NCBI GenBank assembly: GCA_947625775.1
Contig: CANQPM010000005.1
Coordinates: 124,001 to 188,000, forward strand
DNA length: 64,000 bases
Direction of reading: 5' to 3'
From: an uncultured Lachnospiraceae bacterium
GTDB taxonomy: Bacteria > Bacillota > Clostridia > Lachnospirales > Lachnospiraceae
Part shown: positions 1 to 64,000 of the stretch, piece by piece
How positions within the stretch are numbered: the stretch's first letter is position 1
Layout of the letters: every line of letters begins with the position of its first letter
The notes under the pieces: generated by a model
Told to the model about the DNA's origin: nothing
Database searches by the model: none
The model's input: only the letters and a program-made list of their open reading frames with translations
Program-made: the position numbers and the translations under genes

Positions 1-2
1 AA

Positions 3-176
3 TATTATCCTTGCGAGAGCTGCGGCAGCGATGAAACGGGCGTGGTGTTTATCACGGATTTTGGGAACAGATACCACTCAACATTGCAATGCAGCGGATT
101 GAAACGCACTGTGATGGCAGTGCCTTTGTCGGAAGCAGGGGGGCGTAGTGAATGTACAAAATGTTCATCACACTAG
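3..176 (+). CDS. C-terminal end of a Cys/His-rich protein, cut by window edge
   Basis: The reading frame is open from the window edge to a TAG at 174-176 and gives 57 residues. It contains CESCGSDETG, then YHSTLQCSGL and ends SECTKCSSH. This spacing of YH..C, a downstream Ala-Gly-Gly and a final C..C resembles the small Cys/His module found at the C-terminus of many secreted clostridial proteins (a vYvT-x-YH-x-C ... C-x-x-C pattern). It lies just upstream of the prepilin peptidase, so it is probably the preceding gene of the pilus operon. The rest of the protein is outside the window, so the function cannot be named. Confidence 0.55.
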   Translation, partial: YYPCESCGSDETGVVFITDFGNRYHSTLQCSGLKRTVMAVPLSEAGGRSECTKCSSH

Positions 177-259
177 CGCACCGACGCATATGGTGGAATA
201 TAAATGCGCCAGTACATTGACAAAGCGGAATTATATTAAAAAGCATCTTGGAGGAGATT

Positions 260-691
260 ATGTATTTACTAACATTGCTATTGACGGGCGGCATGCTTAT
301 GGCAGCCGCAATTATGGATTTTATAAAAAAAGAGATAAGCGTAGGCTTTATCATGGCAATCGCGGCTGTATGCATTATAGGCGCATTGTCCAACAAAAAT
401 TCCTCGCTGTATGATATGGCGCTTGGAATGGTAATAGGCGTATTGGCGCTTGCCATATCGCGGATAACGCATGAACAGATAGGCAGGGGCGACGGGCTAG
501 TAATAATGTTTGTTGGCATGCTGGTTGGCGTTCGCGGCTGCTTTTCAATGGTGTGCTATGCAATGATGTTTATGACATTTGTGTCAGTTGGGCTGATTAT
601 ATTAAAAAAAGCAGGTCGTTATACTAAAGTGCCGTTTCTGCCAGCGCTTTTTGCAGGCTATGCATTATATATAGGAGACATCATACATTGA
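260..691 (+). CDS. Prepilin peptidase, A24 family (TadV/CpaA-like)
   Basis: This 143-residue, very hydrophobic protein should cleave and process pseudopilins in the cytoplasmic membrane. Type IV prepilin peptidases use two aspartates; both appear here, in AIMDFIKKEI near the N-terminus and in the GxGD motif GRGDGL in mid-protein. The length fits the short TadV/CpaA form that lacks the N-methyltransferase domain. ATG at 260 is chosen over an upstream in-frame TTG at 248 because GGAGG at 250-254 is correctly spaced for it. The stop overlaps the TTG start of the TadE-like gene, so the two are translationally coupled. The neighbours (pseudopilin, FHA protein) indicate a Tad-type pilus operon. Confidence 0.85.
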   Translation: MYLLTLLLTGGMLMAAAIMDFIKKEISVGFIMAIAAVCIIGALSNKNSSLYDMALGMVIGVLALAISRITHEQIGRGDGLVIMFVGMLVGVRGCFSMVCYAMMFMTFVSVGLIILKKAGRYTKVPFLPALFAGYALYIGDIIH

Positions 692-1164
692 AACATATAA
701 GAAAAAAACTGGAAACGAAGGAAAACGCGTACTTTACAGTTGAGGCTGCGTTAATACTTCCGATAGCAATGCTGTTTATGACAGTCATGATTTTTATGGC
801 ATTTTACAGTTATGACAGGTGCATAATAGAACAGAGCGCATACGAGGCGGCGCTTCGGGGGGCTAAGGGCAGTATTGAGGATGCCCAGGAGGCATACAAC
901 ATAGCGCTGCTTGCGGCGAAACGCCTTACGGAAGATGGGCTGTTTGCGATTAAAGACCTTGCATATGATGCGGAAGTAACGGCTGACAGCGTGATTGTGA
1001 CGTACAGCGGCGCAGTAAATATGCCGTTTCTCGCATGGCTTGGAGAGTATATCGATGATTTGGACTTTTCAATAAGCGCATCAGGCGAGGCAAAGCGCAT
1101 CAGGCAGGCGCAGGAAATAAGACTTTTTAGAATTGTCAATGGAAAGGGGCTGGGAGCGGAATGA
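688..1164 (+). CDS. TadE-like minor pseudopilin
   Basis: A 158-residue protein with a short basic N-terminus followed by AYFTVEAALILPIAML and a single hydrophobic helix (about residues 18-40). This is the TadE/pseudopilin signature, in which the Glu of TVEAA follows the processing site. The rest is a periplasm-side domain of mixed composition. The start is a TTG at 688 overlapping the stop of the peptidase gene; GGAG at 673-676 is the likely ribosome binding site. It is presumably a substrate of the peptidase encoded immediately upstream and a minor component of the Tad pilus. Confidence 0.8.
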   Translation: MKHIRKKLETKENAYFTVEAALILPIAMLFMTVMIFMAFYSYDRCIIEQSAYEAALRGAKGSIEDAQEAYNIALLAAKRLTEDGLFAIKDLAYDAEVTADSVIVTYSGAVNMPFLAWLGEYIDDLDFSISASGEAKRIRQAQEIRLFRIVNGKGLGAE

Positions 1165-2519
1165 AAACTGATATGCCGAATAAAAGCTATGAGAGGGGCA
1201 TAAATCATAATTATATGATTTTGAGCAAGTGTAATTTTTTTGGTAGCCTTGATATTGGGGAAAAGGATTACCGCATGCGCATGGTGCTTGAAAACAACAT
1301 AAAAGGTCTTCTTCCAGTAACGTACAGGAAAACAGACAATGAGACCAGATTCTGCTATGAGATAAATTCGCTGCAGTCGCTTGAACGCGTACTGGAAAAA
1401 AGAGAACTGGACAGCCGAGAGCTGAAATCGCTTTTTATGGGCTGTATTCGGCTTTTTGAGACACTTGAAGAATATTTGCTCGACGGCGCGCAGATAATAT
1501 TAGACTGTGATTTTATATATGTCGATATAGAAAAGATGAATCCGTATTTTGTATATTACCCCGATTATGAATGTGATGTGCGGCAGTCGTTTACGCAGCT
1601 TGTTGATAAGCTCCTGACAAGGATAAACCATACAGACGAGGCGGCTGTAATGATTGGGTATCAGGTCTACAGATACACGCGCAATCCCAATTTTGTTATG
1701 GGTGAAATCCGACGGTATGTGGAGCTTCCATCTGAGAAAAGCGTGCCTATGGAAGAAAAGGATATAAAGGTGCGCTATGAGGAGCCTTTTGCTGATGGGC
1801 AGTATGATGAGGAGGAAAAATATAAGCCGAAATATGCAGGGGATATAATTGGAGGCATCATATGCGCAGTTATAGCCTTGGGCATTTTAGCGTTTGCGGC
1901 GGCAATAAGGATACACAGTCCCCTTATGTCCAATACAGGCAGACAGGCAAGCCTGTACGGAGCCGCGGTAATGGCATTTGTGGCGTCAGGCATGTTTTTT
2001 ATCGACGGAAATAAAAAAAGAAGGCTTCAAAAAGAGCTTAATGAGCAGGAAGTTAATGGACAGGAAAGCATCAGCTTGGAAAAAGAAAAAATTATTGCCG
2101 TACCGCAGGATAATGAGTTAAAAAAACAGATAGAGCCGCCAAATGGAATTATACATAGGGCTTTAAACAATGAAAATGAGAATTTTTTCTATGGGGAAAC
2201 AATTTGCCTGCAGGAAAGCATGGCGGAGGAAAGAATACTCAGGGGACAGCTTAACGGCAGGGAGATAAATGTGCCGCTTGATAAGCTTCCAATGACTATC
2301 GGAAAGCTTGCGGGCATGTCGGATTATGTGATAGATGACAATACTGTCAGTAAAATGCATACGCGGTTTGAGGAGCATGACGGAAAAATTTATATGTATG
2401 ATTTAAACTCGACAAACGGCACACTGAAAAACGGTGAGCTTATCGAAATAAACACGCCTACGCAGCTTGACGCAGGAGATAAAATAAAAATGGGCAGGGT
2501 GAGCTTAACATACTGTTAA
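1161..2519 (+). CDS. DUF6382-FHA domain membrane protein of the Tad locus
   Basis: The 452-residue protein has an N-terminal domain (about 15-190) matching the DUF6382 type found beside Tad genes, an acidic linker, two membrane segments (about 228-250 and 264-281) and a C-terminal forkhead-associated domain (about 365-452). The FHA core residues are visible: TIGKLAGMSDYVI, SKMHTRF and LNSTNGTLKNG. FHA domains bind phosphothreonine peptides, so it may link Ser/Thr phosphorylation to pilus assembly (inference). ATG at 1161 overlaps the TadE stop by 4 nt. It is the last recognisable gene of this operon; about 130 nt without coding sequence follow. Confidence 0.8.
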   Translation: MKTDMPNKSYERGINHNYMILSKCNFFGSLDIGEKDYRMRMVLENNIKGLLPVTYRKTDNETRFCYEINSLQSLERVLEKRELDSRELKSLFMGCIRLFETLEEYLLDGAQIILDCDFIYVDIEKMNPYFVYYPDYECDVRQSFTQLVDKLLTRINHTDEAAVMIGYQVYRYTRNPNFVMGEIRRYVELPSEKSVPMEEKDIKVRYEEPFADGQYDEEEKYKPKYAGDIIGGIICAVIALGILAFAAAIRIHSPLMSNTGRQASLYGAAVMAFVASGMFFIDGNKKRRLQKELNEQEVNGQESISLEKEKIIAVPQDNELKKQIEPPNGIIHRALNNENENFFYGETICLQESMAEERILRGQLNGREINVPLDKLPMTIGKLAGMSDYVIDDNTVSKMHTRFEEHDGKIYMYDLNSTNGTLKNGELIEINTPTQLDAGDKIKMGRVSLTYC

Positions 2520-2649
2520 TATAGAAGGCACAACATAATCTATTGAATTAAAAAAGTTTTTTTAGTATAATTAATAAAATAGATTTTGCCATAATCTGCG
2601 CTTCTTAATAATGGGAATATGCGGATATGCTGGAAATGGGGATTATATA

Positions 2650-3822
2650 ATGGAGCAAAAGAAGTATGTTTCAACATGGGGCAATGCCATTTCAATAGCC
2701 GATAGAAAGCCCGAGAACTACGCGAAAGACCTAACCCTGAGATATCCGATTTGCCCAATGTTTGACGGCGACAAATTAAAAATCACGCTTGATAATTTCT
2801 GCGGCACGGAAAAAGTAACCATCAGCCGAATATTTGTCGCAAATGCGCGCGAAAATGGCGGACGGGCAATTTACGATGAGAGCAGCGTGCCAGTCACGTT
2901 TGGGGGAAAGACAAGCGTTGAGATACCCGCAGGCAAAACGGCGGTAAGCGATGAGATATGCTTTGATGTAAAACGCGGAAATGACATAAGCGTCAGTTTT
3001 TATTTAGGGGATTTCACAAATATGCGCTCAGCCGTGCTTATTACGGGACCGCTTTCAAAGGGCTTTTATTCCGTAGGTGACTATGCGCTCAGCAGTGAGC
3101 TGCCGCTTGATTATACGCGCAACACAAACTGGTTTTATTTTTTAAGCGACGTTGAGATTTATACCTCCGACCAAAATCATTCCGTAATATGCTACGGCGA
3201 TTCAATCACGTCGCAGGCGTGGCCTGATTATCTAGCATTGCGTCTTTTTGAGGAGAATATAACCAATACCGCGATAGTGAGAAAGGCGGCAAGCGGGACA
3301 AGGATTTTACGCCAGTATGACAATATTACATATGATTCATATGGCTTAAAGGGAGAAACGCGTTTCCCACGGGAGATAAAGGTGAGTGGCGCGGACACCG
3401 TTATAATCCAGCATGGGATAAATGACATTATCCACCCTGTAGGCGTGGAGGTCAATCCGTTTAGACCATGGAGTGATTTGCCGACGGCGGGAGAGCTGAT
3501 AGAGGGGCTGCAAAGATACATACGCTGGGCGAGGGAGTCAAATTTAAGAGTATATATGGGCACGCTTTTGCCAATCTATGGCTGGCGGACTTACGAGCCC
3601 TTCAGAAACGATTTAAGAAATGAGGTAAATGACTGGATTAGGACAACATCGGAGATTGACGGCTGCATTGATTTTGACGAGGCGCTTCGAGACGCGGAAA
3701 ATCCTGCCGCCTTCAAGCCCGAATACGACAGCGGTGACCATCTGCACCCGTCAGATAAGGCATATAAAAAAATGGCGGATATCGTGCCGATATCTAATGC
3801 CTGTATAAAATATCAAAATTAA
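2650..3822 (+). CDS. SGNH/GDSL-family esterase
   Basis: A 390-residue cytoplasmic-type hydrolase. SGNH block residues are present: GDSIT with Ser185, Gly in ASGTR, Asn in GINDI and the Asp363/His366 pair of DHLHPS. An N-terminal beta-rich region of about 175 residues precedes the catalytic domain, as in two-domain GDSL proteins acting on sugar esters. ATG at 2650 is preferred over ATG at 2611 because a purine-rich GGAAATGGGG precedes it at a good distance. No signal peptide is seen. The substrate is unknown; deacylation of a carbohydrate is the usual role of such proteins. Confidence 0.8.
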   Translation: MEQKKYVSTWGNAISIADRKPENYAKDLTLRYPICPMFDGDKLKITLDNFCGTEKVTISRIFVANARENGGRAIYDESSVPVTFGGKTSVEIPAGKTAVSDEICFDVKRGNDISVSFYLGDFTNMRSAVLITGPLSKGFYSVGDYALSSELPLDYTRNTNWFYFLSDVEIYTSDQNHSVICYGDSITSQAWPDYLALRLFEENITNTAIVRKAASGTRILRQYDNITYDSYGLKGETRFPREIKVSGADTVIIQHGINDIIHPVGVEVNPFRPWSDLPTAGELIEGLQRYIRWARESNLRVYMGTLLPIYGWRTYEPFRNDLRNEVNDWIRTTSEIDGCIDFDEALRDAENPAAFKPEYDSGDHLHPSDKAYKKMADIVPISNACIKYQN

Positions 3823-3838
3823 TGAGGAGCATCAGAAA

Positions 3839-4429
3839 ATGTCCACATTATTGTTTATAAATGCCTGCATACGCGGAAGGGATTCGCGGACACTTGCGCT
3901 TGCGGAAAAGCTTTTAGAGCGCATAAGCGAGGAAAACAGCAGTGATTTTTCTTTTAAAATCGAAGAAATACGCCTGTCCACAGAGAACATTCTTCCGCTC
4001 AATTATGAGAGGCTTCTGCGGCGTGATGAGCTGCTGGCGCAAGGGTGTCTGACAGATACGATGTTTGACTATGCAAATGCCGTAGCCCATGCTGATATGC
4101 TTGTAATTGCCGCGCCATATTGGGATATGTCTTTTCCCGCGGTATTAAAGGTGTTTTTTGAGGCGGCAAGCGTGGTGGGCATTACCTTTAAATATGATGA
4201 TGGCGGTAAGGCTGTCGGCTTATCGTCTGCGGCTGATATGTACTATGTCACGACAAGCGGCGGCATAATAGGCGACTTCAATTTTGGTTTTCAGTACGCT
4301 GACGTGCTTTGCCGCCTTTACGGGGTAAAGCATACGCACTTTATCAGCGCGCAGGGACTTGACGAGGACGGGGCTGACGCGGAGGCGATAATCCGCAAGG
4401 CATGCAGCGAGGGCTTTTTAAATTTATAA
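3839..4429 (+). CDS. NAD(P)H-dependent FMN oxidoreductase, flavodoxin fold
   Basis: A 196-residue protein with the flavodoxin_2/AzoR pattern: N-terminal LLFINACIRGRDSRT (phosphate-binding loop of FMN after beta-1), IAAPYWDMSFPAVLK in the centre and TTSGGIIGDF for the isoalloxazine side. Such enzymes reduce quinones or azo compounds with NAD(P)H. It follows the GDSL gene by 16 nt with GAGGAG before its ATG, so the two are likely co-transcribed. The exact substrate cannot be read from the sequence. Confidence 0.8.
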   Translation: MSTLLFINACIRGRDSRTLALAEKLLERISEENSSDFSFKIEEIRLSTENILPLNYERLLRRDELLAQGCLTDTMFDYANAVAHADMLVIAAPYWDMSFPAVLKVFFEAASVVGITFKYDDGGKAVGLSSAADMYYVTTSGGIIGDFNFGFQYADVLCRLYGVKHTHFISAQGLDEDGADAEAIIRKACSEGFLNL

Positions 4430-4485
4430 AAATTTATAGAAACGCAGGATAAACAAAACCGCAAAATGGAGGCAGGGACAAGAGT

Positions 4486-5796
4486 ATGGCGCAAATTTCG
4501 GAAAGGCAGCAGAAGGCAGACGAAATAGCCGCGAAGATATGGCGGCTTTCACGGGACAGGATTCTTGTAAATATGAGATTTTTGGACACGGCGCTGCTGG
4601 GAATAAGCCTGACAGCGCGCTTCGGCGCTGACGAGGTATATTTTGAGCCCACTCCAAACGGCGGCACGGCGATATGTTACGATTCGGCATATGTGTTAAA
4701 CCAGTATAAGAAAAATCCAAACAATATACTAAGGCTGTATCTCCATATAATACTCCACTGCATTTTCAGCCATGCCTACCGATACGACCGTGTAGAGCAG
4801 GAGCTTTGGGATATAGCCGCGGACATGGCGGCAGAAAGCGTGGCAATGAGCCTCGGCATATCGGGGGCAGAGCTTCCCATAGACAAGACGCGCAGAATGG
4901 TATTAGATGAATGGCAGCAGAAGCTGGGAGCCCTCACGGCGGAAAAGATATATAAACGCCTGAAAAACGACAGACCAGAAAGCTCGGAGCTTTTTGACCT
5001 GCAGAGGCTTTTTAAGTGCGATGCCCATGAAAGCTGGAAATCGGCTGACATGGAGCGGCTTGAAATTACCCAGGCGCAGTGGAAAAAGATAAGTGAGCGG
5101 ATAAAGGCGGAGCTGAAAGGATTTTCAAAGGACAGGCAGAACAATAAGGGCATGCTCCAAAATCTTGAGGAGGCGACCAAAGAGGAATATGATTATGATG
5201 ATTTCCTGCGGCGGTTTTGTGTGTCGGGCGAGGATATACGCATAAATGATGATGAGTTTGACTATGTCTACTATACTTATGGCTTATCGCTTTACGGCAA
5301 TCTGCCACTGGTGGAGCCGCTGGAATACAAAGACGTAAATAAGATAAAGGAGTTTGTAATAGCAATCGACACATCAGGCTCGTGCCGCGGAGCCATAGTA
5401 CAGACCTTTTTAAACAAAACCTACAGCATATTAAAGAGCAGCGAGAATTTTTTCCGCAAGGTAAATATCCATATAATTCAGTGCGATTCAGAGGTGCAAA
5501 GGGACACAAAGATAACAAATGATGATGAATTTGAAAGCTTTATGAAGGAAGGGCAGCTTGAAGGATTTGGCGCGACGGATTTCCGCCCCGTATTTGAGTA
5601 TGTTGACAATGCGATTGAAAGCGGCGAGTTTGAAAACCTTAAAGGGCTGATATACTTTACCGACGGCTATGGTGTGTTTCCGGAGCATAAGCCGCCGTAT
5701 AATTATGATGTAGCGTTTGTGTTTCTTGATGATGAATTTGACAAGCCGGAAATACCGCCATGGGCGATAAAGGTAGTGCTGCCGAATGATTATTAA
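4486..5796 (+). CDS. VWA-like protein with degenerate metallopeptidase domain (DUF2201)
   Basis: The 436-residue protein has an N-terminal domain like the putative metallopeptidase part of DUF2201 and a C-terminal von Willebrand A-like domain. The VWA metal-ion site is intact: DTSGS starts at residue 295, with a later TDGYG. In the N-domain the expected HExxH is HIILH (residues 87-91) followed by His96, so the catalytic Glu is replaced by Ile; protease activity is doubtful. Such proteins pair with MoxR-type AAA ATPases as metal-dependent chaperone or insertase modules, and the next gene is that ATPase, starting 12 nt downstream. ATG 4486 has GGAGGCAGGG upstream. Confidence 0.75.
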   Translation: MAQISERQQKADEIAAKIWRLSRDRILVNMRFLDTALLGISLTARFGADEVYFEPTPNGGTAICYDSAYVLNQYKKNPNNILRLYLHIILHCIFSHAYRYDRVEQELWDIAADMAAESVAMSLGISGAELPIDKTRRMVLDEWQQKLGALTAEKIYKRLKNDRPESSELFDLQRLFKCDAHESWKSADMERLEITQAQWKKISERIKAELKGFSKDRQNNKGMLQNLEEATKEEYDYDDFLRRFCVSGEDIRINDDEFDYVYYTYGLSLYGNLPLVEPLEYKDVNKIKEFVIAIDTSGSCRGAIVQTFLNKTYSILKSSENFFRKVNIHIIQCDSEVQRDTKITNDDEFESFMKEGQLEGFGATDFRPVFEYVDNAIESGEFENLKGLIYFTDGYGVFPEHKPPYNYDVAFVFLDDEFDKPEIPPWAIKVVLPNDY

Positions 5797-5808
5797 GTGG
5801 GAGGAATT

Positions 5809-7317
5809 ATGAATATAAAACAGGCGAAAGAGCATATAAAAAATTCAATTAAGCTGTATCTGAAAAAGGATGAATTTGGCGATTACCGCATACCCGTAGT
5901 GCGCCAGCGCCCGATATTTCTGCTGGGCTCGCCAGGCATAGGCAAGACCGCGATAATGGAGCAGGTAGCGCAGGAGCTTGGCATAGCGCTTGTGTCGTAT
6001 TCAATGACGCACCACACAAGGCAGTCCGCGCTCGGACTTCCGTTCATCTCCCATAAAAGCTATAAAGGGAAGGAATTTGACATTTCCGAGTACACCATGA
6101 GCGAGATAATTGCCTCAATATATGAGGTTATGGAAAGCTCGGGCATTGAGGAGGGTATACTTTTCCTTGATGAAATAAACTGTGTTTCAGAGACGCTTGC
6201 GCCGTCAATGCTACAGTTTCTGCAGTACAAGGTCTTTGGAAAGCACAGCGTCCCCGACGGCTGGGTGATTATTACGGCAGGCAATCCGCCAGAGTACAAC
6301 AAATCTGTTCGTGAGTTTGACGTGGTGACAATGGACAGAATGAAGCTAATCGAGGTTGAGGCAGATTATGCGACATGGAAGGAATACGCGCTAAAGCAAG
6401 GCATACACAATGCCGTGACTACTTATCTCGACATGAAAAAATCCGACTTCTACCGCGTGGAAACGACCGTCGGCGGAAAGTCGTATGTCACGGCGCGCGG
6501 CTGGGAGGATTTGTCGGCGACGCTGCTTTTGTGCGAGGAGGAAGGGATAAAAGTAGACGAAACGCTGATAGGTCAATATCTCCACAATGAAAAAATAGTC
6601 AAGGAATTTACAGCCTTTTATGAGCTGTACAACAAATACAAAAAGGATTATAAGATTGAGGAAATTCTTGACGGCACAAGCTCAGCGCAGGCGGTGGAGC
6701 GCGCGCGTATCGCCAAGTTTGATGAGCGCCTTTCCCTGCTTGGAATGATACTTGACAAGCTCGAAAACGAAATGCGCGAAAACCTTGAACAGTCGGATAT
6801 CCTTACGGACATAATGCATGGCATGAAAGCGTTAAAAGCGGCGAATGAAAAGACGGGTGAGAGCGTGCTTTCGCTGGTGCAGAAGCAGATAGACGCCAGA
6901 AACCGCCTTATCGCGTCAAAATCCACGGCGGGCGCCCTTTCAGCCGAGGAAAAGCGTAAAAACCGCGCGATACTTCGTTTTTGGGAAGAAAGGGAAAAGC
7001 AGCTGCGGCTGGAAAACAAAGACAATGCCTCCAGTCTGCAGCTCCTCAAAGCCGCATTTGACAATGCCGTGTCACTTATGAAACAGGACAACGCCAAAAT
7101 ACAATCGCGCCTGCACAATGTATTTGCATTCAGCGAGATAGCCTTTATGGACGGCAACGAGATGACAGTGCTTGTCACAGAGCTCACAATAAATGCCTAC
7201 AGCTCGCGCTTTATAGGCATATACGGCAGCCCCGACTATCAAAAGCACAACGAGGATTTGATGCTCCATGAGCGTCAGGACGATATTCTTCAGGAAATAG
7301 AAAGGCTTGAATTATAG
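5809..7317 (+). CDS. MoxR-type AAA+ ATPase paired with the VWA protein
   Basis: A 502-residue ATPase. Walker A is GSPGIGKT (residues 40-47), Walker B is ILFLDEINC, and sensor 1 lies in ITAGNPPEYN, all typical of the AAA_5/MoxR group. The C-terminal half is helical and charged and may contact partners. ATG 5809 is preferred over a GTG at 5797 because GGGAGGA lies between them at the right spacing. Together with the VWA protein it should form a chaperone-like complex that remodels or matures a target, by analogy with RavA/ViaA and MoxR/VWA systems (family knowledge); the target is not evident here. Confidence 0.8.
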   Translation: MNIKQAKEHIKNSIKLYLKKDEFGDYRIPVVRQRPIFLLGSPGIGKTAIMEQVAQELGIALVSYSMTHHTRQSALGLPFISHKSYKGKEFDISEYTMSEIIASIYEVMESSGIEEGILFLDEINCVSETLAPSMLQFLQYKVFGKHSVPDGWVIITAGNPPEYNKSVREFDVVTMDRMKLIEVEADYATWKEYALKQGIHNAVTTYLDMKKSDFYRVETTVGGKSYVTARGWEDLSATLLLCEEEGIKVDETLIGQYLHNEKIVKEFTAFYELYNKYKKDYKIEEILDGTSSAQAVERARIAKFDERLSLLGMILDKLENEMRENLEQSDILTDIMHGMKALKAANEKTGESVLSLVQKQIDARNRLIASKSTAGALSAEEKRKNRAILRFWEEREKQLRLENKDNASSLQLLKAAFDNAVSLMKQDNAKIQSRLHNVFAFSEIAFMDGNEMTVLVTELTINAYSSRFIGIYGSPDYQKHNEDLMLHERQDDILQEIERLEL

Positions 7318-7365
7318 AGAAGATTTAGAAATAAAGAAAAAAGTCAGTAATGTAGGAAAATGAAA

Positions 7366-8289
7366 ATGCCAGAAAAATTAATTTATTCCATGAAAAACGG
7401 CGCTATAAGTTACAATCATAAAAAAGACAACAGCATTATTATTGAGAAGTACAGCGGCACAGCTCAGAGCCTTTCAATACCTTGCAGCATAGACAATGCG
7501 CCTGTCACAGAGATAGGGCGTAAGGCGTTTCTTAGCTGTAAAACGCTTAAAGAAATAATTGTGCCGAGTACGGTTACGCAGGTAGGAGACTGGGCGTTTG
7601 CGCATGCGGAGGCGCTGAAAAGTATTTCACTTCCCGCATTTTTGGAGACGCATGGAAAGGAGCTTTTCCTCGGCTGTAAGCGGTTAAAGGAAATCAGCTT
7701 TGATATTCCTGAGGTGGAGCATTATCGAGAGCTGGGCATATGGCGGATGCTCGCCATGGGAGTGACAGTGTTGCATGATTATTTTTTGTTCAGCCCGTCG
7801 GAGGTGGGAACTGACGCATGGGTAGAGCGGTGGGACGAAAAGCTTATTAAGCTTATACGGCTTGATGATTTAGACGGTTTTGAGGAGCTTTGGACCTGCG
7901 GCGAGGAAGATTATGAGGGAAAGGACTATGACATAAAATCATATCCTGTCGAAAAGCGCAAGATGAAGCTCCGCATAGTTTATTTCAGGCTGCTCCACCC
8001 ATACAAAATCTCAGAAACAGTGCAGAAAGAACTGAAACAGTACCTAAAGGATCACACCAAAGGCACAGACACTCCCGAGGCGTGGGATATAGTAATAGAA
8101 GAACATAAGGATGATATTGACTATTATAAATTGTTTGCCGACGCAGGCTGCGTAAATGAAGAAAATTTTGATGCCCTGCTTGCTGACATGGAAAACGTAA
8201 ATGCGGAGATAAAGGCATATCTTTTGCGCTATAAAAGCGAAAGCTTTGAGCAAAAAGACGCCTTTTCGGCTTTTGAGCTTGACTGGTAA
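7366..8289 (+). CDS. Leucine-rich repeat protein (BspA/LRR_5 type)
   Basis: A 307-residue protein with three LRR_5 repeats near the N-terminus (about residues 35-110): TEIGRKAFLSCKTLKEI, VGDWAFAHAEALKSI and HGKELFLGCKRLKEI. The remainder is charged, helical and unrecognised. There is no signal peptide, so it is probably cytoplasmic, unlike the surface BspA proteins. ATG 7366 has AGGA 8 nt upstream; an ATG at 7360 would be too close to it. It is 48 nt downstream of the MoxR ATPase and on the same strand, so it could be a third member of that operon and provide protein-protein contacts (inference). Confidence 0.7.
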   Translation: MPEKLIYSMKNGAISYNHKKDNSIIIEKYSGTAQSLSIPCSIDNAPVTEIGRKAFLSCKTLKEIIVPSTVTQVGDWAFAHAEALKSISLPAFLETHGKELFLGCKRLKEISFDIPEVEHYRELGIWRMLAMGVTVLHDYFLFSPSEVGTDAWVERWDEKLIKLIRLDDLDGFEELWTCGEEDYEGKDYDIKSYPVEKRKMKLRIVYFRLLHPYKISETVQKELKQYLKDHTKGTDTPEAWDIVIEEHKDDIDYYKLFADAGCVNEENFDALLADMENVNAEIKAYLLRYKSESFEQKDAFSAFELDW

Positions 8290-8457
8290 ATCTTGGTTTT
8301 AAATAAAGCTGCCGCGCTAAGTAAAATATATACAAGACATTAATGAAAAGCATATAAAGCATATATCATCAGTTAATATATCTTATACATCAAATTCTTA
8401 GCGTGACAGCCGCCCTATTTAACAAACTCATTAATAATCAGCTAAATACCAAAATCC

Positions 8458-9663
8458 CTACTTATATAAATCCATCAAATATTCAATAACCACATTTTTT
8501 ATCTCCGCCTGCGCCATATAGTTGTCCCCATATGTGTTTTTGATATTCGTTACATAATCCTCGCCATTTTCCTCTGTCATTTCAGCGATAGCCGCGTCCA
8601 TATCAATGGAAAGCCCAGCCTTCTCAAAGATTGTCTGGTAAACAATGGCGTTCTTTGCGCTTTCCTTTGCACGCTCAGTAAGCTCTTTCTCATATGAAAA
8701 CTCGTCGTCTATGTCTTCGCCGCGGGTGTCCCAAACGTTTTCATAGGTCGTGCCATATGAGGCAAAAATCTGGTTGTAATATTCAAGCATCGCCGTGTCG
8801 TCATATTTAAGTATTGATTTCAGCGTGTTTATATACTTTTTAGGATAAGATTTAATCGTGGAGTTATCCATAATATAATTTGTCAGATAATCCTCAAGGT
8901 GCTTCTCATAAAAATCATTCTCCACCTTTGCGCGGTATTCCTCCGCTGTTGACACGCCCTCTGTTTCAGAAAGCTTTTCAGCTACAAATTCGTCTGTAAG
9001 CTCAGGCGTAACCATGACACCCTTTATCGTCACGTCAAAGCTTGCGTCTTTGCCCGCAAGGTCAGCGTTACTGTAGTCGTCAGGGAAAGTGGCTTCGACC
9101 ATAACTTCCTCGCCGACATTATGACCGATAAGCTGCTGCTCGAAATCATCTATAAATGCGCCTGAACCGATAGTGAGTGAATAATCCTCCGCGCTGCCGC
9201 CATCAAATTCAACGCCGTCAATTGTGCCCACATAGTCGATGCTTACCTGATCGCCGTCTGCCACGGAAATACTTTCGTCAGCGCTAAGCTCGGTATATCC
9301 TTCAAGTGTTGAGTTGATCTCCGCATCAACCTCCTCCGCAGTTGCCGCAACCTCGTCGGCGGGTACGGAGATATTTTCGTAGTCGACAAGCTCTACAAGC
9401 GATGCGGCGTCTACGCCCTCAATTTTGCCCTCCGCGGTAATTCCCGCGCTCATATCAGAGTTTGGCTTGGTGCGGATAATTGCCAGATACGCCTTGCTGC
9501 CGACGGCAATCGCTATAGCGGCAATGATGACGACTGCGGCGGCAATGCCTATAATTTTCCAGATAAGCTTTTTGCGCCTGCTTTTTTTGACCTGCTTTCT
9601 GCGCGCCTCGCGCTTTGCCTTGCTTTTGCTCATAGTATTATTTTCATCAGTTTTTTTTGACAT
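8458..9663 (-). CDS. Membrane-anchored FKBP/trigger-factor-like peptidyl-prolyl isomerase
   Basis: A 401-residue protein. A very basic N-terminus (KKSRRKK) precedes one membrane helix (about 33-55) with no lipobox, so the bulk lies outside the cell, anchored in the membrane. Residues about 130-225 form an FKBP-type domain (GDQVSIDYVGTIDGVEFDGG, then FPDDYSNADLAGK), and the C-terminal part is like the helical trigger factor C-domain. It probably helps fold secreted proteins, as PrsA does. AAGGAG precedes the start on the minus strand. It faces the next gene divergently across a 320-nt region. Confidence 0.8.
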   Translation of the reverse strand: MSKKTDENNTMSKSKAKREARRKQVKKSRRKKLIWKIIGIAAAVVIIAAIAIAVGSKAYLAIIRTKPNSDMSAGITAEGKIEGVDAASLVELVDYENISVPADEVAATAEEVDAEINSTLEGYTELSADESISVADGDQVSIDYVGTIDGVEFDGGSAEDYSLTIGSGAFIDDFEQQLIGHNVGEEVMVEATFPDDYSNADLAGKDASFDVTIKGVMVTPELTDEFVAEKLSETEGVSTAEEYRAKVENDFYEKHLEDYLTNYIMDNSTIKSYPKKYINTLKSILKYDDTAMLEYYNQIFASYGTTYENVWDTRGEDIDDEFSYEKELTERAKESAKNAIVYQTIFEKAGLSIDMDAAIAEMTEENGEDYVTNIKNTYGDNYMAQAEIKNVVIEYLMDLYK

Positions 9664-9831
9664 TGTAATCCAACTCCTTTTTATACAGCCGCGCCGAGTT
9701 TTGGCAGCTGCTTAATTTCAAGTAAATTGCCCACTGAACTAATTTATCATAAACTGAAAAAAAAATAAATAGCTTAAACGTCATTTTCACAAAAATTCAT
9801 AAATTATGCCTTTATGCGCCAGCCAAGCGAC

Positions 9832-9860
9832 TTGACAATGTAAAATCGGCAGAATATAAT
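9832..9860 (+). promoter_or_regulatory. Sigma-A type promoter for the 9985 gene
   Basis: TTGACA at 9832-9837 and TATAAT at 9855-9860 are separated by exactly 17 bp, a perfect housekeeping consensus. Transcription would start near 9867, giving a leader of about 118 nt before the ATG at 9985. Confidence 0.8.
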
Positions 9861-9903
9861 AGCTTATGTAGAAGATAGAGAAAAAAACGATAAATGAGAG
9901 ATG

Positions 9904-9929
9904 GTGTGAAAAATAAATTTTTTTCACAC
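9904..9929 (+). promoter_or_regulatory. Leader hairpin upstream of the 9985 gene
   Basis: GTGTGAAAAA (9904-9913) pairs with TTTTTCACAC (9920-9929) around a 6-nt loop, inside the predicted 5' leader. It has no following T-run, so it is not a standard terminator; it might stabilise the message or gate translation (inference). Confidence 0.45.
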
Positions 9930-9984
9930 GCGGAATTGTGTTCAGGGCACAAATTCGCAGATGCATCAAGAATGGGGGATTAAA

Positions 9985-10416
9985 ATGCAAGTCGAGAATA
10001 TTCCGATACCTGCCGCGGCGTCAATCAAGGTGAGCAAGGAGGGGAAGTCCGCGGTATTTCAGACGACAATAATCCAGACCACGGACAACAAATATATATA
10101 CGCGCTGCCTGTCCATGTTGATAAAAAGCTGATTAATTTTGAATTAAAGGGCTCGTCAAAGGAGATACGCGTGGAGGTTGCGCCGTTTGAGTTTTACGCA
10201 TGGAAAAATATTTCCATAATCAAGTTTGTAGAAGACGGGAAAAATTATCTCAGGATAAAGACGACCACGCGCGGCTTAAAGTCAATGCCGTGGCCTGACA
10301 AGCCGGTTAATATAGCGGAGAATAAAAAGATTATAGACCGAGGCGTGATAGACAATATTACCAAAATAAAGGCTGGGCAAAAAATGCCAGAGCAGGCAGA
10401 GGCATCTGCGCAGTAG
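9985..10416 (+). CDS. Small beta-rich protein, possibly PilZ N-domain (YcgR-like)
   Basis: A 143-residue soluble protein that I do not firmly recognise. The pattern of alternating hydrophobic strands, the sequence FQTTIIQTTDNKYIYALPV and then FYAWKNISIIKF resembles the N-terminal barrel of YcgR-type c-di-GMP effectors, but the PilZ RxxxR and D/NxSxxG motifs are absent, so c-di-GMP binding is not supported. ATG 9985 is preferred over ATG 9961 because GGGGG at 9973-9977 lies just upstream. It has its own strong promoter and is followed 55 nt later by a lipoprotein gene ending in a terminator, suggesting a two-gene unit. Confidence 0.6.
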   Translation: MQVENIPIPAAASIKVSKEGKSAVFQTTIIQTTDNKYIYALPVHVDKKLINFELKGSSKEIRVEVAPFEFYAWKNISIIKFVEDGKNYLRIKTTTRGLKSMPWPDKPVNIAENKKIIDRGVIDNITKIKAGQKMPEQAEASAQ

Positions 10417-10471
10417 TAAACGCAAAAACGGCGGTTTTTATGTAGTGCGACAGCACCATAGGGAGGAAAAG

Positions 10472-10843
10472 ATGAGACAGCCAAAAATTATATTTACAGC
10501 GTTAGCCGCGTCATTGCTGCTTGGCGGCTGCCAGGCGGGTATTGCGGCGGACAGCCTTCCGATAGACACTCAGGCTGTAAAAGACGGGGTGAAGGAGACG
10601 TTCAAAGCTGAGGTTGTAGATTTTTTCAAGAATGACGACCTTTCTGATGCGCTTGGCATAGATAAGGAGCGCACGGAGGAGATTGAAAAATCCATACAGA
10701 GCTATGTGGACAGCTATGAGCTTGACGAAGAAACGGTTGAAGACGTAAAAAAAGCGGTTTACAATGTGCTTGAGGAGGCAAAGAATCTTTCGGCGGAGGA
10801 GCTTGACGAGAAAATAGCCGATATTTTTAAAAATCAGAAATAA
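10472..10843 (+). CDS. Small lipoprotein of unknown function
   Basis: A 123-residue protein with a lipoprotein signal peptide, lipobox LLGGC with Cys20, followed by an acidic, helical mature part rich in Glu, Asp and Lys. No domain is recognised. ATG 10472 is chosen over an upstream start because GGGAGG at 10461-10466 is placed correctly and the signal peptide begins there. It ends directly before a strong terminator. Confidence 0.7.
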   Translation: MRQPKIIFTALAASLLLGGCQAGIAADSLPIDTQAVKDGVKETFKAEVVDFFKNDDLSDALGIDKERTEEIEKSIQSYVDSYELDEETVEDVKKAVYNVLEEAKNLSAEELDEKIADIFKNQK

Positions 10844-10846
10844 TAA

Positions 10847-10888
10847 AAACACTCATTAGGTGATTGGCAGCCTGATGAGTGTTTTTTT
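10847..10888. terminator. Strong bidirectional intrinsic terminator
   Basis: A 14-bp stem (10847-10860 with 10871-10884, one G-T pair) with a 10-nt loop is followed by a run of seven T on the plus strand and preceded by AAAA, which gives U residues in the minus-strand transcript. It lies between convergent genes and probably serves both. Confidence 0.9.
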
Positions 10889-10945
10889 ATGGCAATGGAA
10901 AATTCGCGGAGAGTATTTTTATTGTATATTCACGCGGGGCATCTG

Positions 10946-11995
10946 TTACATCATGCGTATGATTTCCGTATAGGGCGTCGTGCGCAAATCATGGTACGCG
11001 CTGCCCGTAAATACTATGGGTCTTGACAGATTTTCCTCGTTTATCTGCGTTATTCTGCCGTTGATGTTTCCTGTAAGACAGATGCGCCTGTCAACATACA
11101 TATTTGCTATGCGGGTAAGTATCGGCTTTATGGCGTTACCGTATTTTTCAAAGCCCTGCTGCTCAAATACGCGGATTGCCTGGAATGGCGTAAGCGCCAC
11201 GCGCTGGGCCCTCGGGTGAGTCATCGCCTCATATGTATCAACAATGGCGGCGATAAGCGCGAACGGATCGATGCGCGATGCATTAATCCTGGCGGGATAA
11301 CCGCTGCCGTCGCAGCGCTCGTGGTGCATAATCATCACGCTGATAACATGCGGGGGGAGCTTTCTGTTTTTGAGGAGCTCGTAGCCGAGATGTATGTGGT
11401 GCTGCATCTGTATAAACTCCTCGGGCGTAAGCTTGTCGGGCTTCCAGAGCAGCTCGTCTGAAATTTTTGTCTTGCCGATGTCAAACAGAAAACCCGATAT
11501 GGTGAGCAAATCCAAATCGTCACTGCCCATTCCGAGCCACTGGCCGAACACGTAGCACAAAAGCCCGCAGTTAAAGCAGTGGTTGTATGTAATCTCATTT
11601 TCATTTGGCATCATATTGTAGAGGTAATCAAGCAGCTGCTCGCCATTCATTACAGAGCCCATAATGTCATCGCGCAAGGTCAGCAGCTTTGTGAGATTTA
11701 AGTCAAGTCCCGTGTCAAGCACGCGCATCAGATTCATAAAGGAATTGAGCGACAGCGCGTAATTATCGTTGAAGCGCTGGAAATGCTGATTGGAATGGAG
11801 CTGCTTGTAGTGCGTCATATCCACCTCATCAGGCTCTGACAGCAGAATATACTCAAAATTGTATTCGCCCAGAAGACGTATCTTCTCCTCTGAAAGGGAA
11901 GTGTTTGCCTTAATCAAAAGCTGGCGCGACGGGGAATATATATCCTCGTAAGTCACCATGCCTGGTTTAAGCGACTGTGGAGCAAGCTTATACAT
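10946..11995 (-). CDS. HD-GYP domain protein with altered HD motif
   Basis: A 349-residue protein with an N-terminal helical region and a C-terminal HD-GYP domain (about 130-310). HD-GYP enzymes hydrolyse cyclic di-GMP with a di- or tri-nuclear metal centre. Here His139, His224-His225 and Gly-Tyr-Pro (232-234, within HHERCDGSGYP) are present, but the defining HD dyad reads FDIGK, with Phe171 in place of His. The codon was checked on the minus strand at 11483-11485. Activity may be lost or altered, so it could act as a receptor rather than a phosphodiesterase (inference). GAGGTG precedes its start. Confidence 0.8.
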   Translation of the reverse strand: MYKLAPQSLKPGMVTYEDIYSPSRQLLIKANTSLSEEKIRLLGEYNFEYILLSEPDEVDMTHYKQLHSNQHFQRFNDNYALSLNSFMNLMRVLDTGLDLNLTKLLTLRDDIMGSVMNGEQLLDYLYNMMPNENEITYNHCFNCGLLCYVFGQWLGMGSDDLDLLTISGFLFDIGKTKISDELLWKPDKLTPEEFIQMQHHIHLGYELLKNRKLPPHVISVMIMHHERCDGSGYPARINASRIDPFALIAAIVDTYEAMTHPRAQRVALTPFQAIRVFEQQGFEKYGNAIKPILTRIANMYVDRRICLTGNINGRITQINEENLSRPIVFTGSAYHDLRTTPYTEIIRMM

Positions 11996-12311
11996 AAAAA
12001 TACACCTCGTTTATATAATAAACCGTAAAGGTTGATTGAAACTATCCCATATAATGATAACACAATTACCAAGTATTTGTATATAAAAATTTTTAATTGC
12101 TGAAATCGCTGAGATTGCTGGAATGGCATAAATTTAATAAAATTTTAATAAATTATTTGTGGATTATTGAAATGAAAGGTCAGGTATGATAGTATAATTT
12201 TGTGCAGCATGACGTAAATTGAGCTTTAGGACGCTGCGGGATTTAAGTAAAATACGCGGTCTGCGGCTGTATTTAAGCTGCAAGGCAAAGTAAAGGAGGA
12301 ATAAGCGGCAA
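11996..12311. other. Divergent intergenic region
   Basis: This 316-nt AT-rich region separates the HD-GYP gene (minus) from the hydrolase gene (plus). A TATAAT at 12193-12198 could be the -10 box for the hydrolase but has no well-spaced -35. No RNA gene, repeat or open frame of note is seen. Confidence 0.5.
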
Positions 12312-13244
12312 ATGGGAAAAAAGGATTTTAGACTGCCATCAAAGGATGGGGTGCATAAGCTCCATGTAGCGCTGTGGGAGCCTGAGGGGGAGATAAAGGC
12401 GGTAGTGCAGATTTCGCATGGCATGATTGAGATGATTGACAGATATGACGATTTTGCAAAATTTTTGAATAAAAACGGTATAGCGGTAGTCGGAAACGAC
12501 CATTTAGGACATGGTCTGTCGGCGGGGAATGATACGGATTTGGGGTATTTCTGCCCCGATAATATGAGCGCGACGGTTGTCGCAGACCTTTACAGGGTGA
12601 CAAAATGCGCGAAAAAGAGATATCCTGGAGTGCCGTATTTCCTGTTTGGGCACAGCATGGGCTCGTTTATGGCGAGAAGATATATAATGACATACCATGA
12701 CGCGTTAGACGGCGCGATTATATGCGGCACAGGAGTGCAGAATCCGCTTGTGCTTGTATCGGGAATTGTGATATCGGGAGTGTCTAAGCTGTTTTTTAGC
12801 GACAGATTCCGCTCAAGGCTGCTTAAACGCGCGGCGTTTAGCGGTTATCAAAGGCGCATAGCCCAGCCGCGCACATCAAACGACTGGCTTACGCGTGACA
12901 GCGATGTCGTGGACAATTACCTTTCAAATAAATACTGTACCTATGACTTTACCGTAAACGGCTACAGGACATTGTTTGAGGTGCTCTCGTATGTTCAGGA
13001 CAGGGGGAATATAGACAGGATTTCCAAGGAGCTCCCTATCTTTTTGATTGCGGGCGATGCCGATCCCGTGGGCAATTACGGCAAGGGCGTTAAAAAGGTA
13101 TATGCGTCGTACAAGGCGGCAGGGATTGAAGACGTGAGCATGAAGCTTTATCCTGACGACAGGCACGAGATTTTGAATGAGCTGGATAAGGACACGGTTT
13201 ATGCCGACGTGCTTGGCTGGATAAATGCCCATATGAAAAAGTGA
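12312..13244 (+). CDS. Alpha/beta hydrolase, monoacylglycerol lipase/lysophospholipase type
   Basis: A 310-residue serine hydrolase of the Hydrolase_4 group. The nucleophile elbow is GHSMGS with Ser115, the acid is Asp in IAGDADPVG and the base is His in PDDRHEILNE. HGMIEMIDRYDDFA near the N-terminus forms the oxyanion region typical of PldB-like lipases. No signal peptide, so it acts in the cytoplasm on monoacylglycerols or lysophospholipids (family-level call). AAGGAGG lies upstream of the ATG. It is probably a single-gene unit. Confidence 0.85.
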   Translation: MGKKDFRLPSKDGVHKLHVALWEPEGEIKAVVQISHGMIEMIDRYDDFAKFLNKNGIAVVGNDHLGHGLSAGNDTDLGYFCPDNMSATVVADLYRVTKCAKKRYPGVPYFLFGHSMGSFMARRYIMTYHDALDGAIICGTGVQNPLVLVSGIVISGVSKLFFSDRFRSRLLKRAAFSGYQRRIAQPRTSNDWLTRDSDVVDNYLSNKYCTYDFTVNGYRTLFEVLSYVQDRGNIDRISKELPIFLIAGDADPVGNYGKGVKKVYASYKAAGIEDVSMKLYPDDRHEILNELDKDTVYADVLGWINAHMKK

Positions 13245-13346
13245 TAAAAAATTTTAATTAAATGCTTTTGTTTTTGTGGAAATAGTAGTAAACTATTTTA
13301 TAGGGTATTTTAAGAAATCAAATAAATATATTGGAGGTATTATTTT

Positions 13347-14540
13347 ATGAACATTCTGGTTATCAACTGCGGAAGCTCGTCATTAAAGTATCAGCTTATC
13401 GACAGCAGCTCTGAGGCTGTTCTTGCAAAGGGACTTTGCGAGAGAATCGGCATTGACGGGAGCGTGCTCACTCACCAGCCTGCGGGCAAGGACAAGGTAA
13501 AAATCGAGACTCCCATGCCAAACCACACTGTAGCTGTTAAGCTTGTGATTGACGCTCTGACAGACGCATCACACGGCGTTATCAAGTCGCTTGACGAAAT
13601 CGGCGCCGTAGGACACCGCGTAGTTCACGGCGGCGAGAAATTCGCATCATCAGTGGTTATCAATGACGAGGTTATGAAGGCAATCGAGGAGTGCAACGAT
13701 TTGGCGCCGCTCCACAATCCCGCAAACCTTATCGGCATCAACTCATGCAAAGAGATTATGCCGAATGTGCCTATGGTTGCGGTATTTGATACTGCTTTCC
13801 ACCAGACAATGCCCGAGAAGGCATATCTTTACGGGCTGCCGTATGAATATTATGAGAAATATAAGGTTCGCCGCTACGGCTTCCACGGCACGAGCCACGA
13901 CTATGTATCTGACAGGGCGGCTAAGCTGCTTGGCAAGACAAGGGAGGATTTGAAGATTATCGTTTGCCATTTAGGAAACGGCGGTTCTATTTCAGCGGTA
14001 GACCATGGCAAGTGCGTTGATACGAGCATGGGGCTTACGCCGCTCGAGGGACTTATCATGGGTACGCGTTCGGGCGATATCGATCCCGCTATTTGCGATT
14101 TTATCTGCCAGAAGGAAAACCTCACTCCTGCCGAGATGAACAATATTTTGAACAAGAAATCAGGCGTGCTTGGACTTTCAAAGGTTTCAAGCGATTTCAG
14201 GGATATCGAGGCGGCGGCAAACGACGGCAACAAGCTTGCGAGAGTTACTCTTGACGCTTTCTATTACAGAGTGGCGAAATACATCGGCGCTTACACGGCG
14301 GCTATGAATGGCGTTGACGCTATCGCGTTTACGGCGGGCGTAGGCGAGAACAATATTTCAGGTCGCGTTGAGATTGCGAAATACTTAGGCTACCTTGGCA
14401 CGGAAATAGATTTGGACAAGAACAATATGCGCGGCGAGGAGAAAATTATCTCTAAAGACGGCAGCAAGGTTGCGCTGATGTGTATTCCTACAAACGAGGA
14501 GCTTTCAATCGCAAGGCAGACGCTGGCGCTTGTTAAATAA
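13347..14540 (+). CDS. ackA: Acetate kinase
   Basis: This 397-residue enzyme interconverts acetate plus ATP and acetyl phosphate plus ADP, the ATP-forming last step of acetate fermentation. Signature 1 [11 protein letters not shown] is at the N-terminus and signature 2 is visible as [11 protein letters not shown]; the catalytic Asp lies in [11 protein letters not shown] and [11 protein letters not shown] is also present. Length is standard. GGAGG precedes the ATG. Codon use is biased toward a few codons as in highly expressed genes. Unlike in many relatives no phosphotransacetylase gene (pta) is next to it; it is closed by a strong terminator. Confidence 0.97.
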
Positions 14541-14661
14541 GTAAATTAAACTGTATTTTAAGATAGCCTGATGAATTGTTTATGCAATATAGGCAATTTT
14601 GCGGCAGGTTATCAAATAATAGAAAACGTGTTTATTGTGTGAGTTTTTTATTGTTATGAAT

Positions 14662-14710
14662 AAAAAGGATATACTTAAAGTAGTAGTTGGCTTTAAGCAT
14701 ATCCTTTTTT
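14662..14710. terminator. Intrinsic terminator after ackA, probably bidirectional
   Basis: A 19-bp stem with one mismatch pairs 14662-14680 with 14691-14709 around TAGTAGTTGG, with A-rich left and T-rich right ends. It lies between ackA and a convergent minus-strand gene. Confidence 0.9.
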
Positions 14711-14763
14711 ATATATCATATTAGTATATTTAGTATATGTGTACGTATATAAAATTTTACATA

Positions 14764-16146
14764 TTACCACACGCGGTTTAACATTACTACCCAAATGTTT
14801 AACAATATCCACGCTGCAAGCAGCACAAAACGCAGCCAATACCAAACCTTTAAATTGCCTGTCTTATCATCGGCGGGCTGTTTAACTAAATTTTTAAGTG
14901 GGTATGTTATGACAGCAATCCCGATTAGGCAGGCAACCATTATGCCCGACATTGCGCCATCATAAATTGCTAAATTCCTTACTTTTATAAAATCTGCTAT
15001 ATATCCGTGAATACTGTCAACATATCCGGGTATTAATGAAAAAAGCAGAAAACTAAATGTATCTTCAGAACCCAATACCCAAGATGTCTGTAATGTGTAT
15101 ATATATAGATAGCCTATAGTAAATAAAATTTCCAAAGGAAATAAAATATTAAAATAATTTTCTGACTGGAATATTAATATGAGCATAAAAGGAGCTATTA
15201 ATATTATCCAGTACGGCTCTAAGCTGCCAAATGCGAATAAGATTGAAAAGCCTAAAAACGAAACAAAAACGGCTAGATTTTTCCTCGTTTCTTTATTCTG
15301 CATATAGCACCAGATACATAACAATCCAAACAATAATACAACAACTGACATTTGCGATTCAAAGGCTGTAGTATTTGAGTGTAACAGTGACATAAAATCA
15401 TTCATTAATGTATCGTTAAGAAGTAATTCCAAGTTGGGATTAATTCCTAAATAAGCTTCTATTCTATACCCTATGCTGTACATTCCTTTATCAACCAATA
15501 TAAGCGCGCAGCCAATTATTAAATCTCTGAAAATATATAAATATCTTTTTTCCCTGAGCAGTATAAGAGGAATGAAAATAAACAGAGGCATATATTTTCC
15601 AGGGATAGCAATCATAAAACATAGTAAAAATTTAAAGTTTTTATCTTCAAAATAATAATTTAAACCAAGAAAAATAAAAAAGAGATAAATTGCATCGAAC
15701 TGTGCTATATGAACAGCTGGAAGCATCACTAATAAAGAACTGACAAAAAACAGCTGGAGCCACTTCCTATTATTTGGAGAAATATTTAGTTTTGCTGCTA
15801 ATCTGTCAATTTGCCATATGTCAAGCAGAAGAAAAATTGCTATAAACAACTTATACCATAATCTAGCGCCAACACAATCATAAGCAATCATTCCCAATTC
15901 AGATAATATAAATACAGGCAACGACCATACAGCGCACATACTTTGCAAAAGAATACCGTATGGAATGGCAGACCAACCGTTAAATATATAATACCATTTC
16001 CCAGTAATTATTCTGTGCATATTGTCCTGAATGCGAAGAAAAGCGGTCTGATTATCATAGTAGTACATAGTAAAAAATACAAATAGCGAAATTACTAGCA
16101 AAAAGATTTTTTCAATTTTTAAGTCTTTAAAATATTTTTTTGACAT
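14764..16146 (-). CDS. Polytopic membrane protein, GT-C glycosyltransferase-like
   Basis: A 460-residue protein with about ten membrane segments and an N-terminal extracytoplasmic-loop region containing DNQTAFLRIQDN. The layout resembles GT-C glycosyltransferases that use lipid-linked sugars, but no certain catalytic motif is seen, so this is only a fold-level suggestion. ATG 16146 follows AAGGAG by about 11 nt; a GTG at 16155 is too close to it. The gene is noticeably richer in A+T than ackA and cca on either side, which hints at transfer from another genome. It stands alone between two terminator/promoter regions. Confidence 0.6.
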   Translation of the reverse strand: MSKKYFKDLKIEKIFLLVISLFVFFTMYYYDNQTAFLRIQDNMHRIITGKWYYIFNGWSAIPYGILLQSMCAVWSLPVFILSELGMIAYDCVGARLWYKLFIAIFLLLDIWQIDRLAAKLNISPNNRKWLQLFFVSSLLVMLPAVHIAQFDAIYLFFIFLGLNYYFEDKNFKFLLCFMIAIPGKYMPLFIFIPLILLREKRYLYIFRDLIIGCALILVDKGMYSIGYRIEAYLGINPNLELLLNDTLMNDFMSLLHSNTTAFESQMSVVVLLFGLLCIWCYMQNKETRKNLAVFVSFLGFSILFAFGSLEPYWIILIAPFMLILIFQSENYFNILFPLEILFTIGYLYIYTLQTSWVLGSEDTFSFLLFSLIPGYVDSIHGYIADFIKVRNLAIYDGAMSGIMVACLIGIAVITYPLKNLVKQPADDKTGNLKVWYWLRFVLLAAWILLNIWVVMLNRVW

Positions 16147-16340
16147 TATTGACACTGCTCCTTTTTATTAATATTTAATAATTTTATTATATATGATATA
16201 TTTTTGCAAGACGATAGTATATAAACAAATAAAATATTATAAAAAGTATCTAATTTAATAATGTTTTTTATGGCGAAAAATGATAGAATAAATAAAAGCA
16301 TTATAAAAACGATGCGTTTTTTACTTATACCATTTATGCT

Positions 16341-16355
16341 GCCGTCTGTGGCGGC
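16341..16355 (+). promoter_or_regulatory. Short RBS-proximal hairpin before cca
   Basis: GCCGTC and GGCGGC form a 6-bp stem (one T-G pair) with a 3-nt loop directly before the ribosome binding site GGAG (16361-16364). Nearly the same leader occurs before hpt at 26345-26360. Confidence 0.45.
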
Positions 16356-16370
16356 GGAACGGAGATTACA

Positions 16371-17699
16371 ATGCATATAGAATTGCCAGAAAAGGTAAAT
16401 TATATAATCAGCCAGCTTGAGGCGGCGGGCTTTGAAGCGTATGCCGTCGGCGGGTGCGTGAGGGATTCGGTTTTGGGCAGGACGCCTGACGACTGGGACA
16501 TCACTACGTCGGCGCTGCCGTTTCAGGTAAAGGAGATATTTGACCGCACAATCGACACGGGAATACAGCATGGCACTGTCACGGTAATGCTGAACCGCCA
16601 AGGCTTTGAGGTCACGACCTACCGCATAGACGGCGAATACGGGGACAGCCGCCACCCAAATGAAGTGAAATTTACGGCAAGCCTGACAGAAGACCTAAAG
16701 CGCCGCGATTTTACGATAAACGCTATGGCATACAGCCACAGGAACGGCTTAATAGATGAGTTCGGAGGTCAGGACGACCTCAGCAAAGGGATAATCCGCT
16801 GTGTGGGAGACGCAAGGGAGCGTTTCACGGAGGACGCGCTGCGCATAATGCGGGCGGTGCGTTTTTCGGCGCAGCTTGGATTTTCAATAGAGGACAGGAC
16901 AGCGGGCGCGATAACGGAGCTTGCGGGCAGGCTGGGGAACATAAGCGCCGAGCGCATACAGACGGAGCTTGTCAAGCTTTTGGTTTCGCAGAATCCCGAT
17001 TACATAAGGACAATGTATGACCTCGGCATTACGCGGGTAATTCTGCCAGAGCTTGATGACGCGTTTGAAACGCTGCAGAACAATCCGCACCATATGTACA
17101 CGGTGGGCGAGCATATCATGCACTGTCTGCTGAATGTGCGCGATGACAAGGCGCTGCGCCTCGCCGCGCTGCTGCATGACATAGGAAAGCCGAGGACACG
17201 CACGACTGATGAAAAGGGGATAGACCATTTTCATGGACACGTCGAGCTAAGCGAGGAGATGGCGGTAAAAATCTTAAGACGCCTGAAATTTGACAATGAC
17301 ACTGTTTCAAGGGTAAGCAAATATATAAGATACCATGATTACAGCATAGAACCGTCGCACAAGGCGGTGCGATACGCCGCTAGCAAAATCGGCGAGGACT
17401 GTTTTGAACAGGTGCTGGAGATAAAGCGCGCGGACATTCTTGCGCAGAGCTTTTACATGCGCGATGAAAAGCTTGAGCGTCTTTCGGAGATTACGGCGCT
17501 GTATAATGAAATAAAGGAAAAGAACCAATGCACATCGCTTAAAACGCTTGCCATAGACGGCAGGGATTTGATTGCGCTCGGCATACCCGCGGGCAGGAAA
17601 ATCGGCGAGATTTTAAACGCGCTTTTAGATGACGTGCTTCAATGCCCCGAGCACAACAGCCGCGACTATCTGCTTGAGGCGGCTGAAAAATTCAAGTAA
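16371..17699 (+). CDS. cca: CCA tRNA nucleotidyltransferase / polyA polymerase family with HD domain
   Basis: A 442-residue enzyme that adds or repairs the 3' CCA of tRNA. The class II nucleotidyltransferase head is clear: GGCVRD (27-32), the catalytic DWD at 41-43 and RRDFTINAMAY at about 110-120. An HD domain (LLHDIGKPRTR at about 265-275) follows, as in the CCA enzymes of many Firmicutes with an added phosphohydrolase-type domain. GGAG at 16361 precedes the ATG. Without a search it cannot be decided whether it adds CCA alone or has a narrower role such as A-addition. Confidence 0.9.
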   Translation: MHIELPEKVNYIISQLEAAGFEAYAVGGCVRDSVLGRTPDDWDITTSALPFQVKEIFDRTIDTGIQHGTVTVMLNRQGFEVTTYRIDGEYGDSRHPNEVKFTASLTEDLKRRDFTINAMAYSHRNGLIDEFGGQDDLSKGIIRCVGDARERFTEDALRIMRAVRFSAQLGFSIEDRTAGAITELAGRLGNISAERIQTELVKLLVSQNPDYIRTMYDLGITRVILPELDDAFETLQNNPHHMYTVGEHIMHCLLNVRDDKALRLAALLHDIGKPRTRTTDEKGIDHFHGHVELSEEMAVKILRRLKFDNDTVSRVSKYIRYHDYSIEPSHKAVRYAASKIGEDCFEQVLEIKRADILAQSFYMRDEKLERLSEITALYNEIKEKNQCTSLKTLAIDGRDLIALGIPAGRKIGEILNALLDDVLQCPEHNSRDYLLEAAEKFK

Positions 17700-17776
17700 A
17701 ATCAAGTAATAAATAAAAGCTCCTTTTCATAAGATAGATTAGTAATTTTATTCACTTATGCAGAGGGGGACTTTTC

Positions 17777-18763
17777 TTGAATGACAGGACTATAAATGTG
17801 CTAACCCAGTATGATATGGAGGTGGCGCGCACCTTTAAGGGCAGAGGGACAATTATCTGCGACACTGACAAGGGAGTGCGCGTGCTTAAAGAATATAAAG
17901 GAAAGCTTGAAAAGCTTGAGCTTTTAGACAGACTCCAAGGGGGCATAGATGTCTCCATAAAAACTGACACTATTGTCAGAAACAGGGAGGGCGGGCTGTC
18001 CGTCAAGGACACTGACGGGAGCACGTACATATTGAAGGAGCAGGTAGAAGGGCGCGAGTGCAGCTATAAAAATGAAGACGACATAATCAGCGCTTTCAAG
18101 GCAATGGCTGTGCTTCACTCGGGCTTTGTGTCGAAATCGGTGCCTGAAGGTGAGGAGAAGCTGCCAGTCTATTTTTACGCCGACGAAATGGAAAAGCATA
18201 CGCAGGAATGCAGGCATGTCAAAAACTACCTCAAAAAACTCCGTTCAAAATCCGATTTTGAGCGCGCGCTGTTTGACAAGTACGATTATTTTTTTGAAAA
18301 GGCGGTTGATGTCACGGAGCAGGCAAAGCGTGAGCCGCGCGGCGAATATGAGGAGTATGTGCGCGCAAACGGGCTTTACTGCCATGGCGATTACCAGTAC
18401 CACAATGTTGTCCTGCCTAAAAACGCTTCGGGAAAAACGGGCATAATAAACTTTGAACATTTTGCGCATGATTCGGGAGTGAGGGATTTTTACCTGCTTT
18501 TCAGAAAGGTTTCTGAAAAAAGCGACTGGTCGGAAAAGCTTGCCGACAGCATGCTTGAGGCATACCAGAAAAAGAGGAGCTTTTCGCCATGCGAGTGGCG
18601 TTCGTTTATTTTAAGGCTGTCCTATCCTGAAAAATTCTGGAAAATTATAAATTTTTACATAAATTCAAGAAAATCGTGGATGCCTGACAGGAACCTTGAA
18701 AAATTCGAGGGGCTGATACGGCAGGAAAAGCACAGGGAAAATCTAATCAGACGGCTGACATAG
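17777..18763 (+). CDS. CotS-like spore coat protein, phosphotransferase fold
   Basis: A 328-residue protein of the aminoglycoside phosphotransferase/CotS group found in spore formers. The catalytic-loop motif LYCHGDYQYHNVVL is present. The following IINFEHFAHDSG has Asn where active kinases have the metal-binding Asp (IDF), which suggests a structural rather than catalytic role; this is common in coat paralogues. The start is a TTG at 17777, preceded by GAGGGGGA; no in-frame ATG is near. It lies 77 nt after cca on the same strand. Confidence 0.75.
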   Translation: MNDRTINVLTQYDMEVARTFKGRGTIICDTDKGVRVLKEYKGKLEKLELLDRLQGGIDVSIKTDTIVRNREGGLSVKDTDGSTYILKEQVEGRECSYKNEDDIISAFKAMAVLHSGFVSKSVPEGEEKLPVYFYADEMEKHTQECRHVKNYLKKLRSKSDFERALFDKYDYFFEKAVDVTEQAKREPRGEYEEYVRANGLYCHGDYQYHNVVLPKNASGKTGIINFEHFAHDSGVRDFYLLFRKVSEKSDWSEKLADSMLEAYQKKRSFSPCEWRSFILRLSYPEKFWKIINFYINSRKSWMPDRNLEKFEGLIRQEKHRENLIRRLT

Positions 18764-18868
18764 CAGGATAGGGCTTGTATTTAAAGGGATTATTCACTAT
18801 AATTAAGAAAATAATGCTTTCACAAGCGCCAGACGCTTAACGCGGCGGCGGGAGGATTACGGATTACA

Positions 18869-19678
18869 ATGGAAACAAGAATAAATAAGATAAACATAGC
18901 CCTTGCGCAGACAAACATTGTGTGGGAGAATAAGGGCGAAAATCTGAAAAGGGCGGAGAATTTCATAAAAAAGGCGGCTTTAAACGGCGCGGAGGCGATA
19001 TTTTTCCCTGAAATGAGCTTTACGGGCTTTTCGATGAACACTGGTCTTACGGCGGAAAGCGACGAAAGCACTGTAAACGCCGTGCGCAGGCTCGCCAGGG
19101 AAAATAATATAAGCATAGGCTTCGGCTGGGTAAAGGATTGCGGGGAAAAGGCTGAAAATCATTATACAGTCGCGGATATGGCGGGCGAGGTAATTTCGGA
19201 CTACGCGAAAATACATCCGTTTACATATTCGGGAGAGGACAAAAAATTTAAGGGCGGCGAGCGGATAACCTTTTTCGAGCTTAACGGCATAACCTTTTCG
19301 GGATTTATCTGCTATGACTTGCGTTTCCCAGAGATTTTTCAGGCAGTGTCAGGGAGGGCTGACGTTATAATCCTGCCTGCCAACTGGCCTGCAAAGCGCA
19401 GTGAGCATTGGAAAACGCTTTTGAGGGCGAGGGCTATAGAGAATCAGGTATATATACTTGCGGTTAATTGTGTGGGTTCCATAGGCGGGACAGATTATTC
19501 GGGCGACAGCATGGCGGTAAACCCAAACGGTGATATACTGGCATTAAGCCCGCCGAGGGAGGACATACTGTATTATGAGCTTAAAGATGATGCGGGCGGC
19601 TTTAGGGCTGCCTTTCCGACAAAGGCGGACAGACGCGAGGAGCTTTATAGGGCGCTGGGGAATGATAAATCTATTTAG
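18869..19678 (+). CDS. Nitrilase-superfamily amidohydrolase (omega-amidase/Nit2-like)
   Basis: A 269-residue carbon-nitrogen hydrolase with the full catalytic triad: Glu48 (FFPEMSFTGF), Lys114 (DYAKIHPF) and Cys148 (GFICYDLRFPE). The sequence DLRFPE and the length are typical of omega-amidase/Nit2-type enzymes, which convert omega-amides such as alpha-ketoglutaramate to the acid and ammonia. The exact substrate is inferred. GGAGG is present upstream of ATG 18869. It is probably cytoplasmic. Confidence 0.85.
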   Translation: METRINKINIALAQTNIVWENKGENLKRAENFIKKAALNGAEAIFFPEMSFTGFSMNTGLTAESDESTVNAVRRLARENNISIGFGWVKDCGEKAENHYTVADMAGEVISDYAKIHPFTYSGEDKKFKGGERITFFELNGITFSGFICYDLRFPEIFQAVSGRADVIILPANWPAKRSEHWKTLLRARAIENQVYILAVNCVGSIGGTDYSGDSMAVNPNGDILALSPPREDILYYELKDDAGGFRAAFPTKADRREELYRALGNDKSI

Positions 19679-19746
19679 GCTGAGTTGTCTTTGTGCAGAT
19701 AATGGGCGGGCGAAAAGCAAAAGAAAGGAATAAAGGCGGCAAAGTG

Positions 19747-19822
19747 AGAAGAAAGATAATAAGCGGTAAAAAAGTGGCAAATTAAGAAGAAAGACGACAA
19801 GCGGTAAAAAAGTGGCAAGTAG
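19747..19822 (+). repeat. Two tandem 38-bp purine-rich repeats
   Basis: Positions 19747-19784 and 19785-19822 are near-identical, sharing the core AAGCGGTAAAAAAGTGGCAA. More degenerate GAAGAAAGGC-type copies continue to about 19900, making the 220 nt before the PEGA gene almost entirely purine on the plus strand. Confidence 0.75.
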
Positions 19823-19918
19823 GGAGAAAGGCATAGGCAGGAAGAAAGGCAACAGACGAGAAGAAGGCATCAATAAGGAAGAAGGACAAGTGTAAGGAAG
19901 ATGGGTACAGGAAAACAC

Positions 19919-21409
19919 ATGAGATACATTTATAAGGGCTGTTTTTCGGCTTTAGCGGCGGCGTTTGCGGCACTTGCACTGGCGGGCTGCAGCCTGCAGG
20001 ATATAGCAGACCAGTTAAGCCAAAATCCTGCGGCAGACAGCAGCGCGCAGGAAACACAGCCGCAGCAGGACACAGCCGTAAGGCCGTCAAATATTTACGA
20101 CTCCGAGGATACGGCAGTGGTGGTAAAAAAGGATTACGAGGCTGGCACGATACAGCTCCAGAATATCAGAACCTCGCGCCGTTATACGCTTAACTACAGC
20201 GGCACCACAAGGGTTTACAACCGCCACGGTGATGACATTTCCATGAAGCAGCTCGAGGAGGGAAGCGTCGTGACGGCGCGCTTTTACAGGGAAAATAAGG
20301 CGCTTTCGTATATAAAGGCAATTTCCGACGGCATTTATTACAGCAAGCTTGACAATTACTCAATGGATTTGGAGAAGGGGACATTTTCCACGGGCGGCAA
20401 TATTTACAACATAAGCGGTCACATTGTCGTTATCTCGGACGGCAGGGAGGCTGACCTTATGGACGTGAACAAGGTGGACGTGCTCAGCGTGTGGGGCTAT
20501 GACAATATGATTTACGGCATAAACGTAGAGCGGGGGCACGGGTATCTGCGCCTGCAGAACGAGACGTATTTTGTTGACGGCTGGGTTGAGGTCGGCGACA
20601 GGATTATGAGAAAGATTACAAAGGACATGCTGCTTGTCGTGCCCGAGGGGACATTTGACGTCACGGTCAGCAGCAAGGGAAGCTCGGCGACGCAGAGGAT
20701 AACCTTTGCGCGCAATGAGGAGATGGCTTGGGATTTGGGGAGCATCGAGATTACCGTGGTGCAGAAGGGCAGCATTATTTTTGCCATTACTCCTGCCACG
20801 GCTACGGCGGCGGTCACGATAGACGGCAATGCGGTAAACATAGCAAAGCCCGTAGAGCTTGATTACGGTCTGCACCGTATGCGCATAACGGCGGAGGGGT
20901 ATGACACGATATCGCAGTATATAAGGGTGGCTGAGCCTACGGCGAGCATCGACATAGAGCTGCAGAAAAGCGAGGAGGAAAGCGTGCAGGAGGAGAGCAG
21001 CAGCGCAGACACAAGCCTTGCGCAGAATGACAATACAACCGCCAGCCCGCCAGGCACCAAGACGCAGACGAATACGGACACGGACGCCAATGACGGCGGG
21101 GAGGAAAGCAGCGAAAGCAAGGAAAGCGATGGTGATGACAATAAAGAAAATGACGACGACGATGATGATGACAACGTAATATCGTCAGACAGCGATTATA
21201 AGGTATATATAGACGCTCCCGATGGCGTGGAGGCGTACCTGAACGGCAACTATATAGGCATAACCCCTGTGAGCTTTGCAAAAACGGCGGGCAATTATGT
21301 AATCACTTTGAGAAAGACAGGCTATCAGACAAGGAGCTACACGCTGCAGATAGACAGTGAGAAAAAAGACGTAAATTACTCATTTACGGAGCTTAGCGAG
21401 CTTGATTAA
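19919..21409 (+). CDS. Lipoprotein with PEGA domains
   Basis: A 496-residue lipoprotein: signal peptide with lipobox LALAGC (Cys24), a Gln/Ser-rich linker, a large beta-rich domain (about 60-270), a PEGA domain (about 285-345, ATAAVTIDGNAVNIAKPVEL), a long Asp/Glu/Ser-rich linker with a run of Asp, and a second PEGA domain at the C-terminus (VYIDAPDGVEAYLNGNYIG). PEGA domains occur in surface proteins and may contact the wall. ATG 19919 is preferred over 19901 because AGGA lies 6 nt upstream and the signal peptide starts there. Confidence 0.8.
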   Translation: MRYIYKGCFSALAAAFAALALAGCSLQDIADQLSQNPAADSSAQETQPQQDTAVRPSNIYDSEDTAVVVKKDYEAGTIQLQNIRTSRRYTLNYSGTTRVYNRHGDDISMKQLEEGSVVTARFYRENKALSYIKAISDGIYYSKLDNYSMDLEKGTFSTGGNIYNISGHIVVISDGREADLMDVNKVDVLSVWGYDNMIYGINVERGHGYLRLQNETYFVDGWVEVGDRIMRKITKDMLLVVPEGTFDVTVSSKGSSATQRITFARNEEMAWDLGSIEITVVQKGSIIFAITPATATAAVTIDGNAVNIAKPVELDYGLHRMRITAEGYDTISQYIRVAEPTASIDIELQKSEEESVQEESSSADTSLAQNDNTTASPPGTKTQTNTDTDANDGGEESSESKESDGDDNKENDDDDDDDNVISSDSDYKVYIDAPDGVEAYLNGNYIGITPVSFAKTAGNYVITLRKTGYQTRSYTLQIDSEKKDVNYSFTELSELD

Positions 21410-21471
21410 TGGCAAAAATGACGAAAATAATAAAATTGTTAATATTTTAAGCAAAAATTACGCATTTTTTC

Positions 21472-21500
21472 TTGACAAACCACAGTGTTTTGCTTATAAA
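21472..21500 (+). promoter_or_regulatory. Consensus promoter of the HU gene
   Basis: TTGACA (21472-21477) and TATAAA (21495-21500) are 17 bp apart. The HU gene starts 68 nt downstream of the -10 box. Confidence 0.85.
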
Positions 21501-21567
21501 TAGATATAGGCGTGTGCTAAACACACTGATTATAACTATTTCAACGAAACAAGAGGAGGAGTTCACA

Positions 21568-21843
21568 ATGAACAAAACAGAATTAGTTGCAGCTATCGCA
21601 GAGCAGGCTGACTTGACAAAGAAGGACGCAGAGAAGGCTTTAACAGCATTTACAGAGGTTGTAACAAGAGAATTGAAGAAGGGCGAGAAGATCCAGTTAG
21701 TTGGCTTCGGTACATTTGAGGTTGTAGAGAGAGCTGCCAGAGAGGGCAGAAATCCCCAGACAGGCAAGGCAATGCACATCAATGCATCAAAGGCTCCTAA
21801 GTTCAAGCCTGGCAAGGCTTTAAAGGACGAGGTAGACAAATAA
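21568..21843 (+). CDS. hup: HU-family DNA-binding protein
   Basis: A 91-residue nucleoid protein of the HU type: [24 protein letters not shown]-like start, then [20 protein letters not shown] with the conserved arm proline and a basic C-terminus [15 protein letters not shown]. The start is ATG 21568 with GAGGAGGAG upstream. Codon use is strongly biased (ACA, GCA, AAG), unlike its neighbours, as expected for an abundant protein. It has its own consensus promoter and its own terminator, so it is a single-gene unit at the head of the conserved block. Confidence 0.96.
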
Positions 21844-21859
21844 TTAATCGTGCCTGAAC

Positions 21860-21894
21860 AAGAACAACTGATGTATGTCAGTTGTTCTTTTTTT
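21860..21894 (+). terminator. Terminator of the HU gene
   Basis: A perfect 12-bp stem (21860-21871 with 21878-21889), 6-nt loop and T-run. Confidence 0.93.
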
Positions 21895-21927
21895 GACGTC
21901 AGGCGCAAAAAGCAGGGAGGAATAAAA

Positions 21928-22167
21928 ATGCGTTTGGACAAATATTTAAAGGTATCAAGGCTTATAAAGCGGCGCACGGTGGCAAACGAGGCGTGCGACG
22001 CGGGCAGGGTGCTCATAAACGACAAGCCTGCCAAGGCGTCTTCAAATGTCAAGGCGGGCGACATACTGACTATCCAATTTGGCAACAAAGACGTCAAGGT
22101 TGAGGTGCTCGACGTGCAGGAGACGGTCAAAAAAGACGAGGCAAAGGAGCTTTTCAGATATTTGTAG
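21928..22167 (+). CDS. rqcP: S4-domain RNA-binding protein RqcP (YabO)
   Basis: A 79-residue protein consisting almost wholly of an S4 domain: MRLDKYLKVSRLIKRRT, then NEACDAGRVLINDKPAKASSN. RqcP works with RqcH to elongate C-terminal alanine tails on stalled 50S subunits. Its position between HU and yabP matches the Bacillus/Clostridium order, which supports RqcP over the Hsp15 paralogue. ATG 21928 follows GGGAGG; upstream in-frame starts lie inside the terminator and are rejected. Confidence 0.9.
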   Translation: MRLDKYLKVSRLIKRRTVANEACDAGRVLINDKPAKASSNVKAGDILTIQFGNKDVKVEVLDVQETVKKDEAKELFRYL

Positions 22168-22242
22168 GCATATATCGGTTCCATTCCCAATATATTTATA
22201 TGAACACAGCAAGCTATGCGTATCGGGAATGGGGGAATTTAT

Positions 22243-22545
22243 ATGGATAATGTTTCAAGCCCGTCAGGGAATATGAATATCGGAAAGCACAGGCTGAGCC
22301 TCGACCAAAGGCGCGAGTGCAAGATCACAGGCGTAGCGGAGGTACATTCCTTTGACGAAAACACAGTCCTGCTCGAGACAGTAGACGGCGTGCTCACAAT
22401 AAAGGGCAGCGGGCTCCACGTAAGCCGCCTTAACCTTGAAAAAGGCGAGGCTGACGTAGACGGCAGGGTGGATTCGCTTTCTTATTCGGAGCGCAGCTCG
22501 CTTGCAAAAAAGGGAGAAGGTCTTTTGACCAGACTGTTTAGCTGA
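22243..22545 (+). CDS. yabP: Spore cortex/forespore protein YabP
   Basis: A 100-residue YabP-family protein: GKHRLSLDQRRECKITGVAEV and then ETVDGVLTIKGSGLHVSRLN are the family core. In Bacillus YabP is needed for late sporulation and is produced in the mother cell. ATG 22243 is chosen because GGGGGAA precedes it. It overlaps yabQ by one base, so both are co-translated. Confidence 0.92.
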   Translation: MDNVSSPSGNMNIGKHRLSLDQRRECKITGVAEVHSFDENTVLLETVDGVLTIKGSGLHVSRLNLEKGEADVDGRVDSLSYSERSSLAKKGEGLLTRLFS

Positions 22546-23096
22546 TGAGCGCGTCGATTATAAAGGAATGGCATTTCTGGCTGGTCTCCATAGCGGCGGG
22601 GGCGGCGATGGCGTTTGTGTATGATTTGCTGCGGCTTTTCAGACGCCTTGTCAGGCATGGCAGGCTTTGGGTTGACGCGGAGGATCTGCTGTTCTGGGCG
22701 GCGTGTTTTTTTGCAAGCTTTACGCTTTTGTACTATGGAAACAACGGTGTTATCCGTTTTGCGGCTGTTTTCGGCGCGGACATAGGCATGCTTTTCTATG
22801 AGCTGACGCTTGGGAGGATTTTTGTAAAATACAGCGCGCTGTTTATAAACAGGCTTTTTGCGCCCATAATCGGATTTATCAAAAAAATCGTGAAAAAAAT
22901 AAGCTTATTTGCGCGAATAAGGTTGACTAAGCTGAAAAACCGACTTAAAATTATATGTAAATCCATTTTAAAGAAAAAAGAGAAAGACAGGGAGGGGGAG
23001 AACGCAAATGCCGAAGACGTCAAAAGCATCAAAAAAGAGAGGAAAAAAGCCAAACGCCAGAAGAAAGACGCCCGAGTTTCTCCGCGCCCGAAATGA
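22545..23096 (+). CDS. yabQ: Spore cortex biosynthesis protein YabQ
   Basis: A 183-residue membrane protein with three to four N-terminal helices (about 10-110: AGAAMAFVYDLLRLFRRL, LLFWAACFFASFTLLYY, and so on) and a highly basic C-terminal tail rich in Lys. YabQ is required for cortex formation. It starts one base into the yabP stop. Its last 89 nt overlap the divIC gene in another frame, an unusually long overlap; the lysine-rich tail is what is encoded there. Confidence 0.9.
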   Translation: MSASIIKEWHFWLVSIAAGAAMAFVYDLLRLFRRLVRHGRLWVDAEDLLFWAACFFASFTLLYYGNNGVIRFAAVFGADIGMLFYELTLGRIFVKYSALFINRLFAPIIGFIKKIVKKISLFARIRLTKLKNRLKIICKSILKKKEKDREGENANAEDVKSIKKERKKAKRQKKDARVSPRPK

Positions 23097-23367
23097 AAAC
23101 CGCTTTGGAATGGTGATAGCGACGATAGCGATAATCATTATGGTGGCGGCAGTAGGAATAAACTCCTATTCCCTAAAGGCAAAAGAGGAAAAATACGCCG
23201 CGAGGGAAAGCGAGCTTAAAGAGCAGATTGAGAAGGAGAACGCGCGCACAGACGAGCTGAAGGAACTTGAAACATACACAAAGACAAAGAAGTACGCCGA
23301 GGAGATAGCAAAGGATAAGCTCGGGCTGGTGTACGACAATGAGATAATATTTAAGGAAACGGACTAA
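23008..23367 (+). CDS. divIC: Septum formation initiator DivIC/FtsB family
   Basis: A 119-residue bitopic protein: basic cytoplasmic N-terminus (KKRGKKPNARRK), one membrane helix (about 35-55) and an external coiled coil (KAKEEKYAARESELKEQIEK) ending in the conserved LGLVYDNEIIF. DivIC joins FtsL and DivIB in the division complex. GGGAGGGGGAGAA lies 5-15 nt before ATG 23008, so the start inside yabQ is well supported. It closes the yabPQ-divIC unit. Confidence 0.9.
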   Translation: MPKTSKASKKRGKKPNARRKTPEFLRARNENRFGMVIATIAIIIMVAAVGINSYSLKAKEEKYAARESELKEQIEKENARTDELKELETYTKTKKYAEEIAKDKLGLVYDNEIIFKETD

Positions 23368-23389
23368 TGTGAGAAGAAATTCTAATTTT

Positions 23390-23439
23390 ACTGCATCTGA
23401 TTTACTTTGGGCGCTGAAGGTAGATGAGATGCAGTTTTT
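23390..23439 (+). terminator. Probable terminator after divIC
   Basis: ACTGCATCT (23390-23398) pairs with AGATGCAGT (23427-23435), followed by TTTTG. The loop of 28 nt is long, which lowers confidence. Confidence 0.5.
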
Positions 23440-23481
23440 GTCAATAAAAAAGGCTTAAAAAGCTGAAAACACTTCTTGAAT

Positions 23482-23514
23482 TTGACAAAAAAATATGGCG
23501 TCTCCCTTTATACT
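23482..23514 (+). promoter_or_regulatory. Spo0A-type sigma-A promoter of spoIIE (21-bp spacing, 0A box)
   Basis: TTGACA at 23482-23487 and TATACT at 23509-23514 are 21 bp apart, too far for ordinary sigma-A use. The -35 box is embedded in TTTGACAAAA, whose complement TTTTGTCAAA contains the Spo0A box pattern TGTCRAA. In Bacillus subtilis the Spo0A-activated promoters of spoIIE and spoIIG have the same design (21-22 bp spacing, 0A box over the -35). Transcription would begin near 23521. Confidence 0.75.
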
Positions 23515-23558
23515 AATATAATCATAGATACATCACGGCATGGAAGGGAGATTTTTTT

Positions 23559-24746
23559 ATGTTAAAGGTAAAGGAAAATAATAAAATAGATAATTATCTG
23601 TTCACAGGCTACAGCAAAAAAAAGCTGTACTGTCTTTCAAAGACGTATGAGGAGCTTGCAAGGCTGTACCGCGGCATGACGCAGGAGGAGGGCTTTGCAG
23701 GCAGCAGGAACGACATATTGCGCCAGTACCAGCTTTATCAGGCAAATCAGGTATTTGCCAATCATCTGGAGGAAATATCGGAGGCATTTGCAGACGTGGC
23801 TGACACCGTGATGCACGTCAATGTCCCCGCGGCTCATAAGCGCAGGGCGCTCGTGCAGTTCCTCAAAAAAAAGGGGATAGTCGTGCGCGGGATTATATTC
23901 CTTGAGGGCGGCGGTTCGGCGGACAGGATAAGCATAGAGGCAAGGCTTGGCGGCAGGCGCATGATGAGCGCGTTGGAGCTTGGCGGGCTTTTGTCGGATT
24001 TTTTTGGAAGGCGGCTAATCCCGTCTTATGAGAGCGCGCAGTGCCTTGTCAGGGGCTATGAAACCTTTATATTTGAGGACGAGCCACGATACGCCCTGAT
24101 GAGCGCCGTCTCAAGGGCGGTGAAGGAGGGCGAAAAAATTTCAGGTGACAATTTTTCGCTGGAGGAATATAATCAAAATCAGACGACGCTTATGATATCT
24201 GACGGAATGGGCAGCGGCGAGCAGGCGCACAAGGACAGCCAGGCGGTTATTGAGCTTATGGAGAAGCTCCTTGAGGCAGGCTTTAATAAAGAAAAGGCGT
24301 TTACAATGGCAAACAGCGCGTTGGCGTCACAGGCGCAGTGCGGCAGCCTCACCACGCTTGATTTATGCTCTGTAAATCTGCTGACAGGCGAGGCGGAGTT
24401 TTTAAAGGCGGGGGCGGCGCCAAGCTATATAAAGCGGGGAGCGCGCGCGGAGGAGATAGCCTCGGACACCCTGCCGCTTGGCAGCATAGCGGAGCTTTGC
24501 CCTATGCTGCAGTCAGCGCGTCTTGAGCATGGGGACATGCTTGTGATGGTTTCAGACGGCATAGCGGATGCCTTTGGCGATACGCCTTCGGAGAGCCTCG
24601 CGCAGGCGATAGCGGGCAGCAGCACGCTCAATCCGAAGGGGCTTTCGGATTATCTGCTCAGATACGCGATAAACCGCCAAGGGGGGCATATCACTGACGA
24701 TATGACGGTGCTGGTATGCTCAGTAATAAAAAGCGCATACAGGTAG
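23559..24746 (+). CDS. spoIIE: SpoIIE-like PP2C phosphatase without membrane domain
   Basis: A 395-residue Ser/Thr phosphatase of the SpoIIE/PPM type. Metal-binding motifs are present: MISDGMGSGEQA, VSDGIADAF and DDMTVLVCSV. In sporulation SpoIIE dephosphorylates SpoIIAA-P and so releases sigma-F in the forespore. Bacillus SpoIIE has about 820 residues with ten N-terminal membrane helices; this one has only about 190 soluble residues before the catalytic domain and no membrane helix. It is placed between divIC and tilS, as spoIIE normally is, and has a Spo0A-style promoter, so it is likely the functional orthologue. Confidence 0.85.
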   Translation: MLKVKENNKIDNYLFTGYSKKKLYCLSKTYEELARLYRGMTQEEGFAGSRNDILRQYQLYQANQVFANHLEEISEAFADVADTVMHVNVPAAHKRRALVQFLKKKGIVVRGIIFLEGGGSADRISIEARLGGRRMMSALELGGLLSDFFGRRLIPSYESAQCLVRGYETFIFEDEPRYALMSAVSRAVKEGEKISGDNFSLEEYNQNQTTLMISDGMGSGEQAHKDSQAVIELMEKLLEAGFNKEKAFTMANSALASQAQCGSLTTLDLCSVNLLTGEAEFLKAGAAPSYIKRGARAEEIASDTLPLGSIAELCPMLQSARLEHGDMLVMVSDGIADAFGDTPSESLAQAIAGSSTLNPKGLSDYLLRYAINRQGGHITDDMTVLVCSVIKSAYR

Positions 24747-24811
24747 CTGCAAAATGCCGCATGAGTATTCTGCAGCGACAAAAAGCGCATATTGGGAAAG
24801 GACAGACGCAA

Positions 24812-26311
24812 ATGATAAACAAGGTGTTGGATTTTGCTGTGCAGCACCATATGTTTGAGAAAAACGATTATGTAGTGGCAGGGGTATCCGGGGGCGCGGA
24901 TTCAGTCTGCCTTCTTTTCGTGCTGCTGGAGCTGAAAAAAATATATGATTTGGAGATTAATGTCGTTCACGTAAACCACCTTATCAGGCAGGAGGCGGGC
25001 GAAGATGCGGAATATGTGCGAAAGCTCTGCGGGCAGTACGGGCTTGCCTTTACGCTGGTGGAGCGCGACGTGGAAGGAATAGCGGAAAAGCAACGCATTT
25101 CCACGGAGGAGGCGGGCAGGAACGTAAGATATGAGGCGTTTTATAATGCGCTTGGCAGAAGAAGGGGCAAAATAGCGGTAGCGCACAACAAAAATGACTG
25201 CTGTGAAACCTTTCTGTTTAACCTTTTCAGGGGAAGCTCGCTTAAGGGGCTTTCGGGCATAAGACCAGTGCGCGGTGAAATAGTGCGGCCGCTTATGTGC
25301 CTTGAAAGAACGGAAATAGAGGACTTTTTAAGGGAGCGCAATGTTAAATTCTGCATAGATGCCACAAATTTTGAGGATAATTATACAAGAAATAAAATAC
25401 GCCATCATATACTTAAAACAGCCCAGAGTGAGATAAGCCCTGCCGTGGTGGGCCACATAAGCGACGCGTGCGAAAGGATTGGCGACGCTTATGATTTGAT
25501 AGAGGAGCTTGCGGATAAGGCGTACAGCGAATGCGTGGCTGTGGAGGAGCATAAAGGCGGCACCTGTGGCGTGGGCGCTTGCGGCGGCCGGCTCTGGCAT
25601 ATAAATGCGGAGCGTTTTGGCGCGCTCCACGATACGCTCAAAGGATATGTGGCGATGAAAGCGCTTGCGGCAGCCGCAGGCAGCAGAAAGGACATAGGCG
25701 CAGTCCACATAAGGCAGCTTATTGAGCTTTTTGGCAGACAGTGCGGGCGGAGCTTAAGCCTGCCATACGGCATTACGGCAGTGCGGACTTATGAAGGAGT
25801 GACGGTAGGAAAAAAAGAAGCATTTGAAAAAACGGCAGGCGAATACCCGCCGATAGAGATAACAAGACAGCGCCTGGAGGGCTTAAAGGAGGGAGAACGC
25901 CTTTCTTTTGAGTGGGGCGGACAGGGAAAAATTGAATTTTCGCTCATAAATAGAAGTAATTTGCAAAATATTGAACAAAAAAAGTATACTAAATGGTTTG
26001 ATTATGGTAAAATAAAAGATAATATTGTCGTAAGGACACGAAAAACGGGTGACTTTATAACAATAAACCAGTCAAACCAGCACAAAACCTTGAAATCGTA
26101 TTTTGCAGATGAAAAGACGGCGGCGCGTGAGAGAGACAGCATCTGCCTTATAGCCGAAAACAGCCATATTTTGTGGGTAGTCGGAGGGCGTATCAGCAAT
26201 TACTACAAGGTTTCGGAGGACACAAGGCTTGTCCTTCAGGCTGAGTTTACGCAGTATGATACCAAGGAAGCGCAGGCAAAACCCGCGTTTCCACAACAAT
26301 CAAGGTATTAG
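24812..26311 (+). CDS. tilS: tRNA(Ile)-lysidine synthetase
   Basis: A 499-residue enzyme that converts C34 of the CAU-anticodon tRNA-Ile to lysidine, using lysine and ATP. The PP-loop SGGADS is at 26-31 (GVSGGADSVCLL), and the conserved AHNKNDCCETFLFNLFRGSSLKGLSG region and the C-terminal TilS domains (TRKTGDFITI, WVVGGRIS) follow. ATG 24812 is preferred over starts inside spoIIE because the PP-loop is then at the usual distance and AAAGGA precedes it. It is an essential gene. Confidence 0.94.
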   Translation: MINKVLDFAVQHHMFEKNDYVVAGVSGGADSVCLLFVLLELKKIYDLEINVVHVNHLIRQEAGEDAEYVRKLCGQYGLAFTLVERDVEGIAEKQRISTEEAGRNVRYEAFYNALGRRRGKIAVAHNKNDCCETFLFNLFRGSSLKGLSGIRPVRGEIVRPLMCLERTEIEDFLRERNVKFCIDATNFEDNYTRNKIRHHILKTAQSEISPAVVGHISDACERIGDAYDLIEELADKAYSECVAVEEHKGGTCGVGACGGRLWHINAERFGALHDTLKGYVAMKALAAAAGSRKDIGAVHIRQLIELFGRQCGRSLSLPYGITAVRTYEGVTVGKKEAFEKTAGEYPPIEITRQRLEGLKEGERLSFEWGGQGKIEFSLINRSNLQNIEQKKYTKWFDYGKIKDNIVVRTRKTGDFITINQSNQHKTLKSYFADEKTAARERDSICLIAENSHILWVVGGRISNYYKVSEDTRLVLQAEFTQYDTKEAQAKPAFPQQSRY

Positions 26312-26344
26312 GAGGCGCGTAAGCCTTTAATGCTTTCTTGTTTA

Positions 26345-26360
26345 GCCGTCTGCAGGCGGC
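26345..26360 (+). promoter_or_regulatory. Short RBS-proximal hairpin before hpt
   Basis: GCCGTC-TGCA-GGCGGC forms a 6-bp stem just 5 nt before the GGAG of hpt. The sequence from the stem to the start codon is almost the same as before cca. Confidence 0.45.
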
Positions 26361-26375
26361 GGAATGGAGATTTAC

Positions 26376-26900
26376 ATGGCTGAGAAAATTAGAGTGTTAC
26401 TTTCGGAAAAAGAGGTGGATGCCAGAATAAGCGCCATAGGTGAGCAGATAAGCCGCGACTATGCGGGGCGCCAGGTGCATCTGGTGTGCGTGCTTAAAGG
26501 CGGCAGCTTTTTTATGTGCGAGCTCGCAAAACGCATAACAGTGCCCGTGTCGATTGATTTTATGTCAGTGTCAAGCTACGGCGGCGCGACAAAGTCAAGC
26601 GGCGTGGTAAAGATAGTGAAGGACTTAGACGAGCCGCTCAAGGATAAAGATGTTATCGTGGTGGAGGACATAGTCGATTCGGGCAGGACGCTCAGCTATC
26701 TTTTGGAGCTTCTGCAGCAGAGAGGCCCAAGAAGCCTTGCCCTCTGTACGCTGCTTGACAAGCCCGACAGGCGCGTGATAGACGTGAATGTCGATTACAC
26801 AGGCTTTGAGATACCCGATAAGTTTGTGGTGGGCTACGGCTTGGATTACAACCAAAGATACAGAAACCTTCCCTATATAGGGGTGGTCGAAATAGATTAA
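26376..26900 (+). CDS. hpt: Hypoxanthine phosphoribosyltransferase
   Basis: A 174-residue purine salvage enzyme transferring the phosphoribosyl group of PRPP to hypoxanthine or guanine. The PRPP motif is VIVVEDIVDSGRTL; the flexible-loop and base-recognition parts are SYGGATKSSG and KFVVGYGLDYNQRYRNLPYIG. ATG 26376 follows GGAGA by 5 nt; ATG 26364 overlaps that site and is rejected. The tilS-hpt-ftsH order is conserved across Firmicutes. Confidence 0.95.
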   Translation: MAEKIRVLLSEKEVDARISAIGEQISRDYAGRQVHLVCVLKGGSFFMCELAKRITVPVSIDFMSVSSYGGATKSSGVVKIVKDLDEPLKDKDVIVVEDIVDSGRTLSYLLELLQQRGPRSLALCTLLDKPDRRVIDVNVDYTGFEIPDKFVVGYGLDYNQRYRNLPYIGVVEID

Positions 26901-26919
26901 AAGGAATAGGAGAAAGAAA

Positions 26920-28761
26920 TTGGGAAAAGGCGCAAAAGGAATTAACTTAACTTTTATAATCATAATGATTCTGGTATTTGTCACTATATGGGTAGGCACT
27001 ATCAGAGGGACTGACGATTCCTACACAAAGGGGGAATTTGAAAAGCAGCTTGCGGACGGGCTTGTCGTAGACGTGGAGATACACCCGAATGAGCAGGTTC
27101 CCACGGGCACGGTGTATGTCACGCTGAAAAACAACCAGCAGAGGACATTGTATGTGTCTGACGTGGTGGAGATACAGGAGACACTTGAAAAATATAATAT
27201 AGATCCCGTAGTGCGGAACGTTCCGCAGGAGAACTGGTTTTTGACCGAGCTTTTGCCGCTGCTTATGCTGGTGGTGGTGATTGTCTTTATGTTCAGCATG
27301 ATGAACGCCCAGAACGCGGGCAACAGCGGCGGCGGCAAGATGATGAACTTCGGGAAAAGCCGCGCGAGGCTTTCCACGGGCGGTGAGATTACGCTCAAAG
27401 ATGTCGCGGGGCTGCAGGAGGAAAAGGAGGACTTGGAGGAGATAGTCGATTTCCTCAAAGATCCCATCAAATACACAAAGGTAGGCGCGAGAATCCCCAA
27501 GGGCGTGCTTTTGGAGGGCGCTCCAGGCACGGGCAAGACGCTCCTTGCAAAGGCGATAGCGGGCGAGGCGCATGTGCCGTTCTTTTCGATATCGGGTTCT
27601 GACTTTGTGGAGATGTTTGTCGGTGTCGGCGCGTCGCGCGTGAGGGATTTGTTTGCCGACGCAAAGAAAAACGCGCCGTGCATTGTATTCATAGACGAGA
27701 TCGATGCCGTGGCAAGGCGGCGCGGCACAGGCATGGGCGGCGGACATGATGAGCGCGAGCAGACATTAAACCAGCTGCTTGTCGAGATGGACGGTTTTGG
27801 CACAAACGAGGGAATTATAGTGATGGCGGCGACAAACCGCGTGGACATACTCGATCCTGCTATTTTGAGGCCAGGGCGCTTTGACAGGAAGATAAGCGTA
27901 GCGCCTCCCGATGTGGGCGGCAGGGAGGATATACTCCATATACATGCCAAGAATAAGCCGCTTGCGGAGGACGTGGATTTAAAGCAGGTCGCGCAGACTA
28001 CGGCGGGCTTTACGGGCGCGGATCTGGAAAACCTTCTCAATGAGTCGGCGATATGCGCCGCAAAGGATAACCGCGCGTATATCGTGCAGGAGGACATTAA
28101 GAAATCCTTTATAAAGGTGGGAATCGGCGCTGAGAAAAAGAGCCGCATTATCACGGACAAGGAAAAGCGGATTACGGCATACCATGAGGCGGGGCATGCG
28201 ATACTTTTCCATGTGCTGCCTGACGTGGGACCTGTATATACAGTGTCAATCATACCTACGGGGCTTGGCGCGGCGGGTTATACGATGCCGCTGCCGGAGC
28301 GCGATGAGATGTTTAATACAAAGGGCAAGATGATGCAGGATATTATGGTATCGCTTGGGGGGCGCATTGCGGAGGAGATTATATTTGACGATATAACTAC
28401 GGGCGCGTCAAGTGATATCAAGAAGGCGACGAAGGTGGCGCGTGCCATGGTGACGCGGTATGGCTTTTCGGAGAATATTGGCGTTATCAATTATGATGAA
28501 GACGACAACGAGGTATTTATCGGGCGTGACCTTGCGCACACGAGGAGCCATTCTGAGGCTGTGGCGAGCGCGATAGATGTGGAAGTTAAGGCGATTGTTG
28601 ACGAGTGTTATAAAAAGGCAAAGGGGATTATTATGGAAAATGAGGCGGTGCTTCATAAATGCGCTGCGCTTTTGCTTGAAAAGGAGAAGATTGGGCGTGA
28701 GGAGTTTGAGGGGCTTTTTGCGGATAGTGCGGACAAATTGGTGGATGTTCACAAAAATTAG
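26920..28761 (+). CDS. ftsH: ATP-dependent membrane zinc protease FtsH
   Basis: A 613-residue membrane AAA protease for quality control of membrane and regulatory proteins. Two N-terminal helices (9-27, 109-127) flank an external domain. Walker A GAPGTGKT is at 200-207, Walker [10 protein letters not shown] at about 255-263, the second region of homology has RPGRFDR, and the zinc site HEAGH is at 422-426. The start is a TTG at 26920 with AGGAATAGGAG upstream. It ends at a strong terminator and completes the conserved block. Confidence 0.96.
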
Positions 28762-28893
28762 TATATAATTTTGTAAAATTTGTGAATTGTATAAATAGAC
28801 ATTATATGGTAGGGCTGATATAATACAGAATGTAACTCCCAATATATTTATAGTTTTTTTGCTATACCCCAATAGGAAAGAAATACCTTCTCT

Positions 28894-28928
28894 AAAAGAA
28901 ACAGCAGGTTACGGCTGTTTCTTTTTTT
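28894..28928 (+). terminator. Terminator after ftsH
   Basis: A 12-bp perfect stem (28894-28905 with 28914-28925), 8-nt loop, and T-rich tail. Confidence 0.92.
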
Positions 28929-28971
28929 GTCTTTTTTAGGTTGGATTGAAGGGGTGAATTGGCGGCAGGAC

Positions 28972-29138
28972 GCCCGAGCAGCGGCATATACCTCTGGCGG
29001 GCATCGCTTGCGCTCAGTGGGAAACATAGCGGACACTAAGCTCGGCGGCGCTGTAAAAGGAGCTACGCTTTTACAGCTTGCCTCGCTAAGTGCCGATGTT
29101 TCCCAAGGCCCTTCAGAGGTATATGCCGCTGCTCGGGC
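28972..29138. repeat. 167-nt hierarchical palindrome, copy 1
   Basis: Outer arms 28972-28996 and 29114-29138 are perfect 25-bp complements. Inside, 29018-29027 pairs with 29096-29105 and 29050-29059 pairs with 29068-29077 (GCTGTAAAAG/CTTTTACAGC). The central 69 nt (29028-29096) are identical to 49733-49801 in copy 2, while the arms differ in sequence but keep their pairing. A structured RNA or a non-autonomous mobile repeat fits this pattern. A reading frame through it exists only because the repeat has few stops and is not counted as a gene. Confidence 0.85.
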
Positions 29139-29140
29139 TG

Positions 29141-29186
29141 GATGTTGGGGAATGTTGGGGTATGCTGGGGAATGCTGGGGGTGGGG
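29141..29186 (+). repeat. G-rich 10-bp tandem repeat, G-quadruplex candidate
   Basis: Four decamers of the form ATG(T/C)TGGGG(A/T) run from 29141 to 29180 and are followed by GTGGGG. Five G4 runs with 6-nt and shorter loops on the plus strand fit a G-quadruplex. The repeat begins right after the palindrome. Confidence 0.75.
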
Positions 29187-29244
29187 TTGTGGGAAGTGGG
29201 GAATGTAACTTAGATACTTTGTGGGGGAAATAGGAATAAAGTGG

Positions 29245-29273
29245 TTGACAAATGTAATATGTAATAATATACT
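29245..29273 (+). promoter_or_regulatory. Consensus promoter of the ACP/acyltransferase pair
   Basis: TTGACA (29245-29250) and TATACT (29268-29273) with 17-bp spacing; the ACP gene starts 136 nt downstream. Confidence 0.8.
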
Positions 29274-29408
29274 TCCATTTGGTGAGTGTGTGTGGTTGAT
29301 GTTTTTCTGCGTGGGACATGTGAATTTTATTTGGTTTTGGGGTGGTATGGGCAGTGAGGCGGATTTGGTAAGAGTGGTAAAGTGAATATTAAAAATGGAG
29401 GAATTGTT

Positions 29409-29642
29409 ATGGAGAGGGTATTTGAGATTATTGAGGAGCAGTTGCATTTGACGGGAGTGGAGCTTACGGAGGATATGACTTTTAAGGACGATTTGGGGGC
29501 GGATTCGATAGATTTGGTGGAGTTGGTGATGGCGTTTGAGGATGAGTATGGTATTGAGGTGCCGTATGAGGAGCTTGAAAAGAGGGTAAAGACTGTCGGT
29601 GATGTGGTTGAGTTTTTGAGGGAGCAGGGGGCGGATGTCTGA
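29409..29642 (+). CDS. Acyl carrier protein
   Basis: A 77-residue acidic protein with the phosphopantetheine attachment site GADSIDLVELV and the usual four-helix length. ATG 29409 follows GGAGG; an earlier in-frame ATG at 29382 would add an atypical tail. It is not in a fatty acid synthesis cluster: its stop overlaps by one base the start of a membrane acyltransferase, so this is probably a dedicated ACP rather than the main AcpP. The gene is unusually rich in G and T on the coding strand. Confidence 0.9.
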   Translation: MERVFEIIEEQLHLTGVELTEDMTFKDDLGADSIDLVELVMAFEDEYGIEVPYEELEKRVKTVGDVVEFLREQGADV

Positions 29643-30661
29643 TGGCGTCGGGGTATCAGCATTACAGGTGGATAGATGCGCTTCGCGGATTTGCTGTGGC
29701 TGCTATAGTGTTTATTCATGTTGTGGGAGGTTGGACTTCGGCTGTGCAGGGAGAGGGCATAGGCGGAGCGCGTTGGTTTCTTGACTGTGTTTTGATACAG
29801 ACGCTTACGCGCTGGGCGGTGCCGTGCTTTATAATGATTAGCGGGTTTCTGCTGCTTGATGACGGAAAGGAAATAGGCATCGAGAAGACGGTATGGTATG
29901 TTGTGAGAATGGCTAGCGCGCTGTTGGCGTTTGGCTTGCCTTATTGTCTTATTGAGACTGTTGTGGAGGAGGGCTTTGCAGATATACCGCATATTGTGGC
30001 GGTTTCTTTCAGAAATCTGCTGGAGGGGCGCAGCTGGACTCATATGTGGTATGTATATATGATGCTTGGCTTATACCTTATGCTGCCGTTGTTTCGGGCG
30101 TTTGCAAAGACAGCTGACGATAAAACATACAGGTTTGTGCTTACTGTGTTGTTTTGCATGACGATAGTTCGCCCTGCGGTAAACGGGATTTTTGGAATTG
30201 CGGTAGAAATACTTATACCTGTAAATACGGCTTATCCTTTTTATTTCTTGATGGGGTATTATCTCAGAAAGCATAAGATAAAAAAGAGCTATTTGATGGC
30301 GGGCTTGGTTTTAGGCACTATAGGAATGATAACGGGACAGATTTTTGGGGCGGATAATTCTCCTGGGAATTTGTTGGTGGCGGTGTATTCTGTGGCGATA
30401 TTTGCGTTGGCGGCAGACAGCCGTTTCCTTGAAAAATGCAGTGAAAACAGGATAATCAGCCAAATCTCAAAATACTCCTTTGGCATCTATCTGATACACC
30501 CATTTTTCCTAAATGTGATGAATAAGGCGCTGCATATATATCCCACCAGCTTTCCTATTGTGGCTGGCGAGGTTTTGTTTTTTGCCGTGGCTATAGTAGG
30601 CGCTTATTTATCTGCGTGGATTTTGTGCAGGATAAGGATAATGAGGAAGATTTTATTGTAA
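29642..30661 (+). CDS. Acyltransferase 3 family membrane protein (OatA-like)
   Basis: A 339-residue protein with about ten membrane helices. The acyltransferase-3 signature is visible: RWIDALRGFAVAAIVFIHV at the N-terminus with the conserved His, RWAVPCFIMISGFLLL, and SFGIYLIHPFF. Such proteins O-acylate wall or surface glycans. It overlaps the ACP gene by one base, so synthesis is coupled, and the ACP may carry the acyl donor, which would differ from the usual acetyl-CoA (inference). Confidence 0.87.
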   Translation: MASGYQHYRWIDALRGFAVAAIVFIHVVGGWTSAVQGEGIGGARWFLDCVLIQTLTRWAVPCFIMISGFLLLDDGKEIGIEKTVWYVVRMASALLAFGLPYCLIETVVEEGFADIPHIVAVSFRNLLEGRSWTHMWYVYMMLGLYLMLPLFRAFAKTADDKTYRFVLTVLFCMTIVRPAVNGIFGIAVEILIPVNTAYPFYFLMGYYLRKHKIKKSYLMAGLVLGTIGMITGQIFGADNSPGNLLVAVYSVAIFALAADSRFLEKCSENRIISQISKYSFGIYLIHPFFLNVMNKALHIYPTSFPIVAGEVLFFAVAIVGAYLSAWILCRIRIMRKILL

Positions 30662-30673
30662 ATACATAACATT

Positions 30674-30706
30674 AAAAATCCCTGACGCGGTTGTCGGGGA
30701 TTTTTT
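30674..30706 (+). terminator. Terminator after the acyltransferase gene
   Basis: AAAATCCCTGAC pairs with GTCGGGGATTTT (one T-G pair) around GCGGTT, followed by a T-run. Confidence 0.9.
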
Positions 30707-30776
30707 GATTTGGGTGATTTTTTATATTTTTGGCGCATAAGCTTTAACGATACAGTTTGCAGGAGAGAATTGCGGT

Positions 30777-31391
30777 ATGATGAATTATTTATGGGGCGGC
30801 ATGCTGATAATCGGGATTATATACGGCGCGCTAAGCGGAAATATGCAGGCGGTGACTGACGCGGTGCTATCGTCGTCAAAGGAGGCTGTGACGCTTGGCA
30901 TATCAATGCTTGGCATTGTGGCGTTTTGGAACGGGCTTATGGAGGTTGCGTCTGAGGCGGGCGTGATAAGCTCGCTCACGAATGCCATATCGCCGCTTAT
31001 GCGGTTTTTATTTCCAAGGATACCGAAAGGGCACAAAGCGCTTGATTCAATGTCGGCAAATTTTGTAGCGAATATCTTAGGCTTGGGATGGGCGGCGACG
31101 CCTGCGGGACTTAGGGCAATGGGCGATTTGGAGCAGCTTGAAATAGAAAGGGGAAACAAGGAATATACAAAGGAAGCAAAAGGGCGCACAGCCAGCAGGG
31201 AAATGTGCGTCTTTTTGATAATGAATATCTCCTCCCTGCAGCTAATCCCCGTAAACATCATAGCCTACCGCAGCCAATACGGCAGCGCCAACCCCACAAG
31301 GATTATCGCGCCCGCAATCGCGGCAACATTCGTGAGCAGCATTGTGGCGGTGGTTTATTGCAAGGTTATGGACAGGAAGCGGAAAGCATGA
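30777..31391 (+). CDS. spmA: Spore maturation protein A
   Basis: A 204-residue membrane protein of the nucleoside-recognition (Gate) family: AFWNGLMEVASEAGVI, SANFVANILGLGWAATPAGLRAM and NISSLQLIPVNIIAYR are SpmA hallmarks. With SpmB it promotes spore core dehydration and heat resistance. The length is standard. The usual neighbour spmB does not follow; it lies 6.7 kb away at 38125. Confidence 0.93.
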   Translation: MMNYLWGGMLIIGIIYGALSGNMQAVTDAVLSSSKEAVTLGISMLGIVAFWNGLMEVASEAGVISSLTNAISPLMRFLFPRIPKGHKALDSMSANFVANILGLGWAATPAGLRAMGDLEQLEIERGNKEYTKEAKGRTASREMCVFLIMNISSLQLIPVNIIAYRSQYGSANPTRIIAPAIAATFVSSIVAVVYCKVMDRKRKA

Positions 31392-31476
31392 AAATTGCCA
31401 TAGTGAAATTCATAAAGGATTTATTTACATATTTTTTTGAAAAACGGAATAAAAAATGCAAAATCAGGAAAAATAA

Positions 31477-31505
31477 TTGCAATAGATTAATGCTTGTGAT
31501 AAAAT
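31477..31505 (+). promoter_or_regulatory. Probable promoter of the ATPase/TOPRIM pair
   Basis: TTGCAA (31477-31482), 17-bp spacer, TAAAAT (31500-31505); the ATPase ATG is 24 nt downstream, so the leader would be short. Confidence 0.5.
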
Positions 31506-31528
31506 GAAAACTAGGGAGGAACAAAACT

Positions 31529-32923
31529 ATGGAGAGCATTGTAAGGCTGGCTGCACTAAAGATTTCTAATATTAAAAATGTCAGAAATGGGCAAATTGTT
31601 ATGCCATGCGCAAATCAAAAGCATTTGACATATAAAAAAGCGGAGGTATTAGGGCTATATGGTCAAAACGGTTCTGGCAAGACCGCAGTTATTGATGCGC
31701 TGTATTATCTGCAAAAAATTATGATTGGCAGCGCACTTGACGGGGAAATTGCGGATTACATTGATTCAGCCTGTAATCAAGCGAAGATTACGGCAGATTT
31801 TAATATTTTTTCGGAGTCGGTTATTTATGAGGTAAGCTATAAAATTGTTTTGCAGAAAAGTGAAAGGGGCGCATGCATTGAACAAGAAACGTTAAGCTGC
31901 GCTATAAACGAAGATAATTCCAGAAGTAATAAGACGGTATTCATGGATTATCGGCGTTCTTCACAACGAGAAAACGTGTTTGCTCCCAAGAAAAGGCTTG
32001 ATGAGGTTTTGGAAGCAAATGCGGAAAATAAAACAGATTTAATCGTAGCTAAAAGGATTGCAGAAAAAAGTAACTGCTCTTATATTTTTGGAGACGGCAG
32101 CAGGGAAATTTTCTGCCAAAATTATGACAACCATTTCAAGCATTATTCAGAAGTGATAACTGCTCTGTTTCAATTTGCGGTAAAGGATTTATTTGTGATA
32201 CGCAATACACATTCGGGTATGATTTCCGCAAATTTTCTGCTTCCTATGGCGTTTAAAATCGAACATAACGAAATCGGAATGAAGGGAGATTTTGCCGTTC
32301 CAATGGCAGAGCCTGTTGTGTTAAATGCGGAAAGGAAAAAAATCTTAGACACGCTTGTAGAGCAGATTAATATGGTTTTGTTTACGATTATTCCAGGGAT
32401 GAAGATAGATGTATGTTGCTATGGAATGCAGATGACAGATTCAGGGGAAGACGGTTATCGGGTAGAGCTTGTTTCAGTCAGAGAGGGCAGACCGCCGATT
32501 CCTATCCGAATGGAATCAGACGGAATTATTAAAATTATTTCTATTTTAAATGTTCTGATTCAGGCATTTGGAAATCCTTCAATCTGCATAGCGGTTGACG
32601 AACTTGACGCGGGTATTTTTGAATATATGCTTGGCGAGCTGCTTGATATTTTTAATAAAAGCGCGAAGGGGCAGCTGATATTTACATCGCATAATCTGCG
32701 TGCATTGGAAATGCTGGACAAGGACAGTATCATGTTTTCTACGGCAAATACTGAAAGAAGATATATCCGAATGAAGAATGTAAAAGCGACGAATAATTTA
32801 AGGGACACTTATCTTAGGGGGATTACTCTTGGCGGGCAGGACGAGGTGATTTATGATGAAACCGACAGCTTGAGAATTGCAAGGGCGTTTAGAAAGGCAG
32901 GCAGGACGATACAGCATGAGTGA
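31529..32923 (+). CDS. AAA family ATPase of an ATPase/TOPRIM-like pair (candidate defence)
   Basis: A 464-residue SMC/OLD-like ATPase with a single globular ATP-binding fold. Walker A GQNGSGKT is at 45-52, a signature-like ESDGIIKIISIL at 329-340, Walker B ICIAVDELD at 352-360 and the switch His in FTSHNLRALEML. It is the AAA_15/AAA_21 type common in phage-defence modules (OLD, Gabija, PARIS), but membership in a named system is not shown. GGGAGG precedes its ATG. Its last 8 nt overlap the next gene, which carries a TOPRIM-like motif. A+T content is above the local average. Confidence 0.8.
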   Translation: MESIVRLAALKISNIKNVRNGQIVMPCANQKHLTYKKAEVLGLYGQNGSGKTAVIDALYYLQKIMIGSALDGEIADYIDSACNQAKITADFNIFSESVIYEVSYKIVLQKSERGACIEQETLSCAINEDNSRSNKTVFMDYRRSSQRENVFAPKKRLDEVLEANAENKTDLIVAKRIAEKSNCSYIFGDGSREIFCQNYDNHFKHYSEVITALFQFAVKDLFVIRNTHSGMISANFLLPMAFKIEHNEIGMKGDFAVPMAEPVVLNAERKKILDTLVEQINMVLFTIIPGMKIDVCCYGMQMTDSGEDGYRVELVSVREGRPPIPIRMESDGIIKIISILNVLIQAFGNPSICIAVDELDAGIFEYMLGELLDIFNKSAKGQLIFTSHNLRALEMLDKDSIMFSTANTERRYIRMKNVKATNNLRDTYLRGITLGGQDEVIYDETDSLRIARAFRKAGRTIQHE

Positions 32924-33593
32924 AAAGAAGGTGGTTGTGCTTATAGTAGAAGGAACGAGTGACGAAGCAGCGCTTGGAACGATTATGAAAGAGTATTTTT
33001 CTAATAATGAGGTGCAGTTTGTTGTTGTGCATGGTGATATTACATTAAAGGATTACGTTTCAAGTGACAGCATATTGAAAAAGCTTAATGAACAAGTTGA
33101 AGGCATAAAAAGCAGATACCGATATAAGCAGGAGGATTTTATAAGGATTATCCATATTGCAGATACAGATGGCGTTTACATTTCGGAGGCAGACATTATA
33201 GAGGCTGATGTGGAGGAAGTGCAGTATTTTGAAGATCATATTGATGCCAGAAATGCGAGGGCAATCATAGAACGGAATAAAAGAAAAGGCAGCATTCTAT
33301 ATAAGCTTAGGAAGACTGGAAAAATCAACAAAATACCATATCGAATTTATTTTAATTCATGTAATTTAGAGCACGTATTGTATGGCGAGTTAAAAAATTA
33401 TTCTGATGAGGATAAACAGATATTGTCGGATAATTTTGCGGATCGGTATGATGGAAAATTAGGTGAGTTTATAGAATTTATATCGAATTCAGGGATTGCT
33501 GTTGAGGGTTCGTATCAGGAGACTTGGGACTATATTGAGAAAGACAGAAATTCCCTGAATCGGCATACGAATATGAATTTGATATTTGAATAG
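32916..33593 (+). CDS. TOPRIM-like partner of the ATPase
   Basis: A 225-residue protein. The N-terminus VVVLIVEGTSDEAAL has the TOPRIM glutamate (Glu12), and IIHIADTDGVY has the DxD pair (Asp83, Asp85), as in OLD-type nucleases and related effectors. The rest is unrecognised, with NSCNLEHVLYG as a notable conserved-looking block. ATG 32916 overlaps the ATPase stop by 8 nt; AGGCAGGA precedes it. The arrangement suggests an ATPase sensor with a nuclease or RNase effector (inference). It could also be a DUF4435- or RloB-type protein. Confidence 0.7.
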   Translation: MSEKKVVVLIVEGTSDEAALGTIMKEYFSNNEVQFVVVHGDITLKDYVSSDSILKKLNEQVEGIKSRYRYKQEDFIRIIHIADTDGVYISEADIIEADVEEVQYFEDHIDARNARAIIERNKRKGSILYKLRKTGKINKIPYRIYFNSCNLEHVLYGELKNYSDEDKQILSDNFADRYDGKLGEFIEFISNSGIAVEGSYQETWDYIEKDRNSLNRHTNMNLIFE

Positions 33594-33743
33594 GTATGGA
33601 TAAAAATAATATCTATATCTAACCCGCTAAATAAAAAAACGCATATGAAAAAATGGAAAGCAGTAAGGCGCTGAATAATTTATAGCTATAAGAATATTAT
33701 TGAAAATTATTTGGCATTTTAAAATATTTATATTATTATACAT

Positions 33744-33782
33744 CAGCCTAAAATACTGTAGCAGGTAATTTAGGCTGTTTTT
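33744..33782 (+). terminator. Terminator after the ATPase/TOPRIM pair
   Basis: CAGCCTAAA (33744-33752) and TTTAGGCTG (33769-33777) form a 9-bp stem, followed by TTTTT. It lies 150 nt past the last stop codon; the sequence between is AT-rich without features. Confidence 0.75.
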
Positions 33783-33829
33783 ATGCAATTAATGGAATAT
33801 TGCGGGAAGCAAACAATATATATATTTTA

Positions 33830-33884
33830 AATAAACAGTATAAAACAGTTGACAACAGTTATTAACTGTTTTATACTGTTTATT
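33830..33884 (+). promoter_or_regulatory. Perfect 21-bp inverted repeat carrying the gntR promoter
   Basis: Positions 33830-33850 and 33864-33884 are exact reverse complements with a 13-nt centre. The TTGACA at 33849-33854 and TATACT at 33872-33877 (17-bp spacing) sit inside it, so a regulator bound to the arms would cover both boxes. The motif AACAGTT occurs three times. The GntR protein 200 nt downstream is the obvious candidate ligand-controlled repressor. Confidence 0.8.
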
Positions 33885-34078
33885 ACAGAGGGACGCCTCT
33901 GCGCAGTTCATGAACTAAAACAGCTAAAGACATAAGGCATCAGTAAAAAGCTTTGGAAGATACTTGAAAGATGATGGCAGGCACTTGTGGCACTTGCGGC
34001 ACTTGCAGGCATTTTCAGGCACTTACATATGTCTGTAAATGTCTGCGAAAGATATTTTAGAAGGGTGATGATTAAGGT

Positions 34079-34453
34079 ATGGAGTTAATAATAAATCATA
34101 CGTCTGTGCAGCCGATTTATGAGCAGATAGTTAGCCAGATAAAGGACAAGATAATGCATGGCGAGCTTATCGAGGACACAATGCTGCCGTCAGTGCGCAC
34201 GCTTGCAAAGGAGCAGAAGGTCAGCGCGCTCACGGTCAAAAAGGCGTATGATTTGCTCGAGGAGGAGGGCTTTGTCGTCACAGTGCATGGCAAAGGAAGC
34301 TTTGTGGCGGCGGCGACGCAGTCACAGATGCTTGAGGAGAGACGCAAGGAAATCGAGACAGAGATAGAACGCACGATACGAAAAGCAAAAAGCTACGGCA
34401 TAACCTTAGACGAGCTGCGGCAGCTTTTCTCAATCGTGTTAGATGAAATGTAG
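34079..34453 (+). CDS. GntR-family regulator, YtrA type
   Basis: A 124-residue repressor-type protein: winged helix at the N-terminus (PIYEQIVSQIKDKI, LPSVRTLAKEQKVSALTVKKAYDLLEEEGFV) and a short helical dimerisation tail, the length typical of the YtrA subgroup. Members usually control the ABC exporter encoded downstream, which is found here (34668 and 35683), and often respond to cell-envelope antibiotics. ATG 34079 is preceded by AAGGGTGATG and AAGG. Autoregulation through the palindrome at 33830-33884 is likely. Confidence 0.88.
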   Translation: MELIINHTSVQPIYEQIVSQIKDKIMHGELIEDTMLPSVRTLAKEQKVSALTVKKAYDLLEEEGFVVTVHGKGSFVAAATQSQMLEERRKEIETEIERTIRKAKSYGITLDELRQLFSIVLDEM

Positions 34454-34473
34454 GTTGGTTGCATTTATTAGGT

Positions 34474-34634
34474 AATTGCGAAATACGTTCTCAACTGTCC
34501 GAATTTAGCCAAAATATATAAAAATCGCGTCAATGTACTTATACCAAAAATACAGTACATGTATGCTCCGCAAGACGCCGCTTATTTTATATATTTTGCC
34601 TAAATTCTAAGTTGTCGAATGGGGTTTCGTAAAT
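34474..34634. repeat. Large imperfect inverted repeat between gntR and its ABC genes
   Basis: Left arm 34501-34523 and right arm 34585-34607 are 23 nt long with one mismatch. Pairing extends outward (CAACT 34492-34496 with AGTTG 34610-34614; TTGCGAAA 34476-34483 with TTTCGTAA 34625-34632) and inward (GCGTC with GACGC, TGTAC with GTACA). The left end resembles the reverse complement of 49912-49946. It may be an inserted small mobile element. Confidence 0.7.
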
Positions 34635-34667
34635 GTTTATTGTGTTTAATAACGAAAGGAAAGGAAT

Positions 34668-35507
34668 ATGGTTAAGCTAAACAGCGTAAAAAAGAATTAC
34701 AAGGATTTTCAGCTTGATTGCTCAATGGAGATAAAAAAGGGACAAATCACAGGGCTTGTCGGCAGAAACGGCGCGGGAAAGAGCACGACCTTTAAAGCGA
34801 TGCTTGGGCTGATAAAGGCTGATGAGGGCAGCATAGAGATATTCGGCAAAAGTCCCGACAGGCTTACCGCCAAGGACAGGCAGAAAATAGGTGTCGTCAT
34901 GTCAGATACAGGCTTTAGGGGGGCGCTCACGATAAACGATTTAGCCGCGATTTTGAAGGGCTTTTACAGCGATTTTTCAGGCGACAATTTCAAGGAAATG
35001 TGCAGGCGGTTTGAGCTGCCGCTCAACAAGAAGCTTGTGAAGTTTTCGACAGGCATGAACCGCAAGCTCCATATACTGGCGGCAATCTCGCACAACGCGC
35101 AGCTTCTCATACTTGACGAGCCGACTGCAGGGCTTGATGCCATAGTGCGCGACGAGATTTTGGGCATGCTGCGCGGATATATGGAAAACGGCGAGCGAAG
35201 CATAGTGATAAGCTCACATATTTCAAGCGATTTGGAGCGCCTCTGCGACGATTTGTATATGATTGAAAAGGGGAAAATAGTCCTGCACGAGGATATGGAC
35301 ATAATTCTTGAAGAGTACGGGCTTTTGAAGCTTACGCCCGAGCAGTATGGCAAAATCGACAAAAAATACATTATCAAGAGCAAACAGGAGAGCTTTGGTT
35401 ATGAGTGCCTGACGAACAAGACGCGGTTTTACAGGGAAAATTATTCCGATGTAGTTATTGAGCGCGGAAATATCGACGAGGTAATCATAAATTTAGCAAA
35501 GGCGTAA
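34668..35507 (+). CDS. ABC transporter ATP-binding protein
   Basis: A 279-residue ATPase: Walker A VGRNGAGKST (32-40), signature degenerate as FSTGMNRKL, Walker B LLILDEPTAGLD and switch His in ISSHISSDL. The pattern (STGM instead of SGGQ) and the long C-terminal extension match YtrB-type and related exporters paired with small ABC-2 permeases. AAGGAAAGGA precedes the ATG. It works with the permease at 35683 and is controlled by the GntR protein. Confidence 0.88.
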   Translation: MVKLNSVKKNYKDFQLDCSMEIKKGQITGLVGRNGAGKSTTFKAMLGLIKADEGSIEIFGKSPDRLTAKDRQKIGVVMSDTGFRGALTINDLAAILKGFYSDFSGDNFKEMCRRFELPLNKKLVKFSTGMNRKLHILAAISHNAQLLILDEPTAGLDAIVRDEILGMLRGYMENGERSIVISSHISSDLERLCDDLYMIEKGKIVLHEDMDIILEEYGLLKLTPEQYGKIDKKYIIKSKQESFGYECLTNKTRFYRENYSDVVIERGNIDEVIINLAKA

Positions 35508-35606
35508 TCCCAGACAATTATTATGACAATTCGCAGGGAGGCACAGGTAACTATAAATTCGGCAAAGACGTAATACCGAGTTTATGATTTGCAGGAATAT
35601 CCTGCA

Positions 35607-35637
35607 GGGCTTGCGCCAGTGCTGTCCGCGCAAGCCC
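35607..35637 (+). promoter_or_regulatory. Intercistronic hairpin between ABC ATPase and permease genes
   Basis: GGGCTTGCGC (35607-35616) and GCGCAAGCCC (35628-35637) form a perfect 10-bp stem with an 11-nt loop and no T-run, so it may protect the upstream message or set the ratio of the two proteins. Confidence 0.6.
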
Positions 35638-35682
35638 GAAGCTGCATGCGGCTTTGAAAAACAGCACAGAAATGAGGTAAAG

Positions 35683-36333
35683 ATGAAAGGTTTATTTATA
35701 CATGACATTAAGACGCTGAAAAGCATGAGGTGCTATTTGGCTATTATAGCGATTGTTTCAATAGTGATAACTGTAACTAACGGCTTTGCGTTTTCAGTAC
35801 CGTATATGACTGTATTTTCGGCATTCGCCGCGATAAGCCTGTTTGATAATGACAAAACAATGGAATATATGTTTACGCTTCCAGTCAGCAGGAGCATTTA
35901 TGCAAAGGAAAAATATATATTTTCAATAATATTTATGTTTATATGCTCATCTGTACTGTGCGCGATAGGAGTTATAGTCTGCCTTGTGACGCAAGGCGCA
36001 ATGCCAAATCTGGATCAGGTTTTGTCAATTGAGGAAGTTGCCCTTTTAGGCGGATATACGGTTATAATTTACGTGATACCTATTATCTGCAAATGGGGAA
36101 ATGAAAACGGTCGCGTAATAGCAAGCCTGCTGGCAATGGCTGGCTTTTTCGCAATAGTATCGGTTATAAACAGCTTAGGTGAGGAAGGCATAAAATGGTC
36201 ACTTGATTTTATCACAGGCATCACCAACATGCCCACAGGCGCGCTAGCATTAATTGGAGCGCTTATAATCGCGCTGCTTGGTCTGTTTTCCTATGGCATT
36301 TCATCAAGAATAATAAAAAATAAGGAATTTTAA
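35683..36333 (+). CDS. ABC-2 type permease (ABC2_membrane_5-like)
   Basis: A 216-residue integral membrane protein with six helices, start MKGLFIHDIKTLKSM, and the motif DKTMEYMFTLPVSRSIYAKEKY between helices 2 and 3, which is typical of this permease family. ATG 35683 has GAGGT upstream; a much earlier in-frame ATG at 35584 lies within the intercistronic hairpin region and is rejected. It forms an exporter with the ATPase 175 nt upstream. Confidence 0.85.
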   Translation: MKGLFIHDIKTLKSMRCYLAIIAIVSIVITVTNGFAFSVPYMTVFSAFAAISLFDNDKTMEYMFTLPVSRSIYAKEKYIFSIIFMFICSSVLCAIGVIVCLVTQGAMPNLDQVLSIEEVALLGGYTVIIYVIPIICKWGNENGRVIASLLAMAGFFAIVSVINSLGEEGIKWSLDFITGITNMPTGALALIGALIIALLGLFSYGISSRIIKNKEF

Positions 36334-36441
36334 TGTATGCTTGCGCTATTTATTTATATTTTTATGGAATTTAGCAGTAAACTATGGTAACATAAAACCA
36401 GAAAGAAAACATTAGTATGTAAAATGAAAGGACGTGATATT

Positions 36442-36687
36442 GTGACAGTACAGCAGCAGGTATGCAATCGCATTATTAATATGTCAGACGAAGGCGCGAT
36501 TTTCATTAATCAAGTGATAAACAATATGAATCCTGTTTTTTTTACAAATAAGGCCGCCAGTGCGGCGGACAATAATATTGATGTTTCTAAAAGGATAGGG
36601 GCGGGGAAGGGAATATTGACTGATTCCGAAGATTTTGACAAGTGGAATGATGAAATTGCAGATTTGTTTGAGGGTGTCGCAAAATGA
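36442..36687 (+). CDS. Putative antitoxin of a PIN toxin module
   Basis: An 81-residue protein, mostly acidic near the C-terminus (DSEDFDKWNDEIADLFEG), like type II antitoxins that bind toxin through a C-terminal acidic tail. The GTG start at 36442 is preferred because AAAGGA lies 9 nt upstream; an ATG at 36424 has no good site. Its stop overlaps the toxin start by 4 nt (ATGA), the usual arrangement. It probably also represses the pair by binding its promoter. Confidence 0.7.
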   Translation: MTVQQQVCNRIINMSDEGAIFINQVINNMNPVFFTNKAASAADNNIDVSKRIGAGKGILTDSEDFDKWNDEIADLFEGVAK

Positions 36688-37091
36688 ATTATCTGGCAGA
36701 TACGCATATTTTGATTTGGGCATTATTGGACAGCCCTAAACTACCCGAAAAGGCAAGAACAATCCTGCTTGATAGGGATAACAATATTTATTACAGCTTT
36801 GCAAACGTCTGGGAAATCGCAATAAAACATTCACTCCACAAGGCGGATATTCCATTTTCGGCGCAATGCTTTGGCGGATTATGTGAAACGGCAGGATATT
36901 TGCCACTGAAAATGAGCTTTCAGCATGCTTATATGGTAGAAACCTTAAAATATTCGGATAATGCGCCCAGAGAGCATCGCGATCCGTTTGACAGGCTGCT
37001 TTTAGCTCAGGCAAAATCAGAAAATATGCTTTTCCTTACTCATGATGAATTGATTCCTTTTTATAATGAGCCTTGCATTGTATCAGTGTGA
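36684..37091 (+). CDS. PIN-domain toxin (VapC-like ribonuclease)
   Basis: A 135-residue PIN protein. Acidic active-site residues appear in LADTHILIWAL (first Asp), VWEIAIK (Glu), HRDPFDRLLLAQA (Asp) and LTHDE. The first motif, DTHILIW, is typical of the HigB/VapC-like PIN proteins acting on RNA. It is translationally coupled to the upstream antitoxin. Family knowledge: such toxins cleave tRNA or rRNA and stop growth. Confidence 0.87.
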   Translation: MNYLADTHILIWALLDSPKLPEKARTILLDRDNNIYYSFANVWEIAIKHSLHKADIPFSAQCFGGLCETAGYLPLKMSFQHAYMVETLKYSDNAPREHRDPFDRLLLAQAKSENMLFLTHDELIPFYNEPCIVSV

Positions 37092-37120
37092 AATAGAAGA
37101 ATAAAAAGACTTACCAAGAG

Positions 37121-37147
37121 AGGGCAGCCGCAAAAAAAGGCTGCCCT
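37121..37147 (+). terminator. Terminator after the toxin gene
   Basis: AGGGCAGCC and GGCTGCCCTT form a GC-rich stem around GCAAAAAAA, followed by TTAATTT. It lies between convergent genes. Confidence 0.65.
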
Positions 37148-37161
37148 TAATTTACCTATGC

Positions 37162-37857
37162 TTACAACGCTTCGACAAGCCCCTTATAATATTCATACTT
37201 GCTCACCCTAAGACATTCGCCGTTTGTAAGCTTCACATAAAATCTGCCAAAATCCTCAATATACTGTGTATTCACAAGATAAGACTTGTGTATTCTAAGG
37301 AATCTGCAGCTTTTATTCTGCACAAGCCGTTCGACATCATCAAGCTTTTTATAAAAGGCATCCGTGCCCTCCTCCGAGACAATATGTGTGCGCCGCGCGT
37401 CTGAGGCAAAATACTTTATCTCCCCGACAGGGAGCTTTACATATGACGGCCTTCTATAATATTCAAAAACTTCCTCATCATTCATGACAGCCTCATACGC
37501 AAGCCCCGCGTAAAACCAGAGCTGTTTGCGGCTTTTATTCGGCACAAGGTATAACGGCTCGAGCAAAGAATCATTGTCAGACAGCGCGTATCCGCTGGAG
37601 GCAGTCACGACTGACACCATATTTTTGTGGTGTTTTTTGATTGCAAGAGCAGCCCTGCGCGTACGTCCGCCTTCATCTTCGGGATTATAAAAAAGCATAT
37701 CGGGAGGCGTATTATTTGCAAGCTTTAGCAGCTCGTCTGCATTGCGGCAGCAGTAAGTTGCCACGGAAAGACCGCGCCGCTCAAAAAATTTGTTTATTTC
37801 ACCTTCAATATAAAATAATTCCGTATCAATCTTAAAACAGAAAGCGATGTTAAGCAT
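37162..37857 (-). CDS. LytTR-family response regulator
   Basis: A 231-residue regulator: an N-terminal receiver-like domain that lacks the canonical acidic pocket (MLFYNPEDEGG where the phospho-Asp normally sits is weakly conserved) and a C-terminal LytTR DNA-binding domain (about 130-231: KYFASDARRTHIV, RFLRIHKSYLVNTQYI, LRVSKYEYYKGL). ATG 37857 is used because GGAGG lies 10 nt upstream on the minus strand. No histidine kinase is nearby. It is transcribed against the rest of the inserted segment. Confidence 0.8.
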   Translation of the reverse strand: MLNIAFCFKIDTELFYIEGEINKFFERRGLSVATYCCRNADELLKLANNTPPDMLFYNPEDEGGRTRRAALAIKKHHKNMVSVVTASSGYALSDNDSLLEPLYLVPNKSRKQLWFYAGLAYEAVMNDEEVFEYYRRPSYVKLPVGEIKYFASDARRTHIVSEEGTDAFYKKLDDVERLVQNKSCRFLRIHKSYLVNTQYIEDFGRFYVKLTNGECLRVSKYEYYKGLVEAL

Positions 37858-37901
37858 TTTAGAAATCCTCCATTCCTGATGCGCCAATAGACTTGAATTG
37901 C

Positions 37902-37928
37902 TATGACAGCATATGACAAAATATGACA
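37902..37928. repeat. Three TATGACA iterons upstream of the LytTR gene
   Basis: TATGACA occurs at 37902, 37912 and 37922, exactly 10 bp apart, about one helical turn, 45-71 bp before the LytTR start. This is a good candidate operator. Confidence 0.6.
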
Positions 37929-38124
37929 AAAACGCAATACAGAAAGTATATCATTGGAGAACGGAATTATATATAGGAAAATAGTACCAAATAGATGCCT
38001 GTTTACGTACAACTCAAAATCATAAAGAAAAACGCGGCAGAATATATATTAGATAAGCATTAATTAGGAAACGCAAACCAAGGCGTTTATATTCATTTAG
38101 CTTCAAACGTCTTGGCGCGGCACA

Positions 38125-38658
38125 GTGCAGATTATGTCAAAAATTTCAAATATGCTTATTCCCGCGCTGATATTTTATATAGTCGCAATGGGGATTTCAC
38201 AGAAAAAGGACATATACCAGAGCTTTACAAAGGGCGCAAAGGAGGGCATGAAGACCGTAATAGGAATTGTGCCGACGCTTATCGGTCTGATGATAGCCGT
38301 GGGAGTGCTGAGAGCGTCGGGCTTTTTGGATTTTTTCTGCGGAATAGTCGGAAGACTCCTTGGCGGGGTTATAGCGGACTTCCCCAAGGAGCTTATCTCG
38401 CTTTTTACAGTGAAGCTCTTTTCCGCCTCGGCGGCGACGGGGCTTGCGCTTGACATATACAAGCAGTACGGCACGGACTCGTTTGCGGGGCTTGCGACGT
38501 CGCTTGCGCTAGCGAGCACGGAGACGGTATTTTACACAATGTCCGTGTATTTTATGGCGGCAAAGGTGTCAAAAACGCGGTGGACGCTTGCGGGCGCGCT
38601 TTTGTCAACGCTTGCGGGAATAGTGGCAAGCGTCGTGATTGCGATGTTTATCTGCTGA
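38125..38658 (+). CDS. spmB: Spore maturation protein B
   Basis: A 177-residue Gate-family membrane protein whose N-terminus (MQIMSKISNMLIP) aligns without gaps to Bacillus SpmB (MEILNIISLWLIP), which fixes the start at GTG 38125. KEGMKTVIGIVPTLIGLMIAV, SASAATGLALD and STETVFYTMSVYF are SpmB motifs. No Shine-Dalgarno sequence is visible upstream, unlike in almost every gene of this window, probably because the original spmA-spmB junction was disrupted by the inserted 6.7 kb. Confidence 0.92.
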   Translation: MQIMSKISNMLIPALIFYIVAMGISQKKDIYQSFTKGAKEGMKTVIGIVPTLIGLMIAVGVLRASGFLDFFCGIVGRLLGGVIADFPKELISLFTVKLFSASAATGLALDIYKQYGTDSFAGLATSLALASTETVFYTMSVYFMAAKVSKTRWTLAGALLSTLAGIVASVVIAMFIC

Positions 38659-38863
38659 GCTGTGCCTTTTCGCGCAAAAGCCCCTCGTCGGCGTTTTCGA
38701 GCGCAGTGCCAAGCGCAGTGTCAAAATCAAAGCTTGTAAAACTTGACAGACTTGTGCCTATGCTGGCGGAAATGCCATAAGGCTTTTTAGCAGCAATATT
38801 TACTTTATCGACGTAATTCAGAACGCTTTTCTTTTGTGTCGGCTGTTGGTTTTTGATACGCAC
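38648..38863 (-). pseudogene. C-terminal remnant of a GGDEF domain protein
   Basis: On the minus strand a 71-codon frame ends with KPYGISASIGTSLSS and ALENADEGLLREKAQ, which match the last third of diguanylate cyclase (GGDEF) domains (y-x-s-x-SiG ... AD-x-x-Y-x-EK). The GGDEF active site itself and everything upstream are missing, and no ribosome binding site is seen. It overlaps the 3' end of spmB by 11 nt. It is most simply a degraded gene. The next 258 nt (38864-39121) contain nothing that I recognise. Confidence 0.6.
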
Positions 38864-39121
38864 AGTGCGGAGATTTTATAATTTTTGTATATAGCAGCCC
38901 TGCGTTTTTCAAGTATATGCAGTTTCGTTATGGATATGATGAATAATAAAAATCATACGTATTAGTATATTGCTAAAATTATATTGTGTACAATGATAAG
39001 GCACAATGATAAAAACGAAATAGTTCTTTACAATGCACTAAATGGAAATTATAATAAAATTGGATAGCCAATATGCATGATAATGAAGCAACAATAAACA
39101 AAATACCATAAGGGGAACAGA

Positions 39122-40117
39122 ATGGCAAAGGAGAAATCAAAGGCAGAAAAGAAACAAAAGCTACAGTGGCATCCCGCGTTTGCGGCAGCCCTTGAAATGG
39201 AACTTTTAGAGAATAAGGACGACTTGGAATTTGAGAGGGAGCATAACCTTAACAGAAAGCCCCTGCTGATAGACTGTCTGGTAATAAAAAAGAAAAAGAA
39301 TGTAGTCATCAAAAATGAGATAGGAAAACTATTTAGGAAGTACAACATAATCGAATACAAATCAGCGAGAGATTCCCTGTCCATAGATGATGTGGCAAAG
39401 ACGCAGGGATATGCCCATTTGTATAAGGCATACGGCGAGAGCACTAATGCGGTAAAGTTTGATGAAGTGTCAGTCACGCTGATACGCGAATCAAAGCCCG
39501 TTGGATTATTCAAGTATCTTGAAGAAAACAGCTATATAGTATCAAATCCCTACAAGGGGATATATTACATAGAAAGCGGGTTAAAGTTTCCGACACAGAT
39601 AATCGTAGGAAAAGAACTTACCCACGAAAACCATGAATGGTTTAACCTGTTGTCGGATAAGGTGACAAAGCAGGAAATGGCAAGAGCCATCAAATATTCT
39701 AGAAATGCAAGGAGTAAGAACGAGCGGGAACTGATAGACGCTATATTTGAAGTGAGCGCATTGGCAAATAAGAATATAGTGGAAGAATTAAAGATGGGAG
39801 ATGAGGATATGTGTCAGGCATTGATGGAGATAATGAAACCAGAGATTGAAGAAGTTGTAAATACAGCAGTATTGCTGGAGCGCAAGGAAACGACAGAACG
39901 CGTCGAAAGAGAAACAACAGAACGCGTCGAAAAAGAAACAGCAGAACGCGTCGAAAAGGAAACGGCAGAACGCGTCGAAAAGGAAACCACTGAACGAGCG
40001 ACTAAAGTAGCAGTTGAAATGCTTCGCAGTCTGCATCTGGGAAATGATGAAATTAAGGAGGCGCTGCAAAAAAATTACAATCTTTCAGAGGAAGAAGCAC
40101 TTTTTTATCTGAAGTAG
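39122..40117 (+). CDS. PD-(D/E)XK nuclease-like protein with repeat tail
   Basis: A 331-residue protein. The N-domain has the pattern of restriction-like nucleases: KPLLIDCLVIKK (Asp) and YNIIEYKSARDSL (Glu-x-Lys), then DDVAKTQGYAHLYK. It resembles the transposase-like Rpn/PD-(D/E)XK proteins that are multicopy in Clostridia. After a helical region come five 8-residue repeats (ETTERVEK type) and a helical end HLGNDEIKEALQKNYNLSEEEALF. AAGGGGAA precedes the ATG. It may be a mobile or DNA-handling protein; function is unproven. Confidence 0.65.
   Translation: MAKEKSKAEKKQKLQWHPAFAAALEMELLENKDDLEFEREHNLNRKPLLIDCLVIKKKKNVVIKNEIGKLFRKYNIIEYKSARDSLSIDDVAKTQGYAHLYKAYGESTNAVKFDEVSVTLIRESKPVGLFKYLEENSYIVSNPYKGIYYIESGLKFPTQIIVGKELTHENHEWFNLLSDKVTKQEMARAIKYSRNARSKNERELIDAIFEVSALANKNIVEELKMGDEDMCQALMEIMKPEIEEVVNTAVLLERKETTERVERETTERVEKETAERVEKETAERVEKETTERATKVAVEMLRSLHLGNDEIKEALQKNYNLSEEEALFYLK
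39887..40006 (+). repeat. Five in-frame 24-nt repeats in the PD-(D/E)XK gene
   Basis: Units at 39887, 39911, 39935, 39959 and 39983 each encode ET(T/A)ER(V/A)(E/T)(R/K). The middle copies differ at only one to three bases, so they are recent duplications or are kept alike by slippage. Confidence 0.85.
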
Positions 40118-40246
40118 ACTTTAAATATATATATGTACCGTAATCGATACATAGTGAAAGCGGAAGGCATATATAAGGTTCTAGAATAGTATTCTGGGAT
40201 AAACATTTTTAATTAAACAAAATAATAAAATAAACAATAAGTAAAC

Positions 40247-40288
40247 AAAAAGAAGTTAGACGGTTGATTCCCTAACTTCTTTTTATTA
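40247..40288 (+). terminator. Terminator after the PD-(D/E)XK gene
   Basis: AAAAGAAGTTAG and CTAACTTCTTTT form a 12-bp stem around a 12-nt loop. From here to 40506 the sequence is AT-rich; TTGACA at 40415 has only a TATTAT 22 bp downstream, so no firm promoter is called. Confidence 0.85.
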
Positions 40289-40506
40289 TGAAATTAAGCT
40301 TTTGAGATAATTAAAATGAAATCTCTAAAATCAAATTTTAATTCAAGACAAAAAAGGCGCATACAAAAAGCAGCCCAGTAAAAACAAAAAACAAAAATAC
40401 AAAAAGCAATTCGCTTGACAAATCCTGATAAAAAGAATAGCTTATTATATAAGGGACTATGGCAGACAATTGTCTAAAAAACTGCATAGTAAAGGGAGAA
40501 TGCGCA

Positions 40507-41256
40507 ATGGAGAGAATTCTTATTGTGGAGGAGGATTTCGCGCTTGCCGAAAAGCTTTGCGGCGCTTTTTCCGACGAGGAGACGGCGGCAGTGACCTGCG
40601 GGAGCATAGAGGCGGCGCTTACGCTGGCGGCGCAGCTTGATTTCCGCGTAGTGATACTTGATGAAATTTTGCCTGACGGGAACAGCATAGATTTCATAGA
40701 GGACATAAAAAGCTATTACACTGAAAAAAATGACATAAGCGTCATATTGCTTGTGCCGAACGAATACATAGAGGACATAGTCACGGCGTATATGCATGGC
40801 GCCGACGACTGCGTTTCAAAGCCTTTCAGCACGGCGGCGCTTAAAGCCCGCGTGGCGACGCAGCTAAAAAAACGCAAATATATGTACAATTTTGAGGCAA
40901 GCAGGCGCTTTGACGCGATAGGCTCAGCTTCCGAAAAGGGCATACGCGGCGAGCATATGGTGGCTATCGGCAAGTATATGTTTGATTTTGACAGACAGGA
41001 GTTTCTGTGCTTTGGCGAGAGTGTCCCGTTGAGCGGCACAGAACAGGGACTTCTGAAAATTCTGGTTGAAAACAAGGGCGTGGTTTTAAAGCGCGCGGCG
41101 CTGATGGAGCGCATGAAATCAGAGACAGGCAGGGATATTGGCGAGCCTGAGCTTGTCGACACTGTCATAACCCTGCGTGACAAGCTTGACGCGGGCGATT
41201 ATATAAAGACAGTCTACGGCATGGGCTATATGTGGGCAAACCACGTGATGGCATGA
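40507..41256 (+). CDS. Orphan OmpR-type response regulator
   Basis: A 249-residue regulator: receiver domain with acidic pocket (EED at 8-10), phospho-Asp52 (VVILDEILPDG) and Lys105 (CVSKPF), and a C-terminal winged helix (about 150-249: LSGTEQGLLKILVENKGVVLKR, VDTVITLRDKLDAG, YIKTVYGMGYMW). ATG 40507 is preferred over ATG 40459 since GGGAG lies 8 nt upstream and the receiver begins there. No histidine kinase gene is adjacent; the next gene encodes a wall hydrolase, which it may control (inference). Confidence 0.85.
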   Translation: MERILIVEEDFALAEKLCGAFSDEETAAVTCGSIEAALTLAAQLDFRVVILDEILPDGNSIDFIEDIKSYYTEKNDISVILLVPNEYIEDIVTAYMHGADDCVSKPFSTAALKARVATQLKKRKYMYNFEASRRFDAIGSASEKGIRGEHMVAIGKYMFDFDRQEFLCFGESVPLSGTEQGLLKILVENKGVVLKRAALMERMKSETGRDIGEPELVDTVITLRDKLDAGDYIKTVYGMGYMWANHVMA

Positions 41257-41327
41257 CAAAAGCAGACTGACACGAGAGAGGCGGTTATCGCATATTCGAA
41301 CCGCATTTAGGAGGCATAAGAATTGAT

Positions 41328-42509
41328 ATGAAATACAGTAAGCTTGATATAGCATGCGCAGGAGTAATAGTGGCGGGCGCTGTCTGCGTGTTAATAGGCT
41401 CGCCTGAGCCAAAACAGCAGAGCGCCGTTGCCGCTGCCAAAGAGATTGCAATCGGAAATGCTGAAATTTTACATACGCAGTACCAGCAGCAGCTTGCGGC
41501 TGCCATAGAGGAATTTGCAGATAATGATGAAGCCGCGGTGGCAGCAGCGGAGGAGGACAAAAGCGAATACGCCGATTTTGCGATAGCTGACGTGACGAAC
41601 TATGTGAATGTGCGCAGCGGGCCGAATACGGACAGCGAGATAGTGGGCAAAATTTATGACGGCGCAGTTGCCCATATTTTAGCCTCGGCGGGCGCGGAGA
41701 ACGACTGGCTCCAGATTGTGTCGGGCAATGTGGAGGGCTATATAAAATCGGAGTTTTTCATATACGGAGATGCGGCGGCTGAGGTAATCGACGATTATGT
41801 GACGCGCTATGCAGTAGTAAAGGCGGACAGGCTGAACGTCAGGGAAAATCCGAATATAGAATCAAAGAGAATAGGCTACATAGACAATGGCGAGAGCGTC
41901 AGGCTTATAGAAGACCAGGGCGAATGGCTAAAGGTGCAGTACGCCGACGATAAGCAGGGATACGTGGCTGCCGAGTATGTGACGATAGAAGAACAGTTTG
42001 TGTATGCAAAGACGCTTGAGGAGGAGGCAAAGGAGATTGCCGAGCGCGAGGCTTTGCTTGCAAGGGCCGCCGTCTCCGAGAAGGAGGCCGCAGAGAACGT
42101 CACAATAACGACAACGCCCCCTAATGTCACATATTCTACAAATGCGGAGCTTAGAAGTAATATTGTGGATTACGCGATGCAGTATCTTGGAAACCGATAC
42201 GTGCATGGAGGACAAAGCCTTGCAGGCGGTACGGACTGTTCAGGCTTTACAAGCCTTATTTATAAGGAATTTGGATATTCGCTTTCGCGGACTCCTGCGG
42301 GACAGCTTTCCTCTGCGGGGCGCAGCGTTGACTACAGTCAGGCTCAGCCAGGCGACATAATATGCTACGGTTCAAACGGCACATGCACGCATGTCGCGCT
42401 TTACATAGGAAACGGGCAGATTATCCATTCAGCCAACTCGCGCGCGGGAGTAATTATAGGCAAGGCGGATTATAACACAATTCTCGGGGTGAAAAATGTG
42501 ATAGATTAG
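41328..42509 (+). CDS. Secreted peptidoglycan hydrolase: two SH3b domains plus NlpC/P60
   Basis: A 393-residue exported protein. A signal anchor (about 5-25) is followed by two SH3 wall-binding domains (about 85-150: YVNVRSGPNTDSEIVGKI; about 165-230: RLNVRENPNIESKRIGYI), a coiled-coil linker rich in Glu and Ala, and an NlpC/P60 domain (about 280-393). Catalytic Cys304 is in TDCSGFTSLIY and His355 in CTHVALYIG. It should cut gamma-glutamyl-diaminopimelate type bonds in wall peptides. GGAGG lies 13 nt upstream of the ATG. Confidence 0.9.
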   Translation: MKYSKLDIACAGVIVAGAVCVLIGSPEPKQQSAVAAAKEIAIGNAEILHTQYQQQLAAAIEEFADNDEAAVAAAEEDKSEYADFAIADVTNYVNVRSGPNTDSEIVGKIYDGAVAHILASAGAENDWLQIVSGNVEGYIKSEFFIYGDAAAEVIDDYVTRYAVVKADRLNVRENPNIESKRIGYIDNGESVRLIEDQGEWLKVQYADDKQGYVAAEYVTIEEQFVYAKTLEEEAKEIAEREALLARAAVSEKEAAENVTITTTPPNVTYSTNAELRSNIVDYAMQYLGNRYVHGGQSLAGGTDCSGFTSLIYKEFGYSLSRTPAGQLSSAGRSVDYSQAQPGDIICYGSNGTCTHVALYIGNGQIIHSANSRAGVIIGKADYNTILGVKNVID

Positions 42510-42512
42510 CGG

Positions 42513-43784
42513 TTAATATAAAATTTCAGATTTGGAAAGTGTCATATCTCCAAAAATATCTTTAGTATTCTGCTCCAAATAGCTTAGATGGAGCGTAGTG
42601 CCGCCATAGCTTTTTATTCCGTGCGATGCAGCCATAGCCTCCGTGTAGTCTTCAAGCGGATACACTCCCTTAAGTCTTACAGGAGAGCTGCTGTAATGGC
42701 ATACAAGAGGCACTACGCCTGTTTCATCTTCATCAATGGAAATGCCATTATTGTTTACCCTGAATGTAACCCACGCCATGCCCTCAAGCATCGAAAGCGG
42801 ATTTTGCTGTGTGGAAACATAATTGCCAATGGAATAATAGCATAAAGTCTTCGTGCCGTCAGGCGCGATAAGCCACTCTATCGGCTCTGGAACATGCGGG
42901 TGCGTGCCGATTATGACGTCTGCGCCCGCATCAGTCATCTGCTGCGCAAATTCTCTTTGGTAAGACGAAGGATTTTCAGCGTACTCAGTGCCCCAATGAG
43001 GGCATACTATCACAATGTCTGCCGTTGCCCTGGCGTTTTGGATATCCGTGATAACCTGCGGGTTCAGCTTTGTAAAATTGATAGCCCCTGTCTTGTCATT
43101 GTAGTCACACAATATATTCAGATGTCCCCTGTACGATGCGGGAAATACAGATGAATTAGGACCGTATGTATAGTTTAACACTGCAATCTTAACGCCGTCT
43201 ATCTCCAAAATCGGTATATCGGCGCCGCTATTTTCCTCATTGGAAATGCCAAGCATAAGCACCTCGGGGTACTGCTCCCAGTATGACGCGCAATATTTAA
43301 GTCCGTTTATGCCCTGATCCGCAGAATGGTTTGTGGCGTGGAGGACAACATTAAAGCCCGCGTTTGCGATGGCGTCAGCTACCTGCGTAGGCGAGTTGAA
43401 CTTCGGATAACCCGAAAAACCAAGCTGGTTTCCCGCCATAATTGTTTCCTGGTTAATGATTTTGACCTCCGCCGTGTCAAGAAATTCCGAGATGTCATTA
43501 AATAAGAAGTCATAATTATACCTGCCGCCAGACAGACGGCCTGTATTGACTATGCCCATGTGCATCAGGTTATCTCCCAGCGCCATAATGGAAATTTTAT
43601 GCTCATAAAAGGAATCGTCAGGAAGCCGTGCGGACAGCTGCTCGTCTGTGATAAAAGCATTGTCTGAAATTTTTGTAACCAGTGACTTTAATGCAACTGC
43701 CTGCGGCGGTATCGAAAAAGAGACAATGCATAAAGCAGAAATTAAACAGCAGCAGGCTTGTACCAATTTACGCGTTTTTTTCAT
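42513..43784 (-). CDS. CapA-family protein (poly-gamma-glutamate synthesis type)
   Basis: A 423-residue exported protein with a signal peptide (residues about 5-30) and a metallophosphatase-like CapA domain: IMALGDNLMHMG at the first motif, NQETIMAG, HATNHSADQG, then VCPHWGTEY and IGTHPHVPEPIEW. The signature HxxNH and GTHPH histidines are present. CapA proteins are linked to poly-gamma-glutamate capsule formation in Bacillus, but the capBC genes are not here, so the actual role is open. GGAGGAAAC precedes the start. Its stop is 4 nt from the convergent NlpC gene. Confidence 0.85.
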   Translation of the reverse strand: MKKTRKLVQACCCLISALCIVSFSIPPQAVALKSLVTKISDNAFITDEQLSARLPDDSFYEHKISIMALGDNLMHMGIVNTGRLSGGRYNYDFLFNDISEFLDTAEVKIINQETIMAGNQLGFSGYPKFNSPTQVADAIANAGFNVVLHATNHSADQGINGLKYCASYWEQYPEVLMLGISNEENSGADIPILEIDGVKIAVLNYTYGPNSSVFPASYRGHLNILCDYNDKTGAINFTKLNPQVITDIQNARATADIVIVCPHWGTEYAENPSSYQREFAQQMTDAGADVIIGTHPHVPEPIEWLIAPDGTKTLCYYSIGNYVSTQQNPLSMLEGMAWVTFRVNNNGISIDEDETGVVPLVCHYSSSPVRLKGVYPLEDYTEAMAASHGIKSYGGTTLHLSYLEQNTKDIFGDMTLSKSEILY

Positions 43785-43833
43785 AGTGTTTCCTCCGTAC
43801 CTTCATTGGCGAAAAATCTATGCATTTATAAAA

Positions 43834-43866
43834 TAAAAAGTATGGAATTGACAACTCCATACCCTT
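43834..43866 (-). terminator. Terminator downstream of tRNA-Pro
   Basis: On the minus strand GTATGGA and TCCATAC (43840-43846 with 43856-43862 on the plus strand) form a 7-bp stem followed by TTTTTATTTT. Confidence 0.8.
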
Positions 43867-43881
43867 TACCCCGAATACAAG

Positions 43882-43955
43882 TCGTCGCGACAAGATTCGA
43901 ACTTGCGGCCTCTGCGTCCCGAACGCAGCGCTCTACCAAACTGAGCCACGCGACG
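43882..43955 (-). tRNA. tRNA-Pro (anticodon CGG)
   Basis: The reverse complement folds as a complete 74-nt cloverleaf: acceptor CGTCGCG/CGCGACG with discriminator A, D-arm GCTC/GAGC, anticodon stem CTGCG/CGCAG with loop TTCGGGA, and T-arm with TTCGAAT. The anticodon CGG reads proline codon CCG. The 3' CCA is not encoded, so the CCA enzyme is needed. Confidence 0.95.
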
Positions 43956-43974
43956 AATTACATACACGCTATTT

Positions 43975-44002
43975 ATTATATAGAAATTAGAAAAAAATTC
44001 AA
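43975..44002 (-). promoter_or_regulatory. Promoter of tRNA-Pro
   Basis: On the minus strand TTGAAT (43997-44002) and TATAAT (43975-43980) are 16 bp apart, 20 bp before the tRNA. Confidence 0.6.
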
Positions 44003-44065
44003 GTGTTTTTGTGAAAATACTTGAAAAATACTCAAAAAATAATTAAAAAAATATAAAAAAATCAA

Positions 44066-44094
44066 TTGAACAGACAGTATAGTAGTGCTAAAAT
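44066..44094 (+). promoter_or_regulatory. Probable promoter of the antiporter gene
   Basis: TTGAAC (44066-44071), 17-bp spacer, TAAAAT (44089-44094). The transcript would contain the hairpin at 44115-44166. Confidence 0.55.
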
Positions 44095-44114
44095 TCATAA
44101 TGAAATTAAAAATC

Positions 44115-44166
44115 AGATAATTGCGAAATGCCTTTTAAACCGTCATAGAGGCTTTTGCAAATATCT
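44115..44166 (+). promoter_or_regulatory. Leader hairpin of the antiporter gene
   Basis: AGATAATTGCGAAATGCCT and GAGGCTTTTGCAAATATCT pair almost throughout (some G-T pairs and mismatches) in the 5' leader, ending 14 nt before the GGGGAG site, so it might control translation. Confidence 0.45.
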
Positions 44167-44194
44167 AAGATTATAAAAAGGGGAGAAATGAAAA

Positions 44195-45373
44195 ATGGAA
44201 CCGTATGAAGTATTTAGGGATTTGGCTATAATAATAGTAGCCGCAAAGCTGTGCGGCATAGCCGCAAGAAAGCTGAAAGCCCCGCAGGTGGTAGGTATGA
44301 TTGTCGCGGGGCTTCTTATAGGACCGAGTGTCTTAGGCTGGGTGCGCCAGACCGATTTTCTTGCCGATATGGCGGAGATAGGCGTTATACTTCTTATGTT
44401 TTCCGCGGGACTGGAAACCGATTTAAAAGAGCTTTTAAAAACAGGACCGATTGCGTTTCTGATTGCGTGCGCGGGCGTGTTTGTGCCGCTAGGAATGGGC
44501 GCGCTTCTGTATAAGGTTTTCTGGTCAGCGCAGGGCACGGAGGAGTTTTACAAGGCGATTTTTACGGGGTGCATTATGACGGCGACGTCCGTGAGCATTA
44601 CGGTACAGTCGCTTAAGGAGATGGGGCATCTGCAGAGCCACGTCGGCACTACGATTTTGAGCGCGGCGATAATTGATGATGTTATCGGCATCATAGTGCT
44701 CACGTTTGTAATCGGCTTTAAGAGCCCGTCGTCAAGCCCAAGCAGGGTTATCTTAAATACTGTACTGTTCTTTGCGCTTGCCGCCGTGCTTGGCATAATT
44801 TTTTACAAGATATTCAAATATGTTGACAACCGATATCCGCACACGCGCCGTATTCCTATTGCGGGGCTGGCATTCTGCCTGTTTCTTGCGTATGCGGCGG
44901 AGAAATATTTCGGCATAGCGGACATCACGGGCGCATATGTGGCAGGCATAATCCTGTGCAGCATAAGGGATTCCAAGTATATAGATGAAAAAATCGACAT
45001 CAACTCCTATATGTTCTTTGGACCTGTGTTTTTTGCAAGCATCGGGCTGAAAACAAACATAGACGGCATAGACAGCTCGCTGGTGCTTTTCTCGATAGCC
45101 TTTATAATTGTCGCGCTGATTTCAAAGGTAATAGGATGCGGTCTGATGTCAAGGCTGTGCGGCTTTAAAGGGTACGACTGCCTTAAAATCGGCGTAGGAA
45201 TGATGACGCGCGGGGAAGTCGCGCTGATAGTGTCGCAGAAGGGGCTGTCTGTAGGACTTATGTCCTCCCAGTTCTTTACGGCGGTTATCTTGCTGATAAT
45301 CGTATCGTCGGTTTTAGTGCCAATATTGCTGAAGCTGCTGTACGCAAAAGCGCCTGACAATGCGGCGGCGTAA
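44195..45373 (+). CDS. Monovalent cation/proton antiporter, CPA2 (KefB/NapA-like)
   Basis: A 392-residue membrane protein with about 12 helices of the Na_H_Exchanger family: QVVGMIVAGLLIGPSVLGW, EIGVILLMFSAGLETDL, and TMTSVSIT/AAIIDDVIGIIVL with the paired ion-binding Asp residues (DD). It exchanges Na+ or K+ for protons. There is no TrkA-N domain, so it is the short NapA/GerN-like form; GerN-type antiporters act in spore germination in Bacillus, which would suit this spore former but is not shown. GGGGAG precedes the ATG. Confidence 0.88.
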   Translation: MEPYEVFRDLAIIIVAAKLCGIAARKLKAPQVVGMIVAGLLIGPSVLGWVRQTDFLADMAEIGVILLMFSAGLETDLKELLKTGPIAFLIACAGVFVPLGMGALLYKVFWSAQGTEEFYKAIFTGCIMTATSVSITVQSLKEMGHLQSHVGTTILSAAIIDDVIGIIVLTFVIGFKSPSSSPSRVILNTVLFFALAAVLGIIFYKIFKYVDNRYPHTRRIPIAGLAFCLFLAYAAEKYFGIADITGAYVAGIILCSIRDSKYIDEKIDINSYMFFGPVFFASIGLKTNIDGIDSSLVLFSIAFIIVALISKVIGCGLMSRLCGFKGYDCLKIGVGMMTRGEVALIVSQKGLSVGLMSSQFFTAVILLIIVSSVLVPILLKLLYAKAPDNAAA

Positions 45374-45415
45374 GCGCGCTGGGCATAAATGCCATAAATC
45401 TTAACGCCTTGCGGG

Positions 45416-45444
45416 TTGACATTTTATAATGACAAATATATACT
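45416..45444 (+). promoter_or_regulatory. Consensus promoter of the O-acetylation operon
   Basis: TTGACA (45416-45421) and TATACT (45439-45444) at 17-bp spacing, 47 nt before the SGNH gene. Confidence 0.85.
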
Positions 45445-45490
45445 TAAATCGACGGGTTAAGTTATGTGATAAAAGATAAAGGGTGAACTG

Positions 45491-46408
45491 ATGACAGCTA
45501 AAAAAATTTTTTGCCATTGCATGGCATTGTGCCTTATGGCGGCAGCGCTTATAAATAATGAAATGATTGCGCAGGCATCGCAGCTTGGCAGGCAGAAGCC
45601 AAATCAGGCTGAGGCTGAAAGTGAGACTAAAGCGGACCTTGAGACGGAGGGCGGGCTTTCGGAATTTACGCAGGCTGAAATAGAAGGCTTTTATGATGAT
45701 TCTGTTTTTGTGGGCGATTCACTGATGCTGGGCTTTCGCAATTATGCTATGAAGCGGAAAGACGATACGCTGTTGAGCCGCATAAAGTTTCTTGCGGCGG
45801 GAAGCCTTTCCGTACACAATTCGTTCTGGGACATAAAAAATAAAAACAGCGTGCATCCGATATACCAAGGCCAAAAGCGCTATATCTGGGACAGTATTTC
45901 ACTGATGAAGGGCAAGCGCGTATTTATAATGCTTGGGGTAAACGACATAAATGTTTACGGTCTGGAAAAGACGCGCGATAAATACGAGGAGCTGATAGGG
46001 AAAATCGAAGAAAGCAATCCCGATGCCGAGGTTCATATAATGAGCATGACGTACGTGCTCCACGGAAAAGAAAAGGGAAATCTCGAAAATGATACAATCC
46101 GCGAGTTTAATGACATGCTTGAGGAGCTCGCCGATGAAAACGGGTGGGGCTATGTCGCCCTTGCCGATTCGCTTGCCGATGAAAACGGGGATTTGGCGGA
46201 GAAATTCTGCAGCGACGGCTTTGTGCATCAGAATGCGGCGGCATATGATGTGTGGGTTTCTGTCCTAAAGGATTACGCCGCGCAGCGGTTAAGCCTTGAG
46301 AGTGCTGAAGATGAACAGACCGAGGAGAAAACAGCAGACAGCAAAAGCGCTGAAAAGACAGAGAATGCTCAAACGAAGGAAAGTAAAGATGCGGCTCTGA
46401 ACCGTTAA
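45491..46408 (+). CDS. Secreted SGNH/GDSL hydrolase-like protein
   Basis: A 305-residue exported protein: signal peptide (about 1-30), a Glu/Ser linker and an SGNH domain (about 60-265). Motifs: VFVGDSLMLGF (nucleophile Ser), MLGVNDINVYG (Asn) and SDGFVHQNAAAYDVW (Asp-x-x-His). The C-terminus is a low-complexity Glu/Lys/Ser tail. It heads a four-gene operon with an MBOAT and a DHHW protein; SGNH proteins in such operons transfer or remove acetyl groups on wall or capsule glycans. Confidence 0.83.
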   Translation: MTAKKIFCHCMALCLMAAALINNEMIAQASQLGRQKPNQAEAESETKADLETEGGLSEFTQAEIEGFYDDSVFVGDSLMLGFRNYAMKRKDDTLLSRIKFLAAGSLSVHNSFWDIKNKNSVHPIYQGQKRYIWDSISLMKGKRVFIMLGVNDINVYGLEKTRDKYEELIGKIEESNPDAEVHIMSMTYVLHGKEKGNLENDTIREFNDMLEELADENGWGYVALADSLADENGDLAEKFCSDGFVHQNAAAYDVWVSVLKDYAAQRLSLESAEDEQTEEKTADSKSAEKTENAQTKESKDAALNR

Positions 46409-46427
46409 AAAGGTATGGAGGATTAAC

Positions 46428-46970
46428 ATGAAAAAATTTACATATAAATTATGCGGGTTTGCTGCTGTGATTATCAGTACAGCAATGCTTGGCGGCTGCG
46501 GCGGGACAGAAAAAGATGCTGCCGATGCGGCATCGGACAGCGCGGCTGTGACGACAGAGGCTGTCGTGGAGGATACGGCTAAAGAAGCAAAACCGATAGA
46601 TGAGATATATGCTGAGATAGCCCAGAAGGTTGAGCTGGTTTCGCCTGTGGAGATGGACGACGAGTTTATTTCAAATTATTATGGAATAGAGCCCGATACA
46701 TTGGAGGAGTATGTTTTTTCAATGTCCGAGGAGGCGACAAGCGCGGAGACAGTCGTTATTATGAAGGCAAAAGATGATGCGGTGGTATCTGATATAGAAA
46801 CGGCGCTCAATACGGTGATAGATGAAAAGCGCGCTGAGATGGAAAATTATCTGCCAGAACAGTTTGAGATTGTTGACAAAAGCTCTGTAGGCACAAAGGG
46901 GAATTATGTGTGGCTTGTGATTTCACAAAACCAAGACGCAATTATTGAAATAATAGAAGCAGACATTTAG
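46428..46970 (+). CDS. DUF4358 lipoprotein
   Basis: A 180-residue lipoprotein: lipobox MLGGC (Cys24), Asp/Ala-rich linker, then a DUF4358 domain (about 60-180: IDEIYAEIAQKVELVSP, YYGIEPDTLEEYVFSMSE, IVIMKAKD-like strand and the Glu/Lys helix). The family is common in Clostridia next to MBOAT acyltransferases. Function is unknown; genomic context suggests a role in export or modification of a surface polymer. GGAGG precedes the ATG. Confidence 0.85.
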   Translation: MKKFTYKLCGFAAVIISTAMLGGCGGTEKDAADAASDSAAVTTEAVVEDTAKEAKPIDEIYAEIAQKVELVSPVEMDDEFISNYYGIEPDTLEEYVFSMSEEATSAETVVIMKAKDDAVVSDIETALNTVIDEKRAEMENYLPEQFEIVDKSSVGTKGNYVWLVISQNQDAIIEIIEADI

Positions 46971-46984
46971 GAGGGCGGCGGACA

Positions 46985-48454
46985 GTGGTTTTCAGTAGCA
47001 TACCGTTTCTATTTTTCTTTTTGCCGCTTTGTCTGGTTTTATATTATCTTGCTCCTTATAAATGTAAAAATACAGTGCTGCTGGTATTTAGCCTATTATT
47101 TTATGCGTGGGGCGAGCCTGTATATATTTTGCTGCTGCTGTTTGCCACGCTTGTGGATTACTGCAGCGGCAGGCTGATGACGCGGTTTGGGACTACGGCG
47201 GGCAGACGGCGGATTTTTCTCATTATTTCAGTGGGAATAAATCTGTCGGTGCTTGCTTTTTTCAAATACGCGGATTTTTTAATTGGCACGGTAAACGGGA
47301 TTTTCCATACGTCTATTGAACCGCTGGGGCTTGGGCTGCCCGTGGGCATCAGTTTTTTTACTTTCCAGACTATGAGCTATACTATTGATTTGTATAAGGG
47401 CGAAGTGCCTGTTGAGAAAAGCTATAAGGATTATCTGACATATGTGTCAATGTTTCCGCAGCTTGTCGCGGGACCTATCGTGCGCTATGCGGCTGTGCAG
47501 AAGGAGCTGCGCGGGCGCAGGATAGACAGGACCGAGGTTTATGAGGGGTTTCTGCGTTTTCTGCGCGGGCTTTTTAAAAAGGTGCTATTGGCAAATAATG
47601 TGGGCGCGCTCTGGGAGGAGATACACCTGCTTGGAGCGGAGGGAATGTCCGCCGCGTCGGGTATGCAGGCTGCGGCGCAGATGTCGGCTGCCACGGCTTG
47701 GCTTGGCGCTGCGGCATTTACGCTGCAGCTTTATTTTGATTTCAGCGCGTATAGCGATATGGCGATTGGAATGGGGCGCATGCTCGGCTTTCATTTCCCC
47801 GAAAATTTTGTGTACCCGCTTTCGAGCGTTTCAATAACGGATTTTTGGCGCAGATGGCATATTTCGCTTGGCACTTGGTTTAGGGATTATGTGTATATTC
47901 CGCTTGGCGGCAACCGTAAGGGCACAGCTAAGCATTTGAGAAATATGTTTGTCGTATGGTTTCTCACGGGACTGTGGCATGGGGCGTCGTGGAATTTCGT
48001 GCTTTGGGGCTTGTACCATGGGGTATTGCTCGCACTTGAAAAATATGTGTGGGGAGGGCGGCTGAAAAAGCTGCCTAAAATTTTTCAGCATTTATATACG
48101 GTGGTTATTGTCGTAGTCGGCTTCGTGATTTTTGTGTGTGAGGATACGGGGGAAATCGGGCTGTTTATAAGCTCAATGCTGCTGCTTGCGGGCAATCCGC
48201 TGTGGGGAAATGAGTGCTTATGGTACATTAAAAATTATGGCGTGATGCTTCTTGTGGCGGTTGCGCTTGCGTTTCCTGTGTACCCATGGCTAAAGGAGAG
48301 GCTAAAGCGGCGGGAGGAGGTCTTGGGAGACAAGAGCATGCGAATTAGGGCGGCTTATGTTATGTCGGCTGTCGGGTATGCGGCGCTGTTTTTTGTGTCG
48401 GTGGCGTTTTTGGTGAGCGACACTTATAACCCGTTTTTGTATTTCAGGTTTTGA
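46985..48454 (+). CDS. MBOAT O-acyltransferase (AlgI/DltB-like)
   Basis: A 489-residue membrane protein with about 11 helices. MBOAT motifs: PVGISFFTFQTMSYTIDLYKG, PQLVAGPIVRY, DFSAYSDMAIGMGRMLGF, DFWRRWHISLGTWFRDYVYIPLGGNRKG and the catalytic His in LTGLWHGASWNFVLWG. It moves acetyl groups across the membrane for O-acetylation of a surface polysaccharide. The start is GTG 46985 with GGAGGGCGG upstream. The DHHW protein downstream is its likely extracellular partner. Confidence 0.93.
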   Translation: MVFSSIPFLFFFLPLCLVLYYLAPYKCKNTVLLVFSLLFYAWGEPVYILLLLFATLVDYCSGRLMTRFGTTAGRRRIFLIISVGINLSVLAFFKYADFLIGTVNGIFHTSIEPLGLGLPVGISFFTFQTMSYTIDLYKGEVPVEKSYKDYLTYVSMFPQLVAGPIVRYAAVQKELRGRRIDRTEVYEGFLRFLRGLFKKVLLANNVGALWEEIHLLGAEGMSAASGMQAAAQMSAATAWLGAAAFTLQLYFDFSAYSDMAIGMGRMLGFHFPENFVYPLSSVSITDFWRRWHISLGTWFRDYVYIPLGGNRKGTAKHLRNMFVVWFLTGLWHGASWNFVLWGLYHGVLLALEKYVWGGRLKKLPKIFQHLYTVVIVVVGFVIFVCEDTGEIGLFISSMLLLAGNPLWGNECLWYIKNYGVMLLVAVALAFPVYPWLKERLKRREEVLGDKSMRIRAAYVMSAVGYAALFFVSVAFLVSDTYNPFLYFRF

Positions 48455-48528
48455 TGCGGGGCGTGACGCTGGTGATTGGCGTTTGGTGAGTGTTCTGTAT
48501 GGTGACTGTTAAGGGAGGAGAGCGGTAG

Positions 48529-49653
48529 ATGAAGGCTGCGGTGAGGAAAATTACGGCATATGGCATTTTTGTGTGTATGCTTAGTCTGGCAGCGTTGCTT
48601 GTATTTTCAGATAAAAAGGACTTTTCGGAAAATGAAAACCGCTATCTTGCGAAAATGCCTGCCTTTACATGGGAGACGGTAAGGAGCGGCGTATATATGG
48701 ACGGGATAAATGATTATCTGGCGGATCATTTTCCGTTCCGTGATGCGTTTGTGGGGGCAAGGACAGCCGTGCTTAAGGCGCTGGGCAAAAGGGAGATAAA
48801 CGGCATATTTCTGACTGATGACGGCAGCCTTATTGAGGATTATGCGACGCCCAAAAATACTGAGCGGATTGGAAGGATTTTTAAGAGCTTTGCGGACAAG
48901 CTTGACGGTAGGGCGGGGGTTCATCTAATGCTTGTGCCGACGGCTGTGTATGTAAACAGTGATAAGCTGCCTGCCGATGCGCCTGTCAGAAATCAGATGG
49001 ATACGGCAAGGCGGCTGTATGAGATGACGGGGATTGCGCCGATTGACTGCAGCGGGCTGCTTTTGCAGAGCAGGGATAAGGGGGAGCTTTATTACAGGAC
49101 AGACCATCATTGGACAACTTTGGGCGCATATGTAGGGTATCAGGCATTTTGCGGGGAGATGGGGTTTGAGGCTGAGCCGCTTTCAGAATGGAAGGCGGAG
49201 ACGGTGACGCAGGACTTTTTCGGGACATTATACTCAAAGGCGAATGACTACAGCTTAGACGGCGACAGCATAACGATTTACACCCGCCCTGATGACTGTC
49301 TTAGCGTCAATTATACGGATACGGGGGTAGTCACTGACAGTTTGTACAATTTGGAATATCTGGAGAAAAAGGACAAGTATTCGCTTTTTCTTGACAATCT
49401 TCACCCGCTGATAGAGGTTACGAATGAGAATGTAAAGAACGGCAGGGCGCTTGTGCTTGTAAAGGACAGCTATGCCAATTCCATTGTGCCGTTTTTGGCG
49501 CATCATTATGAGAGGATTTATGTTTTTGATACTAGGTATTATAAAAAGGGAGTGGCGGCGTTTGTGGAAGGGCTTGATTGTGAGGTTGATGTGGTGTTGG
49601 TTTATAATATGAATACGATTGATGGGGATTTGGGGGTTGGAGGGGTTTATTAG
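48529..49653 (+). CDS. DHHW/AlgX-J-like acetyltransferase partner
   Basis: A 374-residue exported protein anchored by an N-terminal helix (about 7-27). The family name motif appears as YYRTDHHWTTLGAY; the nucleophile Ser is in LVLVKDSYANSIVPF. This SGNH-like fold accepts acetyl from the MBOAT protein and places it on the polymer, as AlgJ/AlgX do for alginate. GGGAGGAG precedes the ATG. The stop codon TAG at 49651 also begins an 11-nt direct repeat that recurs after the structured element downstream. Confidence 0.88.
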   Translation: MKAAVRKITAYGIFVCMLSLAALLVFSDKKDFSENENRYLAKMPAFTWETVRSGVYMDGINDYLADHFPFRDAFVGARTAVLKALGKREINGIFLTDDGSLIEDYATPKNTERIGRIFKSFADKLDGRAGVHLMLVPTAVYVNSDKLPADAPVRNQMDTARRLYEMTGIAPIDCSGLLLQSRDKGELYYRTDHHWTTLGAYVGYQAFCGEMGFEAEPLSEWKAETVTQDFFGTLYSKANDYSLDGDSITIYTRPDDCLSVNYTDTGVVTDSLYNLEYLEKKDKYSLFLDNLHPLIEVTNENVKNGRALVLVKDSYANSIVPFLAHHYERIYVFDTRYYKKGVAAFVEGLDCEVDVVLVYNMNTIDGDLGVGGVY

Positions 49654-49677
49654 GCTGTTGGGGTGTGGCTAAAGTCC

Positions 49678-49844
49678 GCCCGCCCATGGGCATACACCCC
49701 ATTCAGACTCGCTCTCGCTCCGTGGGAGGCGTAGCGGACACTAAGCTCGGCGGCGCTGTAAAAGGAGCTACGCTTTTACAGCTTGCCTCGCTAAGTGCCG
49801 ACGCTTCCCAAGGGTCTTCATGGGGTATATGCCCATGGGCGGGC
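49678..49844. repeat. 167-nt hierarchical palindrome, copy 2
   Basis: Same length as copy 1. Outer arms 49678-49701 and 49821-49844 pair over 24 bp with one mismatch but differ in sequence from copy 1. Inner stem 49723-49732/49801-49810 has replacements A-T to G-C at two positions relative to copy 1, so pairing is maintained. Core 49733-49801 is identical to copy 1. TAGGCTGTTGG occurs at 49651-49661 and directly after the element at 49845-49855. Confidence 0.85.
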
Positions 49845-49911
49845 TAGGCTGTTGGTGGACTGTATATGTTGTATGGTGGTTTAGGCATAATTATTTATTG
49901 CGTTTGTGAAA

Positions 49912-49946
49912 GTTTATTCGAACGGTTGAGAGTACGTTTCGTAATT
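49912..49946. repeat. Copy of the end motif of the 34.5-kb inverted repeat
   Basis: The reverse complement reads TAATTACGAAA, five variable bases, TCTCAACCGTTCGAAT, which matches the left end of the 34474-34634 element with few changes. It lies in the leader of the DUF2975 gene. Confidence 0.5.
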
Positions 49947-49985
49947 ATATATTATAAACTGCTATGGAGAGGAGTGGATTGGGCT

Positions 49986-50441
49986 GTGAAAAGGGAAAAC
50001 GTGGCGGTGTTTACTAAGTATCTGCTTGATTTTATGTATTTTTTTGGAATGATAGTGACTGTGTCGCTTCCGTGGAGTGTGCGGATTATTTTGAATTTTT
50101 TTGATTATGAGAGCTTTGACGGGCATTATAGGGAGATAGTTGTTATTTACTTTGTGCTGGGTGTGCTGGCGATTATGATACTTGGGGAGTTGAGGAAGAT
50201 GTTCCGCACTGTGCTGAATAATGACTGCTTTGTGCGTGAGAATGTTGTGAGCCTGCAGAGGATGGGGACATACAGCTTTTTTATTGCTGTGGTATGTCTT
50301 TTGCGGACATTTTTGTATATGACGGCAGCGATGCTTGTGCTTGTGCTGGTGTTTGTGATAGCGGGGCTTTTCAGCAAGGTGCTTGCGTTTGTGTTTGACA
50401 AGGCTGTGGATTACAAGCTGGAAAATGATTTGACGATTTGA
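49986..50441 (+). CDS. DUF2975 family membrane protein
   Basis: A 151-residue protein with four membrane helices, starting MKRENVAVFTKYLLDFMYF and containing DCFVRENVVSLQRMG between helices 2 and 3, both typical of DUF2975. Such proteins occur as pairs with a small HTH regulator, and the next gene is one. GTG 49986 is chosen over GTG 49974 and earlier starts by comparison with the family N-terminus; GGAG motifs lie 11-17 nt upstream. Function is unknown. Confidence 0.75.
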   Translation: MKRENVAVFTKYLLDFMYFFGMIVTVSLPWSVRIILNFFDYESFDGHYREIVVIYFVLGVLAIMILGELRKMFRTVLNNDCFVRENVVSLQRMGTYSFFIAVVCLLRTFLYMTAAMLVLVLVFVIAGLFSKVLAFVFDKAVDYKLENDLTI

Positions 50442-50578
50442 TAATTATTTGAATGTGCGGGAAGGGTATATTTTCAGAATAAATATATGCGGTGTGGGAA
50501 TGAAGCACACAAGGCTATACTGTGTGGAATTAAGAGGCATTGGATTGTGTTGTGGCGCGGAAGGGCGGGGGTAACGTA

Positions 50579-50806
50579 ATGGCGATTATCATAAATCTTG
50601 ATGTAATGATGGCAAAGCGCAAGGTCGGGCTGACTGAGCTTGCAAAAGAGGTGGACATCACGCTTGCCAATCTTTCAATTCTTAAAAACAACAAGGCAAA
50701 GGCTGTGAGGCTTTCTACGTTAAATGCCATATGCAGGGCGCTGAACTGCCAGCCTGGGGATATATTGGAATATGTTGAAGATGAGGCAGAGGGGGAGGAG
50801 GAGTAA
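50579..50806 (+). CDS. Cro/C1-type HTH regulator (YozG-like)
   Basis: A 75-residue DNA-binding protein: IIINLDVMMAKRKVGLTELAKEVDI, NLSILKNNKAKAVRLSTLNAICRALNCQPGDILEY, the compact HTH_26 form. It is the usual partner of DUF2975 proteins and probably regulates the pair. ATG 50579 follows GGGCGGGGG. The C-terminus is a short acidic tail. Confidence 0.85.
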   Translation: MAIIINLDVMMAKRKVGLTELAKEVDITLANLSILKNNKAKAVRLSTLNAICRALNCQPGDILEYVEDEAEGEEE

Positions 50807-50984
50807 AATTTCCCTACAAAATTGTAAGTTGTTCTCATTTTGAATATCGTTTATAATCATAAGTGGTAGTTTGGGCTGCGCTGTCTGTAGAGCTGCGTGG
50901 GCTGGGCTGCCGCTTATTATTATGTTTGGGATTTAGACGAATACATTTGTCAATACGCTGTATATACGAAAGGAGCTGGCGCGA

Positions 50985-51683
50985 GTGAAAGACCTTTTTC
51001 TGCTGGAGGACGATTTGAGCCTGATAAACGGGCTTTCCTTTGCTATAAAGAAACAGGGTTATGGATTGACTGTGGCACGCACTGCGGGGGAGGCGGATGC
51101 GCTGTGGGAGGAGGGCAGATATCGTCTTGCCATTTTAGATGTATCACTGCCCGATGGTTCAGGCTTTGACTTTTGCAGGAAAATTCGGCAGAGCTCTATG
51201 ATACCGATTATGTTTCTCACTGCAGCTGATGATGAAACGGACATAATCATGGGGCTTGACATAGGGGGCGATGATTATATCACGAAGCCTTTCAAGCTTG
51301 CCGTATTCCTGTCAAGGCTGAATGCGTTGCTGCGCAGGAGCGAAGGCTTTGGCACACAGGCGGGTGAGCTTTGCTCCGATGATATTAGCGTGAGACTCAC
51401 AAGGGGCGAGGTCTGGAAAGCGGGCAGGCGGATTGACCTGACGGCGAGTGAATACAAGCTGCTGTGCTTTTTTATGGAAAATTCTAATCAGGTGCTTTCC
51501 GCTGAACAGATTTTGGGTAGGCTGTGGGACTGCGACGAAAATTTTATAGACAACAATTCGCTTACCGTGTATATCCGCAGGCTCCGCACGAAGATTGAGG
51601 ACAATCCCAGTGAGCCGAGGCATATCGTGACAGTCCGTGGAATGGGATATAAATGGAATGTTTCTGGCAGAGGTGAGAGATGA
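50985..51683 (+). CDS. OmpR-type response regulator of an ABC-linked two-component system
   Basis: A 232-residue regulator: receiver with acidic residues EDD at 8-10, phospho-Asp52 and Lys101, and a Trans_reg_C winged helix (about 130-230: LTASEYKLLCFFMENSNQVLS, SLTVYIRRLRTKIED, VRGMGYKW). The start is GTG 50985 with GGAGC upstream. It overlaps the kinase gene by 4 nt. Order regulator-kinase-ATPase-permease matches Bce/Psd/VraSR-like peptide antibiotic response modules. Confidence 0.9.
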   Translation: MKDLFLLEDDLSLINGLSFAIKKQGYGLTVARTAGEADALWEEGRYRLAILDVSLPDGSGFDFCRKIRQSSMIPIMFLTAADDETDIIMGLDIGGDDYITKPFKLAVFLSRLNALLRRSEGFGTQAGELCSDDISVRLTRGEVWKAGRRIDLTASEYKLLCFFMENSNQVLSAEQILGRLWDCDENFIDNNSLTVYIRRLRTKIEDNPSEPRHIVTVRGMGYKWNVSGRGER

Positions 51684-52702
51684 AGATATTTGCAGACCGA
51701 AAAATTAAAGCCCTTTTTGCGGGCATTTTGTCCTGTGTTTTATCCGCTATGACAGCATTGGCGCTATTGTTTTCGTTTGACGGGGGCAGAGCGGCGCTGT
51801 ATGTTGTGGCGGTTTTTTTGTGCGAGGGAGTCGGCGAGTTATTTTTGTGTGTCAGGTATTTTGAGATGCAGCACAGTGCCATGGAAGATGCTGTTTCGCA
51901 GATTGAGGAATATATATCGGGCAATATGGACGCATATATAGAGTGCAATGACGAGGGTGAGCTTTGCAGGTTGTTTCACGAGATAAACTCGCTGGCGGAG
52001 ATTTTGAATGCCCATTCGGAAAGAGAAAAGAACGCCAAAAAATTCCTGCAGGATACGATATCCGACATTTCGCATCAGCTGAAAACCCCGCTTGCCGCGC
52101 TCAATATTTACAACGGAATACTTTATGAGGCGGAGGAGCTGTCGGATATTAGGGAAATCTGCCAGATGTCAGAGCAGGAGCTTGACCGCATTGAAACGCT
52201 GGTGCAGAACCTTTTGAAGCTTGCGAGGCTTGACGCTGGCACAATCGTGTTGGAAAAATCAGTGGTGAATGTGGCGGAGCTTGCCGCGGGCGCAAAAAGA
52301 CAGTTTTTGTTCCGCGCAAGACAGGAGAAAAAGGAAATACGCCTGTCGGGCGGCGATGACGTTATGCTCTGCTGTGACAGGACTTGGCTGCAGGAGGCGC
52401 TTGGGAACTTGATAAAAAATGCCCTTGACCATACTGATGAGGGAGGGCTTGTCTGTGTGGAATGGAGCGCATTCGCGTCGGTCGTGCGCATTGCGATAAG
52501 GGACGACGGCTGCGGCATACATCAGGAGGACTTGTATCATATTTTTAAGAGATTTTACAGAAGCCGTTTTTCAAAGGACACGCAGGGGCTGGGGCTTGGA
52601 CTGACGCTGGCAAAGGCGATAGTGGAGGCTCACGATGGCACGATAGAGGTGGACAGCGAGCTGGGCAGGGGAGCTTTATTTACGATGAATTTTCTTGTAT
52701 GA
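51680..52702 (+). CDS. Sensor histidine kinase
   Basis: A 340-residue kinase with two N-terminal membrane helices separated by a very short outside loop (about 10-32 and 38-58), a HAMP-like linker, a HisKA domain with His132 (ISHQLKTPL), and HATPase motifs NLIKNALDHT, IRDDGCGI and GLGLGLTLAKAIVEAHDG. The almost missing external domain is the intramembrane-sensing type; such kinases often sense through the ABC permease of the same locus, here 53726. It overlaps the regulator gene. Confidence 0.9.
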   Translation: MKIFADRKIKALFAGILSCVLSAMTALALLFSFDGGRAALYVVAVFLCEGVGELFLCVRYFEMQHSAMEDAVSQIEEYISGNMDAYIECNDEGELCRLFHEINSLAEILNAHSEREKNAKKFLQDTISDISHQLKTPLAALNIYNGILYEAEELSDIREICQMSEQELDRIETLVQNLLKLARLDAGTIVLEKSVVNVAELAAGAKRQFLFRARQEKKEIRLSGGDDVMLCCDRTWLQEALGNLIKNALDHTDEGGLVCVEWSAFASVVRIAIRDDGCGIHQEDLYHIFKRFYRSRFSKDTQGLGLGLTLAKAIVEAHDGTIEVDSELGRGALFTMNFLV

Positions 52703-52787
52703 GCATTGGGAAGCCACATTCCTACAAAGCTGTAGGACGGCTGTAGGGGAGATGTAGGATTTGGCTGTTATGATAAAAAAAACATTA

Positions 52788-52828
52788 AGAAACACTAAGG
52801 CAGCAAAAGACGCTGCCCAAGTGTTTCT
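52788..52828 (+). promoter_or_regulatory. Hairpin after the kinase gene
   Basis: Outer stem AGAAACACT/AGTGTTTCT and inner stem GGCAGC/GCTGCC form one long hairpin with no T-run; it may be a weak terminator or message-processing site. Confidence 0.6.
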
Positions 52829-52837
52829 AAATGTTTA

Positions 52838-53035
52838 GAAAAATGCCAAGAGGCGGGCATTTTTCGGGGTGACATTAATATTTTGTGAAATGTTGAAGTT
52901 GGATATTTTTCATGGTGGTGTTGATGTCAATATTCCGTGAAATGCTGATGGCAGTTGTTTTCCATAAAGATTATTGATGTTAATGCTTTGTGAAATGCCA
53001 AGGGCAGGCGTTTTTCGTGAGAAATTCAAATTTAG
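52838..53035 (+). repeat. Four degenerate 47-53 nt tandem repeats before the ABC genes
   Basis: Units begin near 52838, 52885, 52937 and 52990. Each starts (G)TGAAATGC-like, has a GGC-rich centre, then TTTTTC and ends with GATGTTAAT-like sequence. They fill the space between the kinase and the ATPase gene. Confidence 0.65.
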
Positions 53036-53045
53036 GAGGTTTGAG

Positions 53046-53729
53046 ATGAATTTATTGGAAGTCAGAAATATCTGTAAGACATACGGGAGTGGCGAGACGG
53101 CTGTAAATGCCTTGAAGAATGTCAGCTTTAGCGTCGCGAAGGGCGAGTTTGTGGCGATTGTCGGCGAGTCGGGGTCTGGCAAGACCACGCTTTTGAATAT
53201 GCTCGGCGCACTTGATACACCGACTTCGGGCAAAGTGCTGATTGACGGCAAGGACACGTTTTCAATGAAGGAGAGGGAGCTTACTGTGTTCCGCAGGCGC
53301 AATATCGGCTTTATATTTCAGTCGTTTAACCTGATACCAGAGCTTACAGTGGAGCAGAATATGGTGTTTCCTGTCCTGCTTGATTACCAGAAGCCAAACG
53401 GGCGGTATATGGAGGAGCTGCTTGAAGCGCTGAAGCTAAAGGAGCGGCGCAGGCATCTGCCAAGCCAGCTTTCGGGTGGGCAGCAGCAGAGGGTGGCAAT
53501 CGGACGCGCGCTTATGACACGTCCGTCACTTATTCTTGCCGACGAGCCGACAGGCAACCTTGACTCGCAGAATAGCAGCGAGGTTATCGCTATGTTAAAA
53601 GAAGCGTCAAAAAAGTACGAGCAGACAATCATTATGATTACGCACAACCGCGGCATCGCGCAGACAGCCGACCGCGTGCTGCAGGTTTCAGACGGCGTGC
53701 TTGCCGATTTGGGGAGGTGCGGCGAATGA
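53046..53729 (+). CDS. ABC transporter ATPase, MacB/LolD/BceA type
   Basis: A 227-residue ATPase: Walker A GESGSGKT (40-47), Q-loop [11 protein letters not shown], signature [16 protein letters not shown], Walker [13 protein letters not shown] and switch His ITHNRGIA. This is the subgroup that works with FtsX-like permeases on peptides or lipoproteins. ATG 53046 has AGGAGG upstream; earlier in-frame ATGs lie in the repeats and are rejected. It overlaps the permease gene by 4 nt. Confidence 0.93.
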
Positions 53730-55741
53730 AAAGCTATCTTGGGCTTATACCGATTTCAGCGCGCGTGCATAAACGCCAGAGCCGTATGACGCGGATTTGC
53801 ATTATTCTTGCCGTGTTCCTTGTGACTTCTATTTTTTCCATGGCGGAGATGTTTACGAGGGCAGAGCTGGAAAGCATGAGAAATAAGCATGGCGACTGGC
53901 ATATCGCGCTGTGCGGCATAACAGAGGAAACGGCGGCGCGGATAATCGAAAATGAAGATATTGCCTTTTCGGAATGGAAAGACACAGCCCGTGAAGATGC
54001 TGATGAAGGCTATGATTTCCCGCAGCTTTATATTAAGTTTAAAAGTGAGCGCGGTCTGAAAAAAACAATAGACGGCGTAAAGCGAAGATATAATCTTTCA
54101 GATGCCAATATAAAGGAAAACACGGGTGTTCTGCTGGCGCTTGGGGCGAGCAGCCGCGGGAAGGCAGACGGGTTATACCCCTTGGCGGCAGCCTGTTTTG
54201 TAATCATACTGGCGGCGGGAGTGTTTATGATTTCAAGCTGCATGAACAGCAACGTGGCGCAGCGGACAAAATTTTTTGGAATGCTTAGGTGCATAGGCGC
54301 AAGCAGGCATCAGATTGTGCGTTTCGTGAGGTTTGAGGCGCTAAACTGGTGCAAAACGGCAATTCCAATTGGCTGTCTGTCAGGCGTTGCCGTCTGTCAG
54401 GCGGCGTGCGTGCTGCTGAAGCTTCTCGTAAAGGGCGAATTTGCCGATATGCCGCTTTTTGCCGTGAGCGTGAGCGGGATTTTGTGTGGCGCGGCAGTCG
54501 GCGTTATCACGGTGCTTTTCGCGGCGGCAGCTCCTGCAAGAAAGGCGGCAGCAGTACCGCCAGTGGCGGCGGTATCGGGAAACGCCGATAAGCCTAAGAA
54601 TATCACCAATTCGGCAAACACAAGGCTTTTCAAGGTGGAAATATCCCTTGGAGTCCGCCACGCGGCAGAGGCTAGGAAAAACCTGTTTCTTATGACGGGT
54701 TCATTTGCACTTACGATTGCGCTGTTTTTGGTTTTTTCGGGCTGCTTTGACCTTGTGCAAAGGCTCCTTCCGTCGGAGAGCGATTTTGCGCCTGACTTTG
54801 TGATTGCAAGCGCGGAAAATGACAATTCTCTGGACAAAAGCCTTGCGGAGCGGATTAGGGAAATACAGGGCGTAAGCGATGTTATCGGCACAATGTACGC
54901 GGTCGCGCTTCCTGTAAAGATTAACGGCGATGCGGCTGTGATAGACTTGATTTCCTACGACGAATATATGTGGCGGTGGTCGGAAAAATCCATAATAAAC
55001 GGGGAAATGTCAAAGGCTTATGGCGATTCAGGCTATGCAATGACGGTTTTTGCTCAGGATAGCAGGCTAGATGTGGGTGACAGGATAGAGCTTGGTAGCG
55101 GAGAGCTTGAGATAGCCTGTGTTGCCTCTGAAGGAATAGGCAGCGTCAGCAGCTCGGCGGTGGTCGTCTGCTCCGAGGAAACATTTGAGCGTCTCGTAGG
55201 CGCGAGAGGGTATATGGCAGTTTATGTCGTATTGGAAAAGGGAGCTTCGGAAGAAACTGTGGACAAAATCAGGCGCATTTCGGGAGACGGCGTATTTTCA
55301 GACCGCAGAGAGGAAATGGGTGAAATGCACGGCAGTTATTGGGTATTTCGGATTGCGGCGTATGGATTTCTGGCAATCATATCGCTTATCACCGTGCTGA
55401 ATATTATGAACAGCATTTCCATGAGCGTGTCCGCGCGGACAAGGCAGTACGGCGCAATGCGCGCTGTCGGAATGGAAAGCCGCCAGATGACGAGAATGAT
55501 AGCGGCAGAGGCGGCAGCATATGCGGTATGCGGCATGGCGGTCGGGCTAGTGCTGGGGCTTGCGCTTCATTACCTGATTTATGAGAAGCTTATCATCACG
55601 CATTTTGGCGGCGCGTGGAATGTGCCGTTTGCTGCTGTTGGGAGTGTAGCTTTGCTGGTTTTTGTTTCGTGCGTTGCGGCGGTGTATGCGCCAGCGAAGC
55701 GGATAGGCGGTATGGTGATTACGGATGTTATAAATGATTAG
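53726..55741 (+). CDS. FtsX-like ABC permease (mechanotransmission type)
   Basis: A 671-residue membrane protein with two FtsX/MacB-type units. First: one helix near the N-terminus, an external domain of about 110 residues, then three helices (about 150-260). Second: a helix near 320, an external domain of about 210 residues and three C-terminal helices with [16 protein letters not shown]. The first unit has the matching [19 protein letters not shown] 53726 follows GGGAGG and overlaps the ATPase gene. Probable role: resistance to, or sensing of, an antimicrobial peptide with the linked kinase (inference from context). Confidence 0.88.
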
Positions 55742-56012
55742 ACAGTAGTGTTATCTAGCTGGGGAGGATAAACGACGAGCAGAGAGATAGAGGCAAATGA
55801 TGTAACATTACTTTAGCGGAAGATGTTGAAAATCAATTCAGACGGTAACTGTCGGGCAAAATTAAGTAGAGATGTGTCAATATTCTAAAAGTTTTTTGAA
55901 AAAGTGTCGATATATATTAAAATTAATTGATAAAAAATAGCAGAAACAACTAGGCTAACGCTTAGAGCGGGAATTGGAAAAGGATTTTACAAATAGAGCG
56001 GAGGGATTTTCT

Positions 56013-56243
56013 ATGAGCATTGCATTAAATAATAATTACATTAATAGCAATTACAGCGGTAACTCTACTGTTCAGACATCTGCCAAAGCGCCGCAATCAA
56101 CGGAAGGTGAATCGATGACGTTTGACCGTGAACTGTCAAATATGAAGTCTAAGCCATCTGGTAGTTTTGTGACTCCAATTACAGAAGAAGATGTCCGCAG
56201 AATTTGGGATGAAAAGGTGCAGGCTAATCGGATAAAAAGATGA
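56013..56243 (+). CDS. Small protein of unknown function
   Basis: A 76-residue Asn/Ser-rich N-terminus followed by TFDRELSNMK and VTPITEEDVRRIWDEKV. Nothing is recognised. ATG 56013 follows CGGAGGGA at a good distance. It overlaps the next small gene by 4 nt (ATGA), which argues that both are real. The preceding 271 nt hold nothing that I recognise. Confidence 0.55.
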   Translation: MSIALNNNYINSNYSGNSTVQTSAKAPQSTEGESMTFDRELSNMKSKPSGSFVTPITEEDVRRIWDEKVQANRIKR

Positions 56244-56395
56244 CTATATATGAGATGCTGGCTGCCCGCCCGTTTGCAAAAGAACTGATGTATTATTTTG
56301 AAGGTTCATCGAGATTATATACATTTGATGAATATGTCAAAGAAATGGAAAAGCAGGTCAAGGCAGCAGACGAATTGGGAGTTTACGGAGATTAA
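56240..56395 (+). CDS. Very small protein (51 residues), coupled to the gene upstream
   Basis: The frame starts with the ATG at 56240, inside the stop of the previous gene, and reads MTIYEMLAARPFAKELMYY to a TAA at 56393-56395. It is acidic and predicted mostly helical. No family is recognised. The coupled start and the absence of frame breaks support it, and it ends 4 nt before the next gene, so 56013-56975 may be a three-gene unit. Confidence 0.5.
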   Translation: MTIYEMLAARPFAKELMYYFEGSSRLYTFDEYVKEMEKQVKAADELGVYGD

Positions 56396-56399
56396 ACGA

Positions 56400-56975
56400 A
56401 TGGAATTTAGGAACTTATTGAAAGCTCAAAACCGAGATGAGCTGCGGCAATGGCTCCTATTAAATCACGACAAAGAAAACGAATGCTGGGTTGTCGTCAA
56501 GCGTGGTCGCCCTGTTGATGATGAAACATTTTGGTACATTGATGCGGTGGAAGAAGCCATGTGTTTTGGCTGGATTGACAGTACCACAAAGAAAATGGAT
56601 AATGGCGTTACTGCACAAAGATTAGCTCCTCGAAGAAAAGGAAGTTTATGGTCTGAACTGAATAAAGAACGCTGTCGCAGAATGGAGCGGTTGGGGCGAA
56701 TGACAGATGCTGGTCGTGCTGTGCTGCCGGATATGACGGAGAAAGGTTTTGTGATTGACAGCGATATTTTAAAGGCGTTGCAAGCCGACGCAGAGGTTTG
56801 GAAGAATTTTCAAAGTTTTCCGCCACTCTATCAGCGTGTAAGGATTGATACGATCCAGATTAAGAAAAAACAGCCGGAACTTTTCCAGAGCCGCTTACAG
56901 AAGCTTTTAGATAACACCAAAGCAGGCATTATGTATGGCGAATGGAATGACAATGGACGGCTGCTTGCAGAATAA
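56400..56975 (+). CDS. YdeI/OmpD-associated family protein
   Basis: A 191-residue protein with the family pattern: LRQWLLLNHDKENECWVVVKRG, YIDAVEEAMCFGWIDSTTKKMD, RRKGSLWSELNKERCRRMERLGRMTDAG. Members have been linked to bacteriocin protection (YdeI) but the biochemical role is uncertain. ATG 56400 follows CGGAG; an earlier in-frame start at 56298 would overlap the small gene. Codon use differs from the core genes to the left, in keeping with an accessory region. Confidence 0.8.
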   Translation: MEFRNLLKAQNRDELRQWLLLNHDKENECWVVVKRGRPVDDETFWYIDAVEEAMCFGWIDSTTKKMDNGVTAQRLAPRRKGSLWSELNKERCRRMERLGRMTDAGRAVLPDMTEKGFVIDSDILKALQADAEVWKNFQSFPPLYQRVRIDTIQIKKKQPELFQSRLQKLLDNTKAGIMYGEWNDNGRLLAE

Positions 56976-56999
56976 TCGCTGTTTGCGGAGGAAATGAGT

Positions 57000-57380
57000 A
57001 TGAAAAGGATTTTATCATTATTATTAAGTTTAACATGTGTTCTTGCATTGATTGGTTGTTCGTCTTATTCTCCAAATGGTGCGGGAGTTGAAAAGCCTTA
57101 TGCTGGAGCACCCAAAATTGTCTTGAATGGTTATAACTATTTTGCATCAGATCTGGTTATCTTGAATGAACTGCCAGAGGGATATTCTTATGCTGGTGAA
57201 CTGACTGACGCAGAAAAAGAGTATGCTCACATAAATGGAAGTAAGTATTACATTCAAGAAGGTATGGAAACAATTGAAGATTTCTATGTATATCAAGAAT
57301 GTGGAACCATAATAAGTGATAATGAAGTAGACAACACTAAAAGACAATGGGCTTATCTGAAATGGAGTAAAGAGCAATAA
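57000..57380 (+). CDS. Small lipoprotein
   Basis: A 126-residue lipoprotein: signal peptide, lipobox ALIGC (Cys20), a Ser/Gly-rich spacer, and a domain with DLVILNELPEGYSYAGELT and YYIQEGMETIEDFYVYQECGT. It resembles short uncharacterised lipoproteins of Clostridia. ATG 57000 is preferred over 56994 because CGGAGGA is 7-8 nt upstream of it. Confidence 0.7.
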   Translation: MKRILSLLLSLTCVLALIGCSSYSPNGAGVEKPYAGAPKIVLNGYNYFASDLVILNELPEGYSYAGELTDAEKEYAHINGSKYYIQEGMETIEDFYVYQECGTIISDNEVDNTKRQWAYLKWSKEQ

Positions 57381-57417
57381 CACTTCCTGTTTGTATAGGG
57401 ATTGCAAACTGCATAGG

Positions 57418-57597
57418 TCATCCTTGCCCCCCCTTGATGATAAAGTCAATCTCACATCCAAGCATGTTGCCAAGGATCTTATCCTGGCGCTGCACCAGTT
57501 CACCGTAATCATGAGCTTCATCTTCCACAAGATTGATCATCATCTCAGAAAAGCAAGAGCCTATCTTTCTGCGCTTGTAAAAAAGCAGAATACGGAA
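57418..57597 (-). pseudogene. Fragment of an unidentified protein gene
   Basis: A 59-codon minus-strand frame, flanked by a stop at 57598-57600 and without a start codon or ribosome binding site, reads like real protein: FYKRRKIGSC, MMINLVEDEAHDYGELV, RQDKILGNMLGCEIDFII, ending GGQG. The frame is open in keeping with coding composition, so it is probably the 3' part of a lost gene. The family is not recognised. The plus-strand frame over the same bases is a shadow. Confidence 0.45.
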
Positions 57598-57632
57598 TTA
57601 CGCAGGATCATCGCTCATTACATGGTATTGGA

Positions 57633-57869
57633 TTGTTGAATGTGAAACGGGAGATTGAGAAATATATGGGGGATTTGAAAATCAGTACAAAGAAAAATGA
57701 GTTTAGGGTAAACCAAGAGTGCGCGACATATGTAGAGATGCGGGCATTGGAAGCACATCTTGGCGTTGAAAAGCGGAATGGTTATTCACCACTTCCTATG
57801 GGCGGTTACGGAGAGATGGGATTGAATGACAGAGGAAACTTTATGGATATGTTTGAGAAGGCAGTTTGA
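57633..57869 (+). pseudogene. Possible N-terminally truncated small gene
   Basis: A 78-codon frame beginning with TTG at 57633, without a ribosome binding site, ending in VEMRALEAHLGVEKRNGY, LPMGGYGEMGLNDRGNFMD. The C-terminal half looks protein-like, the beginning arbitrary. It lies next to another gene fragment (57418-57597). It could be a real small gene or the tail of a broken one; no family is recognised. Confidence 0.4.
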
Positions 57870-57899
57870 AATATAGAAGCGAGATAGAGGAGAACAACG

Positions 57900-58493
57900 A
57901 TGATTTCGGAAATTTTTGATAGACGAAGCATAAGGAAATTTACCGATAAGCCTATATCGCAAAAAGATATTACAGATATTATCCAAAGTGGAATAAAGGC
58001 TCCTTCTTCTAAAAACAGACAACCTTGGAAGTACATTGTGATACAGGGAAATGCCAAGGAAGAAATGTTGAAGGTTTTCCGTCAGGGAATTGAAAGGGAA
58101 GAAAATGATAGCGCATTATTGCCAGAAAGCCGACAATATATAACCTCGGCAAAATACACCGTTGATATAATGGCAGAAGCGCCAACCATAGTTTTTGTAG
58201 TCAATTCACTGGGGAAAAGTATTTTATCAGAATTAACACCAGAAGAACGCATTTTTGAAATCTGTAATATTCAAAGCATAGGCGCCTCCATACAAAATAT
58301 GCTCCTTGCCGCTACTGAAAAAGGAATAGGCAGCCTTTGGATATGCGACATTTATTTTGCATATTTAGAATTGTGCAAATGGCTGAATAGTGACGGACAA
58401 CTTGTTGCGGCTATAGCATTTGGTTATCCAAACGAATTTCCGAAAGAAAGACCACGCAGGAAAATTGATGATGTAATTGAGTGGAGAAACTAA
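57900..58493 (+). CDS. Nitroreductase family protein
   Basis: A 197-residue FMN-dependent oxidoreductase. Motifs: FDRRSIRKFTDKPIS (phosphate-contacting Arg pair), GIKAPSSKNRQPWKYIVI and GIGSLWICDIYFA. The family reduces nitro compounds, quinones or enones with NAD(P)H and works as a dimer. GAGGAG precedes the ATG. The specific substrate is not evident. It lies among accessory genes. Confidence 0.88.
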   Translation: MISEIFDRRSIRKFTDKPISQKDITDIIQSGIKAPSSKNRQPWKYIVIQGNAKEEMLKVFRQGIEREENDSALLPESRQYITSAKYTVDIMAEAPTIVFVVNSLGKSILSELTPEERIFEICNIQSIGASIQNMLLAATEKGIGSLWICDIYFAYLELCKWLNSDGQLVAAIAFGYPNEFPKERPRRKIDDVIEWRN

Positions 58494-58665
58494 CTAAGCG
58501 AAATAACAAATTTCCGTTGTGGAGCTGAACAAATTCAGAATTTTGAATAACATCTATACGCTTTTGCGTTAGGGACAGGATATTTAATGAAAACTTCATA
58601 AAAGAATACGTATGATTATGGTAGAATAATAAACACATGAGTAGGTATGTATGGAGGTAAAAATA

Positions 58666-59802
58666 ATGAAAAAGAGCTTAGCGGCGATATTACCAATGAT
58701 ATTTGTTTTGATGATAACAGGGTGCGGCAATTCAAACAGTGCAGAATCTCCTGCTGAAATTGATGGTCAGCTATCGAAAAATGCCGAACAGGCAGATGCG
58801 GGGGAAAAAGCAGTATCCGAATCCACTGATTATGTAGCAGGATTAGAGGATGAAGCTGCCAAGGAACTGACAATGGACGCTCTTTTGGAATTGTATGAAA
58901 ACGGCGGTCTGGCATTAAAAGTGGAAGAAGAAGGTCTGGACGGATTTCTCGCATATGGGAATATGGAACTGGTTTCAGATCAGGAAGATTTCTTAACAGG
59001 ACTTTACGTCTGCAATCTTGTTTATCCGTACATATCTGAAAATGGGACAGTCCATGATAGAAATTATGAATTGCAGCTTTCCTACTGGCGTCCTGAGACG
59101 GCGGAGGAATATGGGCATACCGAAAATGAGATTGACAATATCCGACTGGTGGAAAAAGAATTTCAGGACGCCGTGCTGCTTTATGCGGTGGACGGAAAAT
59201 ATACGGTTACAAAGGATCTGGCGGGATTTTTGCAGCGGGATTACGAAATGGGCCAATATCTGACCTTTGATCTGCCGAATGACTTTGACTTTCATCTGAC
59301 TTATGATTTGCCTGATGACTTTACATGGGGAACATTTCAAAGCAACCTTACATTTTTTGACGGCTGGCTGTTAGAAGGGGAAGCGCAGGAGCCGCTTCAT
59401 GGGGAAGGCATTGCTAAGGAATGGTATTGCCCTGGAGGTATCGGCAGAGGAGAAGCCGCATCCGAGATGCTTTTGTTTGAGAGCGGGGTGCTTACGGATG
59501 TCTCCTTGATGATGAACCATACGGAACGACTCGGCGAACCAGAGATACTGGAGGGCTGTGAAGTACAGGCACTTTTGACAGAGTATGCATTTGACCTGTT
59601 CACCGCTTCTGACTGGGAGGAATATCTGTCACAGCATCCAGAAACGAAGAACGCTGCGTTACAGTCTCATTACTGGTATGTTTTTCTGGGAAAAGAAGAC
59701 AGCGAAATCTATTATGTACTGTTTTTGAATCAGGAGTATTTTACAAAAGATGATGCTGTACGCATGGCACAGTCAATCCGATTTACGGAAAAAGCATTTT
59801 GA
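58666..59802 (+). CDS. Lipoprotein of unknown function, first of two with a shared signal region
   Basis: A 378-residue lipoprotein: lipobox MITGC (Cys20), Ala/Glu-rich spacer and a large acidic, beta-rich domain with many aromatic residues (YWRPETAEEYGHTENEID, FDLPNDFDFHLTYDLPDDF with an internal near-duplication). No domain is recognised. ATG 58666 follows GGAGG; an upstream in-frame start is rejected. Twenty-two nucleotides around the lipobox are identical to those of the next lipoprotein gene. Confidence 0.7.
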   Translation: MKKSLAAILPMIFVLMITGCGNSNSAESPAEIDGQLSKNAEQADAGEKAVSESTDYVAGLEDEAAKELTMDALLELYENGGLALKVEEEGLDGFLAYGNMELVSDQEDFLTGLYVCNLVYPYISENGTVHDRNYELQLSYWRPETAEEYGHTENEIDNIRLVEKEFQDAVLLYAVDGKYTVTKDLAGFLQRDYEMGQYLTFDLPNDFDFHLTYDLPDDFTWGTFQSNLTFFDGWLLEGEAQEPLHGEGIAKEWYCPGGIGRGEAASEMLLFESGVLTDVSLMMNHTERLGEPEILEGCEVQALLTEYAFDLFTASDWEEYLSQHPETKNAALQSHYWYVFLGKEDSEIYYVLFLNQEYFTKDDAVRMAQSIRFTEKAF

Positions 59803-59842
59803 GATTTTGTATTGGGCATTAGAACATTTTCAGGGGACTATT

Positions 59843-60739
59843 ATGAAAAAACATATTGCATTTATTACAGCAGCATGTTTTGGGCTGATAACAGGGTGCG
59901 GCAATTCCAATGCTGCAGAAGATGAAGACGGGATAATGATGGAAGAACTGCAGCCGACCGTCAGTGTGGAATGCAATGCTGAAGCGGATAACCAGATGAC
60001 TGCGGATGAATCTATTGTTCAGGATTTGGAAACTTCTTCACATGATACAGAGCTTGTTGATGTGGGAATACATAACAATGAGCATAATATTTATATGGGA
60101 AAATGTGAAGATGATGAGATAAGAATGGTAATTACCAGAACAGAGGCTGATTTATCTGTGGCTTATATAACACGTGACGGCGCGGAAAATTTTTTTCAGG
60201 GAGAGTTAAAGGAAGATTCAGCAGAGTTTACGCTAAATAATGATACTGGTGATTATCTTAACATGGACATCAATACAGATGATAATGGTATAATCAGCAT
60301 AAACGGTGTTGGGCAGATTTCTGGAAACAATGTTGTTTTTACGCTAAATCAAAATACTTTTTTCCCAATAGGCGAGGATAGTGCAAATTATTATTCTTCG
60401 CTAGGATATGAGGCAGAGGAGGCGGAGCGTTTTGCGGAAATGATAAAGGATTCCGTTGAGGATAAAACATCATTTGCTAAGTTAATATCCTATCCAATAT
60501 CAATTTATGATGGTAATAATAATATTCTGATAGAAGATGAAACAGCGATGATTGAAGCATATGATGAGTTATTTGGACAGGACTTTAAAGAGCAAGTCAA
60601 GAATATGTTTACGAAATATATGTTTGCAAACTATCAGGGAATATGTGTAGAGGACGGGATCATATGGTTTAATAAGAAGCCCTCTGGGGATTATAAGATA
60701 ACGGCTATTAGCTTACTTACCTTAACCATATCGGGATAA
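59843..60739 (+). CDS. Lipoprotein of unknown function, second of two
   Basis: A 298-residue lipoprotein: lipobox LITGC (Cys19), then GNSNAAEDED as in its neighbour, an acidic spacer and two unrecognised regions, one beta-rich (MGKCEDDEIRMVITRTEAD) and one helical (EEAERFAEMIKDSVEDKTS). ATG 59843 is chosen because CAGGGGA precedes it and the signal peptide begins there. The bodies of the two proteins are not alike beyond the start. The following 261 nt (60740-61000) contain nothing that I recognise. Confidence 0.7.
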   Translation: MKKHIAFITAACFGLITGCGNSNAAEDEDGIMMEELQPTVSVECNAEADNQMTADESIVQDLETSSHDTELVDVGIHNNEHNIYMGKCEDDEIRMVITRTEADLSVAYITRDGAENFFQGELKEDSAEFTLNNDTGDYLNMDINTDDNGIISINGVGQISGNNVVFTLNQNTFFPIGEDSANYYSSLGYEAEEAERFAEMIKDSVEDKTSFAKLISYPISIYDGNNNILIEDETAMIEAYDELFGQDFKEQVKNMFTKYMFANYQGICVEDGIIWFNKKPSGDYKITAISLLTLTISG

Positions 60740-61000
60740 ATTTTTACTACGGTTACAGCTAATTAAAAATGCAGTGTCAGAGCGTATAGATAAAAGGATA
60801 TATGGTAACATAGGAGAGTTACATGACAATTTGATTTATAGAGAAGGTAGCATGAAAAAAAGTTAAAAGAAAATGACAGTAAGATTTTGATGATAGTATA
60901 TTTAATAAAAGGTCTGCTCCTTGCCGCCCGTTTTTGCTCGGTTTTTATGCGGTTTAATAGGTTTTGTAATTACCTATAAAAATAATATATAAAAAGCTAA

Positions 61001-62380
61001 CTATAAATTTGCTTCACTGACAATTTCCTTTAACAATTCCACGGCTGACGGAAATTCTTCCACAGGCACTTCACAGCAGGAGAGGGCAATATGTGCATAA
61101 CCCTCGCTGTTTTTTCCCTTCTTGTGGATATTCACCATGCTTTCTGAGGTAAAGATAAGCATTCCGCGTTTTTGGGCAAGTTCCCTTAATTCAGCTCCGT
61201 TTAGGGCGCATTTGACCTTTAGGTGCACAAGAAACACGGACTCGCCCATTGATATTTCTGCGTCGCTTTCAAAGGCTTTCTCCAAAAGCTGTGACAGTGT
61301 CCTTGCTTTATTGGAGTAGAGCCTTTTTAGCTTTCTAATCTGGCTGTCGAGATGCCCGTCGCGCAGAAACTGGCATAGCGCAAGCTGCTCCGACTTTGAG
61401 GCGGTCTGGTTGTAGAGCGATTTTTTTTCGTTGTAAAGTTCAAGCAGGTCATCGGGCAGTATCATAAAGCTCAGCCTGATAGACGGCAGCAGCAGCTTTG
61501 AAAAGGTGCTGAGGTACACTACGTTTTCGCCGCCCGAAAGTCCCTGCAGGCACGGGATAGGTTTGCTGAAATAGCGAAATTCATTGTCGTAGTCGTCTTC
61601 TATAATCAGGCGGCTGTTTTGGGCACATTCGCGCAGGAGAGAGAGGCGTTTTTCCACATTCATGACATCTCCGAGAGAGGTCATATGCGAGGGCGTCATG
61701 TACAAAATGTCGGCATCTTCCTTATTTTTTACAATTTCAAAGCCGTAATCCTCGAAAACCACAATTCCCTGTGCAAAGCGCGTGTCGTGGAAGCATACGC
61801 CGTGCCTGCCTTTGAGGAGGGGACAGAGCAGGTTCATAAGCGGCTGCGAGCCTGCGCCGATTACTATGTTTTCGGGGCGGCAGACGGCGTTGCGTTTGTT
61901 GATTACGTAGCTGCATATGGTTTCCCTGAGTTCGTATTCGCCCTGCGGCTCGCCGTAGGTCAGCATACGCTTGTCCTGCCGCAGGGTGCTTTTGATGTAT
62001 CTGCGCCACAGGTTAAAATCAAAGCTGTCTGCGTCTACGTTGTTTGAGGTGAAATTGTAGAGGATATTGTTTTTGCTGTTTTGAGCATTTTGTGGAGTGG
62101 GATTGACTGTATTTTTTAGCGCAGCGGCGGCAGGGGCTTTCTGCTGCCTGCCTGTCACATAGTAACCGCTCTGCGGGCGCGCTATGATATAGCCGTCAGC
62201 GGCAAGGCACAGGTATGCCGTTTCGATAGTGGTGCGGCTCAGGCTAAGCTGCTGCGCGCATCTGCGTATAGAGGGCATTTTTGTACCCTGCGCAAGCCTG
62301 CCTGTGACAATCAAGTCCTTATAGTAATCGTAAACCTGTAAATATTTTGAAGACTGTTCTGAATTGAAATCTAGGTTCAT
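61001..62380 (-). CDS. MocR-type regulator: GntR winged helix plus aminotransferase domain
   Basis: A 459-residue regulator. N-terminal winged helix (about 10-75: KMPSIRRCAQQLSLSRTTIETAYLCLAADGYI), linker of about 50 residues, then a class I aminotransferase fold with PLP-contacting residues in VIGAGSQPLMNLL, IIEDDYDNEFRY and the Schiff-base Lys in LSTFSKLLLPSIRL. MocR proteins sense PLP or amino acid derivatives and control vitamin B6 or transport genes. GGGAGGG precedes the start. Its target is not evident in the window. Confidence 0.9.
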   Translation of the reverse strand: MNLDFNSEQSSKYLQVYDYYKDLIVTGRLAQGTKMPSIRRCAQQLSLSRTTIETAYLCLAADGYIIARPQSGYYVTGRQQKAPAAAALKNTVNPTPQNAQNSKNNILYNFTSNNVDADSFDFNLWRRYIKSTLRQDKRMLTYGEPQGEYELRETICSYVINKRNAVCRPENIVIGAGSQPLMNLLCPLLKGRHGVCFHDTRFAQGIVVFEDYGFEIVKNKEDADILYMTPSHMTSLGDVMNVEKRLSLLRECAQNSRLIIEDDYDNEFRYFSKPIPCLQGLSGGENVVYLSTFSKLLLPSIRLSFMILPDDLLELYNEKKSLYNQTASKSEQLALCQFLRDGHLDSQIRKLKRLYSNKARTLSQLLEKAFESDAEISMGESVFLVHLKVKCALNGAELRELAQKRGMLIFTSESMVNIHKKGKNSEGYAHIALSCCEVPVEEFPSAVELLKEIVSEANL

Positions 62381-62610
62381 GCCAGTCGCCCTCCCTGCGA
62401 TAAATTTACTAAAATACTAACACGGAACGAAGTGCTTTTCAATAATAAAAACGGGAGCTTAATACAATGTTAAACTCCTGTTTAGAAAAACAATATTAAA
62501 TATATAATGCATATTCATACAGTAAAAGTTTAAATAAAGAATAAGCTGGTATTTGTTGTATGAGGGTGTACAGCAGGTCAAGGGCGCGTTGCAAAATGCG
62601 GAAATATTAT

Positions 62611-63036
62611 TTATGGTAGTTCATCTACGGTCACACATTTAATTTCCTTAAATTGCCTTAACTGTTTATCATTAGTCAGGAACATATCGCAGCCTTTTAT
62701 GCATGCCGCTGCTAACTGTAACGAATCCATGGCTTTAAAATCCCTAAACATTCCTCTTATCTTTGATGCCTTTTTAGCAATGGCAACATCGATGTTTATA
62801 ATCCCTATTTCCATATCAGTCATAAATCTGTCCAATTTTCTGATTAAATCCATATCATTATTGCGGTATGGAAATACACAATATTCTTCTATAGTTATTA
62901 CGGAGGTCATTATCTTAACTTTTTCCTCATAACGTTTTTCGAGAAAAAATTTAATTTTATGGTGATATTGTGGGTTATTCTCCAAAAAATAAATGAGCGG
63001 CGCTGTATCAATAAATATTTTGCTATATTCTGTCAT
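62611..63036 (-). CDS. PIN-domain toxin (VapC-like)
   Basis: A 141-residue PIN ribonuclease-type toxin: FIDTAPLIYFLEN (first Asp), TSVITIEEYCVFPY (Glu), FRDFKAMDSLQLAAA (Asp) and MFLTNDKQL (Asp). The start is ATG 63036 on the minus strand, preceded by GGAGGAAATGCGGGG. It overlaps the antitoxin gene by 14 nt. Both genes read leftward toward the MocR gene; 62381-62610 is an AT-rich gap without features. Confidence 0.87.
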   Translation of the reverse strand: MTEYSKIFIDTAPLIYFLENNPQYHHKIKFFLEKRYEEKVKIMTSVITIEEYCVFPYRNNDMDLIRKLDRFMTDMEIGIINIDVAIAKKASKIRGMFRDFKAMDSLQLAAACIKGCDMFLTNDKQLRQFKEIKCVTVDELP

Positions 63037-63238
63037 TTCCCCGCATTTCCTCCATATATTCCTCAACATGCTTTCCTCTTTCGGTCGTTGTTACATATTT
63101 GTCTAAATCAATTTTTTCGCGTTTTGGCGTTTGCGGCGGCGTTTCTATTATAACTATTAACTTTTGCCCTGCAGCCATTTCTATTTGTTCATCAAGCACA
63201 ATATTTTTCCCATTATAATAACCATTAACTGCTAACAT
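63023..63238 (-). CDS. Antitoxin of the second PIN module (DUF2281-like)
   Basis: A 71-residue protein, MLAVNGYYNGKNIVLDEQIEM at the N-terminus as in antitoxins that start with a beta-rich DNA-binding dimer, then ATT-type loop and a C-terminal acidic/helical tail (RGKHVEEYMEEMRGND). ATG 63238 follows GGAGG at 9 nt; an earlier in-frame start at 63253 lies on that site. It overlaps the toxin gene. Confidence 0.8.
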   Translation of the reverse strand: MLAVNGYYNGKNIVLDEQIEMAAGQKLIVIIETPPQTPKREKIDLDKYVTTTERGKHVEEYMEEMRGNDRI

Positions 63239-63404
63239 AGTGTTTGCCTCCATTAATAAAATTTTATATTAACTTCTGAAAATATTATAACACCAATCCA
63301 TTGCATTAACAATCAGCGCAGGCAGAAAATTTACTGCCTAAAATACCTGCCTGCGGTCGTTAATGCTCAAACAATGGAAAATGCATTTTTTGCGGGTTCA
63401 TAAA

Positions 63405-63443
63405 TTAAAAACGGCGCCACCCACTCCCCTCAGGTGACGCCTA
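63405..63443 (-). terminator. Terminator downstream of the MCP fragment
   Basis: On the minus strand GGCGTCACC and GGTGGCGCC form a 9-bp stem, followed by GTTTTTAATTT. Confidence 0.8.
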
Positions 63444-63459
63444 CTGTCTTAAAAGGAAA

Positions 63460-63828
63460 TTAAACTGAAAATACTTGAATACTTTTCTGCATTTCCTCGG
63501 ACAGCTCATTTAAAAATGTGGTATTGTCTGATATTGTGTTAAGTCCCTGGTATATCATCTCAATAGTCTGGCTGGAATTTGTGTTGAGGTTTGCTATCAT
63601 GCTGCGTATTGCGCTGGCGGCGGAGTTTGACTGCGCGGAAAGCTGCTGTATTTCCGACGCTACTACTACTGCAAAGCCGCGCCCATGCTCGCCTAGTCTT
63701 GCGGTCTCTATGCTGGCGTTCAGAGAGAGCAGGTTGGTCTGCGATGCGATTGCCGTGATAAGATCTGTCGCCGTGCTCGTTTTGGCAACCGATTCATTCG
63801 TAAGGCTGGTCTGCTCCGCTCTTTGCAA
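63460..63828 (-). pseudogene. Fragment of a methyl-accepting chemotaxis protein
   Basis: About 122 codons on the minus strand encode the tip and return helix of an MCP signalling domain: [33 protein letters not shown] and [12 protein letters not shown]. The sensor part, HAMP and the descending helix are missing; the frame meets a stop at 63841-63843, just beyond which homology ends. The frame has no proper start. It keeps its terminator. The last 160 nt of the window have no feature that I recognise. Confidence 0.8.
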
Positions 63829-64000
63829 AAGCCCGAAAACTTATAAGGCTTTGCATTGACAGGCATTAAAAGATGCATCAAAAGTTTATAAAAATGTAAT
63901 GCGCTTTTTATAATTATATATTCTAAAATAGAGTATGTCTACAAAATTAAGCATATTTCATAAAATATGGTGCATTTACATAAATATACAAATTAATTTG

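Follow-up and report, generated by a model that had tools for sequence, protein, structure and literature searches.

A dispersed fold-back repeat of Lachnospiraceae genomes with arms that vary in sequence and remain complementary

An element of ca. 190 bp, made up of a 167-bp branched palindrome and terminal tags of ca. 12 nt, is dispersed in the genome of a Lachnospiraceae bacterium and, within the genomes sampled, its family was found only in Lachnospiraceae. Its arms combine near-perfect Watson-Crick pairing with a largely free sequence. The best explanation, to which we give a probability of roughly 0.55, is a non-coding, non-autonomous dispersed fold-back repeat whose arms are kept complementary mainly by self-copying at the DNA level, and whose core was once recognized by a putative enzyme.

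Results

Anatomy of the element

The window, meaning here the whole 64,000-nt stretch of DNA analyzed, corresponds to G000:C5:124001-188000, where G000 is the host draft genome (3.75 Mb). It contains two copies of the element, with the following features:

28972..29138, + strand: copy 1, the full 167-nt palindromic element (sequence, blastn, fold and covariation alignments)
28959..28971, + strand: 5' terminal tag lying beyond the palindrome, consensus approximately TTGGCAANAGGNC
28972..28996, + strand: left outer arm (25 bp), fully complementary to 29114-29138 and differing in sequence from copy to copy
29027..29096, + strand: 70-nt core, equal to 49732-49801 letter for letter
29038..29038, + strand: left A of a conserved A·A mismatch, opposite 29088
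29042..29043, + strand: TC of a conserved TC/TC internal loop, opposite 29083-29084
29044..29046, + strand: inner 3-bp stem, left side, strongly covarying, partner 29080-29082
29050..29077, + strand: central 10-bp hairpin
29080..29082, + strand: inner 3-bp stem, right side
29088..29088, + strand: right A of the same A·A mismatch, opposite 29038
29114..29138, + strand: right outer arm
29139..29148, + strand: 3' terminal tag, approximate consensus TAGGTTTTTGG
49664..49677, + strand: 5' tag of copy 2
49678..49844, + strand: copy 2, likewise a full 167-nt palindromic element (sequence, fold, covariance-model search)
49732..49801, + strand: 70-nt core of copy 2
49845..49855, + strand: 3' tag of copy 2

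Read from the outside inwards, the element consists of the 5' tag, an outer stem of ca. 25 bp, a small side hairpin (CGCTTGCG) placed between outer and inner stem, the inner stem, an irregular core and the central hairpin, with the 3' tag closing the other end; conservation ends about 12 nt beyond the palindrome on either side. The core sequence is GCGG(A)YACTARGYTC ... TYRCYAAGTRCCGRCG. Its A·A mismatch was present in 92 of 95 aligned copies, the other three having A-T, and in the TC/TC loop T·C was found in 90/95 and C·T in 89/95 copies. Examples from other genera showed the pair adjoining the A·A mismatch swapped between A-T and G-C. The central hairpin was shorter in most of the copies read from G035, a genome of the genus, and replaced in other genera.

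The original prediction had described two palindromes of equal length at these sites, and both are indeed 167 nt long. Its identical core is identical as claimed, with a length of 70 instead of 69 nt; the perfect 25-bp arms of copy 1 and the single mismatch in those of copy 2 were likewise found, the latter arms measuring 25 bp and not 24. Reading by eye agreed that two A-T pairs in the inner stem of copy 1 are G-C pairs in copy 2, and added a third pair, missed earlier, which differs between the copies as a G·T wobble. Folded as RNA, copies 1 and 2 were far more stable than shuffled sequences (z = -10.4 and -9.8, respectively), and the two strands of copy 1 folded as DNA gave z = -9.4 and -10.8; none of 200 shuffles was as stable in any of the four cases.

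Open reading frames (ORFs) cross copy 1 on both strands, at 28927-29208 (+) and 28848-29447 (-). Neither Pfam nor NCBIfam gave a match for the ORFs crossing the element, and translations resembling 'VADTKL' or 'LAKCRRF' recur at several other loci. This fits the earlier remark that gut clostridia annotations contain spurious short proteins from similar repeats, and translations of element ORFs may be a cause of spurious protein annotations.

Some further observations concern the surroundings of the two copies. A terminator-like hairpin lies at 28894-28925, after an ftsH-like gene (named by eye) and just upstream of copy 1, so that the element need not serve as the terminator of that gene. At the site of copy 2 (window 49670-49969), the sister genomes G033 and G034 both hold ca. 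5.7-6 kb more between the flanks; copy 2 thus marks the boundary of a sizeable insertion or deletion, and the sisters do not offer a clean empty site. Elsewhere in the window, 39860-40018 consists of 24-nt head-to-tail repeats, one frame of which reads ERVEKETA (by eye).

Copies and taxonomic range

Further copies in the genome, the possible absence of which had been named as grounds for giving up the original prediction, were searched for by blastn and found at 41 places in G000 (42 rows, of which one is the opposite strand of the query itself). Pairing is retained in them, L019 being an exception. Stretches fetched from G033 and G034 contained 24 and 44 copies, respectively. Matches were obtained in four of 38 genomes of the genus, the host's own included (G000, G033, G034 and G035); the G035 form is diverged, the long central hairpin being absent from most of the copies read. 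When 33 copies were used to build a covariance model, it gave 82, 82, 99 and 31 matches in these four genomes, which were taken as roughly two per copy since a palindrome matches on both strands.

Beyond the genus, the covariance model matched in 87 of 299 sampled Lachnospiraceae genomes, an upper bound because a hairpin-biased model may catch other long hairpins, and a strict core motif matched in 24 of the 299, a lower bound because this pattern is unable to match the long-loop form of the window itself. When 14 loci of other genomes were read, the core was seen by eye in all 14 and a near-strict regular expression matched two. In a class-wide sample, the strict motif occurred in two of 391 genomes, both Lachnospiraceae, and in none of 375 genomes from outside that family; a reversed control pattern had no match in the same sample. 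The named collection gave 119 matching stretches. Among the 80 listed, most were labelled Lachnospiraceae, others [Clostridium] symbiosum, Acetatifactor, Roseburia, Clostridia, Clostridiales or uncultured bacterium; two listed records carried names from outside the class, Selenomonadaceae and Muribaculaceae, and may be binning errors. One matching record, Lachnospiraceae bacterium NE2001, bears no MAG label. The exact pattern was absent from IMG/VR, and blastn found nothing in plasmid and phage collections.

The closest pair among 33 copies of G000 was 96% identical and the median identity was 82%. Many copies occupy the same site in sister species, which indicates that the family is old. In G034, a pair of copies with the same sequence, separated by about 1.2 kb (L246, G034:C1:35999 and 37246) and one of them orthologous to L006 of G000, is possibly a local duplication.

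Variant copies were also observed. An extra palindrome of ca. 65 nt occupies the position of the side hairpin in G000 copies L012, L023, L024, L026 and L036. It gave four matches in G000, each inside or adjoining an element copy, and five in G034, one of these at C26:41447; it is missing in L021 of G000 and present in its G033 ortholog, L219. In L040 (G000:C3:5395) and L041 (C22:3188), another small hairpin stands beside the central one.

Covariation of the arms

Alignments A1 and A2 were made from 33 of the 41 G000 loci, with L012, L023, L024, L026, L030, L036, L040 and L041 left out as nested, partial, duplicate or carrying an extra hairpin. For alignment A3, 91 loci were supplied and 95 matches returned (34 from G000, 42 from G034 and 19 from G033). 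With plain MAFFT (A1, 33 copies), compensatory double changes were found in 37 of 64 predicted pairs. In A3, fitted to the model, standard pairs filled 98.5% of cells and both-side changes occurred in 44 of 63 pairs; none of 500 shuffles attained any of five measures, and sliding the partners by 1-3 columns lowered pairing to 33-44%. Change was most pervasive in the outer arms (helix 1), where 23 of 24 pairs had changed on both sides, and the three pairs of the inner stem (columns 144-146 with 182-184) had undergone 15, 28 and 45 both-side changes (93 distinct sequences). Thus the arms of other copies do still pair, as proposed from the two window copies, apart from the outer arms of L019.

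This exceptional copy (G000:C4:219476-219641) has outer arms that are not complementary to each other. Such arms are expected from recombination between two copies, and the locus is a possible point of chromosomal rearrangement.

Changes at orthologous sites and arm copying

Compensatory change could be followed in place in a hand-compiled list of 35 comparisons between orthologous copies, with flank identities mostly of 80-99%. They contained 62 double and 47 single changes, against 8.67 doubles expected if the two sides were independent, counts to be read with the caveat that comparisons overlap in triplets and that, at some loci, a different copy may have taken the place of the original one. 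In the 27 comparisons with little change in the loops, 25 doubles and 37 singles were found, with 2.72 doubles expected. The single changes yielded 20 G·U, 20 A·C and 7 other combinations.

Inner perfect inverted repeats of 19-29 nt were present in four of the 95 aligned copies, no other copy exceeding 11 nt, and these four correspond to three separate events. In G034, the left arm of L258 equals that of its G000 ortholog L018 and the right arm is its exact complement over 29 nt, at positions where L018 retains the usual mismatches. In G000, copy C9:7348-7575 was rewritten, G033 and G034 agreeing on another sequence at that site. The third event is common to L039 and its ortholog L260. The first two show the change expected from template switching, an imperfect arm turned into an exact complement by comparison with an unconverted ortholog. 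For RNA genes, template switching has been proposed as a source of compensatory changes that span several bases (PMC8794818). As to the earlier suggestion that the folded form is selected or generated, arm copying and in-situ double changes favor generation.

Wobble pairs

Across 62 pairs of A3, 5641 cells (98%) were Watson-Crick, 37 G·U and 60 A·C. Pair 35-210 (44 Watson-Crick, 39 G·U, 10 other) is left out of this count; with it, the figures over the 95 rows are 77 G·U and 60 A·C. As a control, tRNA stems gave 33 G·U versus 6 A·C, a count from 21 of 36 tRNAs that also holds 31 'other' cells, some probably caused by stem indexing; the bracket count of ARAGORN is unable to show A·C in tRNAs. 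Since transcription of a palindrome in both directions would mask a preference for G·U, copies were split by the direction of the flanking genes. On the co-transcribed strand in tandem gene contexts, 42 ortholog groups gave 42 G·U versus 22 A·C (permutation p 0.0028), or 39 versus 16 (p 0.0004) without the chimeric L019, the cells counted being non-independent. The bulk of this excess came from G034 (20:4), the ratios in G033 and G000 being 7:4 and 18:16. It consisted mainly of GC-to-GU changes (29, versus 9 GC-to-AC) and was weak for AU-to-GU (12 versus 9). Transcription-linked C-to-T mutation could be an alternative source of the GC-to-GU component. Combined, the in-situ doubles, the arm copying and the low number of G·U pairs point to generation at the DNA level.

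Genomic context and mobility

A mechanical ORF calling was made after masking the element, and the copies of G000 lie between the ORFs so called. Among the 38 with an ORF on either side, 15 were in the context '->E->', 12 '<-E<-', 6 '->E<-' and 5 '<-E->', where E is the element, whereas three copies lacked a called ORF on one side. No orientation bias relative to genes was seen in G000 (15 '->E->' versus 12 '<-E<-').

Presence and absence varied between species. L020 is present in G000 and G033 and absent in G034 and G035; L027 is present in G000 and absent in G034; conversely, L249 and L259 are present in G034 and absent in G000 (the last three sites read by eye). L011, found in G000, is apparently absent in G034, where the left flank aligns little. 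At several of these sites, additional sequence next to the element differs as well, so that the inserted unit may be the element alone or a longer stretch; the comparisons are between species, and the change may be a gain or a loss. At L249, a 6-bp TATAAT on both sides is a candidate target duplication; no clear duplication was found at L020, L027 or L259.

Clustering of the neighbors comprised 818 ORFs from 119 loci, and the 25 clusters occurring in most loci were read by eye. The top clusters were ABC transporters (20 loci) and signalling proteins (16), the rest reaching at most 6 loci, and several of the latter were ORFs running through the element itself. These 25 clusters, mostly abundant families, included no mobilizing enzyme or transposase tracking the element. 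A tyrosine-recombinase-like protein (by eye) was seen in the fetched stretch at 4 of the 119 loci (L063, L139, L148 and L169), the four proteins being merely 26-34% alike. Pfam family PF01797 (Y1 transposase) was absent from G034 and G035, both carriers of the element; it gave two partial matches at one place in G000, one with a stop, and one match with a stop in G033. PF01797 was found in 20 of the 38 genus genomes, most of these without the element.

Discussion

Alternative explanations

Four other readings were weighed against the preferred one of a self-copying fold-back repeat. In one, the element is a structured RNA or stability element, transcribed with its neighbors in either orientation and selected for pairing as RNA, for instance as a 3'-end stabilizer or an RNase III site. 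The strong covariation, the stable fold, the conservation of a non-canonical core across genera and the position of the element between promoter-like sequence and a gene at L011 and L027 (by eye) agree with it, as do the G·U excess of the co-transcribed strand, above all in G034, and the overall count when pair 35-210 is kept. However, in the 62-pair count G·U falls below A·C, the reverse of tRNA stems; G000 alone has no G·U excess and G033 only a slight one, AU-derived cells contribute little, and single in-situ changes are even. Rfam matched only a tRNA in the window and, over 28900-29200, nothing even at E values as high as 10, and the lack of orientation bias also speaks against a transcribed function, although a near-symmetric hairpin would work either way. 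We regard this reading as rather unlikely, although it keeps some weight; of the original alternative 'structured RNA or mobile repeat', the dispersed repeat is upheld by the copies and their presence/absence, and a structured RNA is not established. It is also unlikely that the apparent compensatory change at orthologous sites results solely from ectopic gene conversion by other genomic copies. Conversion would explain why L250 and L043 differ at many pairs and also in the loops (10 doubles, 8 of 39 unpaired sites), and the unmatched outer arms of L019 are as expected of a recombinant, yet the rewritten arms of L258, L039 and C9:7348-7575 match their own partners and differ from one another, and doubles are still in excess, 25 versus 2.72, once comparisons with divergent loops are removed.

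The remaining two readings invoke known kinds of mobile repeat and are both given little credence. An ordinary MITE, that is, a DDE-type insertion sequence shortened by deletion and moved via recognition of its terminal inverted repeats, would account for the size, the inter-ORF location, the copy number and the presence/absence between species. By contrast, sequence conservation in the element is lowest in its inverted arms, which is the opposite of what a sequence-recognized end needs; no parent insertion sequence was seen among the neighbors at the 119 loci and no clear target duplication beyond a single 6-bp candidate, so that this reading is already disfavored. A REP-type element, the single-stranded hairpin of which is acted on by a RAYT/IS200-group Y1 (HUH) transposase, shares with ours a hairpin with conserved irregularities, short non-palindromic tags, dispersal and persistence at orthologous sites. 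It appears about equally improbable, because PF01797 is missing, partial or interrupted in the carriers, because most genus genomes with PF01797 lack the element, and because neither a GTAG nor a CGTC tag is found in the consensus.

Comparison with known systems

Integron attC sites conserve structure and not arm sequence, and display extrahelical bases in the folded strand. The present element also keeps structure over arm sequence and, unlike attC sites, its copies are dispersed. Template switching at quasipalindromes has reportedly been studied in mutation assays of E. coli; here it is a dispersed repeat family that is concerned. MITEs and stem-loop families such as ERIC, RUP and bcr1 are short. 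Like the element, these prokaryotic repeats are non-coding, have inverted ends and lack a transposase of their own (PMC10969869, PMC2267715, the main texts of which do not contain the term Lachno). They differ in that the arms of the element are largely free in sequence and conserved in complementarity, its center being the most conserved part. REP, BIME and RAYT-associated repeats are, as the element, dispersed, extragenic, hairpin-forming and present in many copies, with a short tag beside the hairpin (PMC3733652); REPs are 20-40 bp long with a GTAG or CGTC tag according to the same article, whose main text contains none of the terms Firmicutes, Clostridi and Lachno. By contrast, our element forms a branched palindrome of 167 bp, its terminal consensus (approximately TTGGCAANAGGNC and TAGGTTTTTGG) contains neither tag, and no Y1 gene tracks it. 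The one-step, multi-base compensatory change through arm copying resembles the quasipalindrome correction or template switching described for RNA genes (PMC8794818), except that copying here acts across a dispersed repeat family. Among the matches listed in searches of the open-licence literature, no description of this repeat was found. The element is an unnamed fold-back repeat, similar to REPs and MITEs in being dispersed and geneless, yet a member of neither by the features tested.

Proposed mechanism and implications

For the preferred reading, a fold-back repeat renewed by DNA-level self-copying, the course of events would be as follows. A strand folds back and one arm would be recopied from the other by template switching (quasipalindrome correction), with ectopic conversion between copies probably assisting the maintenance of complementarity. 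The irregular core, with its A·A mismatch, TC/TC loop and side hairpin, may be recognized during movement by a putative enzyme, probably as a single-stranded hairpin. Template switching should erase conserved mismatches, yet the A·A mismatch was kept in nearly all aligned copies, so the model also needs either selection or a low frequency of such events; conservation of the mismatched core suggests that a putative factor recognizes it. More tentatively, the element might represent a class of bacterial mobile elements whose inherited feature is a DNA fold, in which a mismatched core is read as a single-stranded hairpin by a putative enzyme and arms nearly free in sequence are renewed by self-templated copying, spread over many Lachnospiraceae genera and modular, as the optional extra hairpin at a fixed position of some copies would suggest.

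Because each genome holds tens of copies, and sister species their orthologs, these repeats constitute a natural system for observing compensatory change at the DNA level. They also call for caution, since covariation is usually read as evidence of functional RNA and template switching may have made much of it here. The repeat family may account for some spurious protein annotations and, if the enzyme that moves these repeats is found, it would be one that recognizes a fold with a nearly free arm sequence.
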